Positions 1-64,000 of a DNA stretch of 64,000 bases are shown in pieces; positions within the stretch are counted from its first letter, which is position 1; each line of letters starts with the position of its first letter. The notes below the pieces were generated by a model. That model was not told the origin of the DNA and did not search any database. It was given only the letters and a program-made list of their open reading frames with translations. The position numbers and the translations under genes were made by a program. The stretch lies in assembly GCA_020525365.1 (NCBI GenBank), contig JAIZOF010000001.1:402381-466380 (forward strand), in the 5' to 3' direction. The DNA comes from Sulfurovum sp. GTDB lineage: Bacteria > Campylobacterota > Campylobacteria > Campylobacterales > Sulfurovaceae.

Positions 1-99
1 AAAAGGGGTTGTATGCTCTCGATCAGAAGTATTGAACTGTACCCTCCAATAATACAAAAGAAATTCTCTAAATTAATCTATTTTGAGGTGACAGAATGA
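1..99 (+). CDS. C-terminal end of an unidentified upstream gene (partial)
   Basis: Frame 1 is open from the left window edge to a TGA at 97-99, giving about 32 residues that end in YFEVTE. The stop overlaps the ATG of the next gene (ATGA at 96-99), which is the usual signature of translationally coupled genes in one operon. The visible tail is too short to assign a family. The call as coding rests on the overlap and on the absence of any promoter-like sequence before the next gene, so it is moderate at best. Confidence 0.45.
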   Translation, partial: KRGCMLSIRSIELYPPIIQKKFSKLIYFEVTE

Positions 100-917
100 A
101 ACAAATAATTATACATAGTATTGCAGGAGTGTTGTTGGTAAGTATACTTTTTTTTAGTTTTCATGCCTATAGAAGTGCAAAAAAATATGAAGAAAAAACT
201 GCATTACTAGTAGCACAGATGAGTGCTAAATCATTGGTAACCTATCGGGCACAGGAGCTGGTAGAGGAGCTATCGTTTGGTTTCTATAAGAATAAAAAAC
301 ATGAAATGCTTCAAGAGATAGAAGAGAAACAGCATTTTTATAAAACACAGAGTAGAAGCTATACTCTTTATGCGATTAGTGCATTATTAATACTGCTTTT
401 GGGATATTTTGTTATTTCTTTACGTATGTTTACCTTTTTTGGTGCTATTACGGCAGGAGTGATGCTCTTTTTTGGTTTTGTTAGCCCTATGCTGATGATT
501 ACTATCCATAAAAAAGTGGAGTATCTTGGGGATGTAGTGTTGTCATTTGAATCAAAAAGTATTATTGGCTCCATTGCCAAACTCTTTGAAAATGGTGATA
601 TTGCTGTTGCCATAGTTATTTTATTCTTCTCTATACTTATTCCTATTGTTAAAGTATTGTCAATATTATTTATTTCCCTCTTTACAGAAAACCGTTTTGC
701 ACACAGTATTATAGAGTTCTTTAAGGTAATTGGAAAATGGTCCATGATTGATGTCTTTGTAGTGGCAACTTTTTTGGCTTATTTGACAGTTGATAAAGGC
801 GATGTCAGTCGTGCTGAAATTGAAGTAGGATTCTACTTCTTTTTGGTATATGTAATTGTTTCAATGTTGGTGAGTTTGGGCGCGAATAGAATGCTACATC
901 AAGTTAAAGATAGTTAG
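96..917 (+). CDS. PqiA-like (paraquat-inducible protein A family) membrane protein
   Basis: A 273-residue integral membrane protein. The N-terminal hydrophobic helix (about residues 5-25) is followed by a charged, probably coiled region rich in Glu and Lys (about 28-88), then four hydrophobic segments (about 90-112, 115-138, 170-197 and 218-262). The stretch GKWSMIDVFVVATFLAYL near residues 214-231 matches the signature of the PqiA domain, whose members sit in the inner membrane next to MCE-type lipid-transport proteins. The Cys-pair rubredoxin-like motif of classical PqiA is absent, so this is a single-domain variant. The start overlaps the stop of the previous gene, and the 3' end overlaps the convergent DUF493 gene by 4 bp. 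A role in envelope lipid transport is inference from the family. Confidence 0.7.
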   Translation: MKQIIIHSIAGVLLVSILFFSFHAYRSAKKYEEKTALLVAQMSAKSLVTYRAQELVEELSFGFYKNKKHEMLQEIEEKQHFYKTQSRSYTLYAISALLILLLGYFVISLRMFTFFGAITAGVMLFFGFVSPMLMITIHKKVEYLGDVVLSFESKSIIGSIAKLFENGDIAVAIVILFFSILIPIVKVLSILFISLFTENRFAHSIIEFFKVIGKWSMIDVFVVATFLAYLTVDKGDVSRAEIEVGFYFFLVYVIVSMLVSLGANRMLHQVKDS

Positions 918-1183
918 ATTACCATCTTCACATCCTTATGGCTTTGAAAAGACTCAAAAAGTCTGTCTCTCTCTTCTTTACTTTCTACAATACATGATGT
1001 ATTGTAGGTGGTGAACTTTCCTGTTTGTGATGTATTTCCTAAGCTATTACAATGCTCTCTTCCGCCCATCACTTCCTCAATACAAGCTTCGAGTTTTTTC
1101 TTATCTCTTCCAATGATTTTGAATCTCCAGTTGGTAGGGTATGTAATAACTGGTTTATCCTGAGTATCATTGTCAAATATCAT
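914..1183 (-). CDS. DUF493 family protein (YbeD/HP0495-like)
   Basis: An 89-residue cytosolic protein with the compact alpha-beta ACT-like pattern of the DUF493/YbeD family. Recognisable parts are the N-terminal YPTNWRFKIIGRDKK segment and the central TGKFTTYNTSCIVESKEERD strand-helix, which read like Helicobacter HP0495. The length is normal for the family. The biochemical function is unknown; E. coli YbeD has been proposed to be regulatory. The gene is monocistronic, convergent with the PqiA-like gene, and preceded by an extended -10 box at 1235-1243. Confidence 0.8.
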   Translation of the reverse strand: MIFDNDTQDKPVITYPTNWRFKIIGRDKKKLEACIEEVMGGREHCNSLGNTSQTGKFTTYNTSCIVESKEERDRLFESFQSHKDVKMVI

Positions 1184-1234
1184 AGCACACTCCTTTGAAA
1201 TAGGTTTGATAATTTAAGTAAGCTCAATAGCCAC

Positions 1235-1243
1235 AGTATAGCA
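1235..1243 (-). promoter_or_regulatory. Extended -10 promoter for the DUF493 gene
   Basis: The minus strand reads TGCTATACT, one base from the TGCTATAAT box that recurs in this window. Its position predicts a transcript start near 1228 and a leader of about 45 nt. Confidence 0.4.
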
Positions 1244-1304
1244 TAAAGAATTAGCCTTAATATACCTAATATGTAAAATACTATTTAAAGGTAATATATC
1301 TATC

Positions 1305-1784
1305 TTAAGTGTTAATTCTATGATAGTCCCCTGATTTCCCACCACTCTTATGTTCAAGCTGTATATTGCGAATAGTCATGCTTTTATCGATAGCTTTGAG
1401 CATATCATAAATTGTGAGAAGTCCAATACTAACGCCGGTAAGCGCTTCCATCTCTACCCCAGTTTTTCCTGTAAGTTTTGTTGTGATGGTGAGTTTGAAT
1501 CCAGGAAGTTCTGGTATCTCTTTAATATTTGTTTTGATAGAGGAGAGCATGAGTGGGTGGCACATAGGAATAAGCGTACTAGTTTGTTTGGATCCCTGAA
1601 TGGCTGCAATGACTGCAGTTTGCAAGACAGGACCCTTTTTTGTGGTATTGGCAATAACGGCATCAAAGGCCGCTTGTCCTACCTCTATGATGCCACTGGC
1701 TATGGCAATACGTGTAGTATTGTCTTTATCGGAGATATCAACCATTTTAGGTTTATTGTGTTCATCTAAATGAGTAAGGTTCAC
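1305..1784 (-). CDS. moaC: Cyclic pyranopterin monophosphate synthase MoaC
   Basis: A 159-residue MoaC, the normal length. With MoaA it converts GTP to cyclic pyranopterin monophosphate, the first stage of molybdenum cofactor synthesis in the cytosol. Seen in the sequence are [22 protein letters not shown], the substrate-site stretch around [14 protein letters not shown], the [18 protein letters not shown] segment and the C-terminal [11 protein letters not shown] chose the GTG at 1784 because AGGA lies 7 nt upstream; the next in-frame ATG is 13 codons later. moaA lies far away at 55.8 kb, so the pathway genes are dispersed here. The leader carries a 12-nt tandem repeat (1797-1820). Confidence 0.95.
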
Positions 1785-1796
1785 ATGAAGTCCTAA

Positions 1797-1820
1797 TTTG
1801 AGTATTTTTTTGAGTATTTT
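1797..1820. repeat. 12-nt tandem duplication upstream of moaC
   Basis: TTTGAGTATTTT occurs twice, exactly and back to back, 13 nt upstream of the moaC start. It may be chance duplication in AT-rich DNA. Its position in the 5' leader means a copy-number change would alter leader length. Confidence 0.6.
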
Positions 1821-1910
1821 AACATAAAAATATGACGAAAATAAATTTTTATTGATGGTTAAAATAAATAGTTGACGTTTTTTATTAAAGAATTATGTAT
1901 TTTTAACATC

Positions 1911-1928
1911 AAATATTGTACAATATTT
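1911..1928. promoter_or_regulatory. Perfect 18-bp palindrome, candidate operator
   Basis: AAATATTGTACAATATTT is a perfect palindrome that ends 12 bp before the GGAGGG Shine-Dalgarno of the recombinase-like gene. It lies just downstream of a plausible promoter (TTGACG at 1872-1877, TATGTA at 1894-1899, 16-bp spacing). A dimeric HTH protein binding here would block transcription start or clearance. The product of the next gene has an HTH domain and is an obvious candidate for autoregulation, which is inference. Confidence 0.5.
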
Positions 1929-1948
1929 TAAATTGGAAAAGGAGGGTT

Positions 1949-2650
1949 ATGACGTACGCATATTTAAGACAGATGCCAGGTTGCAGTCACTTGTCACAGC
2001 AACAACGTTCTATTCTCTCTTTTGCATTGACACAAAGAATACAGATAGATAAAGAGGTAATTGAGTATAGTGCCAAGAGCCGTCCAATTGAAGAACGTGA
2101 GGAGTTTGAAAAATTCCTTCAGTCACTTCAGGAGAATGGTGACAGAATCATTATTGCTCATTTATCAATTTTGAGTCATGTGGTTGAAGAACTTGTGAAG
2201 GTGATTAACTGTATGCTAAGTCGCAAAATTATACTCTATATTGCCAATACCAAAACAGTGGTGACAGAAGAGACGCTACTGACCGAAGTTCTCCCTCTTC
2301 TTGGCGATACAAAGGAGATAAAGAGAGTCAAAACAGGACAGATTGGTCGCCCAAAAGGTAGCAAATCATCCTCTAAATTTGATATCTATCAGACACAAAT
2401 CGTCTCACTTCTTAAAAAAGAGATGAGCGTTAGTGCCATTGCAAGAGAGTTGAGGGTGAGTCGTAGTTCCCTAAAAGACTATATTGAATCTAGAGGTATT
2501 AGAGAACTAGTAGAAGGATCGTGGATGGAGATAGCTACACCACAGAAAATATCGGAGGCAGATAACACTGTGTTGATTTGTCCTTTTGAGCAAGAAGAGA
2601 ATGAATTTAAAATAAATAAAATAGAAAGGAAGCAGTCATGGAGCAAGTAG
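1949..2650 (+). CDS. Serine-recombinase-like HTH protein lacking catalytic residues
   Basis: A 233-residue protein laid out like a small serine resolvase/invertase: a Rossmann-like N-terminal domain (about 1-110) and a C-terminal HTH (about 145-190: GRPKGSKS, then MSVSAIARELRVSRSSLKDYI). The catalytic parts look lost. The YARVS-type motif bearing the nucleophilic Ser is YAYLRQ, and the usual D-R-L-x-R-S motif is SILSHV after IIIAH. I infer a DNA-binding regulator rather than an active recombinase. The ATG at 1949 has a strong GGAGGG upstream; a longer TTG-started frame from 1916 would begin inside the palindrome and is less likely. The 3' end overlaps ccoG by 13 bp, implying coupled translation and perhaps a role in controlling respiration genes. 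Confidence 0.75.
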   Translation: MTYAYLRQMPGCSHLSQQQRSILSFALTQRIQIDKEVIEYSAKSRPIEEREEFEKFLQSLQENGDRIIIAHLSILSHVVEELVKVINCMLSRKIILYIANTKTVVTEETLLTEVLPLLGDTKEIKRVKTGQIGRPKGSKSSSKFDIYQTQIVSLLKKEMSVSAIARELRVSRSSLKDYIESRGIRELVEGSWMEIATPQKISEADNTVLICPFEQEENEFKINKIERKQSWSK

Positions 2651-4107
2651 TAGGAGTAGAGAAAGTCGATCAAAGCAGTAAATCCAAGAAGAACAAAGCA
2701 AAAGAGTATCTAAAGGGGTGGATATCTTATCGTATCAAGAGGTATTGGGCTTATATGATAGCAACAGTAGTAGCACTTGGAATGCCATGGATTACGATCA
2801 ATGAAAACCATTTATTTCTTTTGAGTTTTGATCATAAGAAACTACACCTTGCTGGAGTAGCATTTGATATGCAAGAGCTCTACTTGATGCCATTTCTACT
2901 GATGTTACTCTTTCTTGGTATTTTTGCTGTGACGGCAGTAGGCGGTCGGGCATGGTGTGGCTGGGCATGTCCTCAGACTATTTTCCGTGTCGTCTACAGA
3001 GATTTTATTGAGACAAAGTTGCTTGGATTGCGAAAGCGTATTAAAAATAAGCAACAAGAACCAGATATGAGTAAGTTAGAAAATAAAATTAAAAAAATAA
3101 TTGCAATAGTGCTCTGGTCATCACTTTCTATTATTGCAGCAGCTGATTTTATGTGGTACTTTGTGCCACCTGAAGAGTTTTTTACATATTTACAGTATCC
3201 TGCCGACCACATGGTAATGATAGGGTTTGTATTGGGGGTTGCACTCTTTTTGGTTGTAGATATTGTGTTTATTAAAGAGGATTTTTGTATTTATATCTGC
3301 CCCTATAGCCGTGTACAGTCAGTACTATATGATGATGATACACTGATGGCAATCTATGACCCAATTCGTGGTGGTGGGATATATGAGGGACATGGAAACG
3401 ATAGACATAAGGCTTTCAATAAACAAAAAGAGCTCAAAGCTATTCACTCTCAGGCAGAATGTACAACCTGCGAGAGCTGTGTAACGGTCTGTCCGACACA
3501 CATAGATATTCGTAAAGGGCTTCAGCTTGAGTGTATCAACTGTCTTGAGTGTGTTGATGCTTGTACGCAGGTCATGGGAGCACTTGGAAAACCAAGCTTG
3601 GTACAGTGGTCAAGTGTGGTTGAAACAGAGAAGCATGAGCGAAAAACGAAAATATTTAGACCAAAGGTTATTGCCTACTTCACGATACTGACAATTGTTC
3701 TTGTAGCACTGTTTGCAATGGGAAGCAAAAAAGAGCATATGTTGCTTAATATTAATAAAACAACCAGACTTTATAAGATTCTTGATGGCGGTGTCGTTGA
3801 AAATGATTATATATTCCTCTTTGCCAATACAGATAGCAAGCGCCATACCTACTATTTTGAAATTGAAGAACCATTAAAAAAGAAAATCCATATTGTGAGA
3901 CCTAAAAATTCATTTAGTATTGCTTCAGGTAAAAAGCGTAAGAAGGTCGTTGTACTTAGAACAAATATTGAACTAGCCGATAGTACACGTAAAGATGTGC
4001 CGATACCAATTACAATCAAAGCATATGCTATTGATGATAAAGAGAAGGTTGTAGTAACAAGACATACTGTTTTTGTTTATCCTCGTGCAGATCTTTTGAA
4101 AAAATAG
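2638..4107 (+). CDS. ccoG: Cytochrome c oxidase accessory protein CcoG (FixG/RdxA-like)
   Basis: A 489-residue membrane polyferredoxin involved in maturation of cbb3-type cytochrome oxidase, probably in copper reduction or delivery. Seen in order: an N-terminal membrane helix (about 36-58), a second (about 80-103), an iron-sulfur-type motif CGWACPQTIFR (about 109), two more helices (about 155-175 and 188-210), CIYICPYSR (about 218), a double 4Fe-4S ferredoxin motif (CTTCESCVTVCP and CINCLECVDAC, about 278-310), a further helix (about 345-362) and a C-terminal Ig-like periplasmic domain. Length is normal. It overlaps the preceding HTH gene; the oxidase structural genes are not in the window, and ccoS-ccoI lie at 40.8-43.6 kb. 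Confidence 0.93.
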   Translation: MEQVVGVEKVDQSSKSKKNKAKEYLKGWISYRIKRYWAYMIATVVALGMPWITINENHLFLLSFDHKKLHLAGVAFDMQELYLMPFLLMLLFLGIFAVTAVGGRAWCGWACPQTIFRVVYRDFIETKLLGLRKRIKNKQQEPDMSKLENKIKKIIAIVLWSSLSIIAAADFMWYFVPPEEFFTYLQYPADHMVMIGFVLGVALFLVVDIVFIKEDFCIYICPYSRVQSVLYDDDTLMAIYDPIRGGGIYEGHGNDRHKAFNKQKELKAIHSQAECTTCESCVTVCPTHIDIRKGLQLECINCLECVDACTQVMGALGKPSLVQWSSVVETEKHERKTKIFRPKVIAYFTILTIVLVALFAMGSKKEHMLLNINKTTRLYKILDGGVVENDYIFLFANTDSKRHTYYFEIEEPLKKKIHIVRPKNSFSIASGKKRKKVVVLRTNIELADSTRKDVPIPITIKAYAIDDKEKVVVTRHTVFVYPRADLLKK

Positions 4108-4203
4108 GAGTTTGTATAAAATAGATATTTCTAAATTTTATTTGGCTTAGGATGTGAATTTATGTAACACCTTAATACTAAATTTTTAGAAAAAAATTAT
4201 ATA

Positions 4204-4238
4204 GACTTAATTAAGATAAAATTTATCCTAATTAAGTC
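4204..4238. promoter_or_regulatory. 35-nt imperfect palindrome upstream of tpx, candidate operator
   Basis: Two 17-nt arms (4204-4220 and 4222-4238) are inverted copies with a single mismatch around a one-base centre at 4221. The core GATAAAATTTATC is a perfect 6-1-6 inverted repeat, reminiscent of Fur/PerR-type 7-1-7 boxes. The site ends 39 bp before the tpx ATG. Control by a peroxide- or iron-sensing repressor is inference from layout and from the function of tpx. Confidence 0.5.
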
Positions 4239-4277
4239 ATAATCCATTTATCTAAAACTAAATCAAAAGGATATTAA

Positions 4278-4799
4278 ATGGCAACAGTAACATTTAAAAG
4301 TGACATTGTATGTAACCTAGCAGGTACAGAATTAAACATAGGCGACACAGCACCAGTGGTAACAGTAGTAAACTGTAACCCAATGCTTCAGGATGAGCAG
4401 ATAGGTGGAGAAGGTAAAGTTCAACTTATAATTGCAGTACCATCATTAGACACAGGTGTATGTGATGCTGAAACTAGAAGATTTAATACAGAAGCAGCAT
4501 CTTTAGATGGTGTAGAAGTTATGACAGTTTCTATGGATTTACCATTTGCTGCTGCTAGATGGTGTGGAGCTGCTGGAATCGAAAACATCAAAGTATGTTC
4601 AGATTTTAGAAACAAAGATTTTGCAAATGCTTACGGTGTTCTTTTGGCTGACGGTCCTTTAGCTGGTGTAACTGCAAGAGTTATCTTTGTAGTTGGTAAA
4701 GATGGAAAAGTTGCTTATAAGCAGGTTGTTCCTGAAATTACGGAGGAGCCTAACTATAACGAAGCAATTGAAGCAGCTAAATCTGCAGCAAATGCGTAA
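4278..4799 (+). CDS. tpx: Thiol peroxidase Tpx (atypical 2-Cys peroxiredoxin)
   Basis: A 173-residue peroxiredoxin that reduces hydrogen peroxide and organic peroxides using thioredoxin. The peroxidatic Cys is in SLDTGVCDAETRRFN (about residue 60) and the resolving Cys in ARWCGAAGIENIKVCSDF (about residue 94), the spacing typical of Tpx. The length is normal. AAAGGAT precedes the ATG. It is a single-gene unit with a long palindrome upstream and a hairpin terminator downstream. Codon use is noticeably less AT-biased than its surroundings, as expected for a highly expressed gene. Confidence 0.95.
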   Translation: MATVTFKSDIVCNLAGTELNIGDTAPVVTVVNCNPMLQDEQIGGEGKVQLIIAVPSLDTGVCDAETRRFNTEAASLDGVEVMTVSMDLPFAAARWCGAAGIENIKVCSDFRNKDFANAYGVLLADGPLAGVTARVIFVVGKDGKVAYKQVVPEITEEPNYNEAIEAAKSAANA

Positions 4800-4821
4800 T
4801 TATACTATAGCATGATAACAC

Positions 4822-4860
4822 GACAAAGTCCTTTGGCTTTGTCTCTTCTTTTTCTTCATA
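4822..4860 (+). terminator. Rho-independent terminator of tpx
   Basis: GACAAAG (4822-4828) pairs with CTTTGTC (4837-4843), with further CC/GG pairing possible inside the loop. A T-rich tract TCTTCTTTTTCTTC follows. Confidence 0.7.
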
Positions 4861-4993
4861 GCCCCATAACTATTATTTTGTTACAATCACTCTATGTTAC
4901 ATTTAAGATATATTATAGTCACCACTATGCTTTTTCGAACATATGACTCTTTGCATCGTATCTTCTATTCTATATCAATAAAATATAGGGATA

Positions 4994-5407
4994 ATGAGAA
5001 GACAAGGAGATGTTATTATTAGTCGTTACACACAGAAACAAATAGATAAATTCAATCGCCAAAAATATATTACTGAACTTGAAAAGGTTGGTAAAAATAT
5101 TTTTCGTATGTTGCGTGATACAATGGTTACTTCTCAGGATTTTTCTGTAAAATTTAAAAAACTTAAAGTGAAACTAGATTGGAGAGAAACTATACATTTG
5201 GATTCGGAGTATCATCAAGAATTAAAACAATATATTGGTCATCTTTATGCAAAAACATGTGAAAATAAAGCCTTTGATAATGTACTATTTAATGATATGC
5301 GAGATACAGAGATGAGTAATTTAAATCGTTTACAGAAAATAAAGAATGCCAGCTCTTACAAAAAAGATAAACACAAAGCAAAACAGGAAAATGAAGACTG
5401 GGGCTAA
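4994..5407 (+). CDS. Hypothetical protein, 137 residues
   Basis: I do not recognise this protein. It is highly charged and Lys-rich, without a signal peptide or membrane segment, and is predicted mostly helical (TQKQIDKFNRQKYITELEKVGKN at the N terminus; KNASSYKKDKHKAKQE at the C terminus). The ATG at 4994 is preceded by AGGG at short spacing. It lies 29 bp upstream of the L,D-transpeptidase gene on the same strand, so the two may be cotranscribed. No function is proposed. Confidence 0.55.
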   Translation: MRRQGDVIISRYTQKQIDKFNRQKYITELEKVGKNIFRMLRDTMVTSQDFSVKFKKLKVKLDWRETIHLDSEYHQELKQYIGHLYAKTCENKAFDNVLFNDMRDTEMSNLNRLQKIKNASSYKKDKHKAKQENEDWG

Positions 5408-5436
5408 GGTTTTAATAGGGTACCATAGGGAGAATT

Positions 5437-6156
5437 ATGAAATTCAATACAGTATTGGTAATAGTAGTTATTGAAATAATTTTTTTTATCAGTGGGTGTA
5501 GCTATAAATATAAGATAAACAAAATACAACATGATACCAATGTAAGCAAAATACAACATGATACCAATGTAAGCAAAATACAACATGATACCAATGTAAG
5601 CAAAATACAACATGGTATTAAGGTGAGCAAAAAACGACATAGTATTAAAGTGAATAAAATACCATATAATATCAAAGTGTGTCGAAAAGAACTATCATAT
5701 GGTTTAGAGATTAGGAAAGATCAGATTATTGATAGGCTGATTGCATATAAGTCGAAGCGGAAAATAGAGGGATATAGAGATGGTAAAAAAGTTTTTGAAT
5801 CTCGTATATCTTTGGGTAAAAATGCAGATAAAGGGGATAAGATACAAGAAGGTGATTATCGTACACCTGAAGGCAATTATACGATTATTCGTAAAAAATG
5901 TCACCCAAGGCTCTACCGATCATTATTGATTTCTTACCCAGATGCACAAGATATTGTGGAGGCAAAATCTAAAGGAGTTAAACCTGGAGGATATATTACA
6001 ATTCATGGACAGCCCAGATGGAATGCAGATGACAAGTATGATTTTTATACACTTTCGCACGACTGGACACAAGGATGTATAGCAATACCCAATAAAAAAA
6101 TAGTACAGTTATGGGTTGGAATTAGAAATGGTGTACCAATTACAATTTACCCTTGA
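5437..6156 (+). CDS. L,D-transpeptidase (YkuD-fold) lipoprotein with a sequon-bearing tandem repeat
   Basis: A 239-residue envelope lipoprotein. A hydrophobic signal ends in the lipobox ISGC (lipidated Cys21). Residues 29-82 are six 9-residue repeats: three identical KIQHDTNVS units, then three diverged ones. The rest is a YkuD/ErfK catalytic domain with His190 (ITIHGQ) and the nucleophile Cys214 in DWTQGCIAIP, a variant of the SHGC motif seen in the YafK/YbiS-like branch. The family crosslinks peptidoglycan or attaches proteins to it through meso-diaminopimelate. Each intact repeat contains D-T-N-V-S, which fits the bacterial N-glycosylation sequon D/E-X-N-X-S/T (Asn35, 44, 53). GGGAG precedes the ATG. 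Repeat and catalytic domain are seen directly; glycosylation is inference. Confidence 0.85.
   Translation: MKFNTVLVIVVIEIIFFISGCSYKYKINKIQHDTNVSKIQHDTNVSKIQHDTNVSKIQHGIKVSKKRHSIKVNKIPYNIKVCRKELSYGLEIRKDQIIDRLIAYKSKRKIEGYRDGKKVFESRISLGKNADKGDKIQEGDYRTPEGNYTIIRKKCHPRLYRSLLISYPDAQDIVEAKSKGVKPGGYITIHGQPRWNADDKYDFYTLSHDWTQGCIAIPNKKIVQLWVGIRNGVPITIYP
5521..5682 (+). repeat. 27-bp in-frame tandem repeat, six units
   Basis: Units start at 5521, 5548, 5575, 5602, 5629 and 5656. The first three are identical at the nucleotide level, and units 4-6 are progressively diverged. Because 27 is divisible by three, copy-number change by slippage or recombination keeps the reading frame and adds or removes nine residues and one D-T-N-V-S motif per step. 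Confidence 0.95.
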
Positions 6157-6184
6157 GTATATTTTAGCTATATTCGAGAAAAAT

Positions 6185-6226
6185 TATATTATTATGTTAA
6201 ATCTGGTATATTATTATGTTAAATCT
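6185..6226. repeat. 20-nt direct repeat (22-bp period) in a leader
   Basis: TATATTATTATGTTAAATCT occurs at 6185-6204 and again, identically, at 6207-6226, directly before the Shine-Dalgarno of the DUF1566 gene. It looks like a recent tandem duplication and duplicates a possible TATATT-type -10 element. Confidence 0.8.
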
Positions 6227-6240
6227 AGAAGGAGAATAAA

Positions 6241-6741
6241 ATGAAAAAGTATATCGTTTTTCTTTGGAGTTTTTTTGCTATAACATTTGGATTTTCGGGT
6301 GGAGATATGGGAAGAGAAGATATAATAGTCCCAAATTTAGGTGCTATAACACAGATTGAGAAGCCATACTATCCAAAGAAAATCTATATTGATGAAGAGA
6401 CTAATTTAATGTGGCAGGATGCATCTTATACTGATGCAGAGGATGGTGCTTATGCCAATAATTACTCAGTAGGCAAAGTTGGTGTGTTTCAACATGCGGT
6501 GCGTTATTGTCACAACCTTGATTATGCAGGCTACCAAGATTGGCGACTTCCTACTGCAAATGAGCTCATGGCAGTTCATCATCAGATTGGACAGAACTTT
6601 GTTTATTTTAGAAGCAAGGACTTTTGGACATCAACACCAACAACAGCAGGAAAGCATTATGTAGTCTATCCTGCAGATGCTTATAGATACAAAAGAAGCA
6701 AGAAGCAATCAAACTATATCCGCTGTGTGCGCCATACTTAA
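6241..6741 (+). CDS. Exported DUF1566 (Lcl C-terminal-like) domain protein
   Basis: A 166-residue secreted or periplasmic protein with an N-terminal signal peptide (about 1-20). The DUF1566 domain occupies about residues 50-165: it begins at TNLMWQDASYTDA, has the conserved core YAGYQDWRLPTANEL, then FWTSTPTTAGKHYVVY and the terminal NYIRCVRHT. Such domains are common in exported or surface proteins of proteobacteria and have no agreed biochemical role. AGGAG sits at good spacing before the ATG. It is the last of three small accessory genes and is convergent with murB. Confidence 0.75.
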   Translation: MKKYIVFLWSFFAITFGFSGGDMGREDIIVPNLGAITQIEKPYYPKKIYIDEETNLMWQDASYTDAEDGAYANNYSVGKVGVFQHAVRYCHNLDYAGYQDWRLPTANELMAVHHQIGQNFVYFRSKDFWTSTPTTAGKHYVVYPADAYRYKRSKKQSNYIRCVRHT

Positions 6742-6747
6742 GCCTCT

Positions 6748-7524
6748 TTAAAGGAGTTTAATTTCTTCTTGAAGTGTAATATTAAAGTCCTTTAAAACCC
6801 TTTCTTTTGCTAGCTCAAGTAGTAAAATAGCATCTTTATAGGTTCCTTTTCCAGTATTGATTAAAAAATTAGCATGGACACTGCTCCATGCCATGCCTCC
6901 TTGACGATACCCCTTTAGTCCTACTGCTTCAATAAGTCTGCCTGCATAATCTTGAGGAGGATTCTTAAAAACTGAACCTGCACTAGGGTCACGAGGCTGA
7001 TTGTTTCTGAGTACGAGTAGCTTATTTAATAGTATCTTATTAAACTTCTGTTTTATTTCAAATCGTGCAGCTGTGGCTACACCTTTTAGTTTAGCAAAGC
7101 GGTAACCGTATTCAATCTTAGTTTTTTCTATCCACTTTCCATCTATTTTGATACTATGAAGTATATTGAAAACTTCGTAATCCTTTACCCCTGCATTCAT
7201 TGCTAGCATGCCACCTAGTGTTCCTGGAAGTTTACTACAAAACTCAAATCCACCAATATCCTTATTTTTACAATAGGAGATAATGCGCCCCGTAGCCATA
7301 GCAGCACCAATTTCAAGAAGTCCGTTTGACTCTTTAATGTATGAAAAGTCTTTGCTTAGCATCATTAGTGGCGGAGGATTAGATGAGATGAGTAGGTTAT
7401 TGGCACCACCGATGAGGTAATGATTAGAAGGGATAAGGTCATCTTTTTCAATCATAAGTACTTTGGTGGGCTGACCAATTTTAATACTGGAATATTGGGA
7501 GAAATCGATAATTTTGGTATACAC
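6748..7524 (-). CDS. murB: UDP-N-acetylenolpyruvoylglucosamine reductase MurB
   Basis: A 258-residue flavoenzyme that reduces UDP-GlcNAc-enolpyruvate to UDP-MurNAc in peptidoglycan precursor synthesis. The FAD-binding segment YLIGGANNLLIS (about 37-48), the PGTLGGMLAMNAG stretch (about 104-116), the active-site Ser region DPSAGSVFKNP (about 179-189) and the C-terminal Glu in LQEEIKLL are visible. It is shorter than E. coli MurB, as is usual in this lineage. It starts with GTG, 3 bp after the stop of mqnD on the same strand, so the two are probably cotranscribed. Confidence 0.93.
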   Translation of the reverse strand: MYTKIIDFSQYSSIKIGQPTKVLMIEKDDLIPSNHYLIGGANNLLISSNPPPLMMLSKDFSYIKESNGLLEIGAAMATGRIISYCKNKDIGGFEFCSKLPGTLGGMLAMNAGVKDYEVFNILHSIKIDGKWIEKTKIEYGYRFAKLKGVATAARFEIKQKFNKILLNKLLVLRNNQPRDPSAGSVFKNPPQDYAGRLIEAVGLKGYRQGGMAWSSVHANFLINTGKGTYKDAILLLELAKERVLKDFNITLQEEIKLL

Positions 7525-7527
7525 CTT

Positions 7528-8394
7528 CTATCTCGCTCGAAGTTTGTTATACTCTTTAGGTATTAGGTAGTCTTCTGTTTTAATAGGGTACTCCCATATC
7601 CCATGCTCAGAACCAATGTTATATAGTTTATCTAATGCTTTTATTTGAAGTGTAGAAAGTTCAACTGATTCATTAGAGGCATACATATCAAGGTATTTTG
7701 TGAGCATCTTGTCTGAAATTCGCACTAGACTATCGGTTTCAAGTTTTGCACAAAGCTCATCTTTTCTTTCATTGGCAATTTTAACACCATCGATAAGAAT
7801 ATTTTCAATGTCAATGGCACGATTTAAAGGCAAACTTCTTCGTAATGCCATACCACCTAGTGGCAGAGGCAACCGTTCTCCCGCCAATTCTATCCAAATA
7901 TCCCATATCTCTTTTTCGACTTCCAAACTTTTATCAAAGTTAAGAATTGATTCATGTATGAGTATGCCTGCATCAACGTCACCATCTATAACAGCTTGTT
8001 CAATTTCAAGAAAATTCATATAGACGGGATGTGCATCAGGATAGTAGATGCGAAAGAGCATAGCATTGGTGGTATAATGACCCGAGAGTGCCACCTTGAA
8101 GTGACGCTTGAGCTTTTTCCCTTTGTGTTTGATGAGTTTTGGACCATAGCCTTCGCCAAAGCTGACTGCTGTACGAAGGAGGGCATACTCCTCTTTAATA
8201 AGTGGATACATTCCAAAAGAGATGGCAGAGACATCATAAGTACCTTTGATTGCTTCTGTATTTAGTGTCTCGATATCAAGTCCAATATTCTCGAATATTA
8301 AACCTTTAGTATCGACCCATCCAAATTTAATAGCATAATACATGAATATATCGTCCGCATCAGGAGAGTGTGCAAGTTGAATGGTATTTGGCAT
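7528..8394 (-). CDS. mqnD: Menaquinone biosynthesis protein MqnD-like (1,4-dihydroxy-6-naphthoate synthase)
   Basis: A 288-residue protein of the MqnA/MqnD periplasmic-binding-fold family, acting in the futalosine route to menaquinone. It opens with LAHSPDADDIFMYYAI, a match to the family's N-terminal HSPD motif, and carries VDAGILIHESILNF and GGMALRRSL, typical of MqnD. The futalosine route is the usual menaquinone pathway in Campylobacterota. MqnA is the main alternative, and the HESILNF segment favours MqnD. An extended -10 box (TGCTAAAAT) lies about 30 bp upstream, and murB follows immediately. Confidence 0.85.
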   Translation of the reverse strand: MPNTIQLAHSPDADDIFMYYAIKFGWVDTKGLIFENIGLDIETLNTEAIKGTYDVSAISFGMYPLIKEEYALLRTAVSFGEGYGPKLIKHKGKKLKRHFKVALSGHYTTNAMLFRIYYPDAHPVYMNFLEIEQAVIDGDVDAGILIHESILNFDKSLEVEKEIWDIWIELAGERLPLPLGGMALRRSLPLNRAIDIENILIDGVKIANERKDELCAKLETDSLVRISDKMLTKYLDMYASNESVELSTLQIKALDKLYNIGSEHGIWEYPIKTEDYLIPKEYNKLRAR

Positions 8395-8423
8395 GCATGA
8401 AACCTTTATGAATCAATGAAAGT

Positions 8424-8432
8424 ATTTTAGCA
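8424..8432 (-). promoter_or_regulatory. Extended -10 promoter for mqnD-murB
   Basis: The minus strand reads TGCTAAAAT, predicting a start near 8417 and a leader of about 23 nt. Confidence 0.45.
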
Positions 8433-8501
8433 TAAGGAGGCACAAAAAGAAGAGGTATTAAGATTACCATGTATAGTTGTATTGCAGTAAAGTATTAAAA
8501 A

Positions 8502-8517
8502 ATATGACAATATGACA
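8502..8517. repeat. Tandem 8-bp repeat upstream of recA
   Basis: ATATGACA is repeated exactly twice, about 100 bp before the recA start and near its likely promoter (TACAAT around 8549). I see no SOS-type LexA box in this interval. Confidence 0.5.
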
Positions 8518-8617
8518 TATTTTTATCTTTTTTGTATCACTTAATTTACAATAGTACCATGACTAAATAGCTAATGTTTATTTAGATAAAATGACTTCAA
8601 TAATAAAGGATAAGGAT

Positions 8618-9664
8618 ATGACAATGGCGATGGATGCACAAAAACAAAAAGCACTCGATATGGCGATTAGACAAATTGATAAAACGTTTGGAAAAGGAAC
8701 CTTGATGCGACTGGGCGACAAGGAGTTTGAGCCGATTGAAGCAATTTCTACTGGCTCACTTGGATTAGATATGGCTTTAGGAATTGGTGGTATTCCTCAG
8801 GGACGTATTGTTGAGATTTATGGTCCAGAGTCTTCGGGAAAGACTACATTAGCGCTACAGACTATTGCGTCAGCACAAAAACAAGATATGATATGTGCTT
8901 TTATTGATGCAGAACATGCACTTGATGTAGTATATGCAAAGAATCTTGGGGTTGATACAGATAATCTACTAATTTCACAACCTGATTTTGGAGAACAAGC
9001 ATTGGATGTGCTTGAAACCCTAGCACGTTCTGGAGCGGTTGATTTGATTGTAATTGACTCGGTTGCAGCATTAACACCCAAGAGTGAAATTGAAGGAGAT
9101 ATGGGTGATCAGCATGTGGGGTTACAGGCACGCTTGATGTCTCAGGCACTTAGAAAACTGACAGGATTACTACATAAGACAAATACAACTGTCATTTTTA
9201 TTAATCAAATTCGTATGAAAATTGGTACAATGGGGTATGGTTCACCTGAAACAACAACAGGTGGTAATGCATTAAAATTCTACTGTTCTGTGCGTATTGA
9301 TGTTAGGCGTATTGCTACATTAAAGCATGGGGAATCTCAGATAGGAAACCGAGTTAAGGCAAAAGTAGTCAAAAATAAAGTAGCACCACCATTCAGACAA
9401 GCAGAATTTGATATTATGTTTGGTGAAGGTATTTCTTATGAAGGAGAGTTGGTAGATTACGGTGTCAAACTCGATATTATCGATAAGTCCGGTGCATGGT
9501 TTAGTTATGGAGCAGAAAAGCTTGGGCAAGGAAAAGAGAATGCAAAATTAATTCTCAAAGAGAACCCTAAACTTCGGATTGAAATTGAAGAAAAAATTAA
9601 AGAAGCACTTGGTTTTGGGGAAGGGCTAACTATGAATACAAAAGAGATTAAGGAGGGTGAATAG
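8618..9664 (+). CDS. recA: Recombinase A
   Basis: A 348-residue RecA, the strand-exchange ATPase of homologous recombination and DNA repair. Walker A is GPESSGKT, Walker B is [10 protein letters not shown], the L2 loop lies in [19 protein letters not shown], and [10 protein letters not shown] is intact. I prefer the ATG at 8618 ([15 protein letters not shown]) because AAGGAT lies just upstream and the protein then has the usual N terminus; an in-frame ATG at 8591 would add nine residues. The recA-eno order matches Helicobacter and Campylobacter relatives as I recall them. Confidence 0.97.
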
Positions 9665-9684
9665 TAAAAATATTTTTTTACTAT
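9661..9684. terminator. AT-rich hairpin at the recA 3' end, weak terminator candidate
   Basis: ATAGTAAAAA (9661-9670) and TTTTTACTAT (9675-9684) are perfect inverted arms around a 4-nt loop and overlap the recA stop. The stem is entirely A/T apart from one G-C pair and no separate T-tract follows, so efficiency is doubtful. Confidence 0.35.
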
Positions 9685-9695
9685 TGTAGTTCTAA

Positions 9696-11123
<1,428 letters not shown>

Positions 11124-11135
11124 AGGAGAAAAACT

Positions 11136-11387
11136 TTGGTAGATACAAAAGAGGTTATATTGATGACAGGACTTCCTCCTAAAACCCTTTTTTTAATAAC
11201 TATTGCCATCTTGCTTTTTGGTATTTATGTGGGTGTTTTGATTTATGGGGAGAATTCATTGACTGTATTGCAACACCTTAGAGAGAAAAAAGCAGTATTA
11301 AAACAAGAGATACAGATTTTGAAAATAAAGAATCAAAGACTTCAAAAAGAATATTTTGAGCTGAAGCAATTAGAACCCAAGGAGTAG
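11136..11387 (+). CDS. FtsB/DivIC-like septum formation initiator (HP0155-like position)
   Basis: An 83-residue bitopic protein: a short cytosolic N terminus, one membrane helix (about 18-40, LFLITIAILLFGIYVGVLIY) and a periplasmic coiled coil (about 45-80). This is the FtsB/DivIC architecture used in divisome assembly. The TTG at 11136 has GAGGAG about 8 nt upstream; an ATG at 11163 with GAGG is the alternative and would shorten the protein by nine residues. Its place directly after eno matches Helicobacter as I recall it. Assignment rests on topology and synteny rather than on a strong motif. Confidence 0.65.
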   Translation: MVDTKEVILMTGLPPKTLFLITIAILLFGIYVGVLIYGENSLTVLQHLREKKAVLKQEIQILKIKNQRLQKEYFELKQLEPKE

Positions 11388-11390
11388 TAG

Positions 11391-11786
11391 ATGACAAGAC
11401 AATATGTATGGATGATGGTTCTACTGGTAACAACGATAGGTATGGGCGCTACAGTGAATCCTTTTGAGTTGAATGAGAATTTTCAGAAGCTGCAACAGGA
11501 TCAGGATACTTTTCTTAAAGAATTTAAGAATTCTTCTAAAAAACTTAGAGCAATTCAAAAAATAAAAGATAGTATTAAGGATAGCAAAGGTTTTCCAGAA
11601 AAAATGCTGACAGCAGAAACTCCTATAAAACCAGAAAATATTTCCAATAAAAATGAGATACCCGAGAAGGTTGTTGGGACTAAAGAGGAACCAACTAAGA
11701 TTGATATTAATATTACAAGAGAGAAAATAGAGAAAGCAAAGAGAGCAGATGAGGAATTTAAAAAAGCAATTCAGGAGGTTAGCTAG
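11391..11786 (+). CDS. Exported hypothetical protein, HP0156-like position, with one glycosylation sequon
   Basis: A 131-residue protein with a signal peptide (about 1-20, MVLLVTTIGMGA), then a charged, mostly helical, low-complexity periplasmic region. The NPFE stretch just after the cleavage site resembles the NPF-type start of the AMIN-domain protein found here in Helicobacter, but I see no AMIN domain. Residues 105-109 read D-I-N-I-T, a fit to the bacterial N-glycosylation sequon. The gene starts 3 bp after the FtsB-like stop, so the two are coupled, and a divisome-associated role is plausible from context only. Confidence 0.65.
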   Translation: MTRQYVWMMVLLVTTIGMGATVNPFELNENFQKLQQDQDTFLKEFKNSSKKLRAIQKIKDSIKDSKGFPEKMLTAETPIKPENISNKNEIPEKVVGTKEEPTKIDINITREKIEKAKRADEEFKKAIQEVS

Positions 11787-11791
11787 GAAGA

Positions 11792-12949
11792 TTAATCTGA
11801 TTTCTTCTCTTGTAACTGTAAAGTTTTAATAATCACCATAACAATAAGAATCTCAAAAATACTTGCAAGAATGAGCTGATAGTAACTAAGAAGATCTAGC
11901 AATGTTGTCTCATATCCTATGGTCGCAACTGCAACAAGGAGGGTCAAAGGCATTGACAGTGAAAGTCCCACTAAAAGAGCCTCTTTTGAACCATAGATAT
12001 GTTTAAGTGCAACAGCCGCCAACACTCTTGAAAGTATCATAAGAAATGTGATAAGTATCGCACCCGTTAAAACCCCTTCAAAAGCTAAAGATCGTATATC
12101 AAATGATGCACCTACATGGATAAAAAAAAGTGGTACAAGAAATCCAAATCCAAGGCTTGACATTTTTTTCTCTAGCTCCTTTTCGTGATGAAAAAATGCC
12201 GAGATAGCAACTCCAGCGATAAACGACCCTAGTGCCAATTCCAAATCAAGCGAGAGCATAACCGCAATTAAAATAAAAAAGAGTGCCATAGCAAGGCGGA
12301 TATCCTGATCAGAAGTATTAAATTTGGGAACTAGAGTACGTTTAAATTCTGGGAACCACCAGAAGAATAGGTGTAATACTTTGTAGAGTAGATAGACTGA
12401 AACCATAAATGTTGCGAGATAGGCTATTTTTTCAAGAAGTTCAAGGGTTAGACCAGTTGTGCTGGCAGCATCAAAAATGGTTAGTACAGCAATAGAGAGT
12501 ATCTCTCCGAGTACTCCTGTAATAAATGCTAGTTTAATCCATAATTGTTCTTTGCCATAGGTTTTTGAGAGAGAGGCAAGCAGACCAATGGAAATTAGAG
12601 GCATAGAGATAATAATGATTGTATTAAGATTAAACAATAGCCCTGATCCAACAGAGAAAAGTGTTATTAAAAATAAAAAAAGTATACTTTTATGAAGAAT
12701 ATCTTTGGGGCTACGTGTGATCTGTTTGAGATCTACTTCCATCCCGGCAAGAAACATTAGATAAAGAAAGCCTACCTCGGCGATTAGGTCAAAATAGGAG
12801 TTTTCTTCAATCATTCCTAAAAAAGCAAATAGTGATCCCAAAATAATTTCGATAGCAGGAATGGGCATTCTTAGAAATTTAGACATAAAGGGGCTACTCC
12901 AGATTAACAGTGAAAGAGTAAGAATGAGTGTAATGTTAGTGTGTATCAC
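11792..12949 (-). CDS. Cation:proton antiporter, CPA2 family (KefB-like membrane domain)
   Basis: A 385-residue inner-membrane protein with about 11-12 hydrophobic segments. LYLMFLAGMEVDLKQI and the GSFIAGVAIS/FFIHVGASFD segments are characteristic of the CPA2 Na+/H+ or K+/H+ exchanger domain. Unlike full KefB/KefC it stops after the membrane domain and has no TrkA-N nucleotide-binding domain. It overlaps the 3' end of bioB by 14 bp, so it is probably the last gene of topA-bioB-antiporter. The transported ion cannot be told from sequence. Confidence 0.85.
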   Translation of the reverse strand: MIHTNITLILTLSLLIWSSPFMSKFLRMPIPAIEIILGSLFAFLGMIEENSYFDLIAEVGFLYLMFLAGMEVDLKQITRSPKDILHKSILFLFLITLFSVGSGLLFNLNTIIIISMPLISIGLLASLSKTYGKEQLWIKLAFITGVLGEILSIAVLTIFDAASTTGLTLELLEKIAYLATFMVSVYLLYKVLHLFFWWFPEFKRTLVPKFNTSDQDIRLAMALFFILIAVMLSLDLELALGSFIAGVAISAFFHHEKELEKKMSSLGFGFLVPLFFIHVGASFDIRSLAFEGVLTGAILITFLMILSRVLAAVALKHIYGSKEALLVGLSLSMPLTLLVAVATIGYETTLLDLLSYYQLILASIFEILIVMVIIKTLQLQEKKSD

Positions 12950-13784
12950 AATTAGTGCCTATCTCAAGTCCAAGAGATTCTAGCATTTCTCTATCTTTAC
13001 TAGGTACTTGTCCTGGAGTGGTCAGATAGTTTCCAATGACAATAGCATTAGCGCCTGCCTCAAAGATTTTTGCTTCATCACCCTCAAAAAGAAGTTCTCG
13101 TCCACCAGCAATCATTAAAATATGATCCTTACCCAAAAGTACTCTTGCTTTCCGTATGATATGTAGTGCTTCACCTTGATTGATATTACGTGTTTTGATA
13201 GGCAAGGCAGGGTTTGGATGATAAAAGTTAAGTGGACTAGATTCGGGTTGGAGTGAAGCAATAGCTTCAAGTAGGTCGTCTCTGTCTTGGGCTGTTTCTC
13301 CCATACCAAAAATACCTCCACTACAAAGTTTGAGCCCAACTGACTTGATATTCTCGCAGGTTTGATAACGTTCGTGCCATCCATGTGTTTGGCAAATATT
13401 GGGATAGTAGTGCTCTGATGTTTCAAGATTGTGATTATAGCTGTCGATGCCATGCTTTTTTAAGTAAGATAATTGTTCTTTATTTGCAGTACCATTACAC
13501 GCAATAAGATTAAGCCCCTCTACTTCTGCTTTGATTGCCTCTGCAGCACGTGCAACAAAATCAACCTTTTTATCATCAAGTCCTTTTCCTGCAGTAACAA
13601 GACAGTATCCCAATGCACCATATTCTTTGGCTTGTTTTGCTTCACTAACAATCTGTTCAATTGGCTTAAAGCTGTACCGCTTAATATCAGCATGATAGCG
13701 GATACTTTGTGTACAAAACTTACAATCTTCCAAGCAGGTACCACTGAGAATGTTATTAATGGCACAGAGAAATACCTGTTTCAT
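12936..13784 (-). CDS. bioB: Biotin synthase
   Basis: A 282-residue radical SAM enzyme inserting sulfur into dethiobiotin. The CX3CX2C cluster motif is CLEDCKFC (about residues 17-24). The NHNLETS segment, ICSGGIFGMGET-type core and the IMIAGGRE motif with its conserved Arg are present. It is shorter than E. coli BioB (346), as I recall for Campylobacterota enzymes. It starts immediately after topA on the same strand. No other biotin genes are in the window. Confidence 0.93.
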   Translation of the reverse strand: MKQVFLCAINNILSGTCLEDCKFCTQSIRYHADIKRYSFKPIEQIVSEAKQAKEYGALGYCLVTAGKGLDDKKVDFVARAAEAIKAEVEGLNLIACNGTANKEQLSYLKKHGIDSYNHNLETSEHYYPNICQTHGWHERYQTCENIKSVGLKLCSGGIFGMGETAQDRDDLLEAIASLQPESSPLNFYHPNPALPIKTRNINQGEALHIIRKARVLLGKDHILMIAGGRELLFEGDEAKIFEAGANAIVIGNYLTTPGQVPSKDREMLESLGLEIGTNCDTH

Positions 13785-15983
13785 CTATTTGGCTTCTTCT
13801 TTGTGTTTACATTTAAAGCACTCATAAACCTCTTTATTTTTGAGTATTTTTTTACCCATTAGATAGTCACATTTTGGACATTTTTGATCTACTGGTTCAA
13901 AATTAGTAATAAATTTACATTTGGGGTAGTTGCCACAACCGTAGAATTTTCCCCGTCTTCCTTCACGCTCTTGTAGCTTACCACCACATTTTGGACAAGG
14001 GACTTTAAGCTCTTTGGGTGGCGTAAGTGACTTAGCATTTTTACACTTGGGATAGGCCGAACAGGCGAGAAATTTTCCCCGTCTAGAGTTTTTGATGATC
14101 ATAGCAGAACCACATTTTTCACACTTCTCATCAGTCTCTTCAGGTTGTTCGGATTCTGTACCATCTGTATTTTTAGTATATTTACATTTAGGGAAGTTTG
14201 AACAGGCAATGAATTCACCATAACGCCCTTTACGCAATAGTAACTCTGAATTGCATTTGGGGCATATTTCACCTGTAGGTGTTGCAACCTTAAGGCTTTT
14301 GATATTCTTTTTTCCTTCTTCTATCTTTTGCATAAAAGGGGTATAGAATTCTTTGAGAATATTTTGCCAGTTCTCTTCACCAGTTGCAATTTTGTCAAGC
14401 GTCTCTTCCATTGTTGCTGTGAAACTACTATCAACAATTTCAGAGAAGTACTTTTCAAGCATCTCAATAACTGTAAAGGCAATCTCTGTAGGATGGATAC
14501 GTTTTTTTTCTATCTCAATATAGTTACGCTGTTGCAAAATAGTAATGGTTGGTGCATAGGTGCTTGGACGACCAATACCAAGTGATTCAAGCTTCTTAAT
14601 GAGACTTGCTTCATTGTAGCGTGGCGGTGGCTCAGTAAAGTGTTGTTCAGATTTAATTTCATTGAGTGAAATAGGCTGCCCTTTTTTGAGATCGGGTAGA
14701 AGCTTATCCTTCTCATTATAACCAATAACTTTATAAAAACCATCAAAAAGTAGTTTTCGTCCACTTGCCTTGAAGGTACACTGATTACCCTTGAAGAGAA
14801 TTGTTTGTGATTCAAGCGTTGCTTCGGTCATTTGGCAGGCAAGAAAACGATTATAGATAAGGCGGTAAAGCTTGAGTTCATCAGCAGTAAGATACTTTGC
14901 TGCAACAGTACCGTCAAAGTCAATACGGGTTGGGCGTATTGCCTCATGCGCCTCTTGAGCCCCTTTGGACTTGGTGGTATAATTCTTTGCTTTTGGAGGT
15001 AAATATTTATCCCCATAGGTTTTTTCAATAAAGTTGCGTACCTCACTTACTGCTTCTTTGGAAAGATTGAGTGAGTCGGTACGCATATAGGTAATGACCC
15101 CCATAGTACCTTTGTCTGTTTTGACTCCTTCATAGAGTTTCTGTGCTACCATCATGGTTTTTTTTGGAGAGAATCCTAACTGGGTTGAGGCTGTCTGCTG
15201 GAGTGTTGAGGTCATAAATGGTGGAGGTGTTTTGGTTTTCCGTTTTGTCTTCTCGATAGAAGAGACAGTAAATGATTCTTCTTTGGCCACTGCAACAATC
15301 TCTTGTGCATCAGCTTCTGTTTTGATGGTCATCTTCTCAATCTTTAATCCACTATAGTTATAGATAACGGCCTCGATACTTTTTTCAAATAGTGTTCCAA
15401 TAGTCCAAAACTCTTCTGGTTTGAAGACTTTGATCTCACGTTCACGCTCAATGACTAGTTTGAGTGTAGCACTCTGTACCCGTCCCGCACTAAGTCCCTT
15501 TTGTATTTTATTGGCAAGCAATGGAGAGAGTTTATACCCTACAATACGATCAAGTAGTCTTCGTGTTTGCTGAGCATCGACAGAGTCCATATTGACTGTA
15601 CGTGGATGCTCCAGCGCATATTTTATGGCACTTTTGGTAATCTCGTGAAAAACAATACGTGGTAGTTCGGTTGGCTCTTTTCCAATTGCCTTGGCAATAT
15701 GATAACCAATGGCTTCCCCTTCACGATCCTCATCGGTCGCGATATAGATAGTTTGAGCTTCTTTGGCAAGTTTTTTTAACTCTTTGACGGTTGGATTAGC
15801 ATCTTTAGGAATAGAGTATTTAGGAACAAGATCACCCGTTTTGTCGTCAACTGTAATACCAAAGGTACTTTTAGGTAGATCCCTGATGTGCCCTTTAGAG
15901 GCAATAACTTTATATTCCTTGCTTAAAAAATTGGTAATAGTACGAGCTTTTGCTGGTGATTCAACGATAATGAGATTTTTCAT
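13785..15983 (-). CDS. topA: DNA topoisomerase I
   Basis: A 732-residue type IA topoisomerase that relaxes negative supercoils. The N-terminal Toprim domain begins LIIVESPAKA and contains ATDEDREGEAIGYH. The catalytic Tyr is in GVITYMRTDSLNLS (about residue 305). The C terminus has four zinc-ribbon-like units with Cys pairs (about 585-730: CPKC, CEKC, CPKC, CPKC starts). No clear Shine-Dalgarno precedes the ATG; -10-like boxes lie at 15998-16003 (TATAAT) and 16019-16027 (TGTTACAAT) on the minus strand. It leads the topA-bioB-antiporter group. Confidence 0.97.
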   Translation of the reverse strand: MKNLIIVESPAKARTITNFLSKEYKVIASKGHIRDLPKSTFGITVDDKTGDLVPKYSIPKDANPTVKELKKLAKEAQTIYIATDEDREGEAIGYHIAKAIGKEPTELPRIVFHEITKSAIKYALEHPRTVNMDSVDAQQTRRLLDRIVGYKLSPLLANKIQKGLSAGRVQSATLKLVIEREREIKVFKPEEFWTIGTLFEKSIEAVIYNYSGLKIEKMTIKTEADAQEIVAVAKEESFTVSSIEKTKRKTKTPPPFMTSTLQQTASTQLGFSPKKTMMVAQKLYEGVKTDKGTMGVITYMRTDSLNLSKEAVSEVRNFIEKTYGDKYLPPKAKNYTTKSKGAQEAHEAIRPTRIDFDGTVAAKYLTADELKLYRLIYNRFLACQMTEATLESQTILFKGNQCTFKASGRKLLFDGFYKVIGYNEKDKLLPDLKKGQPISLNEIKSEQHFTEPPPRYNEASLIKKLESLGIGRPSTYAPTITILQQRNYIEIEKKRIHPTEIAFTVIEMLEKYFSEIVDSSFTATMEETLDKIATGEENWQNILKEFYTPFMQKIEEGKKNIKSLKVATPTGEICPKCNSELLLRKGRYGEFIACSNFPKCKYTKNTDGTESEQPEETDEKCEKCGSAMIIKNSRRGKFLACSAYPKCKNAKSLTPPKELKVPCPKCGGKLQEREGRRGKFYGCGNYPKCKFITNFEPVDQKCPKCDYLMGKKILKNKEVYECFKCKHKEEAK

Positions 15984-16122
15984 ATATTATTTACTTTATT
16001 ATAGAGAAATTTTCTGGCATTGTAACACAAATAAGTTAGGAATTGGGAAATGAGCATCCTAAGGACAGGCAGAAACAATGTGTAGGTGAACTCAAGTAGC
16101 TAAATAGATTGCAATGATTAAC

Positions 16123-16689
16123 TTAAGACTTTTTCAAAATTCTCGGTAGAGTGATACCTGTTTGGCTTTGGTATTTACCATTACGGTTAGCATAAGTTGT
16201 TTCACACTGCTCATCACCTTGCAAAAAAAGTACCTGTGCAATCCCTTCTTTGGCATAGATTTTTGCTGGTAATGGAGTAGTGTTGCTTATCTCAATAGTG
16301 ATATGCCCTTCAAATCCTGGTTCAAAAGGGGTGACATTGACAATGATACCACAGCGCGCGTAGGTACTTTTTCCTAAGCAGATTGCTAGTGTATCTTTGG
16401 GCATCTTGAAGTACTCAATAGTACGTGCAAGTGCAAAAGAATTAGGCGGAACAATACAAACATCACCCTTGAAGTCAACAACATTGTTTTCATTAAAATC
16501 TTTTGGATCAACTACTTCAGCATTGATATTTGTAAAGATTTTAAACTCATCTGATACCCTAATATCATACCCATAAGAGCTTAGTCCGTAGCTAACAACT
16601 CCCTCTCCAATGAGTCCTTCTTCAAAAGGAGATATCATTGTTTCATTGAGTGATTTTTCACGTATCCATTTATCTGATTTTAATCCCAT
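16123..16689 (-). CDS. dcd: dCTP deaminase
   Basis: A 188-residue trimeric dCTP deaminase making dUTP for thymidylate synthesis. The start [26 protein letters not shown], the nucleotide-binding stretch [30 protein letters not shown] and the C-terminal [11 protein letters not shown] are typical. It lies 9 bp downstream of the SurA-like gene on the same strand and is probably cotranscribed with it. Confidence 0.96.
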
Positions 16690-16698
16690 GATCCCTCT

Positions 16699-17517
16699 TT
16701 ATGTTCTAAGATATTGAATATTGGCTTCAGTTTTCATTTTTTTAAAGTAGTCTTTAAGTACTTGTTCTTGTTGCTGTTGTTGCCAACGTGCTGCTACAGC
16801 ACCACGTGCAGCATCAAATGGCATTTGTGTTATTCCACTTTTGGTGTGTACTTGATAAACAACCCATTTGTCACCAGCATTAATAGGGTTAGTGTAGTCA
16901 CCGTTAGAAGTTTGAAGCAATATACCAAGTATAGCATTGTTTATTTCTTTAGTCTTTTTTATCACCTGTTTACTGCTAATTCCTTTACTATTTTTGGTTT
17001 TAAGAAATATTTTGATTTCCTTTTCTGTAGCCGCAATATATTCTGTGACACTGATGAGAGAGGGGATAGCAAACTCTTCTTTATGGTTTCTATAGAAGAG
17101 TCTGAGTTCATTCTCTGTTGGTGTGGGAATACTACTTGCTGCAATTTCACGAAAGAACCTTTTTTGTTTGAGTGCATTACGAATACTCTTTCTGTATTGG
17201 CTCCATGCCATACCCTGTTGCTTGAGTAGCTGTTGCATCTTTTGGATGCTTATCTCGTTTTGTTTGACAATACGTGAGATTTCCCTATCAATATCTGCTT
17301 CCGGAATAGAGATATCCTTCATTGCCACTCGTTGTAGCCTGTCTTGAATGAGCAAATCAATTGCCTGTTGTTTTGTTATGTGACCACGTGTCTGAATGGC
17401 ATGTATTTCAGATGTTGTAACAGGCTCACCTTCTACAATAAGTGCAATCGCATCAATTGTTTCTGCATAGAGTGAAATGGTTGTCAAGATTGTAAAAATA
17501 GATAATATTTCTTTCAT
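16699..17517 (-). CDS. SurA-like periplasmic chaperone / peptidyl-prolyl isomerase
   Basis: A 272-residue exported protein with a signal peptide (MKEILSIFTILTTISLYA), a SurA-type N-terminal domain (about 22-150, beginning IDAIALIVEGEPVTTSEI and rich in helices) and a partial parvulin-like region (about 155-255). It probably assists outer-membrane protein folding. Much of the parvulin core is poorly conserved, so isomerase activity is uncertain. I start at the ATG at 17517 rather than four codons earlier, because it gives a proper signal peptide. The promoter is the TGCTATAAT box at 17551-17559; dcd follows. Confidence 0.82.
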   Translation of the reverse strand: MKEILSIFTILTTISLYAETIDAIALIVEGEPVTTSEIHAIQTRGHITKQQAIDLLIQDRLQRVAMKDISIPEADIDREISRIVKQNEISIQKMQQLLKQQGMAWSQYRKSIRNALKQKRFFREIAASSIPTPTENELRLFYRNHKEEFAIPSLISVTEYIAATEKEIKIFLKTKNSKGISSKQVIKKTKEINNAILGILLQTSNGDYTNPINAGDKWVVYQVHTKSGITQMPFDAARGAVAARWQQQQQEQVLKDYFKKMKTEANIQYLRT

Positions 17518-17550
17518 GGGTTGAATCAACTTGTGGTATAAATTTCAAAA

Positions 17551-17559
17551 ATTATAGCA
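17551..17559 (-). promoter_or_regulatory. Extended -10 promoter for the surA-like gene and dcd
   Basis: The minus strand carries an exact TGCTATAAT, predicting a start near 17544 and a leader of about 27 nt. Confidence 0.6.
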
Positions 17560-17588
17560 CAAGGATGAATAGAGTAAGGTTTCATGGA

Positions 17589-17594
17589 TATAAT
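17589..17594 (+). promoter_or_regulatory. -10 box for the multihaem cytochrome gene
   Basis: TATAAT lies 38 bp before the start codon, with no recognisable -35 element, as is common in this lineage. The divergent TGCTATAAT box of the chaperone gene is only 30 bp away. Confidence 0.45.
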
Positions 17595-17631
17595 ATTTTT
17601 CTAAGATTTTTATATTCATAAGGTTATTTGA

Positions 17632-20013
17632 ATGTCTTCAAACCTATTTATTGTTTTTTTATTATTCCTAAGTACTGTGTTTGCACAGTCGCAGAACAGC
17701 TGTTTGGTGTGCCATAAAGGGATTGAGCCTATTCGAGACCATCAGTCCAAAATGATGCAAAAGATTTTTAAGGTTGCCAAAAAAGCAGGTGCTGAGGGAA
17801 ATGACTGTGTGGTTTGTCATGGAGGAAACCCAAATGCATCCAATAAAGATATGGCACATAAGGGTACCTTGCCTTATTTTCAAAGCCATAAGGGACCTAA
17901 AGCGTTCTACCCGTACCCAGGAAGCCCATGGATCAATCAGCATACTTGTGGCATGTGTCATGAAAAACAAGTGGCAGCACAAGAGAATAATTTAATGGCA
18001 ACAGAACAAGGGAAGATACACGGAGCACTATGGGGTTTTGGTGCCAAGGATGGTTACAAGCATACTTTTACTAACTTTGGTGGAAAATCTCCATCGTTAC
18101 ATGAGAGACTTGGAAGTGAAACTTACAAAAAGTATATGGAAAAACTTGCTAAGCTTGAACCACAAGGTTTTTTAGCTAAAACCAAAGAACTTCCACCTGC
18201 ACCAACAGCCGAGGAAGTAGAGCAAGACCCTTCGCTTTCAGTTTATACTTATCTTCGACAGGAGTGTCTGCGTTGCCATACTGGCGGAAAGGGGCGCTAC
18301 AGAAGAGGAGATTATCGTGGCATAGGATGTGCTGCTTGCCATGTACCTTATTCTAATGAGGGATACTACGAAGGGGAAGACTCGAGTATTCCTAAGGGAA
18401 AATCTGGTCATATGCTAGTGCATAGCATCCAGTCATCAAGCAAAGTACATGTGCGAGTACATGATATCAATTATAGTGGGATTCCTGTAGAGACTTGTAC
18501 AACCTGTCACAATCGAGGAAAGCGTATTGGGGTAAGCTATCAGGGGCTTATGGAGACAGAATATAAAGCAACTTTTGATCAAGAAGGGAATGGGCAGCCA
18601 AAACTTCACACAAAACGTTACCTACATCTAACTGAAGATATTCACTACACTAAGGGGATGCTTTGCCAAGACTGCCATACCTCCAATGATATGCATGGTG
18701 ATGGTTTCTTTAGGGGCGCAAATCTTGGTGCAGTCGAGATTGAGTGTCAAGACTGTCATGGAACGACTACAAAGTATCCATGGGAGCTACCCCTTGGCTA
18801 TTCAGATGAATTTAATACCAAACCTAAAGTGGGTAACCCTAGAGGAACGACCAAAACACTTGCAGCATATCTGAAACAAGGAAATATTCCCAAAGATACA
18901 GGAGATGGTTTTCTGCTTTCTGCTAGAGGCAATCCGTTGACCAAAGCAGTTAAAAAAGGTAACAAGGTTGTGATGCATCTGGCTTCTGGTAAGACCATAG
19001 AACTTAAACCATTAAAGTTACTCAAAGCAGAGAAGAAAATATCTAAAGAGGGGCTTATTGCTATGGATCAAATATCGGCACATACGGATCGTATGGAGTG
19101 CTATACATGCCATGCAACTTGGGCGCCACAATGCTACGGTTGCCATGTGAAGATAGACTACTCTGGCGGCAAGAAAAATCCTGATTTTCTTGCCGCCTCA
19201 AAGCATCATGTTAATGGGAAAACAGGTGATGTTGATAGTTTGAAATCATATTTGGTTGATGGAAAAGTAACAGAGACTAGAAGTTACCTTCGCTGGGAAA
19301 ATCCAGCACTAAGTCAAAATGGTGAAGGGCGTATTTCTCCGACTATACCAGGATGCCAAGTGACACTAACAGTAATAGGGAAAGAGGGAAAGGCATTGCT
19401 TCAAAACCATATTTGGAAGCTTAAAGGTGTAGAAAAAGGCAAAGGCGTTAAAACACCTAAAGAGGGTGTTAATTCTATTACGATGAGCCCTGTACATCCG
19501 CATACAGTCAGTAAACGTTCTCGTACTTGTGAAAGTTGCCATAATGATCCTAAGGCAATGGGGTATGGTATAGGAGAGGGAAAATATTTTACAGATCAGA
19601 CTAAAACAACCATTGTTGACCTTATGACTGCTTCTAAAAAACTACTACCCAAAAAGGTAGATGAGCAGATTCCTGCTATACCAAATCTCAATCATGACTA
19701 CTCTAGCATGCTTGATGAAAATGGAACCCAGTTACAGACAGTTGGAAACCACTGGAAGCTCTCACAGGCACTTGGTAGTGAAACTCGAAGCAAACTTGAC
19801 CGTCGTGGTGCTTGTCTTGCCTGTCATAAAGAGATGCCAAGCGAAGATTTGGCAGTCTCTTTGCTGGTGCATGCAGCCAAGTATGCCAATGTAAAAATAA
19901 ACAATGAAATGCACCACACACTGCTCCATAAGTCACTTTTGATGACAGCATGGGTACAGATACTTTTAGGTGTGTTGATCATTTTTGGATTATTGCTTTG
20001 GTGGAAGAGATAG
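17632..20013 (+). CDS. Membrane-anchored 12-haem c-type cytochrome
   Basis: A 793-residue periplasmic cytochrome with a signal peptide (about 1-18), twelve CXXCH haem-binding motifs (first Cys24, last Cys728; in order CLVCH, CVVCH, CGMCH, CLRCH, CAACH, CTTCH, CQDCH, CQDCH, CYTCH, CYGCH, CESCH, CLACH) and one C-terminal membrane helix (about 768-790) ending WWKR. I do not recognise a named enzyme; none of the motifs is an expanded CX15CH or CXXCK type, so sulfite (MccA) and nitrite (NrfA) reductases are not supported. An electron conduit or a reductase of a sulfur or nitrogen compound is possible. It stands alone, with no NapC/NrfH-like partner. Two extended sequons, D278-I-N280-Y-S and D695-E-N697-G-T, make it a likely PglB target. 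Confidence 0.9.
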   Translation: MSSNLFIVFLLFLSTVFAQSQNSCLVCHKGIEPIRDHQSKMMQKIFKVAKKAGAEGNDCVVCHGGNPNASNKDMAHKGTLPYFQSHKGPKAFYPYPGSPWINQHTCGMCHEKQVAAQENNLMATEQGKIHGALWGFGAKDGYKHTFTNFGGKSPSLHERLGSETYKKYMEKLAKLEPQGFLAKTKELPPAPTAEEVEQDPSLSVYTYLRQECLRCHTGGKGRYRRGDYRGIGCAACHVPYSNEGYYEGEDSSIPKGKSGHMLVHSIQSSSKVHVRVHDINYSGIPVETCTTCHNRGKRIGVSYQGLMETEYKATFDQEGNGQPKLHTKRYLHLTEDIHYTKGMLCQDCHTSNDMHGDGFFRGANLGAVEIECQDCHGTTTKYPWELPLGYSDEFNTKPKVGNPRGTTKTLAAYLKQGNIPKDTGDGFLLSARGNPLTKAVKKGNKVVMHLASGKTIELKPLKLLKAEKKISKEGLIAMDQISAHTDRMECYTCHATWAPQCYGCHVKIDYSGGKKNPDFLAASKHHVNGKTGDVDSLKSYLVDGKVTETRSYLRWENPALSQNGEGRISPTIPGCQVTLTVIGKEGKALLQNHIWKLKGVEKGKGVKTPKEGVNSITMSPVHPHTVSKRSRTCESCHNDPKAMGYGIGEGKYFTDQTKTTIVDLMTASKKLLPKKVDEQIPAIPNLNHDYSSMLDENGTQLQTVGNHWKLSQALGSETRSKLDRRGACLACHKEMPSEDLAVSLLVHAAKYANVKINNEMHHTLLHKSLLMTAWVQILLGVLIIFGLLLWWKR

Positions 20014-20077
20014 AGGTTCACCATAAATATATGAATCATCTCTAAATTAAAAAGATTAAGAACGGAAGTAAGAAAAT

Positions 20078-21442
20078 ATGAAAAATATTGCTGTCATTTT
20101 AGCAGGTGGTATTGGGTCACGTCTTGGCTACAGTAAGCCTAAACAGTTTATAAAAGTAGCTGGAAAAATGATTATAGAGCATACTGTTGAAATATTTCAG
20201 AAATATAATGAAATAGATGAAATTGCTATTGTTTGCCATAAAGATTATATCGATACTGTAGAAAGCATAGTAATCTCAAATCATTTTAATAAAGTAAAAA
20301 AAATACTCAATGGGGGATCTGAGCGCCATGAGTCCTCTCTTGCAGCAATTGATGCATACGACGAAGAGTGTAATTTAATTTTTCATGATGCAGTTAGACC
20401 ACTGGTTAGCAATATGATAATTGGTGATACAGTAAAGGCATTATCTCAGTACAATGCAATAGATGTTGTGGTGCCAGCAACTGATACGATTATTCAAACA
20501 GATGGAGAGTTAATTACAGACATTCCAAACAGAGATGTACTAAGAAGAGGACAAACGCCTCAAGGTTTCAAAAGAAGCATTATTAAAAAAGCATATGATA
20601 TTGCCTTAAAAGATGATCATTTTAAAGCAACAGATGATTGTGGAATTGTTAAGACATATCTACCAAATGAGCCTATATTTTTAGTGAGAGGCGAAGAGTC
20701 GAATATGAAACTCACATATGAAGAGGATCTCTTTTTACTCGATAAATTTTTTCAGCTTAAAAGCATGGAGATTGTTGATAATGACAAACAGGCACTTCAC
20801 CTGCTTGACGGTAAAACTATAGTGGTATTTGGAGGAAGTTATGGTATTGGTAGAGAAATAGTCAAAATAGCCAAACAGTATAATGCAAAAGTATATAGTT
20901 TTAGTCGTAGTGAGACAAAAACGGATATATCAGATATAGAAAATGTAAACAAAGCACTACAAATTGTTGTAGAGGAGTGTGGAAATATTGATTATATTAT
21001 CAATACCGCAGGCGTATTGGACAAAGAACCACTTCTTAATATGAATTATGAAACGATAGAAAAGGCCGTTTCTATTAATTATATGGGTAATATTATTATT
21101 GCCAAAGAGTCTTTTGACTATCTTAAAAAGAGTAAAGGAAAACTACTCTTTTTTACTTCAAGCTCCTATACAAGAGGTAGAGCCATGTATAGCACATACT
21201 CATCACTGAAGGCGGCAACGGTTAATTTTGTACAAGCTATAGCAAGTGAGTGGGGCAATTTTGGAATACAAATAAACTGTATCAATCCAGAACGCACCTT
21301 GACACCCATGAGGATTAAAAGTTTTGGCAAAGAAGACCCTAAAACGCTTTTGAGTGCCAAAGAGGTAGCCATATCATCTCTTAAGACACTTTTGATGGAT
21401 ATTTCAGGGCAAGTTATTGATGTCAAGAAGGGTGCTGAGTGA
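20078..21442 (+). CDS. Bifunctional cytidylyltransferase / SDR reductase, Acs1/Bcs1-like (predicted CDP-ribitol synthesis)
   Basis: A 454-residue fusion. Residues 1-230 are an IspD/TarI-type cytidylyltransferase (VILAGGIGSRLGYSKPKQF, FHDAVRPLVS, DTIIQTDG, RRGQTPQGF). Residues 242-454 are a short-chain dehydrogenase (FGGSYGIGR cofactor loop, NTAG, catalytic Ser in TSSSYTRG, and YSSLK for the YxxxK pair). The same fusion, Bcs1/Acs1 of Haemophilus influenzae, reduces ribulose 5-phosphate to ribitol 5-phosphate and makes CDP-ribitol. Product identity here is inference; other alditol phosphates are possible. A lone IspD is rejected because of the fused SDR and the glycan neighbours. The stop overlaps the GTG of the first LicD gene. 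Confidence 0.85.
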   Translation: MKNIAVILAGGIGSRLGYSKPKQFIKVAGKMIIEHTVEIFQKYNEIDEIAIVCHKDYIDTVESIVISNHFNKVKKILNGGSERHESSLAAIDAYDEECNLIFHDAVRPLVSNMIIGDTVKALSQYNAIDVVVPATDTIIQTDGELITDIPNRDVLRRGQTPQGFKRSIIKKAYDIALKDDHFKATDDCGIVKTYLPNEPIFLVRGEESNMKLTYEEDLFLLDKFFQLKSMEIVDNDKQALHLLDGKTIVVFGGSYGIGREIVKIAKQYNAKVYSFSRSETKTDISDIENVNKALQIVVEECGNIDYIINTAGVLDKEPLLNMNYETIEKAVSINYMGNIIIAKESFDYLKKSKGKLLFFTSSSYTRGRAMYSTYSSLKAATVNFVQAIASEWGNFGIQINCINPERTLTPMRIKSFGKEDPKTLLSAKEVAISSLKTLLMDISGQVIDVKKGAE

Positions 21443-22167
21443 TAAAAAAACTATTGAGACCAGTCAAATATTTTCTGTTTGCAATAGAAGCACTTTTTGT
21501 ATCAAAATATAATAGTATATTTCATAAGAATTTTACATGCAATAAGAACTCTAAAAGATGCGAGTCTAATAGAAAAAGTCCAAATTTTAGATTTGATTTA
21601 TTGGGAAAAAATGCACCTAAATGCTGCGTTACTAACCTATATCATCTTTTAAAAGATATTACTGAATTATTTGATAAACATAATATTGAATACCAACTAT
21701 GTTGTGGGACCCTTTTGGGTGCATTTAGACACAAGGGGTTTATCCCTTGGGATACGGATGTTGATTTGCTGGTACCAGAAAGTAAAAAAAAAGAAATATT
21801 AAATATTTTATCGGATAAATTTAATCGTCAGTATTATGTAGAAGAGGAGAGGGACGATAGTATTGTGGGCAGCTTAATAAAAGTACATATAAGCAAAATA
21901 AACTCTTTACATGTTGATTTGTATACGTATATTCAAAAAAATGATGAGTTCATTTATGCACATAATAGAAAATTTAAAGTAGAAAATGTATACCCCCTTC
22001 AAAAAATAACATTTTATAACCTTAAACTATCTGCCCCTAAAAATATAGAAGAGCAATTGATTGTATTGTATGGGAAAGATTACATGAAATATGCCTATAA
22101 ACAGTGGGCCTTAAATAAACAAAAATTTAAATTAATAAAATTTATGCCTGCAAAAATAAATTTATGA
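21439..22167 (+). CDS. LicD/fukutin-family phosphotransferase (first of two)
   Basis: A 242-residue cytosolic or membrane-peripheral protein. The LicD core is CCGTLLGAFRHKGFIPWDTDVDLLV (about residues 86-112 when read in two parts), with Asp105, Asp107 and Asp109 forming the metal-binding DxDxD. A basic N-terminal region with four Cys (CNKNSKRC and later) precedes it. The family includes LicD, which transfers phosphocholine, and fukutin/FKRP, which transfer ribitol phosphate from CDP-ribitol. Next to a predicted CDP-ribitol synthase, an alditol-phosphate transferase is the better guess. It starts at a GTG overlapping the previous stop (GTGA) and ends overlapping the flippase start (ATGA). Confidence 0.82.
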   Translation: MIKKLLRPVKYFLFAIEALFVSKYNSIFHKNFTCNKNSKRCESNRKSPNFRFDLLGKNAPKCCVTNLYHLLKDITELFDKHNIEYQLCCGTLLGAFRHKGFIPWDTDVDLLVPESKKKEILNILSDKFNRQYYVEEERDDSIVGSLIKVHISKINSLHVDLYTYIQKNDEFIYAHNRKFKVENVYPLQKITFYNLKLSAPKNIEEQLIVLYGKDYMKYAYKQWALNKQKFKLIKFMPAKINL

Positions 22168-23528
22168 AAAAAGAACTATTTAACTCATTTTCATTTACTG
22201 CTCTTTCATCTGGACTATTTTTTGTATTTAACTTCTTTATTGCAAAAATGCTTGGGGCAAATGAGTATGGACAAATAGTCTACTACTTGTCATTTATTAA
22301 TATATTTGCTTTAATGATTAGTTTAAACTATTCGGCATTATATATGGGAAATAGAATAATTGACAATGATAGTAATACATTTTCACTATTTATCTCTTGG
22401 CAAAGCCTCTTTTTTGTTATAGCTTTTATTCCTGCTTTTTTGATATTAAGTTACTTTTTTAGCTCTGTTAGAGAGATTATTGCAATAGCTTTAATTGCAT
22501 ATTTATTAACTGTTGTATCAACCATTGGCTTAGAGTTTAATGCCAAAAAAGAGGTTGCTAAATCTATTTTAATCTCAGTTTTAATTCCAAGAGTTTTACT
22601 TATTTTTATATTTATAAACTTATTCATATTTGGTATTGCCAATTCTCAAAATTATCTATACGTCTATTCAGTTGTTTTATTGCTTGTGGCACTATATTTT
22701 ACCTTACAGCTAAAACCAAAAATATATTTGAAAAAAGAGATACTTAGTAGGGCTTGGAAGTTTTATCTGCTTGGAGTTATTGGATCAAGCTTTACCTATT
22801 TGGCTCAGATTTTACAAAAAAAATATGGCAATTATGAGATACTAGCAACACTTGCAATTGTATTACTTATTTTTGCAGGTTTAAGCTTGGTTGGTACAGT
22901 TTTAGTTAAGTTTGTATTACCAAAAATTCATGAATATTATAGAGAACAAAATATTAAAGCAATAGAAAAACTCTACTCCAATAATACAAAAATAGTATTG
23001 ATGGTCGTAGTACCATTGCTTATATTTTTTTATTTTAATTTAGATTTAGCTACAAAGATGCTAGGTGATGGTTACAGCCATTTGCCTATGATGTTTTCTA
23101 TACTTCTAATAGGCTATACAGCAGATTTGTTAACAGGCATAACAGGTTATCTGCTTAGAGCTACTAAAAATGAGAAGTATGAAATTTATAATGAAATCGT
23201 AAGGTTAGCTGTAGGACTTGGATTAATATATGCATTAAAAGAGAATCAATATGGAGTGGCTATTGCCATAACCATATCTATGCTTATTTATAATATATTA
23301 AAGTTTTTAGAAGTGTACTATCTATTTAAATTTATTCCATTAAATTTAAAAGAGATGACATCTGCCTTGGTTTTGGTAGGCATATTGATTATCCTTTTTT
23401 TTGGTATAAGCAAGATAGATATGATAAATCTAAGGGTTATTTTAAATATAGTTCTTTTAGTGGCAAGTTATACGATAGTTTTTAATTACATAAAAAGAGA
23501 TAAAAATCTTTTAAAAGGGTACAGATAG
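22164..23528 (+). CDS. Wzx-type oligosaccharide flippase
   Basis: A 454-residue integral membrane protein with about 12-14 hydrophobic segments, beginning FNSFSFTALSSGLFFVFNFF and followed by AKMLGANEYGQIVYYLSF, the usual N-terminal pattern of the polysaccharide-transport (PST/MVF-like) superfamily. It should flip an undecaprenyl-diphosphate oligosaccharide across the inner membrane. It sits between two LicD genes with overlapping ends. Campylobacter jejuni instead uses an ABC flippase, PglK, for its N-glycan. The sequence is markedly AT-rich. Confidence 0.85.
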   Translation: MKKELFNSFSFTALSSGLFFVFNFFIAKMLGANEYGQIVYYLSFINIFALMISLNYSALYMGNRIIDNDSNTFSLFISWQSLFFVIAFIPAFLILSYFFSSVREIIAIALIAYLLTVVSTIGLEFNAKKEVAKSILISVLIPRVLLIFIFINLFIFGIANSQNYLYVYSVVLLLVALYFTLQLKPKIYLKKEILSRAWKFYLLGVIGSSFTYLAQILQKKYGNYEILATLAIVLLIFAGLSLVGTVLVKFVLPKIHEYYREQNIKAIEKLYSNNTKIVLMVVVPLLIFFYFNLDLATKMLGDGYSHLPMMFSILLIGYTADLLTGITGYLLRATKNEKYEIYNEIVRLAVGLGLIYALKENQYGVAIAITISMLIYNILKFLEVYYLFKFIPLNLKEMTSALVLVGILIILFFGISKIDMINLRVILNIVLLVASYTIVFNYIKRDKNLLKGYR

Positions 23529-24241
23529 TGTTAAGTAGAGTTAAATATTTTTTAGAAAAAAATAGATTTATAGCAACCATTGCAAGGTTTGCATATAGAA
23601 GAACAATTTTAAAATACAAACATTACAGACAAAATAGAAACTTTTTAAAAAATGCCAAAGAGGCATTATTGCAAATTAGTTTTGTATTTGATGAATTAAA
23701 AAATGATTATTGGCTGGAGTTTGGAACACTATTAGGGGCAATTAGAGAAAAAGGTTTTATTTCCCATGATATAGATATAGATCTAGGCTTATGGTTAAAA
23801 GATTACAACCCTAATCATGATTTAGTTTTTAAAAAATATGGCTTTAAAAGGGTTAGAAAAATAGAAATAGATAACAGGAAATATGGTTTAGAGGAAACAT
23901 ATATCTATAACGGCATAACGATAGATCTATTTTATTTTAGACGAGAGAATGATATTCTTATTTCTCATAATTTTATTAATGAAAATGGTAAAAGTTGGGA
24001 AAAAACTATTCATGATAGAGGAGGATTAATAGTAAGAGAGAAATATATACCATACTCAAAACTTATAAAAATAAACTTCTTAGATATTTCTACTTATATC
24101 CCAAAAGATTATGACATACATTTAAAAGCAATTTATGGCAATACCTATATGATACCAAACCCAAAATGGAATCCATATACTATGGAAAAAAATGTAAAAA
24201 TACTAGAAGATAAAATTGGTAAAGTATATAATTATAACTAG
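23528..24241 (+). CDS. LicD/fukutin-family phosphotransferase (second of two)
   Basis: A 237-residue protein whose core YWLEFGTLLGAIREKGFIS is followed by Asp81-I-Asp83-I-Asp85, then LGLWLKDYN, a second conserved TIDLFYFRRE patch (about residues 137-146) and a C-terminal YIPKDYDIHLKAIYGNTYMIP segment. From memory this layout resembles the catalytic domain of mammalian fukutin more closely than LicD of Haemophilus. I infer alditol-phosphate transfer to the lipid-linked glycan. The GTG start overlaps the flippase stop by one base. It is only distantly similar to the first LicD protein, so two successive transfers with different acceptors are plausible. Confidence 0.8.
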   Translation: MLSRVKYFLEKNRFIATIARFAYRRTILKYKHYRQNRNFLKNAKEALLQISFVFDELKNDYWLEFGTLLGAIREKGFISHDIDIDLGLWLKDYNPNHDLVFKKYGFKRVRKIEIDNRKYGLEETYIYNGITIDLFYFRRENDILISHNFINENGKSWEKTIHDRGGLIVREKYIPYSKLIKINFLDISTYIPKDYDIHLKAIYGNTYMIPNPKWNPYTMEKNVKILEDKIGKVYNYN

Positions 24242-24263
24242 TAAAACTACTTAAAGGTACTTG

Positions 24264-25226
24264 ATGAAAAATAATCTTATTTCGGTGATTATGAGTGTTT
24301 ACAATGAAGATCCAAGGTGGTTAAGAGAGGCTGTAGAATCCATATTGAACCAAACATACAAAGAACTAGAATTTATCATCATTATGGATAACCCAAATAA
24401 CTTAGCATTAATAGAGATATTGGAGGAATATGCAAAAAATGATAGTAGAATAAAACTATTTATTAATCAAAAAAATATGGGATTGGTATATAGTTTAAAT
24501 AGAGCATTAAAATATGCTAGTGGAGCATATATTGCAAGAATGGATGCTGATGATATATCTTACCAAGAAAGGCTCAAGAAGCAACTAAATTATTTGCAAA
24601 CAAAAAATTTAGATCTAATAGGTACAAATATTCGTTTATTTAGAAATGGGAATGACTACTTTTATGAAAGCGATAAGCTGTTAACGCATAAATATCTTAA
24701 AAAAATGTTGCAATATGGTGCCATAGGTATTGTGCATCCTACTTTTTTTGGTAAAAAAGAGATGTTTGAAAATTTAAATGGATATAAAAATGTTTTGTAT
24801 GCTGAAGATATGGAATTTTTATCTCGTGCACTGTGTAGGGGGTATAAAGTTGGCAATATGCAAGAGATACTTCTTGATTGCCGATATCGTAATGATAGTA
24901 TCACAAAAACATATGCATATGTTATGCATGAAAACACGCAATATATAACTAATATTTTTAAGCGATGTCTCAAAACAGAAAACTACGATCTCTATCCTAG
25001 GGAGTACGAAACTGCAGCAGACAAAGAAAAGAATTTTAATACAAAACAAATACTTTTAGCAGAAGCAAGAGCAGCTTTGGGCGATAAAAAATATATAAAA
25101 GCAATATTTAAAATTTTAATTGCTATTTATTATTCACGAAGTACATTGTATGCACTAAAAATAAATCTTGCACTTAAGATATTAAAAATATTAGAAACTA
25201 GAAATCAAAAAAGAGAAAAAAAATGA
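24264..25226 (+). CDS. Family 2 glycosyltransferase
   Basis: A 320-residue GT-A glycosyltransferase. The N-terminal SVIMSVYNEDPRWLREAVESIL, the metal-binding DxD in ARMDADDIS (about residue 92) and the acidic catalytic segment YAEDMEFLSRA (about residues 178-188) are typical of GT2. No membrane segment is seen, and a basic C-terminal tail may associate with the membrane. The donor and linkage are unknown. I prefer the ATG at 24264 over the TTG codon just before it. It overlaps the next GT2 gene (ATGA) and belongs to the AT-rich part of the locus. Confidence 0.88.
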   Translation: MKNNLISVIMSVYNEDPRWLREAVESILNQTYKELEFIIIMDNPNNLALIEILEEYAKNDSRIKLFINQKNMGLVYSLNRALKYASGAYIARMDADDISYQERLKKQLNYLQTKNLDLIGTNIRLFRNGNDYFYESDKLLTHKYLKKMLQYGAIGIVHPTFFGKKEMFENLNGYKNVLYAEDMEFLSRALCRGYKVGNMQEILLDCRYRNDSITKTYAYVMHENTQYITNIFKRCLKTENYDLYPREYETAADKEKNFNTKQILLAEARAALGDKKYIKAIFKILIAIYYSRSTLYALKINLALKILKILETRNQKREKK

Positions 25227-26035
25227 ATTTTTCAGTTTTACTATCTGTGTACCATAAAGAAGATCCTCTATTTTTGGCACAAGCCTTAAATAGTATTGAG
25301 ATTCAGACACTAAAGCCAAACGAGATTGTTATTGTTAAGGATGGTCCCTTAACTTCTGAACTTGATCAGGTGATAACCCAATATGCACAAAATACACATA
25401 TTGCATACAAGGTGATACCCATTCAGAAAAATGTTGGTCTTGGACAAGCACTAAATGAAGGACTTAGGCATTGCCATTATGAATGGGTAGCGCGTATGGA
25501 TACAGATGACATAGCTTTGCCTGATCGTTTCAAAAAGCAAATTGCTTACCTGAGACAGTATCCTAAAATAGATATTCTTGGTAGCTGGATATGTGAGTTT
25601 GAAAATGAACCTTCACATTGTAACAGGAAACGCCGTGTACCTTCAGCACATCATGAAATTATCTCTTATGCTAAATATCGAAATCCAATGAATCATATGA
25701 CGGTGATATTTAAGAAAAGTGCTGTTGAGGAGGCAGGTGGCTATCTTCCTTTGAATAGCTTTGAGGATTACTATCTATGGATGCGTATGCTGAAAAAAGG
25801 TAAAATATTTGCTAATCTTTCTGAGGTAACTGTGCATGCTCGAGCAGGAAGAGAGATGATAAAGCGAAGACAGGGGTGGCGCTATGCAAAAGATGAGATG
25901 GCACTTGGAAGGAAAGCCTATAGTTTGGGTTTTTGGTCTTTAGTAGACATTGTGAGAAATAGCTTTATACGAATATTGCCGAGACTTTTACCGGTTATTG
26001 TAGTAGAAAAAGTGTATAATTCACTGAGAAAATAA
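25223..26035 (+). CDS. Family 2 glycosyltransferase
   Basis: A 270-residue GT2 enzyme with SVLLSVYHKEDPLFLAQALNSI at the N terminus, DxD in ARMDTDDIALPDRF (about residue 92) and FEDYYLWMRM (about residues 179-188). It resembles the AmsE/PglI-like group. Base composition is less AT-rich than the preceding four genes and similar to pglB, suggesting it belongs with pglB rather than with the inserted decoration cassette. The start overlaps the previous stop. The sugar is unknown. Confidence 0.88.
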   Translation: MNFSVLLSVYHKEDPLFLAQALNSIEIQTLKPNEIVIVKDGPLTSELDQVITQYAQNTHIAYKVIPIQKNVGLGQALNEGLRHCHYEWVARMDTDDIALPDRFKKQIAYLRQYPKIDILGSWICEFENEPSHCNRKRRVPSAHHEIISYAKYRNPMNHMTVIFKKSAVEEAGGYLPLNSFEDYYLWMRMLKKGKIFANLSEVTVHARAGREMIKRRQGWRYAKDEMALGRKAYSLGFWSLVDIVRNSFIRILPRLLPVIVVEKVYNSLRK

Positions 26036-26051
26036 AAAGGTTATTACATAG

Positions 26052-28166
26052 ATGGAAAACAAACAAGTATTTGGAACAAGAGAAGCACTTCTTTTGATGA
26101 TGATGGCATATATTTTTAGTTTTGCTATACGTATGATATGGGTATATCAATTTCATGGTAACCCCAATTTTTTCTGGAATGAGCAGTTGATGATTAATAC
26201 CAATGATGGGTACTGCTTTGCCTCTGGTGTACAAAAAGTACTCTTTGATATGCATGCAGATAATCCTCGCATCCCTTCTGTGTGGTCTTATGGAGTGGTG
26301 GCATTAACTGTATTGCTTACTAAACTAACGCCATTTACCATGGAAACGATTATACTTTATATGCCTGCAATTATTTCAAGTTTGGTTGTGGTGCCCATTA
26401 TACTTATTACGAGACTCTACAAAGAGTCAGCATGGGGATTTTTTGCAGCATTGGTGGGTTCCATTACGTGGAGTTACTATAACCGTACGATGATAGGGTA
26501 TTATGATACTGATATGTTTTCGGCAATGGCACCGATGTTTATTCTATACTTCCTAATGAAGAGTACTGTAGATTTTAGTTTAAAATCAGCACTGTATGCG
26601 GCATTAGCAATTGCAATATATCCATTTCTCTATAATTCGGGAGCCTCTATTGTCTATGCAATGGGTATAATATATGCACTATATCTCATTGTGTATCATC
26701 GCAATCAAGAGACTACTTATTACTCAATCATACTTGTTTTTCTAGCATTGATTCCCTTTCCTTTTGATGATCCATTTTCCTATATTTTAAAAATTGCTGT
26801 ACTTGTGATACTTTATATATTTTTGTATCAGAGAAAGATATTGGCACAAAAACAGGCAATGGTTATGGCAGGCACACTGTTTATACTTTTTATGTATTAT
26901 GGAAATGTTTTTGGCTTGATTCTTTCAAAGATTGTTTTTTATACAACAACTGGGACTACAGGTAAAGGTTTACACTTCTACTCGGTATCTCAGACAATCC
27001 GAGAAGCAGGAAAGATTCCTTTTGAAATATTTGCAAATCGTATTTCGGGCTCTATACCGAGTTTAATAGTGGCGATAGCAGGATATATTATGCTTGTGAT
27101 ACGTTATCGACCCTTTTTGTTGGCATTACCATTGGTGGCAATAGGCGCCTTTGCAATATGGGGAGGGTTGCGGTTTACTGTATATGCTGTACCCATTGCT
27201 GCAATATCTTCAGTCTATCTCTCTCATTTTCTAATTAGTAAAATATCTAAGAGAAGAGGCTCCTATATCTTTGGTATGATGATGCTAGTAGTAGCAATAC
27301 TCTCTCCAAACATTAAACATATTATTGGGTATAGGGTGCCAACGGTTATGAAGAGTATAGAGGTGCGGGATCTTGATAGGCTTAAGCAGATCTCTTCTTC
27401 AAAGGATTATACGATTGCATGGTGGGACTATGGATATCCTATTTGGTTTTATTCTAATACGAATACCATTATTGATGGCGCTAAACATCAAAATGATAAC
27501 TTTATTGTTTCTAAGATTATGCAGACAGACTCTCCTGAGCTTGCAGCCAATTTAAGCCGGTTAGCAGTAGAGACTTATGTCTCTTCTGGTTATAAAAATA
27601 TTACTGATACACTTTTTAAAAATGGTCAAAAAGATCAGATAGATCCAAATCTACTTTTGACAGAACTTGAGAGTCGTTCATATAAGCTTCCTAAGAAGAG
27701 TAGAGAAGTTTATTTATATTTTCCCTCCAAAATGTATAGTATCTTTCCGGTAGTAGCACGGTTTGGAAATATTGACCTAACAACTGGGGAGCCTGAGCGA
27801 AATATTGCATTTTATCCTACACGGAAAATAAAGAGCAAAAAAGATTTTTTAAAATTTTCAAATGGTATTGTTTTTGATATTTCTAGGGGTGAACTAATTC
27901 TCAGAAAGAGACGAGTGCCTCTAAAGTATTTTGTAACTACAGGGTTTTCCAATGATGGAAAGCAGCGGACTCGTGCACAGATGTATCATTCTGATGGTAG
28001 ATATGCAGTCATCTATATGCAAAGTTATGGACAGTTCATTGTAATGGATGCAGAGACATTTAACTCTATGTATGTGCAGATGTCTATTTTAGGAAAATAT
28101 GACAAAACACTTTTTGAATTGGTTGTCTCTTCTCCATATTCGAAGATATATCGCGTAAAAAGATAA
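26052..28166 (+). CDS. pglB: Oligosaccharyltransferase PglB (STT3 family)
   Basis: A 704-residue membrane enzyme transferring lipid-linked oligosaccharide to Asn of periplasmic proteins. About 13 N-terminal membrane helices carry Asp52 (NTNDGY), the D152-T-D154 motif in GYYDTDMF, and the external-loop SVSQTIREAG with its catalytic-site Glu. The FANRISGS segment holds the Arg that in C. jejuni PglB reads the acidic -2 residue of the sequon. The soluble domain has W457-W-D-Y-G461 and the MI motif M561-Y-S-I564-F-P-V-V568. All key residues of the C. jejuni enzyme appear retained, so a D/E-X-N-X-S/T specificity is expected. It ends 3 bp from a convergent WecA-like gene. Confidence 0.96.
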   Translation: MENKQVFGTREALLLMMMAYIFSFAIRMIWVYQFHGNPNFFWNEQLMINTNDGYCFASGVQKVLFDMHADNPRIPSVWSYGVVALTVLLTKLTPFTMETIILYMPAIISSLVVVPIILITRLYKESAWGFFAALVGSITWSYYNRTMIGYYDTDMFSAMAPMFILYFLMKSTVDFSLKSALYAALAIAIYPFLYNSGASIVYAMGIIYALYLIVYHRNQETTYYSIILVFLALIPFPFDDPFSYILKIAVLVILYIFLYQRKILAQKQAMVMAGTLFILFMYYGNVFGLILSKIVFYTTTGTTGKGLHFYSVSQTIREAGKIPFEIFANRISGSIPSLIVAIAGYIMLVIRYRPFLLALPLVAIGAFAIWGGLRFTVYAVPIAAISSVYLSHFLISKISKRRGSYIFGMMMLVVAILSPNIKHIIGYRVPTVMKSIEVRDLDRLKQISSSKDYTIAWWDYGYPIWFYSNTNTIIDGAKHQNDNFIVSKIMQTDSPELAANLSRLAVETYVSSGYKNITDTLFKNGQKDQIDPNLLLTELESRSYKLPKKSREVYLYFPSKMYSIFPVVARFGNIDLTTGEPERNIAFYPTRKIKSKKDFLKFSNGIVFDISRGELILRKRRVPLKYFVTTGFSNDGKQRTRAQMYHSDGRYAVIYMQSYGQFIVMDAETFNSMYVQMSILGKYDKTLFELVVSSPYSKIYRVKR

Positions 28167-28169
28167 TTT

Positions 28170-29168
28170 CTAAAGAGAATATTTCTCTTTTTGCAATAGA
28201 TAACGGTATAAGATTAGATAAGAAGAAATAAAAGTAAAGGCAATGAGGATATTGCTTATAGACTTGCTAGAATAGACTGTAGAGAGTACCATAAATGGAA
28301 GAGTAGACATTACGATAAAAAGTGCAGTTAATGGATTGTTTTTTGTGAGTTGCCTATAGATAAGCATATGTAGGTGTTTATTATCGGGTTTCAGGGGAGA
28401 TAGTCCGAGACTAAGTTTGCGAATAATGGAAAAGATAACCTCCCAAACAGGATAGATAAATACAGTTAAAATATACCAAGGACTAACACTTTCATACCTA
28501 CTTGCTAGAAAAATACCTATAATTGAGACTATAAAACCAAGCAAATAGGCACCTCCATCTCCAAGAAATATCTTACCTTTGGGAAAATTGAGTACCATAA
28601 AACCTAGTATTGCGCCCATAATAATTTCAATGATTTGTACCATTTCGCTACTATTATTTTGATGGGCAGTGATATCAAAAGAAAGCAGGATAAAAAAAAT
28701 CACACCAGCAGCAAGACCATTGAACCCATCAATAATATTAATAGCATTCATCATGCCTACAATGGCAAAAGCACTAAAAAGCATACCAAGCCAATAGGGC
28801 ATATTGATACCTAGTCCAAGATAGGTAACAACAGAATGTGTAAGCCAAATTGCACTTATTGCAGCAAAAACCTGAAGAATAAGTCGGAAATGGGGACTTA
28901 GAGTGTTATGGTAATCCTCTAAAATACCGCTGAGAAAGGCAAGTAGCAAAGGAAGCATCAGTTGTACACCTAAAGGAGAAAAAAGAAGTAAAATTATACC
29001 AAGAAAAATACCGATACCTCCTCCACGTGATGTTGTAGAAGTATGAAAATGTTGAGGTTTTGTACTATGTTCTGGATCTAAGAAGAACTGGTATTTTCGA
29101 CTAAGGAGGATAATCAATATTAAGCTAAGCAAAGAGATAACAAAGGAGTAAAGTGATATAAAATTCAT
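28170..29168 (-). CDS. WecA/WbpL-like polyisoprenyl-phosphate sugar-1-phosphate transferase
   Basis: A 332-residue MraY/WecA-family enzyme with about 10-11 membrane helices. The conserved cytosolic motifs are MNAINIIDGFNGLAAG (catalytic Asp, about residues 140-155), FLGDGGAYLLGF (about 200-211) and PDNKHLHMLIYR (HxH, about 269-280). It transfers a HexNAc-1-phosphate type group to undecaprenyl phosphate and so starts a lipid-linked glycan. It faces pglB, 3 bp apart, and no PglC-like initiator is present in the window, so it may start the N-glycan. A role in O-antigen is the alternative. MraY itself is excluded by the motif variants and the absence of mur neighbours. Confidence 0.85.
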   Translation of the reverse strand: MNFISLYSFVISLLSLILIILLSRKYQFFLDPEHSTKPQHFHTSTTSRGGGIGIFLGIILLLFSPLGVQLMLPLLLAFLSGILEDYHNTLSPHFRLILQVFAAISAIWLTHSVVTYLGLGINMPYWLGMLFSAFAIVGMMNAINIIDGFNGLAAGVIFFILLSFDITAHQNNSSEMVQIIEIIMGAILGFMVLNFPKGKIFLGDGGAYLLGFIVSIIGIFLASRYESVSPWYILTVFIYPVWEVIFSIIRKLSLGLSPLKPDNKHLHMLIYRQLTKNNPLTALFIVMSTLPFMVLSTVYSSKSISNILIAFTFISSYLILYRYLLQKEKYSL

Positions 29169-29304
29169 TATAGGTACTTTTTATAAAATTATACAGTAGT
29201 GTAGATTATGGTAGGCTATAGTCTTTGAGTCTCTTTCTGTTTTTTCAGTAGGCACCGTAGTGGCAAACTCTTCACTTCATATCATCTCTCACTTTAGGAT
29301 ATTT

Positions 29305-29313
29305 TGATAAAAT
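29305..29313 (+). promoter_or_regulatory. Extended -10 promoter for waaC-waaM
   Basis: TGATAAAAT lies 26 bp before the waaC ATG, giving a leader of about 20 nt with AAAGAGA as ribosome-binding region. Confidence 0.4.
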
Positions 29314-29338
29314 TAGAGAAATTTTAAAGAGACAGTAA

Positions 29339-30334
29339 ATGAAAATTGCAATTGTTAAACTATCAGCCATGGGCGATATTATACATGCCATGACGGCACT
29401 TCAATATCTCAAAGCAGTTAACCCTCATATACAAATAGATTGGATTACCGAAGAGGTGTTTGCACCTATATTGGAATATAATCCTGATATTGACACGATC
29501 CTTCCTGTAAACTTAAAAGGTTTAAAAAAAAGAAGATCCCAGTTTTTTATAGAGGTAAAAAAAATACGTACATATGCTAAAAATAATTATGATTTGGTCG
29601 TAGACGTACAAGGACTTTTAAAATCATCAGTTGTCTCTCGTATAATTGGTAAAACAGTAGGATTTGATGCGCAATCATCAAGAGAACCTATAGCCTCTTT
29701 ATTTTATTCGAAATGCTTTCAAATACCATATGAGATGAATGTTATTGAACGTAATATAAAATTAATACTTCAAGCTATTGGAAGTTCCGATAAAGGGATT
29801 GATCTTATGACCAAAAAACCTTTTTTATTTTTTGCAGAATCAGAGAGAAAAAATATACTTCATTTTCTTAAGAAGAGAGGAGCACATATTGTTCATTTTT
29901 TAGGTTCAAGTTGGGAGAGTAAGGTATACCCCAAAGAGAAATTTCTTCAGGTGATTCAAGGATTGGAGGGAAATCACCTTTTGGTATGGGGGTCAGAAGA
30001 GGAGAAGAAAAGTGCAGAGTATATTGCCTCAAGAAGCAATGCAGAGGTAGTTCCTAGGTTGACATTAGGAGAGCTTAAGGCATTGATTTCATCTGCTGAT
30101 TTGGTCATTGGGGGAGATAGTGGTCCTACCCATATGGCTTGGGCTTTAAATCGTCCAAGTATTATGCTCTTTGGACCAACATTGGCGACAAGAAGTACAT
30201 TACAAACAACAATCAATAGAGTAGTTGATTGTGGAAAAGAGATAGATCCTAAAAACATAGATAAAAAAGATTTCTGTATTGGCAATATTCCTGCAGAAAA
30301 AGTTATTTCACTGGCTAAGGAGCTTGGAGTATGA
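29339..30334 (+). CDS. waaC: Lipopolysaccharide heptosyltransferase I
   Basis: A 331-residue GT9 enzyme adding the first heptose to Kdo2-lipid A. The start MKIAIVKLSAMGDIIHAMTA is the typical WaaC N terminus, DVQGLLKSSV follows, and the ADP-heptose site SADLVIGGDSGPTHMAWALN lies at about residues 254-273. It overlaps waaM by 4 bp. Heptose-precursor genes gmhA, hldE and gmhB are close by, while waaF and hldD are not in the window. Confidence 0.95.
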   Translation: MKIAIVKLSAMGDIIHAMTALQYLKAVNPHIQIDWITEEVFAPILEYNPDIDTILPVNLKGLKKRRSQFFIEVKKIRTYAKNNYDLVVDVQGLLKSSVVSRIIGKTVGFDAQSSREPIASLFYSKCFQIPYEMNVIERNIKLILQAIGSSDKGIDLMTKKPFLFFAESERKNILHFLKKRGAHIVHFLGSSWESKVYPKEKFLQVIQGLEGNHLLVWGSEEEKKSAEYIASRSNAEVVPRLTLGELKALISSADLVIGGDSGPTHMAWALNRPSIMLFGPTLATRSTLQTTINRVVDCGKEIDPKNIDKKDFCIGNIPAEKVISLAKELGV

Positions 30335-31224
30335 AAGATTTTTTTTCTGTAATACTTTTTTATACCTTTAAAGTTTTTATATCATTATTGCCTGATCGTT
30401 TTATGTATACAATAATGAAAAGTATTTCTTATATGATATATCGTTTTGATCATAAGCATAGAAAGATTGTGGAGACTAATCTAAACCTTGCTTATGGAGA
30501 AGAGATTTCAAAAGAGAAGAAAAAAGAAATTGCAAGGAAAACGTATTTAAATATTTTACTTTTACTAGTCGATTTTATTCGAAACCATGGTATTTCTCAC
30601 CAATCATTACTAAAAAAAGTAACATTTCAAAATGAGCATATTTTGACCAATGCCCTTAAAAACAAGAAGAGGGTTATTTTGATTGGGGCTCACTACGGAA
30701 ATTGGGAATTACTACTTCTTTCTATTGCAGCAAGATTTGGGTTATTTACGGGAGTTGGAAGAAAATTAAATTCTCCTATGATGGATAGAATATTGAAGAA
30801 AAATCGTCAACAGTTTAATATGGAAATGCTTGATAAAAAAGGAGCAATGAAATCAATGATTCAGACATTGAAAAATAATCGCATATTGGGTTTACTGGTT
30901 GATCAAAATACTAGCGATAATGAAGGAATATTGATTGACTTTTTTGGCAAACAAGCAAGACATACACCATCAGCAGCTATTTTGGCACGACGTTGTGATG
31001 CATTAATTGTTCCAGTATTTATTACTATGGATTCCTATCCTCATCATACGGTTACTTTTTATGATCCAATTGTGGTAGACAAAACAGATGATAAAGATTT
31101 GGATATACGCCTTTCTGTACAAAAACAAGCTGCATTAACAGAACAGATTATTCGACAAAAACCAGAAGAGTGGTTTTGGTTACACCGCCGATGGAAAAAC
31201 CAGTATAAAGAATATTATCAATAA
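30331..31224 (+). CDS. waaM: Lipid A late acyltransferase (LpxL/HtrB/WaaM-like)
   Basis: A 297-residue acyltransferase that adds a secondary acyl chain to lipid A. One N-terminal membrane segment (about 5-25) precedes the catalytic HX4E motif in GAHYGNWELLLL (about residue 119). GRKLNSPMMDRIL, LVDQNTSDNEGILIDFFG and the C-terminal WFWLHRRWKN are all family motifs. Start and waaC stop overlap (ATGA), so the genes are coupled. WaaM is the Campylobacterota name. Confidence 0.92.
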   Translation: MKDFFSVILFYTFKVFISLLPDRFMYTIMKSISYMIYRFDHKHRKIVETNLNLAYGEEISKEKKKEIARKTYLNILLLLVDFIRNHGISHQSLLKKVTFQNEHILTNALKNKKRVILIGAHYGNWELLLLSIAARFGLFTGVGRKLNSPMMDRILKKNRQQFNMEMLDKKGAMKSMIQTLKNNRILGLLVDQNTSDNEGILIDFFGKQARHTPSAAILARRCDALIVPVFITMDSYPHHTVTFYDPIVVDKTDDKDLDIRLSVQKQAALTEQIIRQKPEEWFWLHRRWKNQYKEYYQ

Positions 31225-31278
31225 AAATATGATAATGGAAAGATATGTGAGTTTTGACTGAAATTAGGGGTGTGTGTA

Positions 31279-31845
31279 TCAATTAGGCATATTATCTACA
31301 GCCTGACACAGTATATGACCAATGAGAATATGCATCTCTTGTATGCGAGGAGTATCGTTAGAAGGAATAACAATATTAAGATCACACGCTTCATTCATTT
31401 TTCCACCATCTCTGCCTGAAAAACCAAGACATAGGCAACCTATTTTTTTAGCCATTTTAAAAGCAGAGATAATATTTTGAGAGTTTCCGCTAGTAGAAAT
31501 ACCTACTAGAAGATCACCTTTTTGTGCCAATGCCTCAACTTGCCTACTGAAGATTTTATCATAGCCATAGTCATTTCCTATAGCCGTTAATGCTGAAGTG
31601 TCTGTAGTAAGGGCGATACCAGGAAGTCCACACCTTTCTGTTTTGTATCGTCCAGTTAATTCTGCTGCAATATGCTGTGCATCGGCCGCCGAACCACCAT
31701 TACCACAAAGTAGAATTTTATTCCCACATTTGAGGGTTTCAGTCACTATTATGGAGGCCTTTTCAATAGTTGGGATAAGCTGTAAAATAGTAGCTTCAAG
31801 AGTTGTTTTGTGCGACTCAAGCTCAGACAATATCATAGAATGCAT
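31279..31845 (-). CDS. gmhA: Phosphoheptose isomerase
   Basis: A 188-residue SIS-domain isomerase converting sedoheptulose 7-phosphate to heptose 7-phosphate. [23 protein letters not shown] (about residues 44-66 when read in parts), [18 protein letters not shown] and [11 protein letters not shown] are diagnostic. The ATG at 31845 follows AAAGGAGGGG directly; an ATG two codons later has a better spacing, and the frame is open for 12 codons upstream. It is divergent from msbA. Confidence 0.95.
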
Positions 31846-31908
31846 GACCCCTCCTTTTGTGTTATGGTAGCCAAACTTCACATAATCCGAGATAATGGAA
31901 ATTTAATG

Positions 31909-31914
31909 TATAAT
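31909..31914 (+). promoter_or_regulatory. -10 box immediately before msbA
   Basis: A perfect TATAAT, preceded by TG, ends 7 bp before the msbA ATG. A start at the normal distance would coincide with the ATG, predicting a leaderless or nearly leaderless message. No Shine-Dalgarno is seen. Confidence 0.45.
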
Positions 31915-31921
31915 CGCACTA

Positions 31922-33631
31922 ATGAAACAGCTGATTAAATACTTTCTTCCTTATATGCTTGATGGCTACAAGAGAGAATTTTTTCTCTCGATACTTGGTA
32001 TGATCGCAGTAGCATTAGGCACAACACTTTCGGCACATCTACTAAAACCGGTACTTGATGATATCTTTATCAACAAAGATCAACAGATGTTGAAATTGAT
32101 ACCAATTGCGATTGTTGGTGTTTTTATGTTGAAATCGATTGGTCGGTTTGTGCAAACTTATTACACTGTTTATATTGGGGATGATATTGTAAGAAAACTT
32201 CGTAATAAACTTGCTAAACATCTTATGTATCAAGATATTGGATATCTCAACCGTATGCGTAGTGGTGAATTACTTAGTCGTGTTACAAATGATATTAACC
32301 GTATTCAATTGGTAGTCTCTTCTATGATTCCAACGATGATGGTTAAATTATTACTTATTGTAACGCTAATAAGCTATATTATCTATCAAAGTCCTAAGCT
32401 TGCATTCTATTTTTTGGTTATTATGCCACTTGCGTTGTTACCGCTTCAGATATTGGCAAAAAAAATGAAGAGATACTCTATGCGTGCGCAGGAGAGTAAC
32501 TCTGATTTAACCTCTCGCCTAACAGAGATTTTTAATAATATTGAAGTGATTAAGTCAAACTCTTCACAGAATTTTGAGTATGAGCGTTTTGCTAAGGAAA
32601 ATATGAATTTTTTTCAACTTGCAATTAAGCAGATGAAAATAAATGCACTTGTTGGCCCCTCTTTAGAGGTTTTTGGTTCTATGGCAATTGCCGTTGCTAT
32701 TTATGTAGGCGCACTTCAAGTTATCCATGATGAGATTACTGTGGGAACTTTTTTTGCCTTTGTAACAGCACTTTTTATGCTGTATGATCCTATCAAAGTA
32801 CTTTCCAATATACACAATTCTATTCAAGATGCTGTTGCTGCAATGGAGCGTATGAATGAATTGTTTGAACATAAGCCTACTATAATATCAGGAAAGAGTG
32901 AGTTGCCTTTTGTTCAAAATGTTTATTTTGAAAATGTCTCCTTGACATATGGAAGTAAGATAGCACTTACACATATTAATCTTGAAGCTCAAAAAGGTAG
33001 GGTTTATGCTTTGGTTGGCGATAGTGGGGCAGGAAAGAGTAGTTTTGTTAATCTATTGGTACGTTTCTATGACCCAACTTCAGGCATTATAAAGATTAAC
33101 AAGAAGAGTATTTCTGAGTACACACTTACATCTTTACATAGCAAGATTGCTTATGTTACTCAGCGTGTCTATATTTTTCAAGATACCATTCTTGCCAATG
33201 TTGCTTACGGTGAAGTACCAAACGAAGAGAAAGTAATCAATGCACTTAAGCGAGCATATGCATGGGAGTTCGTAAAGAAGATGGCTGAGGGTATCCATAC
33301 ATCATTAGATGAGTTTGGTGTAAATCTTAGTGGTGGACAACGTCAGCGTATTGCACTCGCAAGAGCACTCTATAAAGATCCAGATATCCTTATTCTCGAT
33401 GAAGCAACTTCCGCATTGGACAATAAAAGTGAAAAGGCAATACAAAAAGCCCTCGAAAATATTAAAAGTGAAATGATTACCTTTATTGTAGCTCATAGAC
33501 TTACTACTATAGAAAAAGCAGATACTGTTTTACTTTTTGAATCTGGTAAAATTATTGAACAAGGCAACTATCAAGCATTACTCCATGATTCCGAATCTTT
33601 TCGAAAGCTTGCTAATAAGCAAGAGCCCTAA
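31922..33631 (+). CDS. msbA: MsbA-like lipid A exporter ABC transporter
   Basis: A 569-residue half-transporter with six membrane helices (about 1-310) fused to an ATPase. LLKPVLDDIF near residue 41 and RNKLAKHLMYQDIGYLNRMRSGELLSRVTNDI are MsbA-like. Walker A is GDSGAGKSS (about 362-370), the signature LSGGQRQRIALARAL (about 470) and Walker B ILILDEATSALD. It probably flips lipid A-core; it does not resemble C. jejuni PglK in the membrane domain. Its last 4 bp overlap the convergent hldE. Confidence 0.88.
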   Translation: MKQLIKYFLPYMLDGYKREFFLSILGMIAVALGTTLSAHLLKPVLDDIFINKDQQMLKLIPIAIVGVFMLKSIGRFVQTYYTVYIGDDIVRKLRNKLAKHLMYQDIGYLNRMRSGELLSRVTNDINRIQLVVSSMIPTMMVKLLLIVTLISYIIYQSPKLAFYFLVIMPLALLPLQILAKKMKRYSMRAQESNSDLTSRLTEIFNNIEVIKSNSSQNFEYERFAKENMNFFQLAIKQMKINALVGPSLEVFGSMAIAVAIYVGALQVIHDEITVGTFFAFVTALFMLYDPIKVLSNIHNSIQDAVAAMERMNELFEHKPTIISGKSELPFVQNVYFENVSLTYGSKIALTHINLEAQKGRVYALVGDSGAGKSSFVNLLVRFYDPTSGIIKINKKSISEYTLTSLHSKIAYVTQRVYIFQDTILANVAYGEVPNEEKVINALKRAYAWEFVKKMAEGIHTSLDEFGVNLSGGQRQRIALARALYKDPDILILDEATSALDNKSEKAIQKALENIKSEMITFIVAHRLTTIEKADTVLLFESGKIIEQGNYQALLHDSESFRKLANKQEP

Positions 33632-35067
33632 CATTTGATCTTGTCAATCATTGCTGACGTGCTCTTTCCTTCAATAAAATCAATTAATCTTATCTCAGGT
33701 ACAATATCACTTCCTGCAACTTTTTTTCCTCTGTAGTCAGCACCCTTGACAAGTATGTTTGGCATCACTTGCTTAATAAGATTATAGGGAGTATCTTCAT
33801 TAAAAGAAACAACATAATCTACACTTTCTAATGCTGCAAGCAAATAAGCACGGTCTTCAAGTAAGTTGACCGGTCGTGTTTCTCCCTTAAGTCTTTTGAT
33901 GCTCTCATCACTATTGAGTCCTACAATAAGCACATCACCAAGTTCTTTTGCTTGTTGTAAGTAGCTAGCATGACCTCGATGAAGTATGTCAAAGCATCCA
34001 TTAGTAAAAATAACCCTTTTTCCTTGTGCTTTAAGACGTTTAGCAATCCACTTAATCTGTTCGAAATTTTTTATTTTACTCTCTGCTTGACCCTTATTGA
34101 GGGAATGCTCATACTCCTCTATTTCATTAAGAGTTGCGGTGGCTGAACCAACCTTTGCTACGACAACAGCAGCAGCTTTATTGGCAAACTCACAAGAAGA
34201 TCGAATATTTAGACCACTTGCAATAGCAACACCTAGTGAAGCAAGGACTGTATCACCGGCACCAGTGACATCATATATTTCTCGCGCAACTGTAGGGATA
34301 ATCTCCATATCTTTGTCAAAAATAGCAATTCCTTCTTCACTTAGTGTAATCATGCCATAGGTTAAATTTAGTTCATTTTTAAGTTTAAAACCAGCCTCTT
34401 TAAGAAGGGCATTACTATCGAGAAAAAGACCCGTTGCCTCTGAAGCCTCTTTTTTGTTTGGGGTTATTAGCATAGCTCCATAATATTTACTATAGTCCTT
34501 TCCTTTAGGATCAACAAGTACAGGTATTTTTGCTTTTTTTGCCAATGTAATAATTTTTTGGGTCAGGGTAGGAGTGAGAACACCTTTGTCATAATCGGAG
34601 AGAAGAATAGCGTCATACCGCTCAATCTTTTGAGTAAAATATTTTAAAATTTCTATTTCTGAAGCAGGAGTAATTTTTTGTTTACTTTCGTCATCGAAAC
34701 GGATAATCTGCTGATTGGAGGCGATGATACGACTCTTTTTTGTGGTAATACGTTCTATCTCATGAGTAAAAATAGATTCAACAATACCAGATTTTTGAAG
34801 CATTGAGATAATGGTTTTGGCATTATTGTCTTCACCAAGCACTGTGAAAACATCTACACGACTTTCCATGGCAATAAGGTTACTAATAACATTTCCTGCA
34901 CCACCTAGAACACTATTCTCTTTCTCAACTTCGAGTACTTGTACTGGTGCTTCTGGTGAGATACGTTCGCATTTACCCCAAATGTAATGATCTACCATGA
35001 GATCACCGACTACTGCAATATGTGGTTTCTTTTGCCTTATTTTGTCCATATATAATTTTTGTTTCAT
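33628..35067 (-). CDS. hldE: Bifunctional heptose 7-phosphate kinase / heptose 1-phosphate adenylyltransferase
   Basis: A 479-residue fusion in ADP-heptose synthesis. Residues about 14-320 are a ribokinase-fold kinase (VVGDLMVDHYIWGKCERISPEAPVQV; DVTGAGDTVLASL with the catalytic Asp). Residues about 340-479 are a cytidylyltransferase-fold adenylyltransferase (FTNGCFDILHRGHASYL with HxGH). Length is as in E. coli HldE. It overlaps gmhB by 4 bp and the two form an operon. Confidence 0.96.
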   Translation of the reverse strand: MKQKLYMDKIRQKKPHIAVVGDLMVDHYIWGKCERISPEAPVQVLEVEKENSVLGGAGNVISNLIAMESRVDVFTVLGEDNNAKTIISMLQKSGIVESIFTHEIERITTKKSRIIASNQQIIRFDDESKQKITPASEIEILKYFTQKIERYDAILLSDYDKGVLTPTLTQKIITLAKKAKIPVLVDPKGKDYSKYYGAMLITPNKKEASEATGLFLDSNALLKEAGFKLKNELNLTYGMITLSEEGIAIFDKDMEIIPTVAREIYDVTGAGDTVLASLGVAIASGLNIRSSCEFANKAAAVVVAKVGSATATLNEIEEYEHSLNKGQAESKIKNFEQIKWIAKRLKAQGKRVIFTNGCFDILHRGHASYLQQAKELGDVLIVGLNSDESIKRLKGETRPVNLLEDRAYLLAALESVDYVVSFNEDTPYNLIKQVMPNILVKGADYRGKKVAGSDIVPEIRLIDFIEGKSTSAMIDKIKC

Positions 35068-35642
35068 AAGGATATTATACCTTGTTGGGTTTTAGTCCTA
35101 GTTACCGAAGTAGTAGGTATTAGGGATGAGTTGGATTTTATATATACAAGAAGATCAGCAAGGGAAGCAAAGTGGTACTTTGTATTTAAAAAATTACCTT
35201 CTCCAATGGCAATAGTATAGCCAATTTTGGCATTTTGAGCGAGATCTATATCACTCTGTTTGTCACCAATCACCCATGAATTTCCAAGATCAATGTTATA
35301 TGCGAGACACGCTTGCTCTACCATTCCCGTATTTGGTTTGCGGCAATGGCAATTTGTGTCAGGTGTATGTGGACAGTGGTAGACACCATTTATAGCAATA
35401 CCATACTTGCTAAACTGTTTTACCATCCATGCTGTTACTGTTAAAAAGTCATCTTCGGTGTAATACCCTCGGCAAATTCCTGACTGGTTTGTAATCACAA
35501 AGATCAAATATCCTGCGTTTGAAAAATATTTTGTTAATTCAAAGATACCATCAATAAATTTAAAACTATCTATACTATGTACATAGCCATAGTCAATGTT
35601 GATAATGCCATCACGGTCAAGAAAAAGGGCTTTGTGTTTCAT
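35064..35642 (-). CDS. gmhB: D-glycero-beta-D-manno-heptose 1,7-bisphosphate 7-phosphatase
   Basis: A 192-residue HAD-family phosphatase in ADP-heptose synthesis. The nucleophile motif is LFLDRDGIINIDYGY (about residues 6-20). FVITNQSGICRGYY, the zinc loop CPHTPDTNCHCRKPNTGM (about residues 91-108) and VIGDKQSDIDLA are all present. It precedes hldE with a 4-bp overlap. The 211-bp region upstream holds nested inverted repeats. Confidence 0.95.
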   Translation of the reverse strand: MKHKALFLDRDGIINIDYGYVHSIDSFKFIDGIFELTKYFSNAGYLIFVITNQSGICRGYYTEDDFLTVTAWMVKQFSKYGIAINGVYHCPHTPDTNCHCRKPNTGMVEQACLAYNIDLGNSWVIGDKQSDIDLAQNAKIGYTIAIGEGNFLNTKYHFASLADLLVYIKSNSSLIPTTSVTRTKTQQGIISL

Positions 35643-35730
35643 ATGTACATTGTATTATTCATGGGCTTAGAGAGAGAAATTACTTTTTAAAATTAATGGA
35701 GAATTCACAGAAAATAAATAAAAAATATAG

Positions 35731-35844
35731 ATTTACTCTAAAACGTTAAACATATAGCCAAAGTTGTTTCCCTGAAAATAGCAGGGAAACAAGTATTCCA
35801 TTCTTTGTCTGTAGGGATTATGGAAATTTATTTTTAGAGTAAAT
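35731..35844. repeat. Nested inverted repeats between gmhB and comEA
   Basis: The outer arms are perfect 13-mers (35731-35743 ATTTACTCTAAAA; 35832-35844 its reverse complement). They enclose a perfect 11-bp hairpin (35764-35774 TTGTTTCCCTG; 35782-35792) with a 7-nt loop. Flanking A/T-rich bases extend the outer similarity imperfectly. Possibilities are a miniature inverted-repeat element, a structured RNA, or a 3' hairpin of comEA. No open reading frame lies inside and no clear target-site duplication is seen. Confidence 0.65.
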
Positions 35845-35853
35845 TGTTTATAT

Positions 35854-36132
35854 CTATTTTTCTTTGTTCTTTTTAACTCCCTGACTATTTTTAATATCAC
35901 CTTTAATATTGGCTATAACTCTCTTGCCGATACCTTTTACACGTTTTGCCAAATCTTCATATGACTTAAATTCTCCCTTATGCCGCTCTTCAATAATGGT
36001 ATCTGCTCTCTTTTCGCCAATGCCATTAAACTGCATCAACTCCTCTTTGCTTGCACTATTAAGCTTTTCAAGGCTCATGCCAAAACCTGTACTTACTAAT
36101 ACCATAAGTACTAAAATAATTTTTTTAAGCAT
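35854..36132 (-). CDS. ComEA-like exported helix-hairpin-helix protein
   Basis: A 92-residue protein with a signal peptide (about 1-18) and one ComEA-type HhH unit: KLNSASKEELMQFNGIGEKRA then DLAKRVKGIGKRV. It lacks the larger N-terminal region of Bacillus ComEA, as is common for small Gram-negative ComEA proteins that bind DNA in the periplasm during natural transformation. The Lys-rich tail ends KNKEK. It is a single gene between gmhB and galU. A transformation role is inference. Confidence 0.88.
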   Translation of the reverse strand: MLKKIILVLMVLVSTGFGMSLEKLNSASKEELMQFNGIGEKRADTIIEERHKGEFKSYEDLAKRVKGIGKRVIANIKGDIKNSQGVKKNKEK

Positions 36133-36330
36133 TGCTGTCCTTTATTGTTTTTTATTGCGCTATTGTTCAAAAGCACAATAATGATTATACATAAAATTTA
36201 TTATTTATATGATAAAGATAGTATATTTAATAGAAAAGTATAGAAAGATATTTAAGTACCCTTGTATAATTTTTAGGATTTTTATCAATAAAAGACTCGT
36301 TAGCTAGTTAGTATGTAAGTTGAAAATTTG

Positions 36331-37170
36331 TCATAGTCTGTCCGTACATAACTTTTTATAAAAATAGTTCATTGCCTCAACAAACCCATCAACAGAACCA
36401 CAATCAAAACGCTGACCTTTGAATTTGTAGGCAATAACTCTTCCCTGTTTTGCTTGCTCAAGTAGTGCATCGGTGATTTGAATCTCTCCACCCTTTCCTG
36501 GACTAGTATTTCTAAGAATATCAAAGATATCAGGTGTCAAAATATAGCGTCCTATGATTGCCATGTTTGTTGGGGCATCTTTTGGATTTGGTTTTTCAAT
36601 CATATTGGTGACACGGTAGATATCATCAGTACCATCTATAAGGTTACCCAAAACAATACCGTATTTATTGGTCTCTTCCCAAGGTATCTCTTCAATGGCA
36701 ATGACAGAGCACTGGTATTTTCTATAAACCTTTACCATTTGTTGTAAAACTGTTTCACTACCATTATTATCACAAAGGTCATCAACAAGGATTGTGGCAA
36801 AAGGCTCATTGCCAATGAGAGTCTCACCAGAGAGAATAGCATGACCAAGTCCATTTATTTCTGTCTGTCTGGTGTAAGAGAAGGTACATTTTTTTGTGAG
36901 TGTACGAATTTCATCAAGAAGAAATTCCTTGGAAGTACCTTTGATTTGTTGCTCTAGTTCATAGGAAATATCAAAATAATCTTCAATAGCACGTTTGCCT
37001 CGACCAGTGACAATGGCCATAGAGCCTATACCTGCTTTAAGTGCTTCTTCTACACCATATTGCATGAGAGGCTTGGTAAGTATGGGAAGCATCTCTTTAG
37101 GGGTAGTTTTGGTAGCAGGCAGAAAGCGTGTACCATAGCCAGCAACAGGAAATAGGCACTTTCGAATCAT
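36331..37170 (-). CDS. galU: UTP-glucose-1-phosphate uridylyltransferase
   Basis: A 279-residue nucleotidyltransferase making UDP-glucose. CLFPVAGYGTRFLPATKTTPKEMLPI at the N terminus (read in two parts), LVDDLCDNNGSE, IEKPNPKDAP and GKGGEIQITDALL identify GalU. I use the ATG at 37170, which follows GGAG, not the one four codons earlier. It is the last of a phosphomannomutase-pgi-galU group on the minus strand, supplying sugar nucleotides to the nearby envelope genes. Confidence 0.95.
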   Translation of the reverse strand: MIRKCLFPVAGYGTRFLPATKTTPKEMLPILTKPLMQYGVEEALKAGIGSMAIVTGRGKRAIEDYFDISYELEQQIKGTSKEFLLDEIRTLTKKCTFSYTRQTEINGLGHAILSGETLIGNEPFATILVDDLCDNNGSETVLQQMVKVYRKYQCSVIAIEEIPWEETNKYGIVLGNLIDGTDDIYRVTNMIEKPNPKDAPTNMAIIGRYILTPDIFDILRNTSPGKGGEIQITDALLEQAKQGRVIAYKFKGQRFDCGSVDGFVEAMNYFYKKLCTDRL

Positions 37171-37231
37171 AAGGAGCTCCAATTCAAGGTAGTTATTGGT
37201 ATATTTATTATGATGTATTATAACAAATTAG

Positions 37232-38449
37232 TTATTGGTTATGGTATTCTGTAAAACTTTTTAACTTTTGTTTTAAAATATTCTTTCCTATTTCAACTCC
37301 AGGTTGATTATAGGTATTAATCTGAAGAAAGGCACCAATAATGGAAGTAAGGAGTTCGTAGCTATACATTAGTTCAGCAATATTATATTCGTCAACCTTG
37401 TCAATAGTAATAACATCATAAGGAATATCTTCTTTGGTGGCAATTGCCTCTATAGTTGCATCTGCTTGAAGGTCAATAAGTTTAGAAAAACTAACCTTTT
37501 CAAGATATTCTAATTCTGGGATAGTTGTATGAGAGGGAATAATAATTTTCTCTTCAAAGTCAGCTACCTTAATGAATGTAACGGTTTTGTCTCGAACCCC
37601 CTCCATAATAAGTTGCAAAAAGGAGTGCTGATCAACAGGTCCAATAAGGCCAATAGGGGTGAGCCCTTGCTTGGTACCATTAATATTATATTTGCCAAGA
37701 CTCTCTGCCCAAAGTTGGACATACCATTTATTAAAATCTTTTAATGAAGATGAATAGCTAAAGAGTACATTGATTTTGAACCGATTTTTATTTTCTACAA
37801 AAAAGCGTGCTTTTTCCATGAGTATTTGATAGAATTGTTCATGATTAAAAAAGCTATGATAAACTTTTTGTGCACCTTTAAGCATGTTGTCAATGTCAAC
37901 TCCAATGATAGCAAGAGGAAGCAGTCCAACAACAGAGAAGACTGAAAAACGTCCCCCTATATTCTGTGCCAAATTAAAAAAAGGGATAGTATTCTCTTTG
38001 GCATAACGATATAAAGGGGTATCACTTTTGCTAATAATAGCAGTATTGTTAGTATGAAAACTGATATAGGCTGAGAGATATTTAAAGATACTGATTGTTT
38101 CAACGGTAGTACCACTTTTGCTGATGATGATAAAAAAAGTATTATCTGGGTCGATGCGGTCAAGTTTATCTTTGATATCGATAGGGTCGGTTGTCTCAAA
38201 GAAAAATAGATCTTTTTTGAAATGGTACTTACGTTTAAGAAAATTGTAAATAGCACTACTTCCTAGACTGCTGCCACCTACACCAAGTATTGCAACAGAG
38301 CACTGTGTAACCTTTTGAGCAAAAGTTTTGATATTGGATGTATCAGCAAATGGAAGATCGTAATACCCTATCTTCTCCCGTTCTTTTTTTAGCTGTGAGA
38401 GAATATGTTCATTGGAGCGAATTTGGTAGAAGTTTTTACTATAGTTCAT
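37232..38449 (-). CDS. pgi: Glucose-6-phosphate isomerase
   Basis: A 405-residue isomerase interconverting glucose 6-phosphate and fructose 6-phosphate. ILGVGGSSLGSSAIYNFL, IISKSGTTVETISIFKYL, the GTKQGLTPIGLIGPVDQHSFLQL block (read in parts, catalytic Glu/His region) and QPGVEIGKNILKQKL at the C terminus are diagnostic. It is much shorter than E. coli Pgi (549) but matches the short form found in this phylum. It starts 12 bp after the preceding mutase gene. Confidence 0.93.
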   Translation of the reverse strand: MNYSKNFYQIRSNEHILSQLKKEREKIGYYDLPFADTSNIKTFAQKVTQCSVAILGVGGSSLGSSAIYNFLKRKYHFKKDLFFFETTDPIDIKDKLDRIDPDNTFFIIISKSGTTVETISIFKYLSAYISFHTNNTAIISKSDTPLYRYAKENTIPFFNLAQNIGGRFSVFSVVGLLPLAIIGVDIDNMLKGAQKVYHSFFNHEQFYQILMEKARFFVENKNRFKINVLFSYSSSLKDFNKWYVQLWAESLGKYNINGTKQGLTPIGLIGPVDQHSFLQLIMEGVRDKTVTFIKVADFEEKIIIPSHTTIPELEYLEKVSFSKLIDLQADATIEAIATKEDIPYDVITIDKVDEYNIAELMYSYELLTSIIGAFLQINTYNQPGVEIGKNILKQKLKSFTEYHNQ

Positions 38450-38461
38450 GAGAAATCCTTT

Positions 38462-39919
38462 TCAGCTTTTCAATATATTTTTAGCCGTATCAATGAGTGC
38501 ATTGACCTTCTTTTCATATTCTTTTACTAATATATTATCTGTTGACTCAAATCGTGTTACAAGTACAGGTGTAGTATTTGAAGCACGAACTAGTCCCCAC
38601 CCATATTCAAAGTTGATACGTAAACCATCGACTTCGATAATACTTTTAATGACAGGAAAGTCTTTTGGTGGATTTTGGAGCAATATCTTAACTTGATTAA
38701 TGATGGCAAATTTTTCCTCTTCGGTAGTTTCAATTTTAATCTCTTCTGTGGAAAAAACTTGGGGAAGTGAATCTATTTCAGTATCGATATCAATACCTCT
38801 TTGGATCAGTTCAAGCATACGGAGGGTAGCATAGATAGCATCGTCGTATCCAAAGTAGCGGTGCTTAAAAAAGATGTGTCCACTCATTTCGCAGGCAAGA
38901 TCTGCATTTGTCTCTTTCATCTTTATTTTGAGGTTGGAGTGACCAGTTTTATACATAATAGTGGTTGCTCCACGGCGTTTGAGTTCATTGTACATTACTT
39001 GTGAACATTTAACTTCTCCTATGACTGTAGGATTTTTCATTCCCAAAGTATAGAGTAGTGCCATTTGATCACCTTTAATATTATGCTTGTGTGTTAGAAC
39101 AGCAATACGATCGGCATCTCCATCATAGGCAAAAGCAATATCTCCATCCTCTACTAATAGTGCTTTGACATCAACAAGGTTCTTCTCTTCAGATGGATCA
39201 GGATGATGGTTGGGAAAGGCACCATCAGGCTCACAGTAGAGACCTTCGTAGTCAAATGACAGAGCATCAAAAATCTTTGTCAGCACTGTATCTGCAACAC
39301 CATTACCACAATCAATAATAATTTTTTGCTTCATCTCTTTAAGGTGTACAAACTCCTTAATCATAAAATTAATGTAGGGGGTTTTGACATTGATCTCTAT
39401 TTTTGTGGTATCATCAGGCACTATTTTATCAGCATTGGTAATAATTTCATTACCAAGTGCATAGATACATTCACCAAAAAATGGTGTACAATCAATAGTA
39501 ATTTTAAAACCATTATATTCAGGCGGGTTGTGTGAGCCAGTAATCATAATGGAAGCATCAGGGGATGTTTCTAGGCGAGAAGTAAGGAGTAGGGGGTGGG
39601 GTATTTTGGGCTTAAGATCTTTGATTTTCTGATAATTAGAAAAGTAGTTGACTGGAGTAGCAACCATGCCCATATCAAGTACAGTGCAACCTGAAGCATT
39701 TAGTCCAGAGGTGAGCCAGTCCCTTAAGGTAGGTGAATGGAAGCGTGCGTCATAACCAATGGAGACAATTTTTTCTCTACCAATTTTTTGTCCAAGATAG
39801 TAACCAATAAGTTTAACACTTTGTTCATGAAGCTCTTTGCCATAGATACCACGAATGTCATATTCACGAAAGATTGAAGACCTTATGGGTGGAGTGGATA
39901 GCCCATCATTTCTTTTCAT
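38462..39919 (-). CDS. Phosphomannomutase / phosphoglucomutase (AlgC/ManB family)
   Basis: A 485-residue alpha-D-phosphohexomutase. The start IFREYDIRGIYGKEL, the phosphoserine loop IMITGSHNPPEYNGFK (about residue 127), the metal loop FAYDGDADRIAVL, the sugar loop ACEMSGHIFF and the phosphate-binding RASNTTPVLVTRFE are all intact. It can supply mannose 1- and glucose 1-phosphate. It heads the mutase-pgi-galU operon. Substrate preference between mannose and glucose is not decidable from sequence. Confidence 0.93.
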   Translation of the reverse strand: MKRNDGLSTPPIRSSIFREYDIRGIYGKELHEQSVKLIGYYLGQKIGREKIVSIGYDARFHSPTLRDWLTSGLNASGCTVLDMGMVATPVNYFSNYQKIKDLKPKIPHPLLLTSRLETSPDASIMITGSHNPPEYNGFKITIDCTPFFGECIYALGNEIITNADKIVPDDTTKIEINVKTPYINFMIKEFVHLKEMKQKIIIDCGNGVADTVLTKIFDALSFDYEGLYCEPDGAFPNHHPDPSEEKNLVDVKALLVEDGDIAFAYDGDADRIAVLTHKHNIKGDQMALLYTLGMKNPTVIGEVKCSQVMYNELKRRGATTIMYKTGHSNLKIKMKETNADLACEMSGHIFFKHRYFGYDDAIYATLRMLELIQRGIDIDTEIDSLPQVFSTEEIKIETTEEEKFAIINQVKILLQNPPKDFPVIKSIIEVDGLRINFEYGWGLVRASNTTPVLVTRFESTDNILVKEYEKKVNALIDTAKNILKS

Positions 39920-40001
39920 AATAATGGTACCATTTAACCTTTTGTATGTCGTTTTTTATATTTTTAACAAATATATTTGATTTATATATTATGTTTTATC
40001 C

Positions 40002-40706
40002 TTAGAATGTTATCCTGATTCCTCCATACCAATCATTGACAAGGTTGTAAGTATATGTCAGGTAGATAGTATTATCAATTGTCTTATAGGTAGTATCGAT
40101 ATTTTTGTGTCCACCATAAACATGAACATCGGGAATCACTTCCATATCCGCCTCAAAACGGTATTCAAGGTATTGTTTTGCATTAAAAAATGAGAGCACA
40201 GAAGGTGCATATGATATTTTTGTTGAGAGAGTTAAGGGGGGAATGGAACCATCAAAAGGCAGGTGAAGAGTTACTTTTCCAGAGACTGGTGTGGCTATAT
40301 ATTTTCTTGTAAATCTTCTTTCAAATACAGCTCCAATTCCAAAAGTTAAAACAACTCCACTTGCTGATGATAGTTTATTTGAAGCATTAAAACTAATTGA
40401 ACCAAAATTATCATGAACAAGCAATAAGGTCTTCGTTAAGTCATCAACTACCTGACTACCTAAACCTATCTTTCTGTGAATTAAATCATCAAGATAATCA
40501 CCAACTTTAGAATCATCGATATCTTCATAATTAAGGGAACGAGTAGTACGAAGGTAAATAGCATTGATAGAATACTTTGTACTACCTTTATACCCCATAT
40601 CAATATTTCCTTCAAATTCAAGATCTTTATTGTTTATATTAAATCCCAAACCACTTGCCTGTAGCATCCCCATCAACATTAGCAATAAAGCAATACTTTT
40701 TTTCAT
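40002..40706 (-). CDS. YfaZ-family outer membrane protein
   Basis: A 234-residue exported protein with a signal peptide (about 1-18, ending LQASG) and alternating hydrophobic/polar strands consistent with a small beta-barrel. It ends in aromatic residues (WYGGIRITF), the usual C-terminal signal for BAM-dependent insertion. INNKDLEFEGNIDMGY and the later GIGAVFERRF segment match my recollection of YfaZ-like proteins. Function unknown. It has its own extended -10 promoter and is not closely linked to neighbours. Confidence 0.7.
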   Translation of the reverse strand: MKKSIALLLMLMGMLQASGLGFNINNKDLEFEGNIDMGYKGSTKYSINAIYLRTTRSLNYEDIDDSKVGDYLDDLIHRKIGLGSQVVDDLTKTLLLVHDNFGSISFNASNKLSSASGVVLTFGIGAVFERRFTRKYIATPVSGKVTLHLPFDGSIPPLTLSTKISYAPSVLSFFNAKQYLEYRFEADMEVIPDVHVYGGHKNIDTTYKTIDNTIYLTYTYNLVNDWYGGIRITF

Positions 40707-40742
40707 GAATGTTCTCCAGTTATTTTTTAATATCTAGTTGCC

Positions 40743-40751
40743 ATTATAGCA
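40743..40751 (-). promoter_or_regulatory. Extended -10 promoter for the YfaZ-like gene
   Basis: The minus strand carries an exact TGCTATAAT, predicting a start near 40736 and a leader of about 30 nt. Confidence 0.6.
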
Positions 40752-40820
40752 AGGAGATGATTATTGATATATTAGTTATTGGTCTATTTGGGAAGATATT
40801 TTGAAAAACTAACTGTTAAT

Positions 40821-41075
40821 TTAGTCTACTGGCATATAATATTTTTTCTTTCTCTCCTCTTTTTTCTTTCTTATGGCTTTTTTCTTTTTCTCCATCATAA
40901 TAGCATCTTTGAGCTCTTCTTCATTGTCAAAACGTGCTGCATCAATAAATTTGGATTTATCATCAAATTGTCCGGTTTTAACTCCCCATAAAAGTGCAAA
41001 CAGCCCAGAGGCTCCCAATAGTGTTGATATACCAAGCATTACAATAACAATACTGTCAGACATAGAATACCCCAT
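40821..41075 (-). CDS. ccoS: cbb3-type cytochrome oxidase assembly protein CcoS
   Basis: An 84-residue small membrane protein with one helix (about 8-29) followed by the CcoS signature FALLWGVKTGQFDD. It helps insert cofactors into cbb3 oxidase. The C-terminal tail is unusually long and strongly basic (runs of KKKK and EERKKK), which may be a lineage feature. It lies 102 bp downstream of ccoI on the same strand. An ATG four codons later is an alternative start. Confidence 0.92.
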   Translation of the reverse strand: MGYSMSDSIVIVMLGISTLLGASGLFALLWGVKTGQFDDKSKFIDAARFDNEEELKDAIMMEKKKKAIRKKKEERKKKYYMPVD

Positions 41076-41177
41076 AGAAATAAGCAGATAAGTTTATTGT
41101 AAGATGCATGGTCAAATATCTCTTTTCTAAAAAGTTAAGGTATTTTAACAGATTTTCTTGACAAAAAAGCAAATATA

Positions 41178-43595
41178 TTATTTACTACCTTTTTTAAACT
41201 TCATTATTTTAATTCGTATAGAGTTTCCAACAACAACCAATGAACTTAAGCTCATTGAAAGTGCAGCAATGAGTGGATTAATGAAGCCTGCTATAGCAAG
41301 AGGGATGGCAATGATGTTGTAAAACAAGGAAAAACCAAGGTTCTCCTTGACTGCACGATAAGTGCGTCTAGAGATGCGGTATGCTTCGTAAATACTCTGC
41401 GGTTTTTCATCCAATAGTACAATATCACTAACTGAGATAGCAACATCGGCTCCTTGACCCATAGCAATAGCAATGTTAGATTTAGCAAGGGCAATAGTAT
41501 CATTGATACCATCACCAGCCATCACTACAGTATGTCCTGTTTTATGAAAGTGGTCTATCAGGCTTGCTTTATCTTGGGGTAGTAGTTTGGCATATACTTT
41601 ATCGATACCTACAATATCAGCGACATGTTTGGCACTCTGTTCGTTATCACCAGTGAGCATCACAACTTGAATACCAAGTTTTCTAATAGAATCGATTGCT
41701 TCTTTTGCCCCTTCTCTAATAGTGTCTGCTAATTCAAACATGGCAACAAGTTTTCCATCCACAGCAAAGTAGAAAAGCATATGTTCAGACTTTTCTTGAG
41801 GCTCAATATTGTACTGTTGCATAAATGTACTATTGCCACCAATAAGTTGTTGACCACAATAATAGGCCTCAATCCCTTTTGCCTGAATGGTTTTAATTTG
41901 CTTAAGGGGAAGATCTGTATATTCAATTTGCTCTTTTAGATAGGCAGCGATACCACAAGAGACAGGATGGTTAGAGGTAGAGACAAGTGCATAAAGTAGT
42001 TTTTTATCGTAGTCTGCGTACTCTTTTTCAGTAATGACAGAAGGGCTACCTTCGGTAATGGTGCCAGTCTTATCTAGGGCGAGTAGGTTGCTTTTTGCCA
42101 TTGTTTCTAAAAAACCTGCCTCTTTAAAGAGAATATTGCGTTTGGCAGCAACGGAAATTCCTACTAGTGTTGCCATAGGAGTGGCAAGACCAAGTGCACA
42201 AGGACAAGCAATAACAACAACAGAGATACTGATAATGAGAGCCTGTTCCAATGTACCACCAATGTACCACCATCCTAAAAAGGTTATGATGGCGACAAGA
42301 AAGATAATGGTAGAGAAGTGACCTGATATTTGATCAGCAAGGCGTTCGATATGTGGTTTTTTGGTAATAGACTCTTCTAAAAGAGAAACAATGGAGTGGA
42401 GTAAAGAAGAAGAGACATTTTTGGTTGCTTCATAACAGACAACAGAGTCTAAACAGATAGAACCACTAAGAATGGTACTACCTTTATATTTGTGAGTTGG
42501 TTTGCTTTCTCCTGTCAATGAACTTTCATCAAATGAACCCTCTCCGTAGGTAACAATGCCATCAATAACTACTTTTTCTCCAGGCTTGAGTTCAATAGTG
42601 TCACCCAATGTGATATTTTCTACTGAAATCAGTACCTTTGTACCATTTTGTACAACAGTTACTTCTGTAGGGGTACTACCCATAATAGAATCAAGTGTAT
42701 CAACTGCATGTTTTTTGCTGAGAACCTCAAGGTATTTTCCCACAAGTATAAAGGTAACAATCATTGCTACGGAGTCAAAGTATACTTCCCCTTGTTGTGT
42801 AACCATAGCATAGATAGAATAAAGATAGGCAGAGAGTGCACCAGAGGTAACCAATGTGTCCATATTGATAATATTGTTTTTATAACCATAATAGGCACCT
42901 CTAAAGAAAACCCAACCACTGTAAAAGAGTACAGGTGTTGCCAAAATAAATTCTGCAACATTAAGAATATCTTTGAAGCGTTGCTCCATACCACTGAAGT
43001 AACCAGCATAGTGGGCAATGGCAATCCACATAATATTCATAGAGCCAAATATTGCAACGAGAATACGTGAGTAATACTCTTTACGTGTTTTGATTGCATG
43101 TTCTTCTTGGAGAGTTGGGTCATAAGGGTAGGCATTGTATCCAATGGAGCGAATAGTCTCTATAATCTTGGAGAGAGCAATCTCGTCTGGATCCCAAATT
43201 ACTTTAGCTTTATTATTGGTATAATTAATGGTCGCTTCAATGATTCCGTCTGTTTTGTGAAGTACCTTTTCATTTAACCAAATACAGGCAGAACAATGGA
43301 TGCCTTCAATGATGAGGTTAATTTCAAGCAGACCATTCTCATCCTCTTTGATATACTTTTTCTTAAATCCTTCTAGGTCAAATTTTTTCAAGTCTTCATT
43401 TTTGTGTATGGTAGGCTGGAGTTTAGTGTTACCCAATTTGATATAGAAGCTACTAAGTCCTTCCTCTTCGAGTAAGTGGTAGACTCCTTGGCACCCTTTG
43501 CAACAGAAATAGAGCTTTTTGTCAGAATGTTCTTCTGTAATCATGACTGATTTATCAAAAATGAGGTTGCAGTGGGTACAAGGGACTTGGGCCAA
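41178..43595 (-). CDS. ccoI: Copper-translocating P-type ATPase CcoI (FixI-like)
   Basis: An about 805-residue P1B-type ATPase supplying copper for cbb3 oxidase assembly. The N-terminal cysteine-rich region (CTHCNLIF, LYFCCKGCQGVY) and an HMA domain (IEGIHCSACIWL) mark it as CcoI/FixI. The membrane copper motif is ACPCALGLATP, the phosphorylation site LALDKTGTITEG, and the hinge AGDGINDTIALAKS. I favour the TTG at 43595 because AAGGAT lies 7 nt upstream and a minus-strand TATAAT lies at 43642-43647; an in-frame TTG at 43640 would fall at the transcript start. ccoS follows. Confidence 0.94.
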   Translation of the reverse strand: MAQVPCTHCNLIFDKSVMITEEHSDKKLYFCCKGCQGVYHLLEEEGLSSFYIKLGNTKLQPTIHKNEDLKKFDLEGFKKKYIKEDENGLLEINLIIEGIHCSACIWLNEKVLHKTDGIIEATINYTNNKAKVIWDPDEIALSKIIETIRSIGYNAYPYDPTLQEEHAIKTRKEYYSRILVAIFGSMNIMWIAIAHYAGYFSGMEQRFKDILNVAEFILATPVLFYSGWVFFRGAYYGYKNNIINMDTLVTSGALSAYLYSIYAMVTQQGEVYFDSVAMIVTFILVGKYLEVLSKKHAVDTLDSIMGSTPTEVTVVQNGTKVLISVENITLGDTIELKPGEKVVIDGIVTYGEGSFDESSLTGESKPTHKYKGSTILSGSICLDSVVCYEATKNVSSSLLHSIVSLLEESITKKPHIERLADQISGHFSTIIFLVAIITFLGWWYIGGTLEQALIISISVVVIACPCALGLATPMATLVGISVAAKRNILFKEAGFLETMAKSNLLALDKTGTITEGSPSVITEKEYADYDKKLLYALVSTSNHPVSCGIAAYLKEQIEYTDLPLKQIKTIQAKGIEAYYCGQQLIGGNSTFMQQYNIEPQEKSEHMLFYFAVDGKLVAMFELADTIREGAKEAIDSIRKLGIQVVMLTGDNEQSAKHVADIVGIDKVYAKLLPQDKASLIDHFHKTGHTVVMAGDGINDTIALAKSNIAIAMGQGADVAISVSDIVLLDEKPQSIYEAYRISRRTYRAVKENLGFSLFYNIIAIPLAIAGFINPLIAALSMSLSSLVVVGNSIRIKIMKFKKGSK

Positions 43596-43684
43596 ATAAC
43601 TATCCTTATAATATCTTATTTTTTGATTGATACCCACCAAATTATAGCTTAGTTTATTTTATCCAAAAGTGGGTAAAATCCCGC

Positions 43685-44074
43685 ATGGAAAATATATTCT
43701 TATTGACAACAGTCCTTATTATTCTAGAACTTTTTGAAGCAATAGTGCAGCGTGCACACATATTTGGTGATATTATAAAACGTCTCTATGTTTGGTATCA
43801 CAAGAGTATTTTTCTTTTTTTTCTAGCCCATCCAACATTTTATTTTACTCTTTTTGTAGTGATAGCAACAGATATATTGAACTTCTCTATGGTTATGATT
43901 ATTGCAATGAAGGTATTTGATATTTTTTATAAACTTGAATTGATTAAAGTAATCTATATTCACCAAAAAGTACCTGATGAGCTATCGGCTATACTCCAGT
44001 GGCATATACCTTCATGGTTCTTTTTTACAGGCGTGATACTCTATCCATCACTACTTTTTTTAGCATTAGCATAG
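43685..44074 (+). CDS. Hypothetical membrane protein, 129 residues
   Basis: An unrecognised protein with about three hydrophobic segments (about 4-20, 38-75 and 105-128). A TAAAAT box ends 6 bp before the ATG and no Shine-Dalgarno is visible, so translation may be leaderless. It is divergent from ccoI and upstream of rho. No function is proposed. Confidence 0.6.
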   Translation: MENIFLLTTVLIILELFEAIVQRAHIFGDIIKRLYVWYHKSIFLFFLAHPTFYFTLFVVIATDILNFSMVMIIAMKVFDIFYKLELIKVIYIHQKVPDELSAILQWHIPSWFFFTGVILYPSLLFLALA

Positions 44075-44178
44075 ACACATACATACTAATTAATCTTACC
44101 TATGTTTTTGTACTTGATAAAATTAAGAAATAGTTTTTACCATATACATTAATAGCCTCAAAGCAAATTAACTTGACA

Positions 44179-44207
44179 TTGACATTTCAGTCAAAAAGCA
44201 TTATAAT
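44179..44207 (+). promoter_or_regulatory. Full consensus sigma70 promoter of rho
   Basis: TTGACA (44179-44184) and TATAAT (44202-44207) are separated by exactly 17 bp. A second TTGACA abuts on the left (44173-44178). The inverted repeat TTGAC-N6-GTCAA (44179-44194) overlaps the -35 box and could be an operator. The predicted leader before the rho ATG is about 70 nt. Confidence 0.8.
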
Positions 44208-44286
44208 ACCTACACTACATAGCAGTACTTATTACTACTATTTTAATCCCCATTCTAAATAATCATAAATTAAAATAAGAGGAATT

Positions 44287-45606
44287 ATGAGCGATAGCAA
44301 GAAATCCAATAGTCATACAGGAAAAAAAAATAACAGGACCCACATACCCGTACAGGGATATAAAATAGAAGATCTCCAACAAAAACCCCTTGAAGAACTT
44401 GTTAGTATTGCCAAAGAGGTTAGTGTTGAAAATCCTAACGAGTATCAACGAAAAGATCTTATCTTTGAAATTCTAAAGTCGCAGGTGAGCCAAGGTGGCT
44501 TCATTCTCTATACGGGGATATTGGAGATTATGTCTGATGGATATGGATTTTTACGATCTATTGATGGTAATTTTGCGAACTCTAGTAACGATACCTATGT
44601 TAGTGGAACACAAGTCAAGCGGTTTGCGCTGCGTAATGGAGATATTGTTACTGGTCAGGTACGTCCACCTAAAGATCAGGAGAAATACTACGCACTTTTA
44701 AAAATAGAGGCAATTAACTACTTGCCGCCAGATAAATCTAAGCAGCGTCCACTCTTTGATAATCTCACACCACTTTATGCCTCTGAGCAGTTAAGGATGG
44801 AGTATCATCCTATGAAGATGACTGGACGTGTACTTGATCTCTTTGCACCTATTGGCAAAGGACAACGTGCACTCATTGTTGCACCACCACGTACTGGTAA
44901 AACTGAACTACTTAAAGAGCTTGCACATGGTGTAACCCATAACAATCCTGATGCTTCACTTATGGTATTGCTTGTTGATGAACGTCCTGAAGAGGTAACT
45001 GATATGCAACGCTCAGTTAAAGGAGAAGTGTATGCTTCGACTTTCGATCTTCCTGCACAAAATCATGTTAGAACAGCTGAGATGGTTATTGAAAAAGCCA
45101 AAAGGCGTGTTGAGATGGGTAAAGATGTTATTATTTTACTTGATTCCATTACCCGTTTGGCACGTGCTTACAACACAGTAACACCAAGTTCTGGGAAAGT
45201 ACTCTCTGGTGGTGTTGATGCCAATGCTCTACACAAGCCCAAGCGTTTTTTTGGTGCAGCACGTAATATTGAAGAAGGTGGAAGTCTTACTATCATTGCC
45301 ACTGCACTTATTGAAACTGGAAGTCGCATGGATGAGGTAATTTTTGAAGAATTTAAAGGAACGGGGAACTCAGAGGTAGTTCTTAGTCGTTATGTGGCAG
45401 AACGCCGTATCTATCCTGCTATTGATGTGACTAAGTCTGGTACTCGTAAAGAGGAGCTTATGGTTGATCCTGAAACCCTTCAAAAAGTTTGGGCACTTCG
45501 AAATGCAATGCAGAATATGGAAGAAGTTGAAGGACTTAAATTCCTTTACTCTAAGATGATGAAGACTAAAAGCAATAAAGAGTTTTTGATAATGATGAAT
45601 GAATAG
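44287..45606 (+). CDS. rho: Transcription termination factor Rho
   Basis: A 439-residue RNA-dependent ATPase helicase. Residues 1-40 are a polar, basic extension; the Rho N-terminal helical part follows ([12 protein letters not shown]). The RNA-binding cold-shock-like domain contains [13 protein letters not shown]. Walker A is [11 protein letters not shown], Walker [17 protein letters not shown], and the Q-loop/R-loop region [21 protein letters not shown] is intact. AGAGGAA precedes the ATG. murI follows 45 bp downstream. Confidence 0.97.
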
Positions 45607-45639
45607 TATAGTGAAAGGAAAAATCACTTTTGCTAAGTG

Positions 45640-45666
45640 GAGGAGTGAGGAGTGAGGAGTGAGGAG
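45640..45666 (+). repeat. 7-nt tandem repeat spanning the murI start region
   Basis: The unit GAGGAGT is present in almost four copies. It supplies both the Shine-Dalgarno (GGAGGAG at 45639-45645) and the GTG start (45652). Other GTGs in the array run into stop codons in their own frames. Confidence 0.85.
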
Positions 45667-46449
45667 CTAAGGGTTGGAGTTTTTGACTCTGGTTTGGGTG
45701 GCTTAACGGTAGTTAAGGCTATTCAAGAACTTATTAAGGGTGCCAAACTCTTTTATATTGCCGATACGATACATGCTCCCTATGGTGAAAAAACAGAGGA
45801 AGAGATACGACAATATACTATTGATATTACTGACTTTCTTATTGAGCATCATCAGATTGATGTGTTGGTGGTTGCCTGCAATACCGCAACTTCCGCAGCT
45901 ATAGAAGTGCTTCGTAAGTGCTATACAGATTTTATTATTATTGGTACAGAACCTGCAGTTAAACCTGCAATCGAACAGACTAAAACAGGAAAAATTGGCA
46001 TATTAGCAACACCAGCAACGCTCAAAGGTGATAAGTACCGGAAGCTTGTTGATAATCTTTTCTTGCAGAAAGATATTACCCTTTTTGAGCAAGCATGCCC
46101 TGGGCTTGTGAAACAGATTGAGGCAGGAAAAATAGACCATCCGAAGACTCAAAAGATGTTAGAGTCATGGTTGCGCCCAATGCGTGATGAAGATGTAGAT
46201 ACAATTGTCTTAGGATGTACACACTACCCACTTGTAGGAGATATGATTGTTAAGATTATGGGAAATCAGCCAAACCTTATTCATACAGGAGAGCCGATAG
46301 CAAGGCGATTGCTTTCCTTGTTGGTACAACAAGGGTATAAGAATAAAGGAGATTTTGATGTAAAGCTCTACACGACTGGGAAGATAGATCGTAGTGTTGT
46401 CTCAACACTGCTTGGATTCTCGTCACATATCACATCTATTTGTATCTAG
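45652..46449 (+). CDS. murI: Glutamate racemase
   Basis: A 265-residue racemase making D-glutamate for peptidoglycan. VGVFDSGLGGLTV at the N terminus, the first catalytic Cys in VVACNTATSAA (about residue 75) and the second in LGCTHYPLVG (about residue 185) are present. The GTG at 45652 is the only usable start in frame, because a TGA lies in frame at 45646-45648. It sits within a 7-nt tandem repeat. It probably shares the rho transcript. Confidence 0.95.
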   Translation: MRSEELRVGVFDSGLGGLTVVKAIQELIKGAKLFYIADTIHAPYGEKTEEEIRQYTIDITDFLIEHHQIDVLVVACNTATSAAIEVLRKCYTDFIIIGTEPAVKPAIEQTKTGKIGILATPATLKGDKYRKLVDNLFLQKDITLFEQACPGLVKQIEAGKIDHPKTQKMLESWLRPMRDEDVDTIVLGCTHYPLVGDMIVKIMGNQPNLIHTGEPIARRLLSLLVQQGYKNKGDFDVKLYTTGKIDRSVVSTLLGFSSHITSICI

Positions 46450-46486
46450 TATAGCAATACTGGGTTATTAAAAATATCTGCATTAA

Positions 46487-46520
46487 CTTGAAAAAACTAT
46501 CATGTATACAATACCATGAT
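46487..46520 (-). terminator. Candidate terminator of trpS
   Basis: On the minus strand ATCATG and CATGAT (46515-46520 and 46499-46504) form a 6-bp stem with a 10-nt loop, followed by AGTTTTTTC just past the trpS stop. Confidence 0.4.
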
Positions 46521-47482
46521 TAGAATAGCCCAATTGCCTCTTTGACTACCTCTATTTTTTTATTGGCAATTTCACTAGCTTTTTTTGCCCCCATGGTAAG
46601 AATATCATGTACTTCATCCATATGTTTTAGATAGTAGGCACGTTTTTCACGTGCTTCTTCCAGCTCTTCCCAGATTAGATCTTTGAGATATTTTTTGAAG
46701 TGACCATATCCCTCTTTACCACTTCTGTAGCGTGCTTGAAGTTCCTTTTTTTCTTCTCCATCAAGGAAGAGGGTAGCAAGGTTGTAAATATGACAGTTCT
46801 CCCATTCCAATGGTTCGCCCAATGGCATAGAAGAGGAGATAATTTTTTTACAACGATTTTGTAATAGCTTTTCATCCATAAAAAGGTCGATAGCATTACC
46901 ATAGCTCTTGCTCATTTTTTGCCCATCAATACCAGGAATGGTTGCAACTTCTTTTTGTACCATATGTTCCGGAAGTATAAAAATATCTCCATATTCGTTA
47001 TTGAATTTTATGGCAATATCGCGTGTTATCTCCACATGCTGGATTTGATCTTTTCCTACGGGAACCTTCTTGGTGTCATAAAGTAAAATATCTGCTGCCA
47101 TTAACACAGGGTAACTAAAGAGTGCGTGTGATGCAGGAATACCTTTGGAGACCTTATCCTTGTAGCTATGAGCACGTTCAAGTAGACCCATAGGAGTAAA
47201 CTTTGAGAGAATCCAGTAGAGTTCAAGAACCTGTGGCACATGACTTTGTACCCAAAAAGTGGTTTTTTCAGGATCAATGCCTACAGAGAGGTAATCTACC
47301 GCTGCATCAAGTGTATACTGTCCAAGTATTTCAGCATCCTTGGAGGTAGTCAGCGAATGATAATTGGCAATAAAAGTGAAGAGCTCATGCTCTTTTTGTA
47401 GTTCAATCATTGGTTTCATTGCACCAAAGTAATTACCAATATGAAGTTTCCCTGAAGCCTGTATTCCTGTGAGTACTCGCAT
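46520..47482 (-). CDS. trpS: Tryptophanyl-tRNA synthetase
   Basis: A 320-residue class I synthetase charging tRNA-Trp. TGIQASGKLHIGNYFGAM contains the HIGH-like motif; the KMSKS motif is GQKMSKSYGNAI (about residue 190). The substrate motif PVLMAADILLYD and GKDQIQHVEITRDIA are intact. GGGAG precedes the ATG, and an exact extended -10 lies upstream at 47509-47517. Confidence 0.96.
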   Translation of the reverse strand: MRVLTGIQASGKLHIGNYFGAMKPMIELQKEHELFTFIANYHSLTTSKDAEILGQYTLDAAVDYLSVGIDPEKTTFWVQSHVPQVLELYWILSKFTPMGLLERAHSYKDKVSKGIPASHALFSYPVLMAADILLYDTKKVPVGKDQIQHVEITRDIAIKFNNEYGDIFILPEHMVQKEVATIPGIDGQKMSKSYGNAIDLFMDEKLLQNRCKKIISSSMPLGEPLEWENCHIYNLATLFLDGEEKKELQARYRSGKEGYGHFKKYLKDLIWEELEEAREKRAYYLKHMDEVHDILTMGAKKASEIANKKIEVVKEAIGLF

Positions 47483-47508
47483 ATTACTCCCTAATTAAAA
47501 TTTTCAAA

Positions 47509-47517
47509 ATTATAGCA
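47509..47517 (-). promoter_or_regulatory. Extended -10 promoter for trpS
   Basis: The minus strand carries an exact TGCTATAAT, predicting a start near 47502 and a leader of about 20 nt. Confidence 0.6.
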
Positions 47518-47646
47518 GGAAATTGGTATATTTTTCTATATCCTCTTTTGTTTAGTTATGCTACTATCTATTTTAACTAAATAGATTGTGCTGAAGTAAA
47601 ATTGCTATATAATCATATTTCTTTCTTTTACAAAAAGGAGTTTATA

Positions 47647-48420
47647 ATGAAAAACCAAATAGCAGGATTGTTGCTTCTAGTAACCACTCTTTTTATATAT
47701 ATTGGGTGTGCAAATAGTTCAGAAAAAAATTTACCTTTTTCAGTAGATGATGCTATTGCATCTGAAAGGTCTACACTCAACCAAGAGCTTACCAATACAT
47801 TGTCATATATGGGGAATGAAGAGCGTCTAGCTTATGATGTTTACAACAAACTTTATGAAAAATATGGCATAAGACAGTTTACTAACATTGCCAATAACTC
47901 AGAGTACAAACATATTGAAGCTGTTCAGGGTTTAGTCAAGAAATATTTTTCAAATAGTCAGCCAAACTTTACTAATGTTGATGCCCCACCACTTAACTAC
48001 AAAAATACGGCTATTGAAGATATGGAGGCTGGGGTTTATGATATTGCTGATATTCAATATCTTTATGACTTGCTTATCTCGAAGGGTTCAGCTTCTGAAA
48101 TTGATGCACTGAAGGTAGGGTGCATAGTAGAAGTTGTTGATATTAATGATTTGGATAATTTTATAAAAGTTGCAGAAAACATAAATGCTTCTGATATTGT
48201 AGCAGTTTTTAATTTTTTGCGTAACGGTAGCTACCATCATTACTGGGCATTTGACCGCGGGTTAAAGGATAAAGGAGTACCCAATGGTTGCTGTTCTCTT
48301 GGTGTAGTAGATGATGTAAACTATTGCCACCCTGAATATCCTAATTCTTCTAATGAAAATAAAAACAGTCATAAAGAAGGCAGAAGAGGCAACAGAAGAG
48401 GCAATAGAAGAGGCAATTAA
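47647..48420 (+). CDS. DUF2202-domain lipoprotein
   Basis: A 257-residue exported protein with a signal and lipobox-like YIGC, suggesting lipidation at about Cys20. The DUF2202 ferritin-like helical domain (about 45-220) shows MGNEERLAYDVYNKLYEKYG, YKHIEAVQGLV and the C-terminal NGSYHHYWAFDRGLKDKG. Conserved Glu and His residues fit a possible metal site, but no function is established. The last residues are three RRGN repeats. I start at the ATG at 47647 after AAAAAGGAG; the 15 codons upstream in frame would spoil the signal peptide. The terminator overlaps the stop codon. Confidence 0.85.
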   Translation: MKNQIAGLLLLVTTLFIYIGCANSSEKNLPFSVDDAIASERSTLNQELTNTLSYMGNEERLAYDVYNKLYEKYGIRQFTNIANNSEYKHIEAVQGLVKKYFSNSQPNFTNVDAPPLNYKNTAIEDMEAGVYDIADIQYLYDLLISKGSASEIDALKVGCIVEVVDINDLDNFIKVAENINASDIVAVFNFLRNGSYHHYWAFDRGLKDKGVPNGCCSLGVVDDVNYCHPEYPNSSNENKNSHKEGRRGNRRGNRRGN

Positions 48421-48435
48421 AGCCTCTTTTTTTAT
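48408..48435 (+). terminator. Rho-independent terminator of the DUF2202 gene
   Basis: AAGAGGC (48408-48414) pairs with GCCTCTT (48422-48428), followed by a run of T. The left arm and loop lie inside the last codons of the gene, within the RRGN repeat. Confidence 0.8.
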
Positions 48436-48588
48436 TCTCTTGCTATATTATTATGGTAAGCTTACGATCCGTACCTTTTGAAATTCTTATTCTTATTGGC
48501 ATATAAATAATATTTTGCTTATACTTCTTCTTCCAAACTTAAAGTATTACTCTTGACTCTTGTCTACTGGTTTACTCAAACATATGCA

Positions 48589-49998
48589 CTATTCCTCTTC
48601 TAGTCTTTCTCCACGCTTGCGTGCTACAATATCTAAGGGTACACCTTCAAAGTCATATTTACTTCTAATATAGTTAGCAAGATAGCGCTTATAGCTAAAG
48701 TGTAACCCATCAGGACGATTGGTGATAAGCGCAATCTTTGGTGGTTTTGTCTCATATTGTGTTGCGAACTTTATCTTAACCACTGCACCATTATAGCTTG
48801 GCACATGATGGCGATTCATTGCTTCACGTAGGGTGTCGTTAAGTTTTGAAGTTGAGATACGCTGTTTGTATCGCTCATAGATAGCTATAGTTTGATCAAG
48901 TATTTTATGAACCCGCATACCAGTTTTTGCAGAGATAGTAATGAGTGGTGCATAGTGAAGAAATTTTAGTTCATCACGGATATTATTGACCACTTCTTCA
49001 TAGGTTTTTTCTTCACGTATATCCCATTTATTAATAACAATAAGTGCACCTAGACGGTATTTTTCTATAAGTCCTGCAATACGTTCGTCTAGTTCTAGTA
49101 CTCCTTCGGTTGCATCGATTACCAATAGAGCAATGTCAGCTTTTTCAAGCATTGCTTCAGTGCGCCCAAGTGCATACTTTTCAATACCTACAATTTTCCC
49201 ACGTCGGCGTATACCCGCTGTGTCAACAAAGGTGATTTTGTAGCTATTATACTCAATACTTTCATTAATAGGGTCAATGGTTGTTCCTGCTATACTGGAG
49301 ACCACAGAGCGCTCTTCACCGAGTAGCGCGTTAAGTAATGAGCTTTTACCGGTATTGACTCGTCCGATGATAGCGATACTAATCTCTTTATCTTCTTCTC
49401 TCTCTTCTTTGGTAAAATAGATATCTGAGATACACTTCTCAAAAGGATCCTTCTCCTCAGTTGCCTCAAGATGAAGTTCAGGTTTCTCTTCATGTTGAGG
49501 AATATAATTTTCCAACCAGTTATAAAAATTATTAAAATAACGATTATGACTAACAGACATAGGGAAAGTAGCATCTGCACCAAACTCTAAAAATTCCCAG
49601 TAACGTTCTTCTTCTTTGTCATTGTCAATTTTGTTAACTATAAGTGCTAGTGGTTTGTGCAGTTTCTGAAGATTGTAGAAGAGCTTTTTATCTTCTTCAT
49701 TTGGAATACTCTTACCATCGACCATGTAAATGATTACATCAGACTCTTTTGCTGCTTTTAATGAGAAATCAGCAACCTTGGAGAAGAGTTCAGAAGTGTA
49801 GTCTATCCCTCCTGTATCAAGTACTTCAAAGTTACGATTATCTGAGATAGTTACAATACGTTTTTTAATATCGCGAGTTGTGCCACTTACATCAGAGGTG
49901 ATAGCATCACGCTGACGTGCAAGACGATTAAAAAGAGAAGATTTTCCTACATTGGGTCGTCCAAGTATGGCAACTTTTTTAAGTGGTTGTTTTTGCAT
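48589..49998 (-). CDS. der: Ribosome-assembly GTPase Der (EngA)
   Basis: A 469-residue double GTPase required for 50S subunit assembly. The first G domain has GRPNVGKSSLFNRL and DTGGID; the second has GRVNTGKSSLLNAL and DTAGIRRRG, with NKWD at about residue 330. The C-terminal KH-like domain (LHFSYKRYLANYIRSKYDFEG) is complete. Length is normal. It is divergent from tolB across a 385-bp gap. Confidence 0.97.
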   Translation of the reverse strand: MQKQPLKKVAILGRPNVGKSSLFNRLARQRDAITSDVSGTTRDIKKRIVTISDNRNFEVLDTGGIDYTSELFSKVADFSLKAAKESDVIIYMVDGKSIPNEEDKKLFYNLQKLHKPLALIVNKIDNDKEEERYWEFLEFGADATFPMSVSHNRYFNNFYNWLENYIPQHEEKPELHLEATEEKDPFEKCISDIYFTKEEREEDKEISIAIIGRVNTGKSSLLNALLGEERSVVSSIAGTTIDPINESIEYNSYKITFVDTAGIRRRGKIVGIEKYALGRTEAMLEKADIALLVIDATEGVLELDERIAGLIEKYRLGALIVINKWDIREEKTYEEVVNNIRDELKFLHYAPLITISAKTGMRVHKILDQTIAIYERYKQRISTSKLNDTLREAMNRHHVPSYNGAVVKIKFATQYETKPPKIALITNRPDGLHFSYKRYLANYIRSKYDFEGVPLDIVARKRGERLEEE

Positions 49999-50383
49999 AT
50001 AGATAATTCTTTCAAATCTTCTTCAAATTATTGGAAGAGATATTAAAATTTTTTTATGGTTAATAAATCCATTATGATATCCACTTTCTGTAACAAAGTA
50101 TTAAACTTTTCTCAAAATATATGGGTGGAAAAATCTATGATTTCTTGTGACAGTGTAGCATAGGTTTGATTATCTTCCTCCTATCATGGGTCTTTTAATT
50201 AAATGGTAAAAAATTTTAGTCAAAGATCTACTATTTATATTAAGTTATTTAAAGATTTTTTTCACAATAATATAAAAGTATTGATGTTGATTAATGAGTA
50301 TTTTAACTCTGCCTTGCTACAATGCACTATGCATACTAAAGTTTATAATTTAGAAAATAATAGATTTTGCTAAAGGATAATAT
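49999..50383. other. 385-bp intergenic region between der and tolB
   Basis: This AT-rich interval separates divergent genes. I see no convincing gene or structured RNA in it. It must hold both promoters; the only clear element is the extended -10 box TGCTACAAT at 50315-50323 facing tolB. Confidence 0.6.
50315..50323 (+). promoter_or_regulatory. Extended -10 promoter for tolB-pal-cpoB
   Basis: TGCTACAAT lies about 60 bp before the tolB start and predicts a leader of roughly 54 nt containing AAAGGA. Confidence 0.5.
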
Positions 50384-51625
50384 TTGCGATACCTTCTATT
50401 TCTATTTATTGCATTAAGTCTCCATGCAAAATTTGATGCAACATTGACTATTGAAAAAGATGTAGAGCATAGAACTAAAATAGCGTTAGAAGATAGTTCT
50501 GTGCTTCCAAATAAGCAACTCTTTAAAATGCTTGTCTCTGACTTGAAAATCTCTGGTCATTTTTTAGTAGATGAAATAGTCTATCAGGGAAGCTTTAAGG
50601 GAAATGTAATTAATCCTGCACTTAAATCACAGGAATATGTACTCAAGTATACGATGCAGGAAGGATCAGGGGTTAGGCTTTCTGTAAGACTTCTTAAAGC
50701 ATCAACAGGTAGAGAGATTTTTAAGAAAAGCTATACGATTTCATTGTCTTCCAAGATGCCTTTTCTTGCGCATAAAGCAGTTTGGGATATTAATAATATA
50801 CTAAAATATCCAAATATAGACTGGATTAATCGTTATGTAGTTTTTGCTCAATATACGACTTCCAAACATAGTAAAATTATATTGGCAGATTATACATTTA
50901 CTTACAAGAAGCCAATTATTAGTGGTGGACTAAATCTTTTTCCAAGATGGGCAGATAAAAATCAGAGAAGTTTCTATTATACTTCATTGCGAGGAACAAT
51001 ACCAACTCTCTATCGCTTAAATATTTATACTGGAGCAAAAACAAAAATTGCTTCATCTGAGGGCATGATAGTCTGTTCAGATGTGAGCAAAAATACAAAA
51101 AAAATACTTTTAACTATGGCACCATCAGGGCAGCCTGATATCTATGAGCTCAATCTTTTAACTGGCAGAAAGATACGCATAACTCGCTTTAATGGTATCG
51201 ATGTTAATGGTAAGTATATTAATGATGAGCGTCGTATAGTTTTTGTATCTAATCGTCTAGGATATGCCAATATCTTTAGGAAAGATATTCATGGCTCTGC
51301 TATTTCTCAGATAGTGTACCATGGACGAAATAATGATACTGTTGACGCATATGGTAGTCGTATTGTTTATGCAAGTAGAGAGAGTAATAATGTGTTTAGA
51401 GGTAATACATTCAATATCTATCTAGCATCAATGAACGATGCTACAACTAGACCATTAACAGTATTAGGCAGTAATCAGTTTCCTCATTTTTCATCTAATG
51501 GAAGTATTGTGCAATATATTAAACAGACGCAGAATGGTTTCTCTGTAGGATATATCAATCTTCAGAGTAAACAAAGCTTACTTATTCCCCTTGGCGGACA
51601 TAAAATACAGGCACTGGATTGGTAA
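50384..51625 (+). CDS. tolB: Tol-Pal system periplasmic protein TolB
   Basis: A 413-residue periplasmic protein of the Tol-Pal envelope-constriction machine. It has a short signal peptide (about 1-15, ending LHA), an N-terminal alpha-beta domain (about 16-140) and a beta-propeller (about 150-413) with repeated ...PDIYELNL..., RRIVFVSNRLGYANIF and YASRES-type blades. The start is a TTG preceded by AAAGGA. pal and cpoB follow on the same strand; tolQ, tolR and tolA are not in the window. Confidence 0.93.
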   Translation: MRYLLFLFIALSLHAKFDATLTIEKDVEHRTKIALEDSSVLPNKQLFKMLVSDLKISGHFLVDEIVYQGSFKGNVINPALKSQEYVLKYTMQEGSGVRLSVRLLKASTGREIFKKSYTISLSSKMPFLAHKAVWDINNILKYPNIDWINRYVVFAQYTTSKHSKIILADYTFTYKKPIISGGLNLFPRWADKNQRSFYYTSLRGTIPTLYRLNIYTGAKTKIASSEGMIVCSDVSKNTKKILLTMAPSGQPDIYELNLLTGRKIRITRFNGIDVNGKYINDERRIVFVSNRLGYANIFRKDIHGSAISQIVYHGRNNDTVDAYGSRIVYASRESNNVFRGNTFNIYLASMNDATTRPLTVLGSNQFPHFSSNGSIVQYIKQTQNGFSVGYINLQSKQSLLIPLGGHKIQALDW

Positions 51626-51662
51626 ACAAAATAAAGAATAAACAAAGTAAAGGATAAATAAA

Positions 51663-52172
51663 ATGATAAAATGTAATAGAAAATGTTTAACTATTATAAC
51701 ATTGCTCATCTTCTTTTTGGCAGGATGTACTAAAGATCCTGAGCTTCAAGGAGGTGACAATGAAAGTAATGTATATAATGCTGATACAATAAATATCGAC
51801 GAGAGTGGATATAGTAGCAAACCCTATAATAGTAGTGGTAATAGTTTTCAGAGTCTCTATTTTAATTTTGACTCTTATGTCATCAATGGGAAAATGGATA
51901 ATGTAATTACTAAAAATGTTACCATAATACGAGAAGCAAATGGTAAAAAGATTAAAATTGAAGGGAACTGTGATGAGTTTGGTACTGACGAGTATAACTA
52001 CGCATTAGGACTTAAACGTGCCAAAGTAGTTAAAGATGCACTTATTGCTCAGGGCATATCTGCCTCACAGATACTTATGGTTAGTTATGGAGAAAGCAAT
52101 CCTGCGTGCACAGAACAGACAAATGCATGTTATGCCCAAAATCGTAGAGTTGATTTTCGTTTTGTGAAGTAG
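51663..52172 (+). CDS. pal: Peptidoglycan-associated lipoprotein Pal
   Basis: A 169-residue outer-membrane lipoprotein. The lipobox is FLAGC (about Cys21), followed by a flexible Ser/Asn-rich linker to about residue 55. The OmpA-like peptidoglycan-binding domain shows IKIEGNCDEFGTDEYNYALGLKRAKVV (read in parts) and NRRVDF at the C terminus. TolB binds it. AAAGGAT precedes tolB's neighbour region and the gene lies 37 bp after tolB. Confidence 0.95.
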   Translation: MIKCNRKCLTIITLLIFFLAGCTKDPELQGGDNESNVYNADTINIDESGYSSKPYNSSGNSFQSLYFNFDSYVINGKMDNVITKNVTIIREANGKKIKIEGNCDEFGTDEYNYALGLKRAKVVKDALIAQGISASQILMVSYGESNPACTEQTNACYAQNRRVDFRFVK

Positions 52173-52178
52173 TGTAGT

Positions 52179-52934
52179 ATGATGCCTCTAAAACTTCTTT
52201 TATTTTTTAGCATGATACTATCATCAGAGCTATTTGCTATTTTCGGAAGTGATTTAGCAGAACAGAACCATCAGAGGATTCTTGCTATGCAACGTATTAT
52301 TGCGGAGCAGAATGAGCGTATTGATGGGCTAATTTCACTTATCGAAGGGTTGAATTCTCAGATAGCTAAGAGGAAAGTGGTAAAAAAACAGATACCACAA
52401 CATGGGGAGAGTGATGAGACACTGAAGCTGATTAAAGATCTTGGAAACATGATTGATGAAATCAATAACAATTACGTAAGCAAGTCAGATCTTGAGAAGA
52501 TAGTTAATTTAGGAAAGTTTACCATAAGGAAAAAGAAGAAAATAGCTACATCACAAAAGGATTTTAACAGAAGGCCTGCTTCAGCTCTCTATAGTGAAGG
52601 AGTGAGGCTTTTTGTCAAAAAGCGATACGATGAAGCTAGACGCCATTTTTACTTAACGGTAAAAAAAGGCTACAAATCTGCTGCCTCTAATTATTATCTA
52701 GGGGAGATTGCTTATTATACCAAACAGTACAGTAGTGCAATTTTCTACTATAAGAAAAGTGCGAGTTTACACGATAAAGCAGGATATATGGATGTCCTGT
52801 TGCTTCATACGGCTATCTCATTAGATAAAACAGGAGAAAAAGAGCAGGCACGTATTTTTTATGAGAATGTGATTGAGAATTACCCAGGTAGAAAATCTAC
52901 TACTATAGCAAAGAAAAGGCTAATGAAGATTTAG
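52179..52934 (+). CDS. Tol-Pal system protein CpoB (YbgF-like)
   Basis: A 251-residue periplasmic protein. A signal peptide (about 1-22), an N-terminal coiled coil (about 28-70, EQNERIDGLISLIEGLNSQIAK) and a C-terminal TPR domain (about 130-251: ALYSEGVRLFVKKRYDEARRHF, SNYYLGEIAYYTKQYSSAIFYY) match CpoB/YbgF, which coordinates peptidoglycan synthesis with Tol-Pal. It begins 6 bp after pal. An ATG one codon later is an equal choice of start. Confidence 0.88.
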   Translation: MMPLKLLLFFSMILSSELFAIFGSDLAEQNHQRILAMQRIIAEQNERIDGLISLIEGLNSQIAKRKVVKKQIPQHGESDETLKLIKDLGNMIDEINNNYVSKSDLEKIVNLGKFTIRKKKKIATSQKDFNRRPASALYSEGVRLFVKKRYDEARRHFYLTVKKGYKSAASNYYLGEIAYYTKQYSSAIFYYKKSASLHDKAGYMDVLLLHTAISLDKTGEKEQARIFYENVIENYPGRKSTTIAKKRLMKI

Positions 52935-53002
52935 AAAAAAGCCCCCATTTTTTTTATGTATTGTGTAGTAGACTACAAATACACTAATACATGGGATTGC
53001 TA

Positions 53003-53764
53003 TTATGAAAGATCACATGCTTTCTGGTAAGCCTTCTCTATAGCCCCCATACACGAAGCACGCACATTTCCTTTTTCTAGCATGCCGTACCCTGCAGCCG
53101 TTGTACCTCCTGGTGACATAACACTATCCTTCAGAAGTGCAGGGTGCATTTTTGTTATAAGTTTTCCAAATCCAGCAAAAAGTCCTTGCATTACTTTTAT
53201 GGCATCTTCACGCTTGAGTCCCTGATTAACTGCACCATCAGTAAATGCTTCAGCAATAAGTGCTAAATAGGCAGGACCAGAACCTGAAAGTGCTGTTGCA
53301 ATATTGATCTCTTTTTCGCTCTCTAGCCATAAAACTTCTCCCATGCTACGCATCAGTTTTTCTGCCTCTTTGCGATGATATATGTCACCAGTGAGTGTGG
53401 TCATAGATGCTCCTTCACTAGCAGCAAGATTGGGCATGGCGCGGATAACCGATTTGCTTTTAATCTCTTTTTTGAGTTTATCTATAGAGGTACCAGCAAG
53501 TACAGAAAGAAGAAGTTTTGCCTCTCCTTTTAGTAACTTTGATACATTTTCAAGATTACCTGGCTTAATACAGAGAAGAATGGTCTTGTCGGTAATATTG
53601 AATTCCTCAAGTAGGAATTTTTTAATCTTTGTTCCTAGCGCAGTCTCAAATGCATTGAGTCTCTCCATGTTGCGTCCAACCACTTCGATACTGTATTGCT
53701 CTTTTAGCCCTTTGGCAATACTTAATGCCATAGCACCATTTCCTATAAATGTGATGGTTTGCAT
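53003..53764 (-). CDS. proC: Pyrroline-5-carboxylate reductase
   Basis: A 253-residue NAD(P)H-dependent enzyme forming proline. The Rossmann start ITFIGNGAMALSIAKGL, IRAMPNLAASEGASMT and the signature ALSGSGPAYLALIAEAFTDGAVNQG followed by MSPGGTTAAGY are diagnostic. It is divergent from proA, and the two supply consecutive steps of proline synthesis. proB is not in the window. Confidence 0.95.
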   Translation of the reverse strand: MQTITFIGNGAMALSIAKGLKEQYSIEVVGRNMERLNAFETALGTKIKKFLLEEFNITDKTILLCIKPGNLENVSKLLKGEAKLLLSVLAGTSIDKLKKEIKSKSVIRAMPNLAASEGASMTTLTGDIYHRKEAEKLMRSMGEVLWLESEKEINIATALSGSGPAYLALIAEAFTDGAVNQGLKREDAIKVMQGLFAGFGKLITKMHPALLKDSVMSPGGTTAAGYGMLEKGNVRASCMGAIEKAYQKACDLS

Positions 53765-53796
53765 AAAATCTCACTTTTGATAAAATTATATGAAAG

Positions 53797-53805
53797 ATTA
53801 TAGCA
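53797..53805 (-). promoter_or_regulatory. Extended -10 promoter for proC
   Basis: The minus strand carries an exact TGCTATAAT, predicting a start near 53790 and a leader of about 26 nt. The proA promoter starts only 28 bp away in the other direction. Confidence 0.6.
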
Positions 53806-53832
53806 CAGATTGTTGAGGAAGGTGGGTAAATC

Positions 53833-53841
53833 TGTTATAAT
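53833..53841 (+). promoter_or_regulatory. Extended -10 promoter for proA
   Basis: TGTTATAAT predicts a transcript start near 53848, after the in-frame start at 53810 and before the ATG at 53873. This supports the shorter ProA. Confidence 0.6.
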
Positions 53842-53872
53842 GACGCCACTACTATTGTTTGAGGATAATAAG

Positions 53873-55105
53873 ATGGAAAATTTTTTACAGCAGGCTAAAG
53901 CATCAACACGTATATTGGCAACACTGAGTGGAAAAGAGAAGAATCATATTCTTAAAAATATGGCACAGGCACTACGTGATCAGGAATCTGAAATACTCAA
54001 AGCCAATAAGCTTGATATGACACAAGCCCATGTAAATGGGCTCTCTTCCGCGCTTCAAGATAGACTTTTTCTTGATGAAAAACGTCTTGAGGCAATAGCA
54101 GCAGCCATTGAAGAGATTGCCACACTAAAAGAACCTGTAGGTCGAGTACTTGATGGTTGGTTTGCTGATGCGGGGTTTAAGATAGAAAAAGTAACAGTAC
54201 CTATTGGTGTTGTTGGTGTTATTTATGAGTCTCGTCCTAACGTAACTGCCGATGTAGGTGCACTCTGTTTTAAGAGTGGTAATGTTGCTATTTTAAAGGG
54301 AGGAAAAGAGGCAGAGAATTCTAACCATGCTATTGCCAGTGTGCTTCAGGGAGTCCTAGAAAAAAATGGACTACCCAAAGCTGCTATTGCGCTTTTGCCC
54401 GATAGCTCCAGAGAGGGGGTAGCAAAGCTTATTAAACAGGATAAATATGTTGACCTGATTATTCCTAGAGGAGGAGAATCTCTTATTCGTTATGTGAGCG
54501 AGAATGCAACTGTGCCCGTAGTCAAACATGACAAAGGACTTTGCCACACCTATATAGACAAAGATGCCGATATAGATAAGGCACTTAAGATTATTGTCAA
54601 TGCTAAATGTCGTCGTACAGGAATTTGTGGCGCAGTAGAAACATTACTGATTGATGCACAAGTTGCCCAAGAGGTGGTTCCAAAAATTGTTGAAACCTTC
54701 AGTCCTCATGAAACAATCTTAAGAGGATGCGAAAAGACATGTAAAATTATGAATATGGAAGTAGCAACACAGAAAGATTGGGAGACAGAGTATCTTGATA
54801 ATATCTTAAGTATTAAGGTTGTTGATGGTGTTCATGGTGCAATCTTGCATATTGAAACATATGGATCACAACACTCTGAAGCAATTATTACTGAGAACTA
54901 TAGGATAGCTGAAAAATTTCTTAATGAAGTGGATGCAGCTTGTGTATACTTGAATGCTTCGACACAGTTTACAGATGGTGGCGAGTTTGGTTTTGGAGCA
55001 GAAGTGGGTATTAGTACCAACAAACTTCATGCGAGAGGACCAATGGGTGTGAGTGAATTGACTACTTATAAGTACAAGATTTATGGATATGGCGAAACAC
55101 GTTAA
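53873..55105 (+). CDS. proA: Gamma-glutamyl phosphate reductase
   Basis: A 410-residue NADPH-dependent reductase making glutamate semialdehyde for proline. PIGVVGVIYESRPNVTADVGALCFKSGN (read in parts), the PRGGESLIRYV segment, the catalytic Cys in RRTGICGAVETLLID and GEFGFGAEVGISTNKLHARGPMG (read in parts) identify ProA. The ATG at 53873 follows GAGGATAA and lies downstream of the promoter; the frame upstream is untranscribed by that promoter. slyD follows 46 bp later. Confidence 0.96.
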   Translation: MENFLQQAKASTRILATLSGKEKNHILKNMAQALRDQESEILKANKLDMTQAHVNGLSSALQDRLFLDEKRLEAIAAAIEEIATLKEPVGRVLDGWFADAGFKIEKVTVPIGVVGVIYESRPNVTADVGALCFKSGNVAILKGGKEAENSNHAIASVLQGVLEKNGLPKAAIALLPDSSREGVAKLIKQDKYVDLIIPRGGESLIRYVSENATVPVVKHDKGLCHTYIDKDADIDKALKIIVNAKCRRTGICGAVETLLIDAQVAQEVVPKIVETFSPHETILRGCEKTCKIMNMEVATQKDWETEYLDNILSIKVVDGVHGAILHIETYGSQHSEAIITENYRIAEKFLNEVDAACVYLNASTQFTDGGEFGFGAEVGISTNKLHARGPMGVSELTTYKYKIYGYGETR

Positions 55106-55151
55106 GTTTTGTTAGATAGAATACCGTAAACTCAATAAATTAGGAAATATA

Positions 55152-55652
55152 ATGGCAATCAAAAAAGAAAATAGTGTTGTAGGCATCGAGTACGAAGTAA
55201 AAGAGGCAGGCACTACAGAGGTTGTAGATACAAACAAGGGCGCACAGCCACTTGAATTTGTTACAGGAAAAGGACAAATTGTCCCAGGTCTTGAAAAAGT
55301 ACTTATTGGTATGCAAGAGGGTGAAAACACAGATATTCTTGTTAAGGCAGCAGATGCATATGGTGAAGTAATGTCTGAAGCGATACAGGTGCTTCCTTCC
55401 GAGCAGTTTGAAGGTGTGGAACTCAAAGAAGGCATGACACTCTACGGACAGGGCGAGGATGGACAGACTGTACAGGTGACTGTCAAGTCATTTAATGATA
55501 AAGAGGTTACTGTAGACTTTAACCATCCATTAGCAGGTAAAGATTTGATGTTCTCAGTTACAATTCTTTCTGCAAGAGAAGCAACAGCAGAAGAGGCAGC
55601 CACAGGACAAGTGGGTGGCGGAAGCTGTGGCTCAGGATGTGGTTGTCATTAA
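55152..55652 (+). CDS. slyD: FKBP-type peptidyl-prolyl isomerase SlyD
   Basis: A 166-residue SlyD with an FKBP domain interrupted by the insert-in-flap chaperone domain (about 75-125). GKGQIVPGLEKVLIGM near residues 37-52 and DFNHPLAGKDLMF near 128-140 are typical. The C-terminal metal-binding tail is short (GGGSCGSGCGCH) compared with E. coli, yet keeps three Cys and a His. It assists folding and nickel handling in relatives. GGAAATATA precedes the ATG. Confidence 0.93.
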   Translation: MAIKKENSVVGIEYEVKEAGTTEVVDTNKGAQPLEFVTGKGQIVPGLEKVLIGMQEGENTDILVKAADAYGEVMSEAIQVLPSEQFEGVELKEGMTLYGQGEDGQTVQVTVKSFNDKEVTVDFNHPLAGKDLMFSVTILSAREATAEEAATGQVGGGSCGSGCGCH

Positions 55653-55680
55653 TCATATTTTTATAACCCTCTTTGGTAGA

Positions 55681-55711
55681 AGACCGTATTGTTTAAATAC
55701 TAATATGGTCT
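55681..55711. repeat. Stem-loop between slyD and moaA
   Basis: AGACCGTATT (55681-55690) and AATATGGTCT (55702-55711) form a 10-bp stem with one G-U pair and an 11-nt loop. No T-tract follows, so it is not a standard terminator; mRNA 3' protection of slyD is possible. Confidence 0.5.
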
Positions 55712-55806
55712 CACAGTATTCAGTTCATAAGCCTGCATATGAGCTTTTCTACTCCTTTTTATCTACATTTTGCTACCCTTACAAAAATCAATAGAATCGG
55801 ATAATT

Positions 55807-56787
55807 ATGCTAATAGATGGACACGGTAGAACCGTTAATTATTTAAGAGTGTCAGTGACTGAACGTTGTAATTTTAGGTGTCAGTATTGTATGCCAGAGA
55901 AACCTTTTTCATGGGTACCCAAAGAGAATCTTCTTAGTTTTGAGGAACTTTTTTTATTTATTAAAGTAGCAATGGATGAGGGAATAAGCAAGATTCGTAT
56001 TACTGGCGGAGAGCCATTGTTACGTGAAGATCTTGATGTCTTTATTAAAATGATTAATACCCATAATCCAGATGTTGATCTTGCTATGACAACCAATGGT
56101 TTTCTTTTGCCAGAAGCAGCACAAAGGCTTAAAGATGCGGGGCTAAAGAGACTCAATATCTCTTTGGACTCATTGAAGACTGACACAGCAAAAAAAATTG
56201 CTCAAAAAGATGTACTCTCTCATGTACTTCTAGGAATCAATAAAGCACTAGAAGTGGGCTTGAAGATTAAGATAAATATGGTGCCACTTAAAGGAATGAA
56301 TGATGATGAGATAGTGGATATTCTTGATTACTGCCGTAAGCATAATATGAAAGTACGTTTTATTGAGTATATGGAGAACCGCTATGCCGATGAGAGTCTC
56401 AAGGGAATGCATGGAAAAGAGATTTTAAAGAAGATTAAAGAGAAATATACTATTCGTGCACTTGGACGTGAAGGGGCGAGCCCATCATTTAATTATGTGA
56501 TTGAAGAGAATGGTTACGAGTTTGGATTGATTGACCCACATAAGCATGATTTTTGTGAAAGTTGTAATCGTATTAGATTAACAGCAGAAGGGTATCTTAT
56601 ACCATGTCTCTATTTTGATGAAGCAATGAGTATTGCTAATGCAATTAAAAAAGGTAATATTGAGAGTGCATCACAAATACTTTCGCAAGTTCTCAAAGAC
56701 AAACCTAAAGAGAACCGGTGGACAGAAAATAAGTTAGAGGAAGTACAAGAGGTTTCTTCACGTGCTTTTTATGAGACAGGAGGATAA
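55807..56787 (+). CDS. moaA: GTP 3',8-cyclase MoaA
   Basis: A 326-residue radical SAM enzyme starting molybdenum cofactor synthesis. The N-terminal cluster motif is CNFRCQYC (about residues 21-28), [13 protein letters not shown] follows, the second 4Fe-4S site has CESC and the distant Cys in LIPCLYF (about 250-275), and the C terminus ends in the conserved Gly-Gly tail. moaC is 54 kb away. queE and queD follow on the same strand. Confidence 0.96.
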
Positions 56788-56890
56788 TTGTGTATTTATG
56801 TAACCAAATTGAGAGGAAAGGGTTAAGCATAAAAAGTGAATGCATACAGATTTTTATCAATCAATATACCACAAAACAAAAGGTCACTTT

Positions 56891-57649
56891 TTGTTTTACC
56901 TAACTGAACAATTTTTTTCTATCCAAGGTGAAGGTAAGTATGCAGGTGTGCCTTCTTATTTTCTTCGTACTGGTGGGTGCAATCTCTCTTGTAAAGGCTT
57001 TGGGGCAAAATATGAGATTGATGGTGAGGTACGTTTGGGATGTGATACCTATTTTTCTGTTGATAGTACTTTTGCTAAACAGTGGCAGAAGATAGAGAAG
57101 AGTAGTATACTCATAGATAAACTTCAAAAGGAGTTTAAAACCATAGGGTACACACCCGATGTAGTGATTACTGGTGGTGAACCGTTAATATATCATAGTG
57201 ATATGGCTTTTTATGAAACAATTGAATGGTTAATACAAAAAAAGACACGTATTACTTTTGAGACCAATGGTACCATTGAGATAGACTTTGAAAAGTACCC
57301 TGCCTATAAGTTCTGTGTCTTTGCTCTTTCACTTAAGCTTACCAATTCTGGTGAGCCAAAAGAGAAACGTATATGTTTGCAGGCACTTAGAAATATATAT
57401 GTTCATGCCCAAGAATCTTTCTTGAAATTCACTATTGATGCAAAGCTTGTTAGAATGACTGCATTCGATGAGATTGATAAGATACGTGATATCCTTCCTG
57501 AACTTGATATTTTTTGTATGCCTGTAGGTGAGAGTAGAGATGTTATTTGGCAAAATGATAAAGAGGTATTTGAGTTTTGCATGAAGCATAATTTCCACTA
57601 TAGTGATAGATTACATATTAGAGTATTTGATACGACACAAGGTGTATAA
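56891..57649 (+). CDS. queE: 7-carboxy-7-deazaguanine synthase QueE
   Basis: A roughly 252-residue radical SAM enzyme making the 7-deazaguanine ring for queuosine. [26 protein letters not shown] is the usual N terminus (read in two parts), and [11 protein letters not shown] is intact. The cluster Cys spacing is not CX3CX2C: after CNLSC the third Cys comes 16 residues later in [11 protein letters not shown] choose the TTG at 56891, which has AAAGG 6 nt upstream; the ATG at 56840 would add 17 residues lacking family similarity. queD follows. Confidence 0.9.
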
Positions 57650-57727
57650 TATTGTATTGGCTATCTTGCCTTATACCTTAAGCTAGCTTGGTTACAATCG
57701 GGTTTGAAAATAGAGTAAGAGGTAATA

Positions 57728-58309
57728 ATGCTTATACGAAAACTTTTTAAGTTTGAGAATGCACATATTGTTAGAGGATGTTCTACCCGTCGCTGTAGTG
57801 AAAATATTCATGGACATTCCTATAAAATAGAAGTACTATTAGAATCAAATTATCTTGATCATGGGCAGATGGTCTATGATTTTGGATTAATGAAACTCTA
57901 TATTAAAGAGCTTATTGATGCATTTGATCATAGTATTACGCTTTGGAATGGTGATGACTCTATGTATCTTAAGGCGATGAAAAAATACTCCAGCCGTTGG
58001 ATAGAGCTACCAGTTTCCCCTTCTGCAGAGCAGTTCTCTCGTGTGATATACTTAATGGTTGAGCGGATTTTGGTATGTACGCAGATGCGTAACGGGGAAC
58101 AGGAAGTAAAAGTCCATAGTATTATTGTTCATGAAACCGATACCGGGTATGCACAAGCGTTTGAAAAAGATGCTTATAGTGATTTAATGGGTACAATAGA
58201 ACTCAATCAGATTATCTTTTCCGAACAAATTAAATGCGAATGGACAGACAGTAACCTGTGGACAAAACTATTGAAGAGAGAATCGATAATGAATCCAGAT
58301 AAAGTTTAA
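57728..58309 (+). CDS. queD: 6-carboxy-5,6,7,8-tetrahydropterin synthase QueD
   Basis: A 193-residue enzyme preceding QueE in queuosine precursor synthesis. The zinc and catalytic residues lie in FENAHIVRGCSTRRCSENIHGHSYKIEV (read in parts; Cys near residue 24 and the HGH pair), then VYDFGLMKLYIKELIDAFDHS and the C-terminal IIVHETDTGYA. It is longer than E. coli QueD (121), with an inserted segment in the middle. A hairpin terminator follows at 58375. Confidence 0.93.
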   Translation: MLIRKLFKFENAHIVRGCSTRRCSENIHGHSYKIEVLLESNYLDHGQMVYDFGLMKLYIKELIDAFDHSITLWNGDDSMYLKAMKKYSSRWIELPVSPSAEQFSRVIYLMVERILVCTQMRNGEQEVKVHSIIVHETDTGYAQAFEKDAYSDLMGTIELNQIIFSEQIKCEWTDSNLWTKLLKRESIMNPDKV

Positions 58310-58374
58310 TTGACAAGTAAAATTCAATAAGGAGATAAGATAACAAGAAGCAGTTATTGGACAGCAGTGATGTG

Positions 58375-58405
58375 TGAAAGATGATGATCTTTCAGGTCTT
58401 TTATT
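58375..58405 (+). terminator. Candidate terminator downstream of queD
   Basis: TGAAAGAT (58375-58382) and ATCTTTCA (58387-58394) form a perfect 8-bp stem with a 4-nt loop, followed by GGTCTTTTATT. Confidence 0.55.
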
Positions 58406-58466
58406 AAAAAGTGATATTTGGTATTAGCCATTTATCTCTCTATATTATAAACGGTAAGGTAAATTC

Positions 58467-58895
58467 ATGATAGCAGAAATTGTAGTTTCACATAGTATTT
58501 TAATAAAGGTCTTTTTGGGCTTTTTGGTTGTAGGATTTTTTATTCCTTTTGTAACGAAAAAAAACTCAGCAGGGTTCAAAAAAGCAAGTTTTATTTATAC
58601 AATGATTTTTCAGGCAATTGTAACAATGATTGCTTTTACAGGGATTCTTTTGTTTGTTATGGGTAATTTTGATATATCATTAAGTGTAATAATGATGACT
58701 ATTATTTGGGTACTGTTAATGTTTGTTGAGATTAAGAAGTATAAACTAATTAAAATGACCAATATTGATAATGAAGAGATACATATACTTTTAAAAAGTG
58801 CTTTTTTGAAAGTATCTTCTGTACAAGTGATTTTAGTAATAGCAATGGTTGCGCTCAAGATAATGGAAGTCAAAGGTGTTGTATCTTTATCATAA
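58467..58895 (+). CDS. Hypothetical membrane protein, 142 residues
   Basis: An unrecognised integral membrane protein with four hydrophobic segments (about 8-28, 42-65, 70-90 and 112-135), a short basic loop KKNSAGFKK and a polar stretch KYKLIKMTNIDNEE before the last helix. It overlaps rsmE by 20 bp and is therefore probably translated with it. No function is proposed. Confidence 0.7.
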   Translation: MIAEIVVSHSILIKVFLGFLVVGFFIPFVTKKNSAGFKKASFIYTMIFQAIVTMIAFTGILLFVMGNFDISLSVIMMTIIWVLLMFVEIKKYKLIKMTNIDNEEIHILLKSAFLKVSSVQVILVIAMVALKIMEVKGVVSLS

Positions 58896-59547
58896 AGAGG
58901 CAAGTGCTTCTACTTTGACATTAACAGGAGATAGTCACCGCTATATTTTTAAAGTTAGGCGTCATAAATCTGGTGAAATACTCCATCTTCGAAATCTTGA
59001 AGATGGATACCTCTATACCTATGAGGTGGTTTCTATCGACAAGAATTCAGCATTTCTCTCTTTGAAAAGACAGGAGATATTTGAAGTTAAGGCATCTCGT
59101 ACGTTGCATATTGGCTGGTGTATTATTGACCCCAAGAATATCGAAAAAGTACTTCCCTCTCTTAATGAAATAGGGGTAGAAAAGATTACTTTTATTTATT
59201 GCAAGCGTTCCCAAAAAAGCTTTAAACCTGACTTTGAACGTTTTAAAAAGATACTTCTTAACTCTTCACAGCAGTGCGGTCGTAGTGTTATGATGAAGCT
59301 AGAGATGGTTGAGAGTCTTGAAGTATTTTTGAAGACATATCCTAAAAGCTATCTACTTAATTTCTCAGAACATACTTTTAATACAGAAGCAGAGTCTATT
59401 TCAACCATTGTTGTTGGATGTGAGGGTGGGTTTTCAGAAGAAGAGCTGACATACTTTCACTCAAATAAAATTATTGGATTTAAGACACCATTAGTACTGA
59501 AAAGTGAAAGTGCTATTTGTGCTATTGCTGCAAAACTTATAGTGTGA
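58876..59547 (+). CDS. rsmE: 16S rRNA m3U1498 methyltransferase RsmE
   Basis: A 223-residue SPOUT methyltransferase. An N-terminal PUA-like domain (about 1-70, HRYIFKVRRHKSGEIL) precedes the knotted catalytic domain with VVGCEGGFSEEEL and the C-terminal LVLKSESAICAIAAK. It is slightly shorter than E. coli RsmE. The GTG at 58876 or the TTG that follows it may be the start; both lie inside the previous gene. Confidence 0.9.
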   Translation: MLYLYHKEASASTLTLTGDSHRYIFKVRRHKSGEILHLRNLEDGYLYTYEVVSIDKNSAFLSLKRQEIFEVKASRTLHIGWCIIDPKNIEKVLPSLNEIGVEKITFIYCKRSQKSFKPDFERFKKILLNSSQQCGRSVMMKLEMVESLEVFLKTYPKSYLLNFSEHTFNTEAESISTIVVGCEGGFSEEELTYFHSNKIIGFKTPLVLKSESAICAIAAKLIV

Positions 59548-59550
59548 TTA

Positions 59551-59559
59551 TGGTAAAAT
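59551..59559 (+). promoter_or_regulatory. Extended -10 promoter for the LolD-like gene
   Basis: TGGTAAAAT lies 23 bp before the ATG and predicts a short leader of about 16 nt. Confidence 0.4.
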
Positions 59560-59581
59560 ATCTTTAAAAAGGTACTCCATT

Positions 59582-60229
59582 ATGCCACAATTACTTTTAG
59601 AGGCAAAAGGAATTTCTCATCGTTTTGATACCTTGTTGTTTGAAGAGGTAAATTTTTCTCTTGCAGCAACACAAAGTATGGCAATTATCGGACGTAGTGG
59701 TTCGGGAAAATCAACATTGTTGCACATCTGCTCAACTTTTATTCGACCCGATTATGGAAAAATCTCTCTTTTGAATAGAGAACTTTATATGCAAACTACC
59801 CATACCATTGAAAATATGCGTCGCTATGAGATAGGTATCATTTTTCAGTTTCATCATCTTTTCAAGGGAATGAATGCCATAGAGAATATTGAGATTGCAA
59901 CTATTCTTGCTAAAGAGAAGATTGACCCTGTATTGTTGGAACAACTTGAGATTACTGATGTGATAACACAAAAGGTTGGTGAGCTTTCAGGAGGACAACA
60001 ACAGCGTGTCTCTATTGCTAGAGTCTTGAGTAAAAAACCACGTATTATTTTTGCAGATGAACCCACAGGGAATCTTGATGATGAAACCGCAACACTGGTA
60101 ATGGATGTGCTTATAGATTATACAAAACATAATAATGCATCATTGTTGCTTGTAACGCACGACCATCTATTGGCAAATCGGTGTAATCAAATATATCGAT
60201 TGCACAATCAGTCACTTCATGCAGTTTGA
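59582..60229 (+). CDS. LolD-like ABC transporter ATP-binding protein
   Basis: A 215-residue ABC ATPase of the LolD/MacB group. Walker A is IGRSGSGKSTLL (about residues 36-47), the Q-loop FQFHHLFKGMNAIENI, the signature LSGGQQQRVSIARVL and Walker B IIFADEPTGNLDDE. LolD drives release of lipoproteins from the inner membrane with LolC/LolE. No permease gene is adjacent here, so the partner must be elsewhere. FtsE-like proteins are the main alternative. Confidence 0.85.
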   Translation: MPQLLLEAKGISHRFDTLLFEEVNFSLAATQSMAIIGRSGSGKSTLLHICSTFIRPDYGKISLLNRELYMQTTHTIENMRRYEIGIIFQFHHLFKGMNAIENIEIATILAKEKIDPVLLEQLEITDVITQKVGELSGGQQQRVSIARVLSKKPRIIFADEPTGNLDDETATLVMDVLIDYTKHNNASLLLVTHDHLLANRCNQIYRLHNQSLHAV

Positions 60230-60353
60230 ACTAAATAGTACACACTCTAATTAGATATTTTAAAGCAAGCAAGAAAAGTATTGGCATTGTTCTGAGATTA
60301 TGGCTTATATGTTGCAAGATATTACCCCATAAAAGGAGCAATACTGAAAAGGC

Positions 60354-60373
60354 TATAATATAAAAATATTATA
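60354..60373. terminator. AT-rich hairpin between convergent lolD-like gene and prfB
   Basis: TATAATAT and ATATTATA are perfect 8-bp arms around AAAA, 8 bp from the prfB stop. It could act in either direction, but the stem has no G-C pair and is weak. Confidence 0.3.
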
Positions 60374-60380
60374 CTAGACA

Positions 60381-61475
60381 CTATCGTACTTGTGCAATCA
60401 GTATGCCTTCAAGTAGCTTGTCAATATCACCATCTAAAACGGCATCAACATTAGTAAATGCCTGTCCACTTCGAGTGTCTTTAACTTGTTGGTAGGGTTG
60501 AAGAACATAGGAACGGATTTGATGCCCCCAGCCAATGTCACTCTTTTCTACCCCATCTATTTTTGCTTGCTTCTTCTCCATTTCATATTCATAAAGACGC
60601 GATTTAAGCATTTTTATTGCTGATGCCTTGTTTTTGTGCTGACTTCGATCATTTTGACATTGCACTACAATTCCAGTAGGAATATGGGTAATACGGATAG
60701 CAGAATCAGTGGTATTGACATGCTGTCCACCCGCGCCACTGGAGCGATAGGTGTCGATACGAATATCTTTTTCTTCTATTTTAATATCAATATCATCATC
60801 GATTTCAGGTGAAACCATTACAGAAGTAAAGGAGGTATGGCGTTTAGCGTTAGAATCAAATGGACTAATACGTACTAGACGATGGATGCCATTTTCAACT
60901 TTGAGATAACCATAAGCATTTTCTCCTTTAATAATAAAACTCACATCTTTAATGCCTGCCTCTTCACCAGGCTGATAGTCAAGTACTTCAGTTTTGAAAT
61001 TGTGACGTTCTGCCCAGCGCAGATACATACGATAGAGTATACTTGCCCAATCTTGACTCTCGGTACCACCAGCCCCTGGATGAATAGAGATAATAGCATT
61101 GCTACTATCATGCTCCCCACTTAGCATCATTTGTACTTCGAGTATCTTAATGTGTGATTCAAGATTCTCAGCATCTTCTAAGAGCACCTCAAGTGTCTCT
61201 TCATCTTTTTCTGACTTTGCCAATTCAAAGTACTCCTGTGCATCAACAAGAGTATCGTTAGCGGTATTATAGGTCTTGAGTATACGTTCAGTTTTGGTCT
61301 TTTCCTGTGAGATTTTTCCTGCCTTGGAAGCATTGTTCCAGAAGTCAGGATCTTGCTGCATTTGTTCTATTTCAGTGAGACGCTTTTGGAGTTCATCAGG
61401 TTTAACAATATTAGTAATATTCTCCATTTTAGTTTTAAGTAATTTGAGTAGTTCGCTGTATTCGTAAGTATCCAT
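60381..61475 (-). CDS. prfB: Peptide chain release factor 2
   Basis: A 364-residue class I release factor for UGA and UAA. The codon-reading SPF motif is in [13 protein letters not shown], and the GGQ motif in [17 protein letters not shown]. The gene is one continuous frame, so the programmed +1 frameshift that regulates RF2 in many bacteria is absent. I use the ATG at 61475 ([13 protein letters not shown]), since the 14 upstream codons look like leader; an AAGGA lies about 12 nt before it. Confidence 0.95.
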
Positions 61476-61582
61476 GATGAAAAAAATCCTTTTTCGGGTT
61501 AACAATATTAGAATCATTAATCATTAATTATTTACTAATAAGATATGATTTTACCAAAAAATAACAAAGCAGAGGGTTAGAG

Positions 61583-62407
61583 ATGATTATTGCGCGAACA
61601 ATTGAAGCATTACAGAAAGCAAAATCTAGTATGCATGGTACTATTGGGTTTGTACCAACAATGGGAGCACTGCATCAGGGTCACCTGTCACTTATTCAAC
61701 GTGCACGTAAAGAGAATGATGTAGTGATTGTTTCAGTCTTTGTTAATCCGACACAGTTTTTAAAAGGAGAAGACTTTGATACCTATCCCCGCAAAGAAGA
61801 GACTGATACTAAGATATGTGAATTAGCAGGAGTAGATATTCTTTTTATGCCAACAATTGATCAAATGTATACAATAGACGAACCCTACATTGGGGCACCA
61901 GCAATACTTGGATATATCTTAGAGGGGGAGAAGCGTCCAGGACATTTTGATGGAATGCTTCAAGTAGTAATGAAATTACTCAATCTCTCTTCAGCAACCC
62001 ATGCCTACTTTGGTAAAAAGGATGCCCAGCAATTAGCACTTATTACTCAGATGGTGAGGCATTATTTTATGTCTGTACAGATTGTTCCATGTGAGATTAT
62101 ACGGGATGAGAAAGGGCTAGCATTGAGCTCTCGTAATACCTATATGAGTACAGAAGAGAAAAAACGGGCTTTGATGTTATCATGTTCTCTCAATCGAGCA
62201 ACTAAAATGGTGATGTCCAAAGAGCTTGATGTTGAAATAATTAAAACTCAGATGCTAAAAGTACTTGCAGGAACTGACAAGATTGAATATGTTACTATTG
62301 TTGATCGGGAATTTCATACATTGAAAAAAATAGAGATTGGTAATACCATTATTTTAGTTGCTGCTTGGATTGGAAAACTGAGACTTATTGATAATATTTG
62401 GATATGA
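61583..62407 (+). CDS. panC: Pantothenate synthetase
   Basis: A 274-residue enzyme condensing pantoate and beta-alanine. [16 protein letters not shown] holds the HxGH motif; [24 protein letters not shown], the [11 protein letters not shown] segment and the KMSKS-like [10 protein letters not shown] are intact. GAGG precedes the ATG. It lies divergently from prfB, with no other coenzyme A genes nearby. Confidence 0.96.
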
Positions 62408-62442
62408 CCTCAAGAGATATATAATAAATTATTTCCTATTTC

Positions 62443-64000
62443 CTAAAACATATTTGCTGCTTCTTCTGCCATATCAATAATAGATGTTTTATGTGGTTTG
62501 AGCTTTATTTTTTTTGGAATTAGAATAGTCTTTTGTGGTTTGGGTTTAAAGATTTTAGGCAAAGTCTTCTCCTTTGGTAATGGAGGAAGGATTGGTTCAG
62601 AAACTTTAATATAGGACCCTCTGTCTTCATATAGTGGAGTGTCTTGTTTTGCTTCTATCTCTGCAGTCGAATCTGGTTTTAGATACCCTTGATCGACTAA
62701 AATACGTACTACATTTTTAAAGGTTGGTACTGCCGATTGAGAAGCAAAATATTTATAGCGACCTTTAGCACGAATAACCAATATGCCTATTGTGTATTTG
62801 TGTCCCTTCTTGTCGTTTGCAAAACCATAAAAGCTACTGTGATACTCATGTGTATAGTGTCCATGTTTAGCAATATGTGATGTTCCAGTCTTTCCTCCAA
62901 TTTCTAGACCAAGGTATTGGGTTTTAAGCCCTGTTCCACGCTTAACAACCTCCTTGAGAATTTCATGAATCTGTTGTGCTGTTTTTTTACTTATAGGATG
63001 AAGGTTTCCTTCTGATGGAGAAAGGATAAAGTGTCTTCCTATGCTATCTTGAAGATAGTTTACAATGCGAGGAGTCACCGCTATACCACCATTATTGAAA
63101 GCAGAGTAAGCTTTCCAAAGTTGTGCAAAAGTGACTAGCATACCATAGCCGTAGGCACTATTGGCACGGTGCATTTTATTGTTGAGAAGGTGTAGCGATT
63201 TGATACGACCTGAAAGTTCACGAGAGAGGTCTATACCTGATGGTCTAGAGAAGCCAAATGCAAGGAGTCCGTCTCGAAACTCTTTACCTGTTAGCCTCCA
63301 AGATATCTGTGAAATTCCAACATTAGAAGAGTGTACAATAATATCAGTAGCGGTTAAAGAATCAAACTTCTCATCATCAGTAACGGTATATTGTTTACCT
63401 ATTTTCATGCGCCCATTGTAAGTTTTAAACCATGTTTGTGGAGTGACTACTTTGTGATCAATGGCAACCGCAAGTGTAATAGGCTTGAGTACCGAACCTG
63501 CTTCATAAGGATATTCAGTAAATTTCAAATTAAGTTTTGGGATATCTTTTTGTGTAATATGGTCTGGGTCATAGCGTTCAGTTGTCGCAAGTGAAAGTAC
63601 CTTTCCGGTACGGCTCTCCATAACCCCTATGAGTATCTCCTCTGCATCAATACGTTTTTTCATGGTATCAATCATTTTTTCGATATGGCGTTGAAATGCA
63701 AGAGATATATTGAGGTGAAGATCCATCCCATTTACACGTTTTTGCTTGATACTATTTTTATCATAAATAATATTTCCACCTACATCACGTTTTCCTCTAA
63801 GATAGCCATCCTTTTTAGATATGATATATTTTTCATATTTACGTTCAAGTCCCTTTTTTCCTTGAGGACGTGTATAGTGCTCATCATTTTTTTTATGAAC
63901 ATAGCCAAGAACAGGGCTGAGAGTATCATGCAGTGGGAATTGACGACTCTCCCCTATTTCAATAATATCTAGACCATAAAGTACCTCGATGCCTGAATGT
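62443..64000 (-). CDS. ftsI: FtsI-like peptidoglycan transpeptidase (PBP3), 5' end beyond window
   Basis: The frame is open to the right edge, so the N terminus is missing; about 519 residues are visible. The first part (about 90 residues, including LGYVHKKNDEHYTRPQG and GLERKYEKYI) belongs to the PBP dimerisation domain, and the rest is the transpeptidase. The nucleophile is in YEAGSVLKPIT (SxxK), SSN is in VHSSNVGIS, and the third motif is GGKTGTSHIA. The GLERKYEKYI linker and gene context fit FtsI, the septal enzyme; PBP2 is less likely. The tail is Pro/Lys-rich. The GTG/ATG inside the window is not the real start. Confidence 0.9.
   Translation of the reverse strand, partial: HSGIEVLYGLDIIEIGESRQFPLHDTLSPVLGYVHKKNDEHYTRPQGKKGLERKYEKYIISKKDGYLRGKRDVGGNIIYDKNSIKQKRVNGMDLHLNISLAFQRHIEKMIDTMKKRIDAEEILIGVMESRTGKVLSLATTERYDPDHITQKDIPKLNLKFTEYPYEAGSVLKPITLAVAIDHKVVTPQTWFKTYNGRMKIGKQYTVTDDEKFDSLTATDIIVHSSNVGISQISWRLTGKEFRDGLLAFGFSRPSGIDLSRELSGRIKSLHLLNNKMHRANSAYGYGMLVTFAQLWKAYSAFNNGGIAVTPRIVNYLQDSIGRHFILSPSEGNLHPISKKTAQQIHEILKEVVKRGTGLKTQYLGLEIGGKTGTSHIAKHGHYTHEYHSSFYGFANDKKGHKYTIGILVIRAKGRYKYFASQSAVPTFKNVVRILVDQGYLKPDSTAEIEAKQDTPLYEDRGSYIKVSEPILPPLPKEKTLPKIFKPKPQKTILIPKKIKLKPHKTSIIDMAEEAANMF

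Follow-up and report, generated by a model that had tools for sequence, protein, structure and literature searches.

The locus raises the question whether a short tandem repeat, which places three copies of an N-glycosylation sequon on the tether of a lipoprotein, belongs to a protein that is glycosylated by the oligosaccharyltransferase PglB and, if so, whether the repeat evolved as a glycosylation tag. In the window analyzed here (the whole stretch of 64,000 nucleotides of Sulfurovum sp. DNA, from a genome of 1.47 Mb), the sequence makes this lipoprotein a likely candidate for glycosylation by PglB, and the case for an evolved tag is weak. The features of the lipoprotein gene on which the argument rests are the following.

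5437 to 6156, plus strand: gene for a YkuD-family (L,D-transpeptidase-like) lipoprotein of 239 aa; open reading frame with RBS; Pfam PF03734, E=1.2e-14
5497 to 5499, plus strand: lipobox cysteine Cys21 (ISGC-S), read from the sequence; the lipobox is common to the orthologs
5521-5547, 5548-5574 and 5575-5601, plus strand: units 1 to 3 of the array, identical, KIQHDTNVS three times (TRF and sequence)
5539-5541, 5566-5568 and 5593-5595, plus strand: sequon asparagines Asn35, Asn44 and Asn53, each read in D-T-N-V-S
5602 to 5628, plus strand: unit 4, KIQHGIKVS, no sequon; 22 of 27 bases as in unit 1
5629-5655, plus strand: unit 5, KKRHSIKVN; 17 of 27 bases as in unit 1; matches the ortholog tether
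5656-5682, plus strand: unit 6, KIPYNIKVC; 19 of 27 bases as in unit 1; matches the ortholog tether
5734 to 6147, plus strand: YkuD catalytic domain, with Cys214 at 6076-6078 in a TQGC motif (Pfam; weak Csd6 match)

The ATG of the gene is preceded by AGGGAG (the RBS), and the product is laid out as a signal peptide, the lipobox ISGC with Cys21, the repeat tether and the YkuD domain (residues 100-237; 55.5 bits against a gathering score of 23.4). The signal peptide and the lipobox, common to the orthologs, predict export to the periplasm; an AlphaFold model built from the single sequence of the lipoprotein has a mean pLDDT of 33.8, too low to inform on the flexibility of the tether. The protein shares a YkuD domain with a catalytic Cys motif with the Csd6-type and ErfK-type enzymes but differs from the former in that its closest match among solved structures, Helicobacter pylori Csd6 (4xzz), is weak (E=1.8e-4), and its score against the NCBI DpaA/LdtF model falls far below the cut-off of that model. 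Because these matches are too weak to decide the activity, the assignment made from sequence is to the YkuD family, and 'L,D-transpeptidase' is a family name only, under which transpeptidase, carboxypeptidase and amidase are undistinguished. Relatives of the lipoprotein are present in most genomes of the Sulfurovum-like family (a set of 175 species). Many of these relatives (loci L007-L034 and other orthologs) have a second YkuD lipoprotein gene approximately 1 kb away; in this genome, no such second gene adjoins 5437-6156. Downstream, a perfect 22-bp tandem duplication (6185-6226) lies directly upstream of the RBS of an Lcl_C-domain gene at 6241.

The array comprises six K/H-rich 27-bp units, all in frame and none with an indel; TRF assigns it a score of 194 at period 27, and the periodicity is perfect over 95 bp (5520-5614). 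The initial annotation had placed the array at 5521-5682 with the peptide KIQHDTNVS, and both proved exact on re-reading; its further description, namely three identical 27-bp units in frame, each an exact fit to D/E-x-N-x-S/T and located between the lipidated Cys21 and the catalytic domain, likewise held. The motif (X not Pro) is matched exactly at Asn35, Asn44 and Asn53, which lie 14, 23 and 32 residues past Cys21, and at Asn147 (EGNYT), within the catalytic domain. Judging from the sequence comparison, the frame of the array is real coding sequence because 69 orthologs share the downstream domain, nearly all with the same start and lipobox site, and the units contain no indel. A dispersed DNA element was also considered and rejected, because a search for the unit 27-mer, allowing up to two mismatches, across this genome and 77 further genomes from the genus matched nothing outside this locus.

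The origin of the array was examined by comparison of the N-termini of the 69 orthologs, with one genome per species. The tether of the orthologs follows the consensus xPTYxGKxD-KTPYxxxxC, and MAFFT aligns units 5-6 (KKRHSIKVN-KIPYNIKVC) onto it. Given that these two units align to the conserved ortholog tether, units 1-4 are best described, on this alignment, as a 36-residue insertion that, of the species compared, only this one has. In the orthologs with a parsable landmark, 9-16 residues separate the lipidated Cys from the conserved xPY, versus 53 residues here, the tether length being unreliable in 6 of the 69 orthologs, where xPY is absent or early (four given as 40, two as 3) and all of which are without a sequon. 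No tether sequon was found in any of the 69 orthologs. Thus, the three diverged units, which had initially been described as having lost the sequon, do not appear to have done so: the 69 sequon-free short tethers point instead to a gain in units 1-3, and units 4-6 retain I-K-V where units 1-3 read T-N-V. Given the short tether of the orthologs, which lacks the sequon, and the match of units 5-6 to this tether, the simplest history would be that the common precursor of units 1-3 gained the sequon and afterwards went through two duplications. Under this scenario, a stretch of 27 bp in the short ancestral tether would have been duplicated by replication slippage or unequal recombination; in one copy, H-G/S-I-K-V would have changed to H-D-T-N-V, creating the D-x-N-x-S sequon; and this copy would have expanded to three identical units, an order suggested by the divergence of the units together with the orthologs. 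The lengthening of the tether may itself be neutral.

The oligosaccharyltransferase that could recognize these sequons is encoded in the same window, 20 kb from the lipoprotein gene.

26052 to 28166, plus strand: pglB, oligosaccharyltransferase of 704 aa (Campylobacter lari PglB 5ogl, E=8.4e-116; Pfam; NF050801)

The encoded protein aligns end to end with C. lari PglB, contains the Pfam domains STT3, STT3-PglB_core and STT3_PglB_C and, in the alignment to 5ogl, conserves WWDYG, TIxE, MxxI and the arginine R330, the counterpart of C. lari R331; on this evidence, we identify it as a full-length PglB with the known sequon-recognition residues. In C. lari PglB, a salt bridge from R331 to the -2 Asp of the sequon has been proposed, and R331 alone does not enforce the -2 acid rule (PMC4894442). 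The PglB model is matched in 79 of the 90 good-quality genomes of the family, and the PglB of Sulfurovum lithotrophicum is reported among the characterized oligosaccharyltransferases of vent organisms in the work of Mills et al. (2016), as cited in PMC6025236. The system resembles those of C. jejuni and C. lari in the full-length PglB homolog with its recognition residues and in the enrichment of D-x-N-x-S/T in exported proteins (see below), but differs from them in that pglB lies among LPS-core and LicD genes, with no Campylobacter-type pgl operon, and in that the protein, although it matches NF050801 (ProtGlycPglB) with E=1.4e-141, scores under the cut-off of this NCBI model. The genes directly upstream of pglB (20078-24241) include an IspD-SDR fusion and two LicD-family genes, along with two glycosyltransferases; an alditol-phosphate or a phosphocholine-like group may therefore be present on the N-glycan or the LPS.

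If PglB is active on exported proteins of this organism, its sequon might leave a trace in the proteome. The proteome was represented by 1295 genes rebuilt with a simple codon-usage gene finder, with export called by rules, so the following counts are approximate. With the array lipoprotein left out, D-x-N-x-S/T occurs 104 times in exported proteins versus 27.4 in shuffled sequences (3.79x) and 70 times versus 67.8 in cytosolic proteins (1.03x). Asp at the -2 position of N-x-S/T is strongly overrepresented in exported proteins (odds ratio 3.12, p=5e-17) and Glu is not (1.01); the Asp excess is absent from cytosolic proteins, permuted control motifs in exported proteins remain at 0.46-1.06x, and at +2 Ser is less enriched than Thr. 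In the lipoproteins, a small and noisier set, the sequon reaches 3.57x versus up to 2.26x for control motifs. The exported proteins of Escherichia coli K-12, which to our knowledge lacks PglB, show 0.83x for D-x-N-x-S/T (400 kb). In one draft assembly of the family (G024; loci L151-L210), however, STT3/PglB was looked for and not found, and the exported proteins still show a 2.82x excess, with Glu at -2 enriched as well; because of this genome, the excess cannot be firmly attributed to PglB. Possibly, G024 lost pglB recently or has an assembly gap; otherwise, the excess has another cause.

Sequons also appear to be concentrated near the lipid anchor. Among the remaining lipoproteins of the genome, 11 sequons fall in the 2000 aa made up by the 50 residues nearest the lipidated Cys, versus 30 in the 12566 aa beyond (5.5 versus 2.4 per 1000 aa), a comparison chosen post hoc with the sequon list already known; this higher density suggests that the lipoprotein tether is a usual place for sequons in this genome. 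Several other proteins also stand out. Two large exported proteins, C1:367359 (3202 aa) and C1:773978 (1122 aa), contain 26 and 12 D/E-x-N-x-S/T sequons, respectively, and are candidates for heavy N-glycosylation; C1:1192031 and C1:1196470 are a near-identical pair of lipoproteins with four sequons each and C-terminal NNRE repeats; and C1:1415148-1440427 encodes a cluster of proteins with high-copy 330-336 bp repeats (about 110 aa), some of which contain sequons.

Taken together, these observations favor a tether that was expanded in frame, recently and in this species only, in which a sequon was gained and at least one site is glycosylated by the PglB of the window, a joint reading to which we assign a probability of roughly 0.6. 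The active site of PglB faces the periplasm at the membrane; the exported, lipidated protein would present its three sequons on a hydrophilic tether near the membrane, where PglB works, and at least one of Asn35, Asn44 and Asn53 would most likely be glycosylated. The initial annotation as a whole is upheld in part, and the N-glycosylation that it proposed is plausible: the exact sequons, the tether site, the presence of PglB in the window and the excess in exported proteins speak for it, and the excess in G024, where no PglB was found, speaks against it.

Among the alternatives, a neutral expansion of the spacer survives best. Under this explanation, the array is one of many slippage events, its sequon is a chance product, and the sites either bear no glycan or have no relevance. 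Short in-frame tandem repeats are indeed found in 32 genes of this genome, 15 of which encode exported proteins. Random 9-mers bear a sequon once repeated in 1.4% of the cases when drawn from exported proteins and in 4% when drawn from lipoprotein tethers, and a shuffled array unit does so in 3.6%. With the three identical copies counted as one event, 0.2-0.6 sequon arrays are expected by chance over the 15 repeat-bearing exported proteins, so that the array, which as a DNA repeat is certainly far beyond chance, is not clearly beyond chance as a sequon-bearing repeat. Moreover, the differences between units are spread over all codon positions, and there is thus no sign of purifying selection on the units. 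Conversely, the sequon is of the preferred form, with Asp at -2, and the array is placed where other lipoproteins of the genome carry sequons too. We consider the neutral explanation a tentative possibility.

Alternatively, the units could serve mainly as a basic or hydrophilic spacer, extending how far the enzyme can stretch from the membrane to the peptidoglycan, with glycosylation being incidental. The K/H-rich composition of the units and the extension from the short spacing of the orthologs to 53 residues are in line with this proposal, which seems unlikely as stated but is compatible with the preferred reading of a glycosylated, expanded tether.

The initial annotation had gone further and suggested an expandable tag of variable copy number. 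In a selected form of this proposal, the number of repeats would tune the load of PglB glycan on the tether of a cell-wall enzyme. The array is the densest sequon cluster of the genome (3 within 23 residues) and its only short tandem repeat with sequons, and the identical copies with their perfect periodicity would ease slippage. However, the array is absent from all 69 orthologs examined, at one genome per species, and falls within the chance expectation for a repeat-rich genome, which makes a selected tag very improbable. Finally, a true start codon downstream, which would leave the array untranslated, is hardly credible and was rejected: the fast divergence of the array region is all that speaks for it, and the RBS, ATG and lipobox lie ahead of the array and agree with the start and lipobox of the orthologs.

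Glycoengineering routinely uses PglB sequons in tandem. In particular, C. jejuni PglB accepts 4xDQNAT tandem tags fused to an exported carrier protein, and the glycosylated products form a ladder (PMC10018396). The Sulfurovum array, which is probably a natural analogue of such tags, shares with them the head-to-tail arrangement of D-x-N-x-S/T sequons at one end of an exported protein (PMC10018396, PMC8728485); unlike the engineered tags, which are modified by PglB, it is natural and a predicted acceptor, with a 9-residue spacing, Ser at +2 and a position on the N-terminal tether of a lipoprotein. The Ehrlichia proteins gp36 and gp47 are tandem-repeat proteins described as glycoproteins (PMC3533933). 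They resemble the array in 27-bp (9-residue) tandem repeats, the copy number of which varies in Ehrlichia, but the proteins are unrelated and glycosylation of the repeats there is predicted to be O-linked. Our searches of the openly available literature turned up no description of PglB sequons arrayed in tandem in nature.

If its sites are occupied, the lipoprotein would be a natural example of tandem sequons and would show that sequons can be multiplied by repeat expansion. Beyond this gene, the strong excess of D-x-N-x-S/T in exported proteins is as expected if this organism uses N-glycosylation broadly, and it provides many candidate acceptors.
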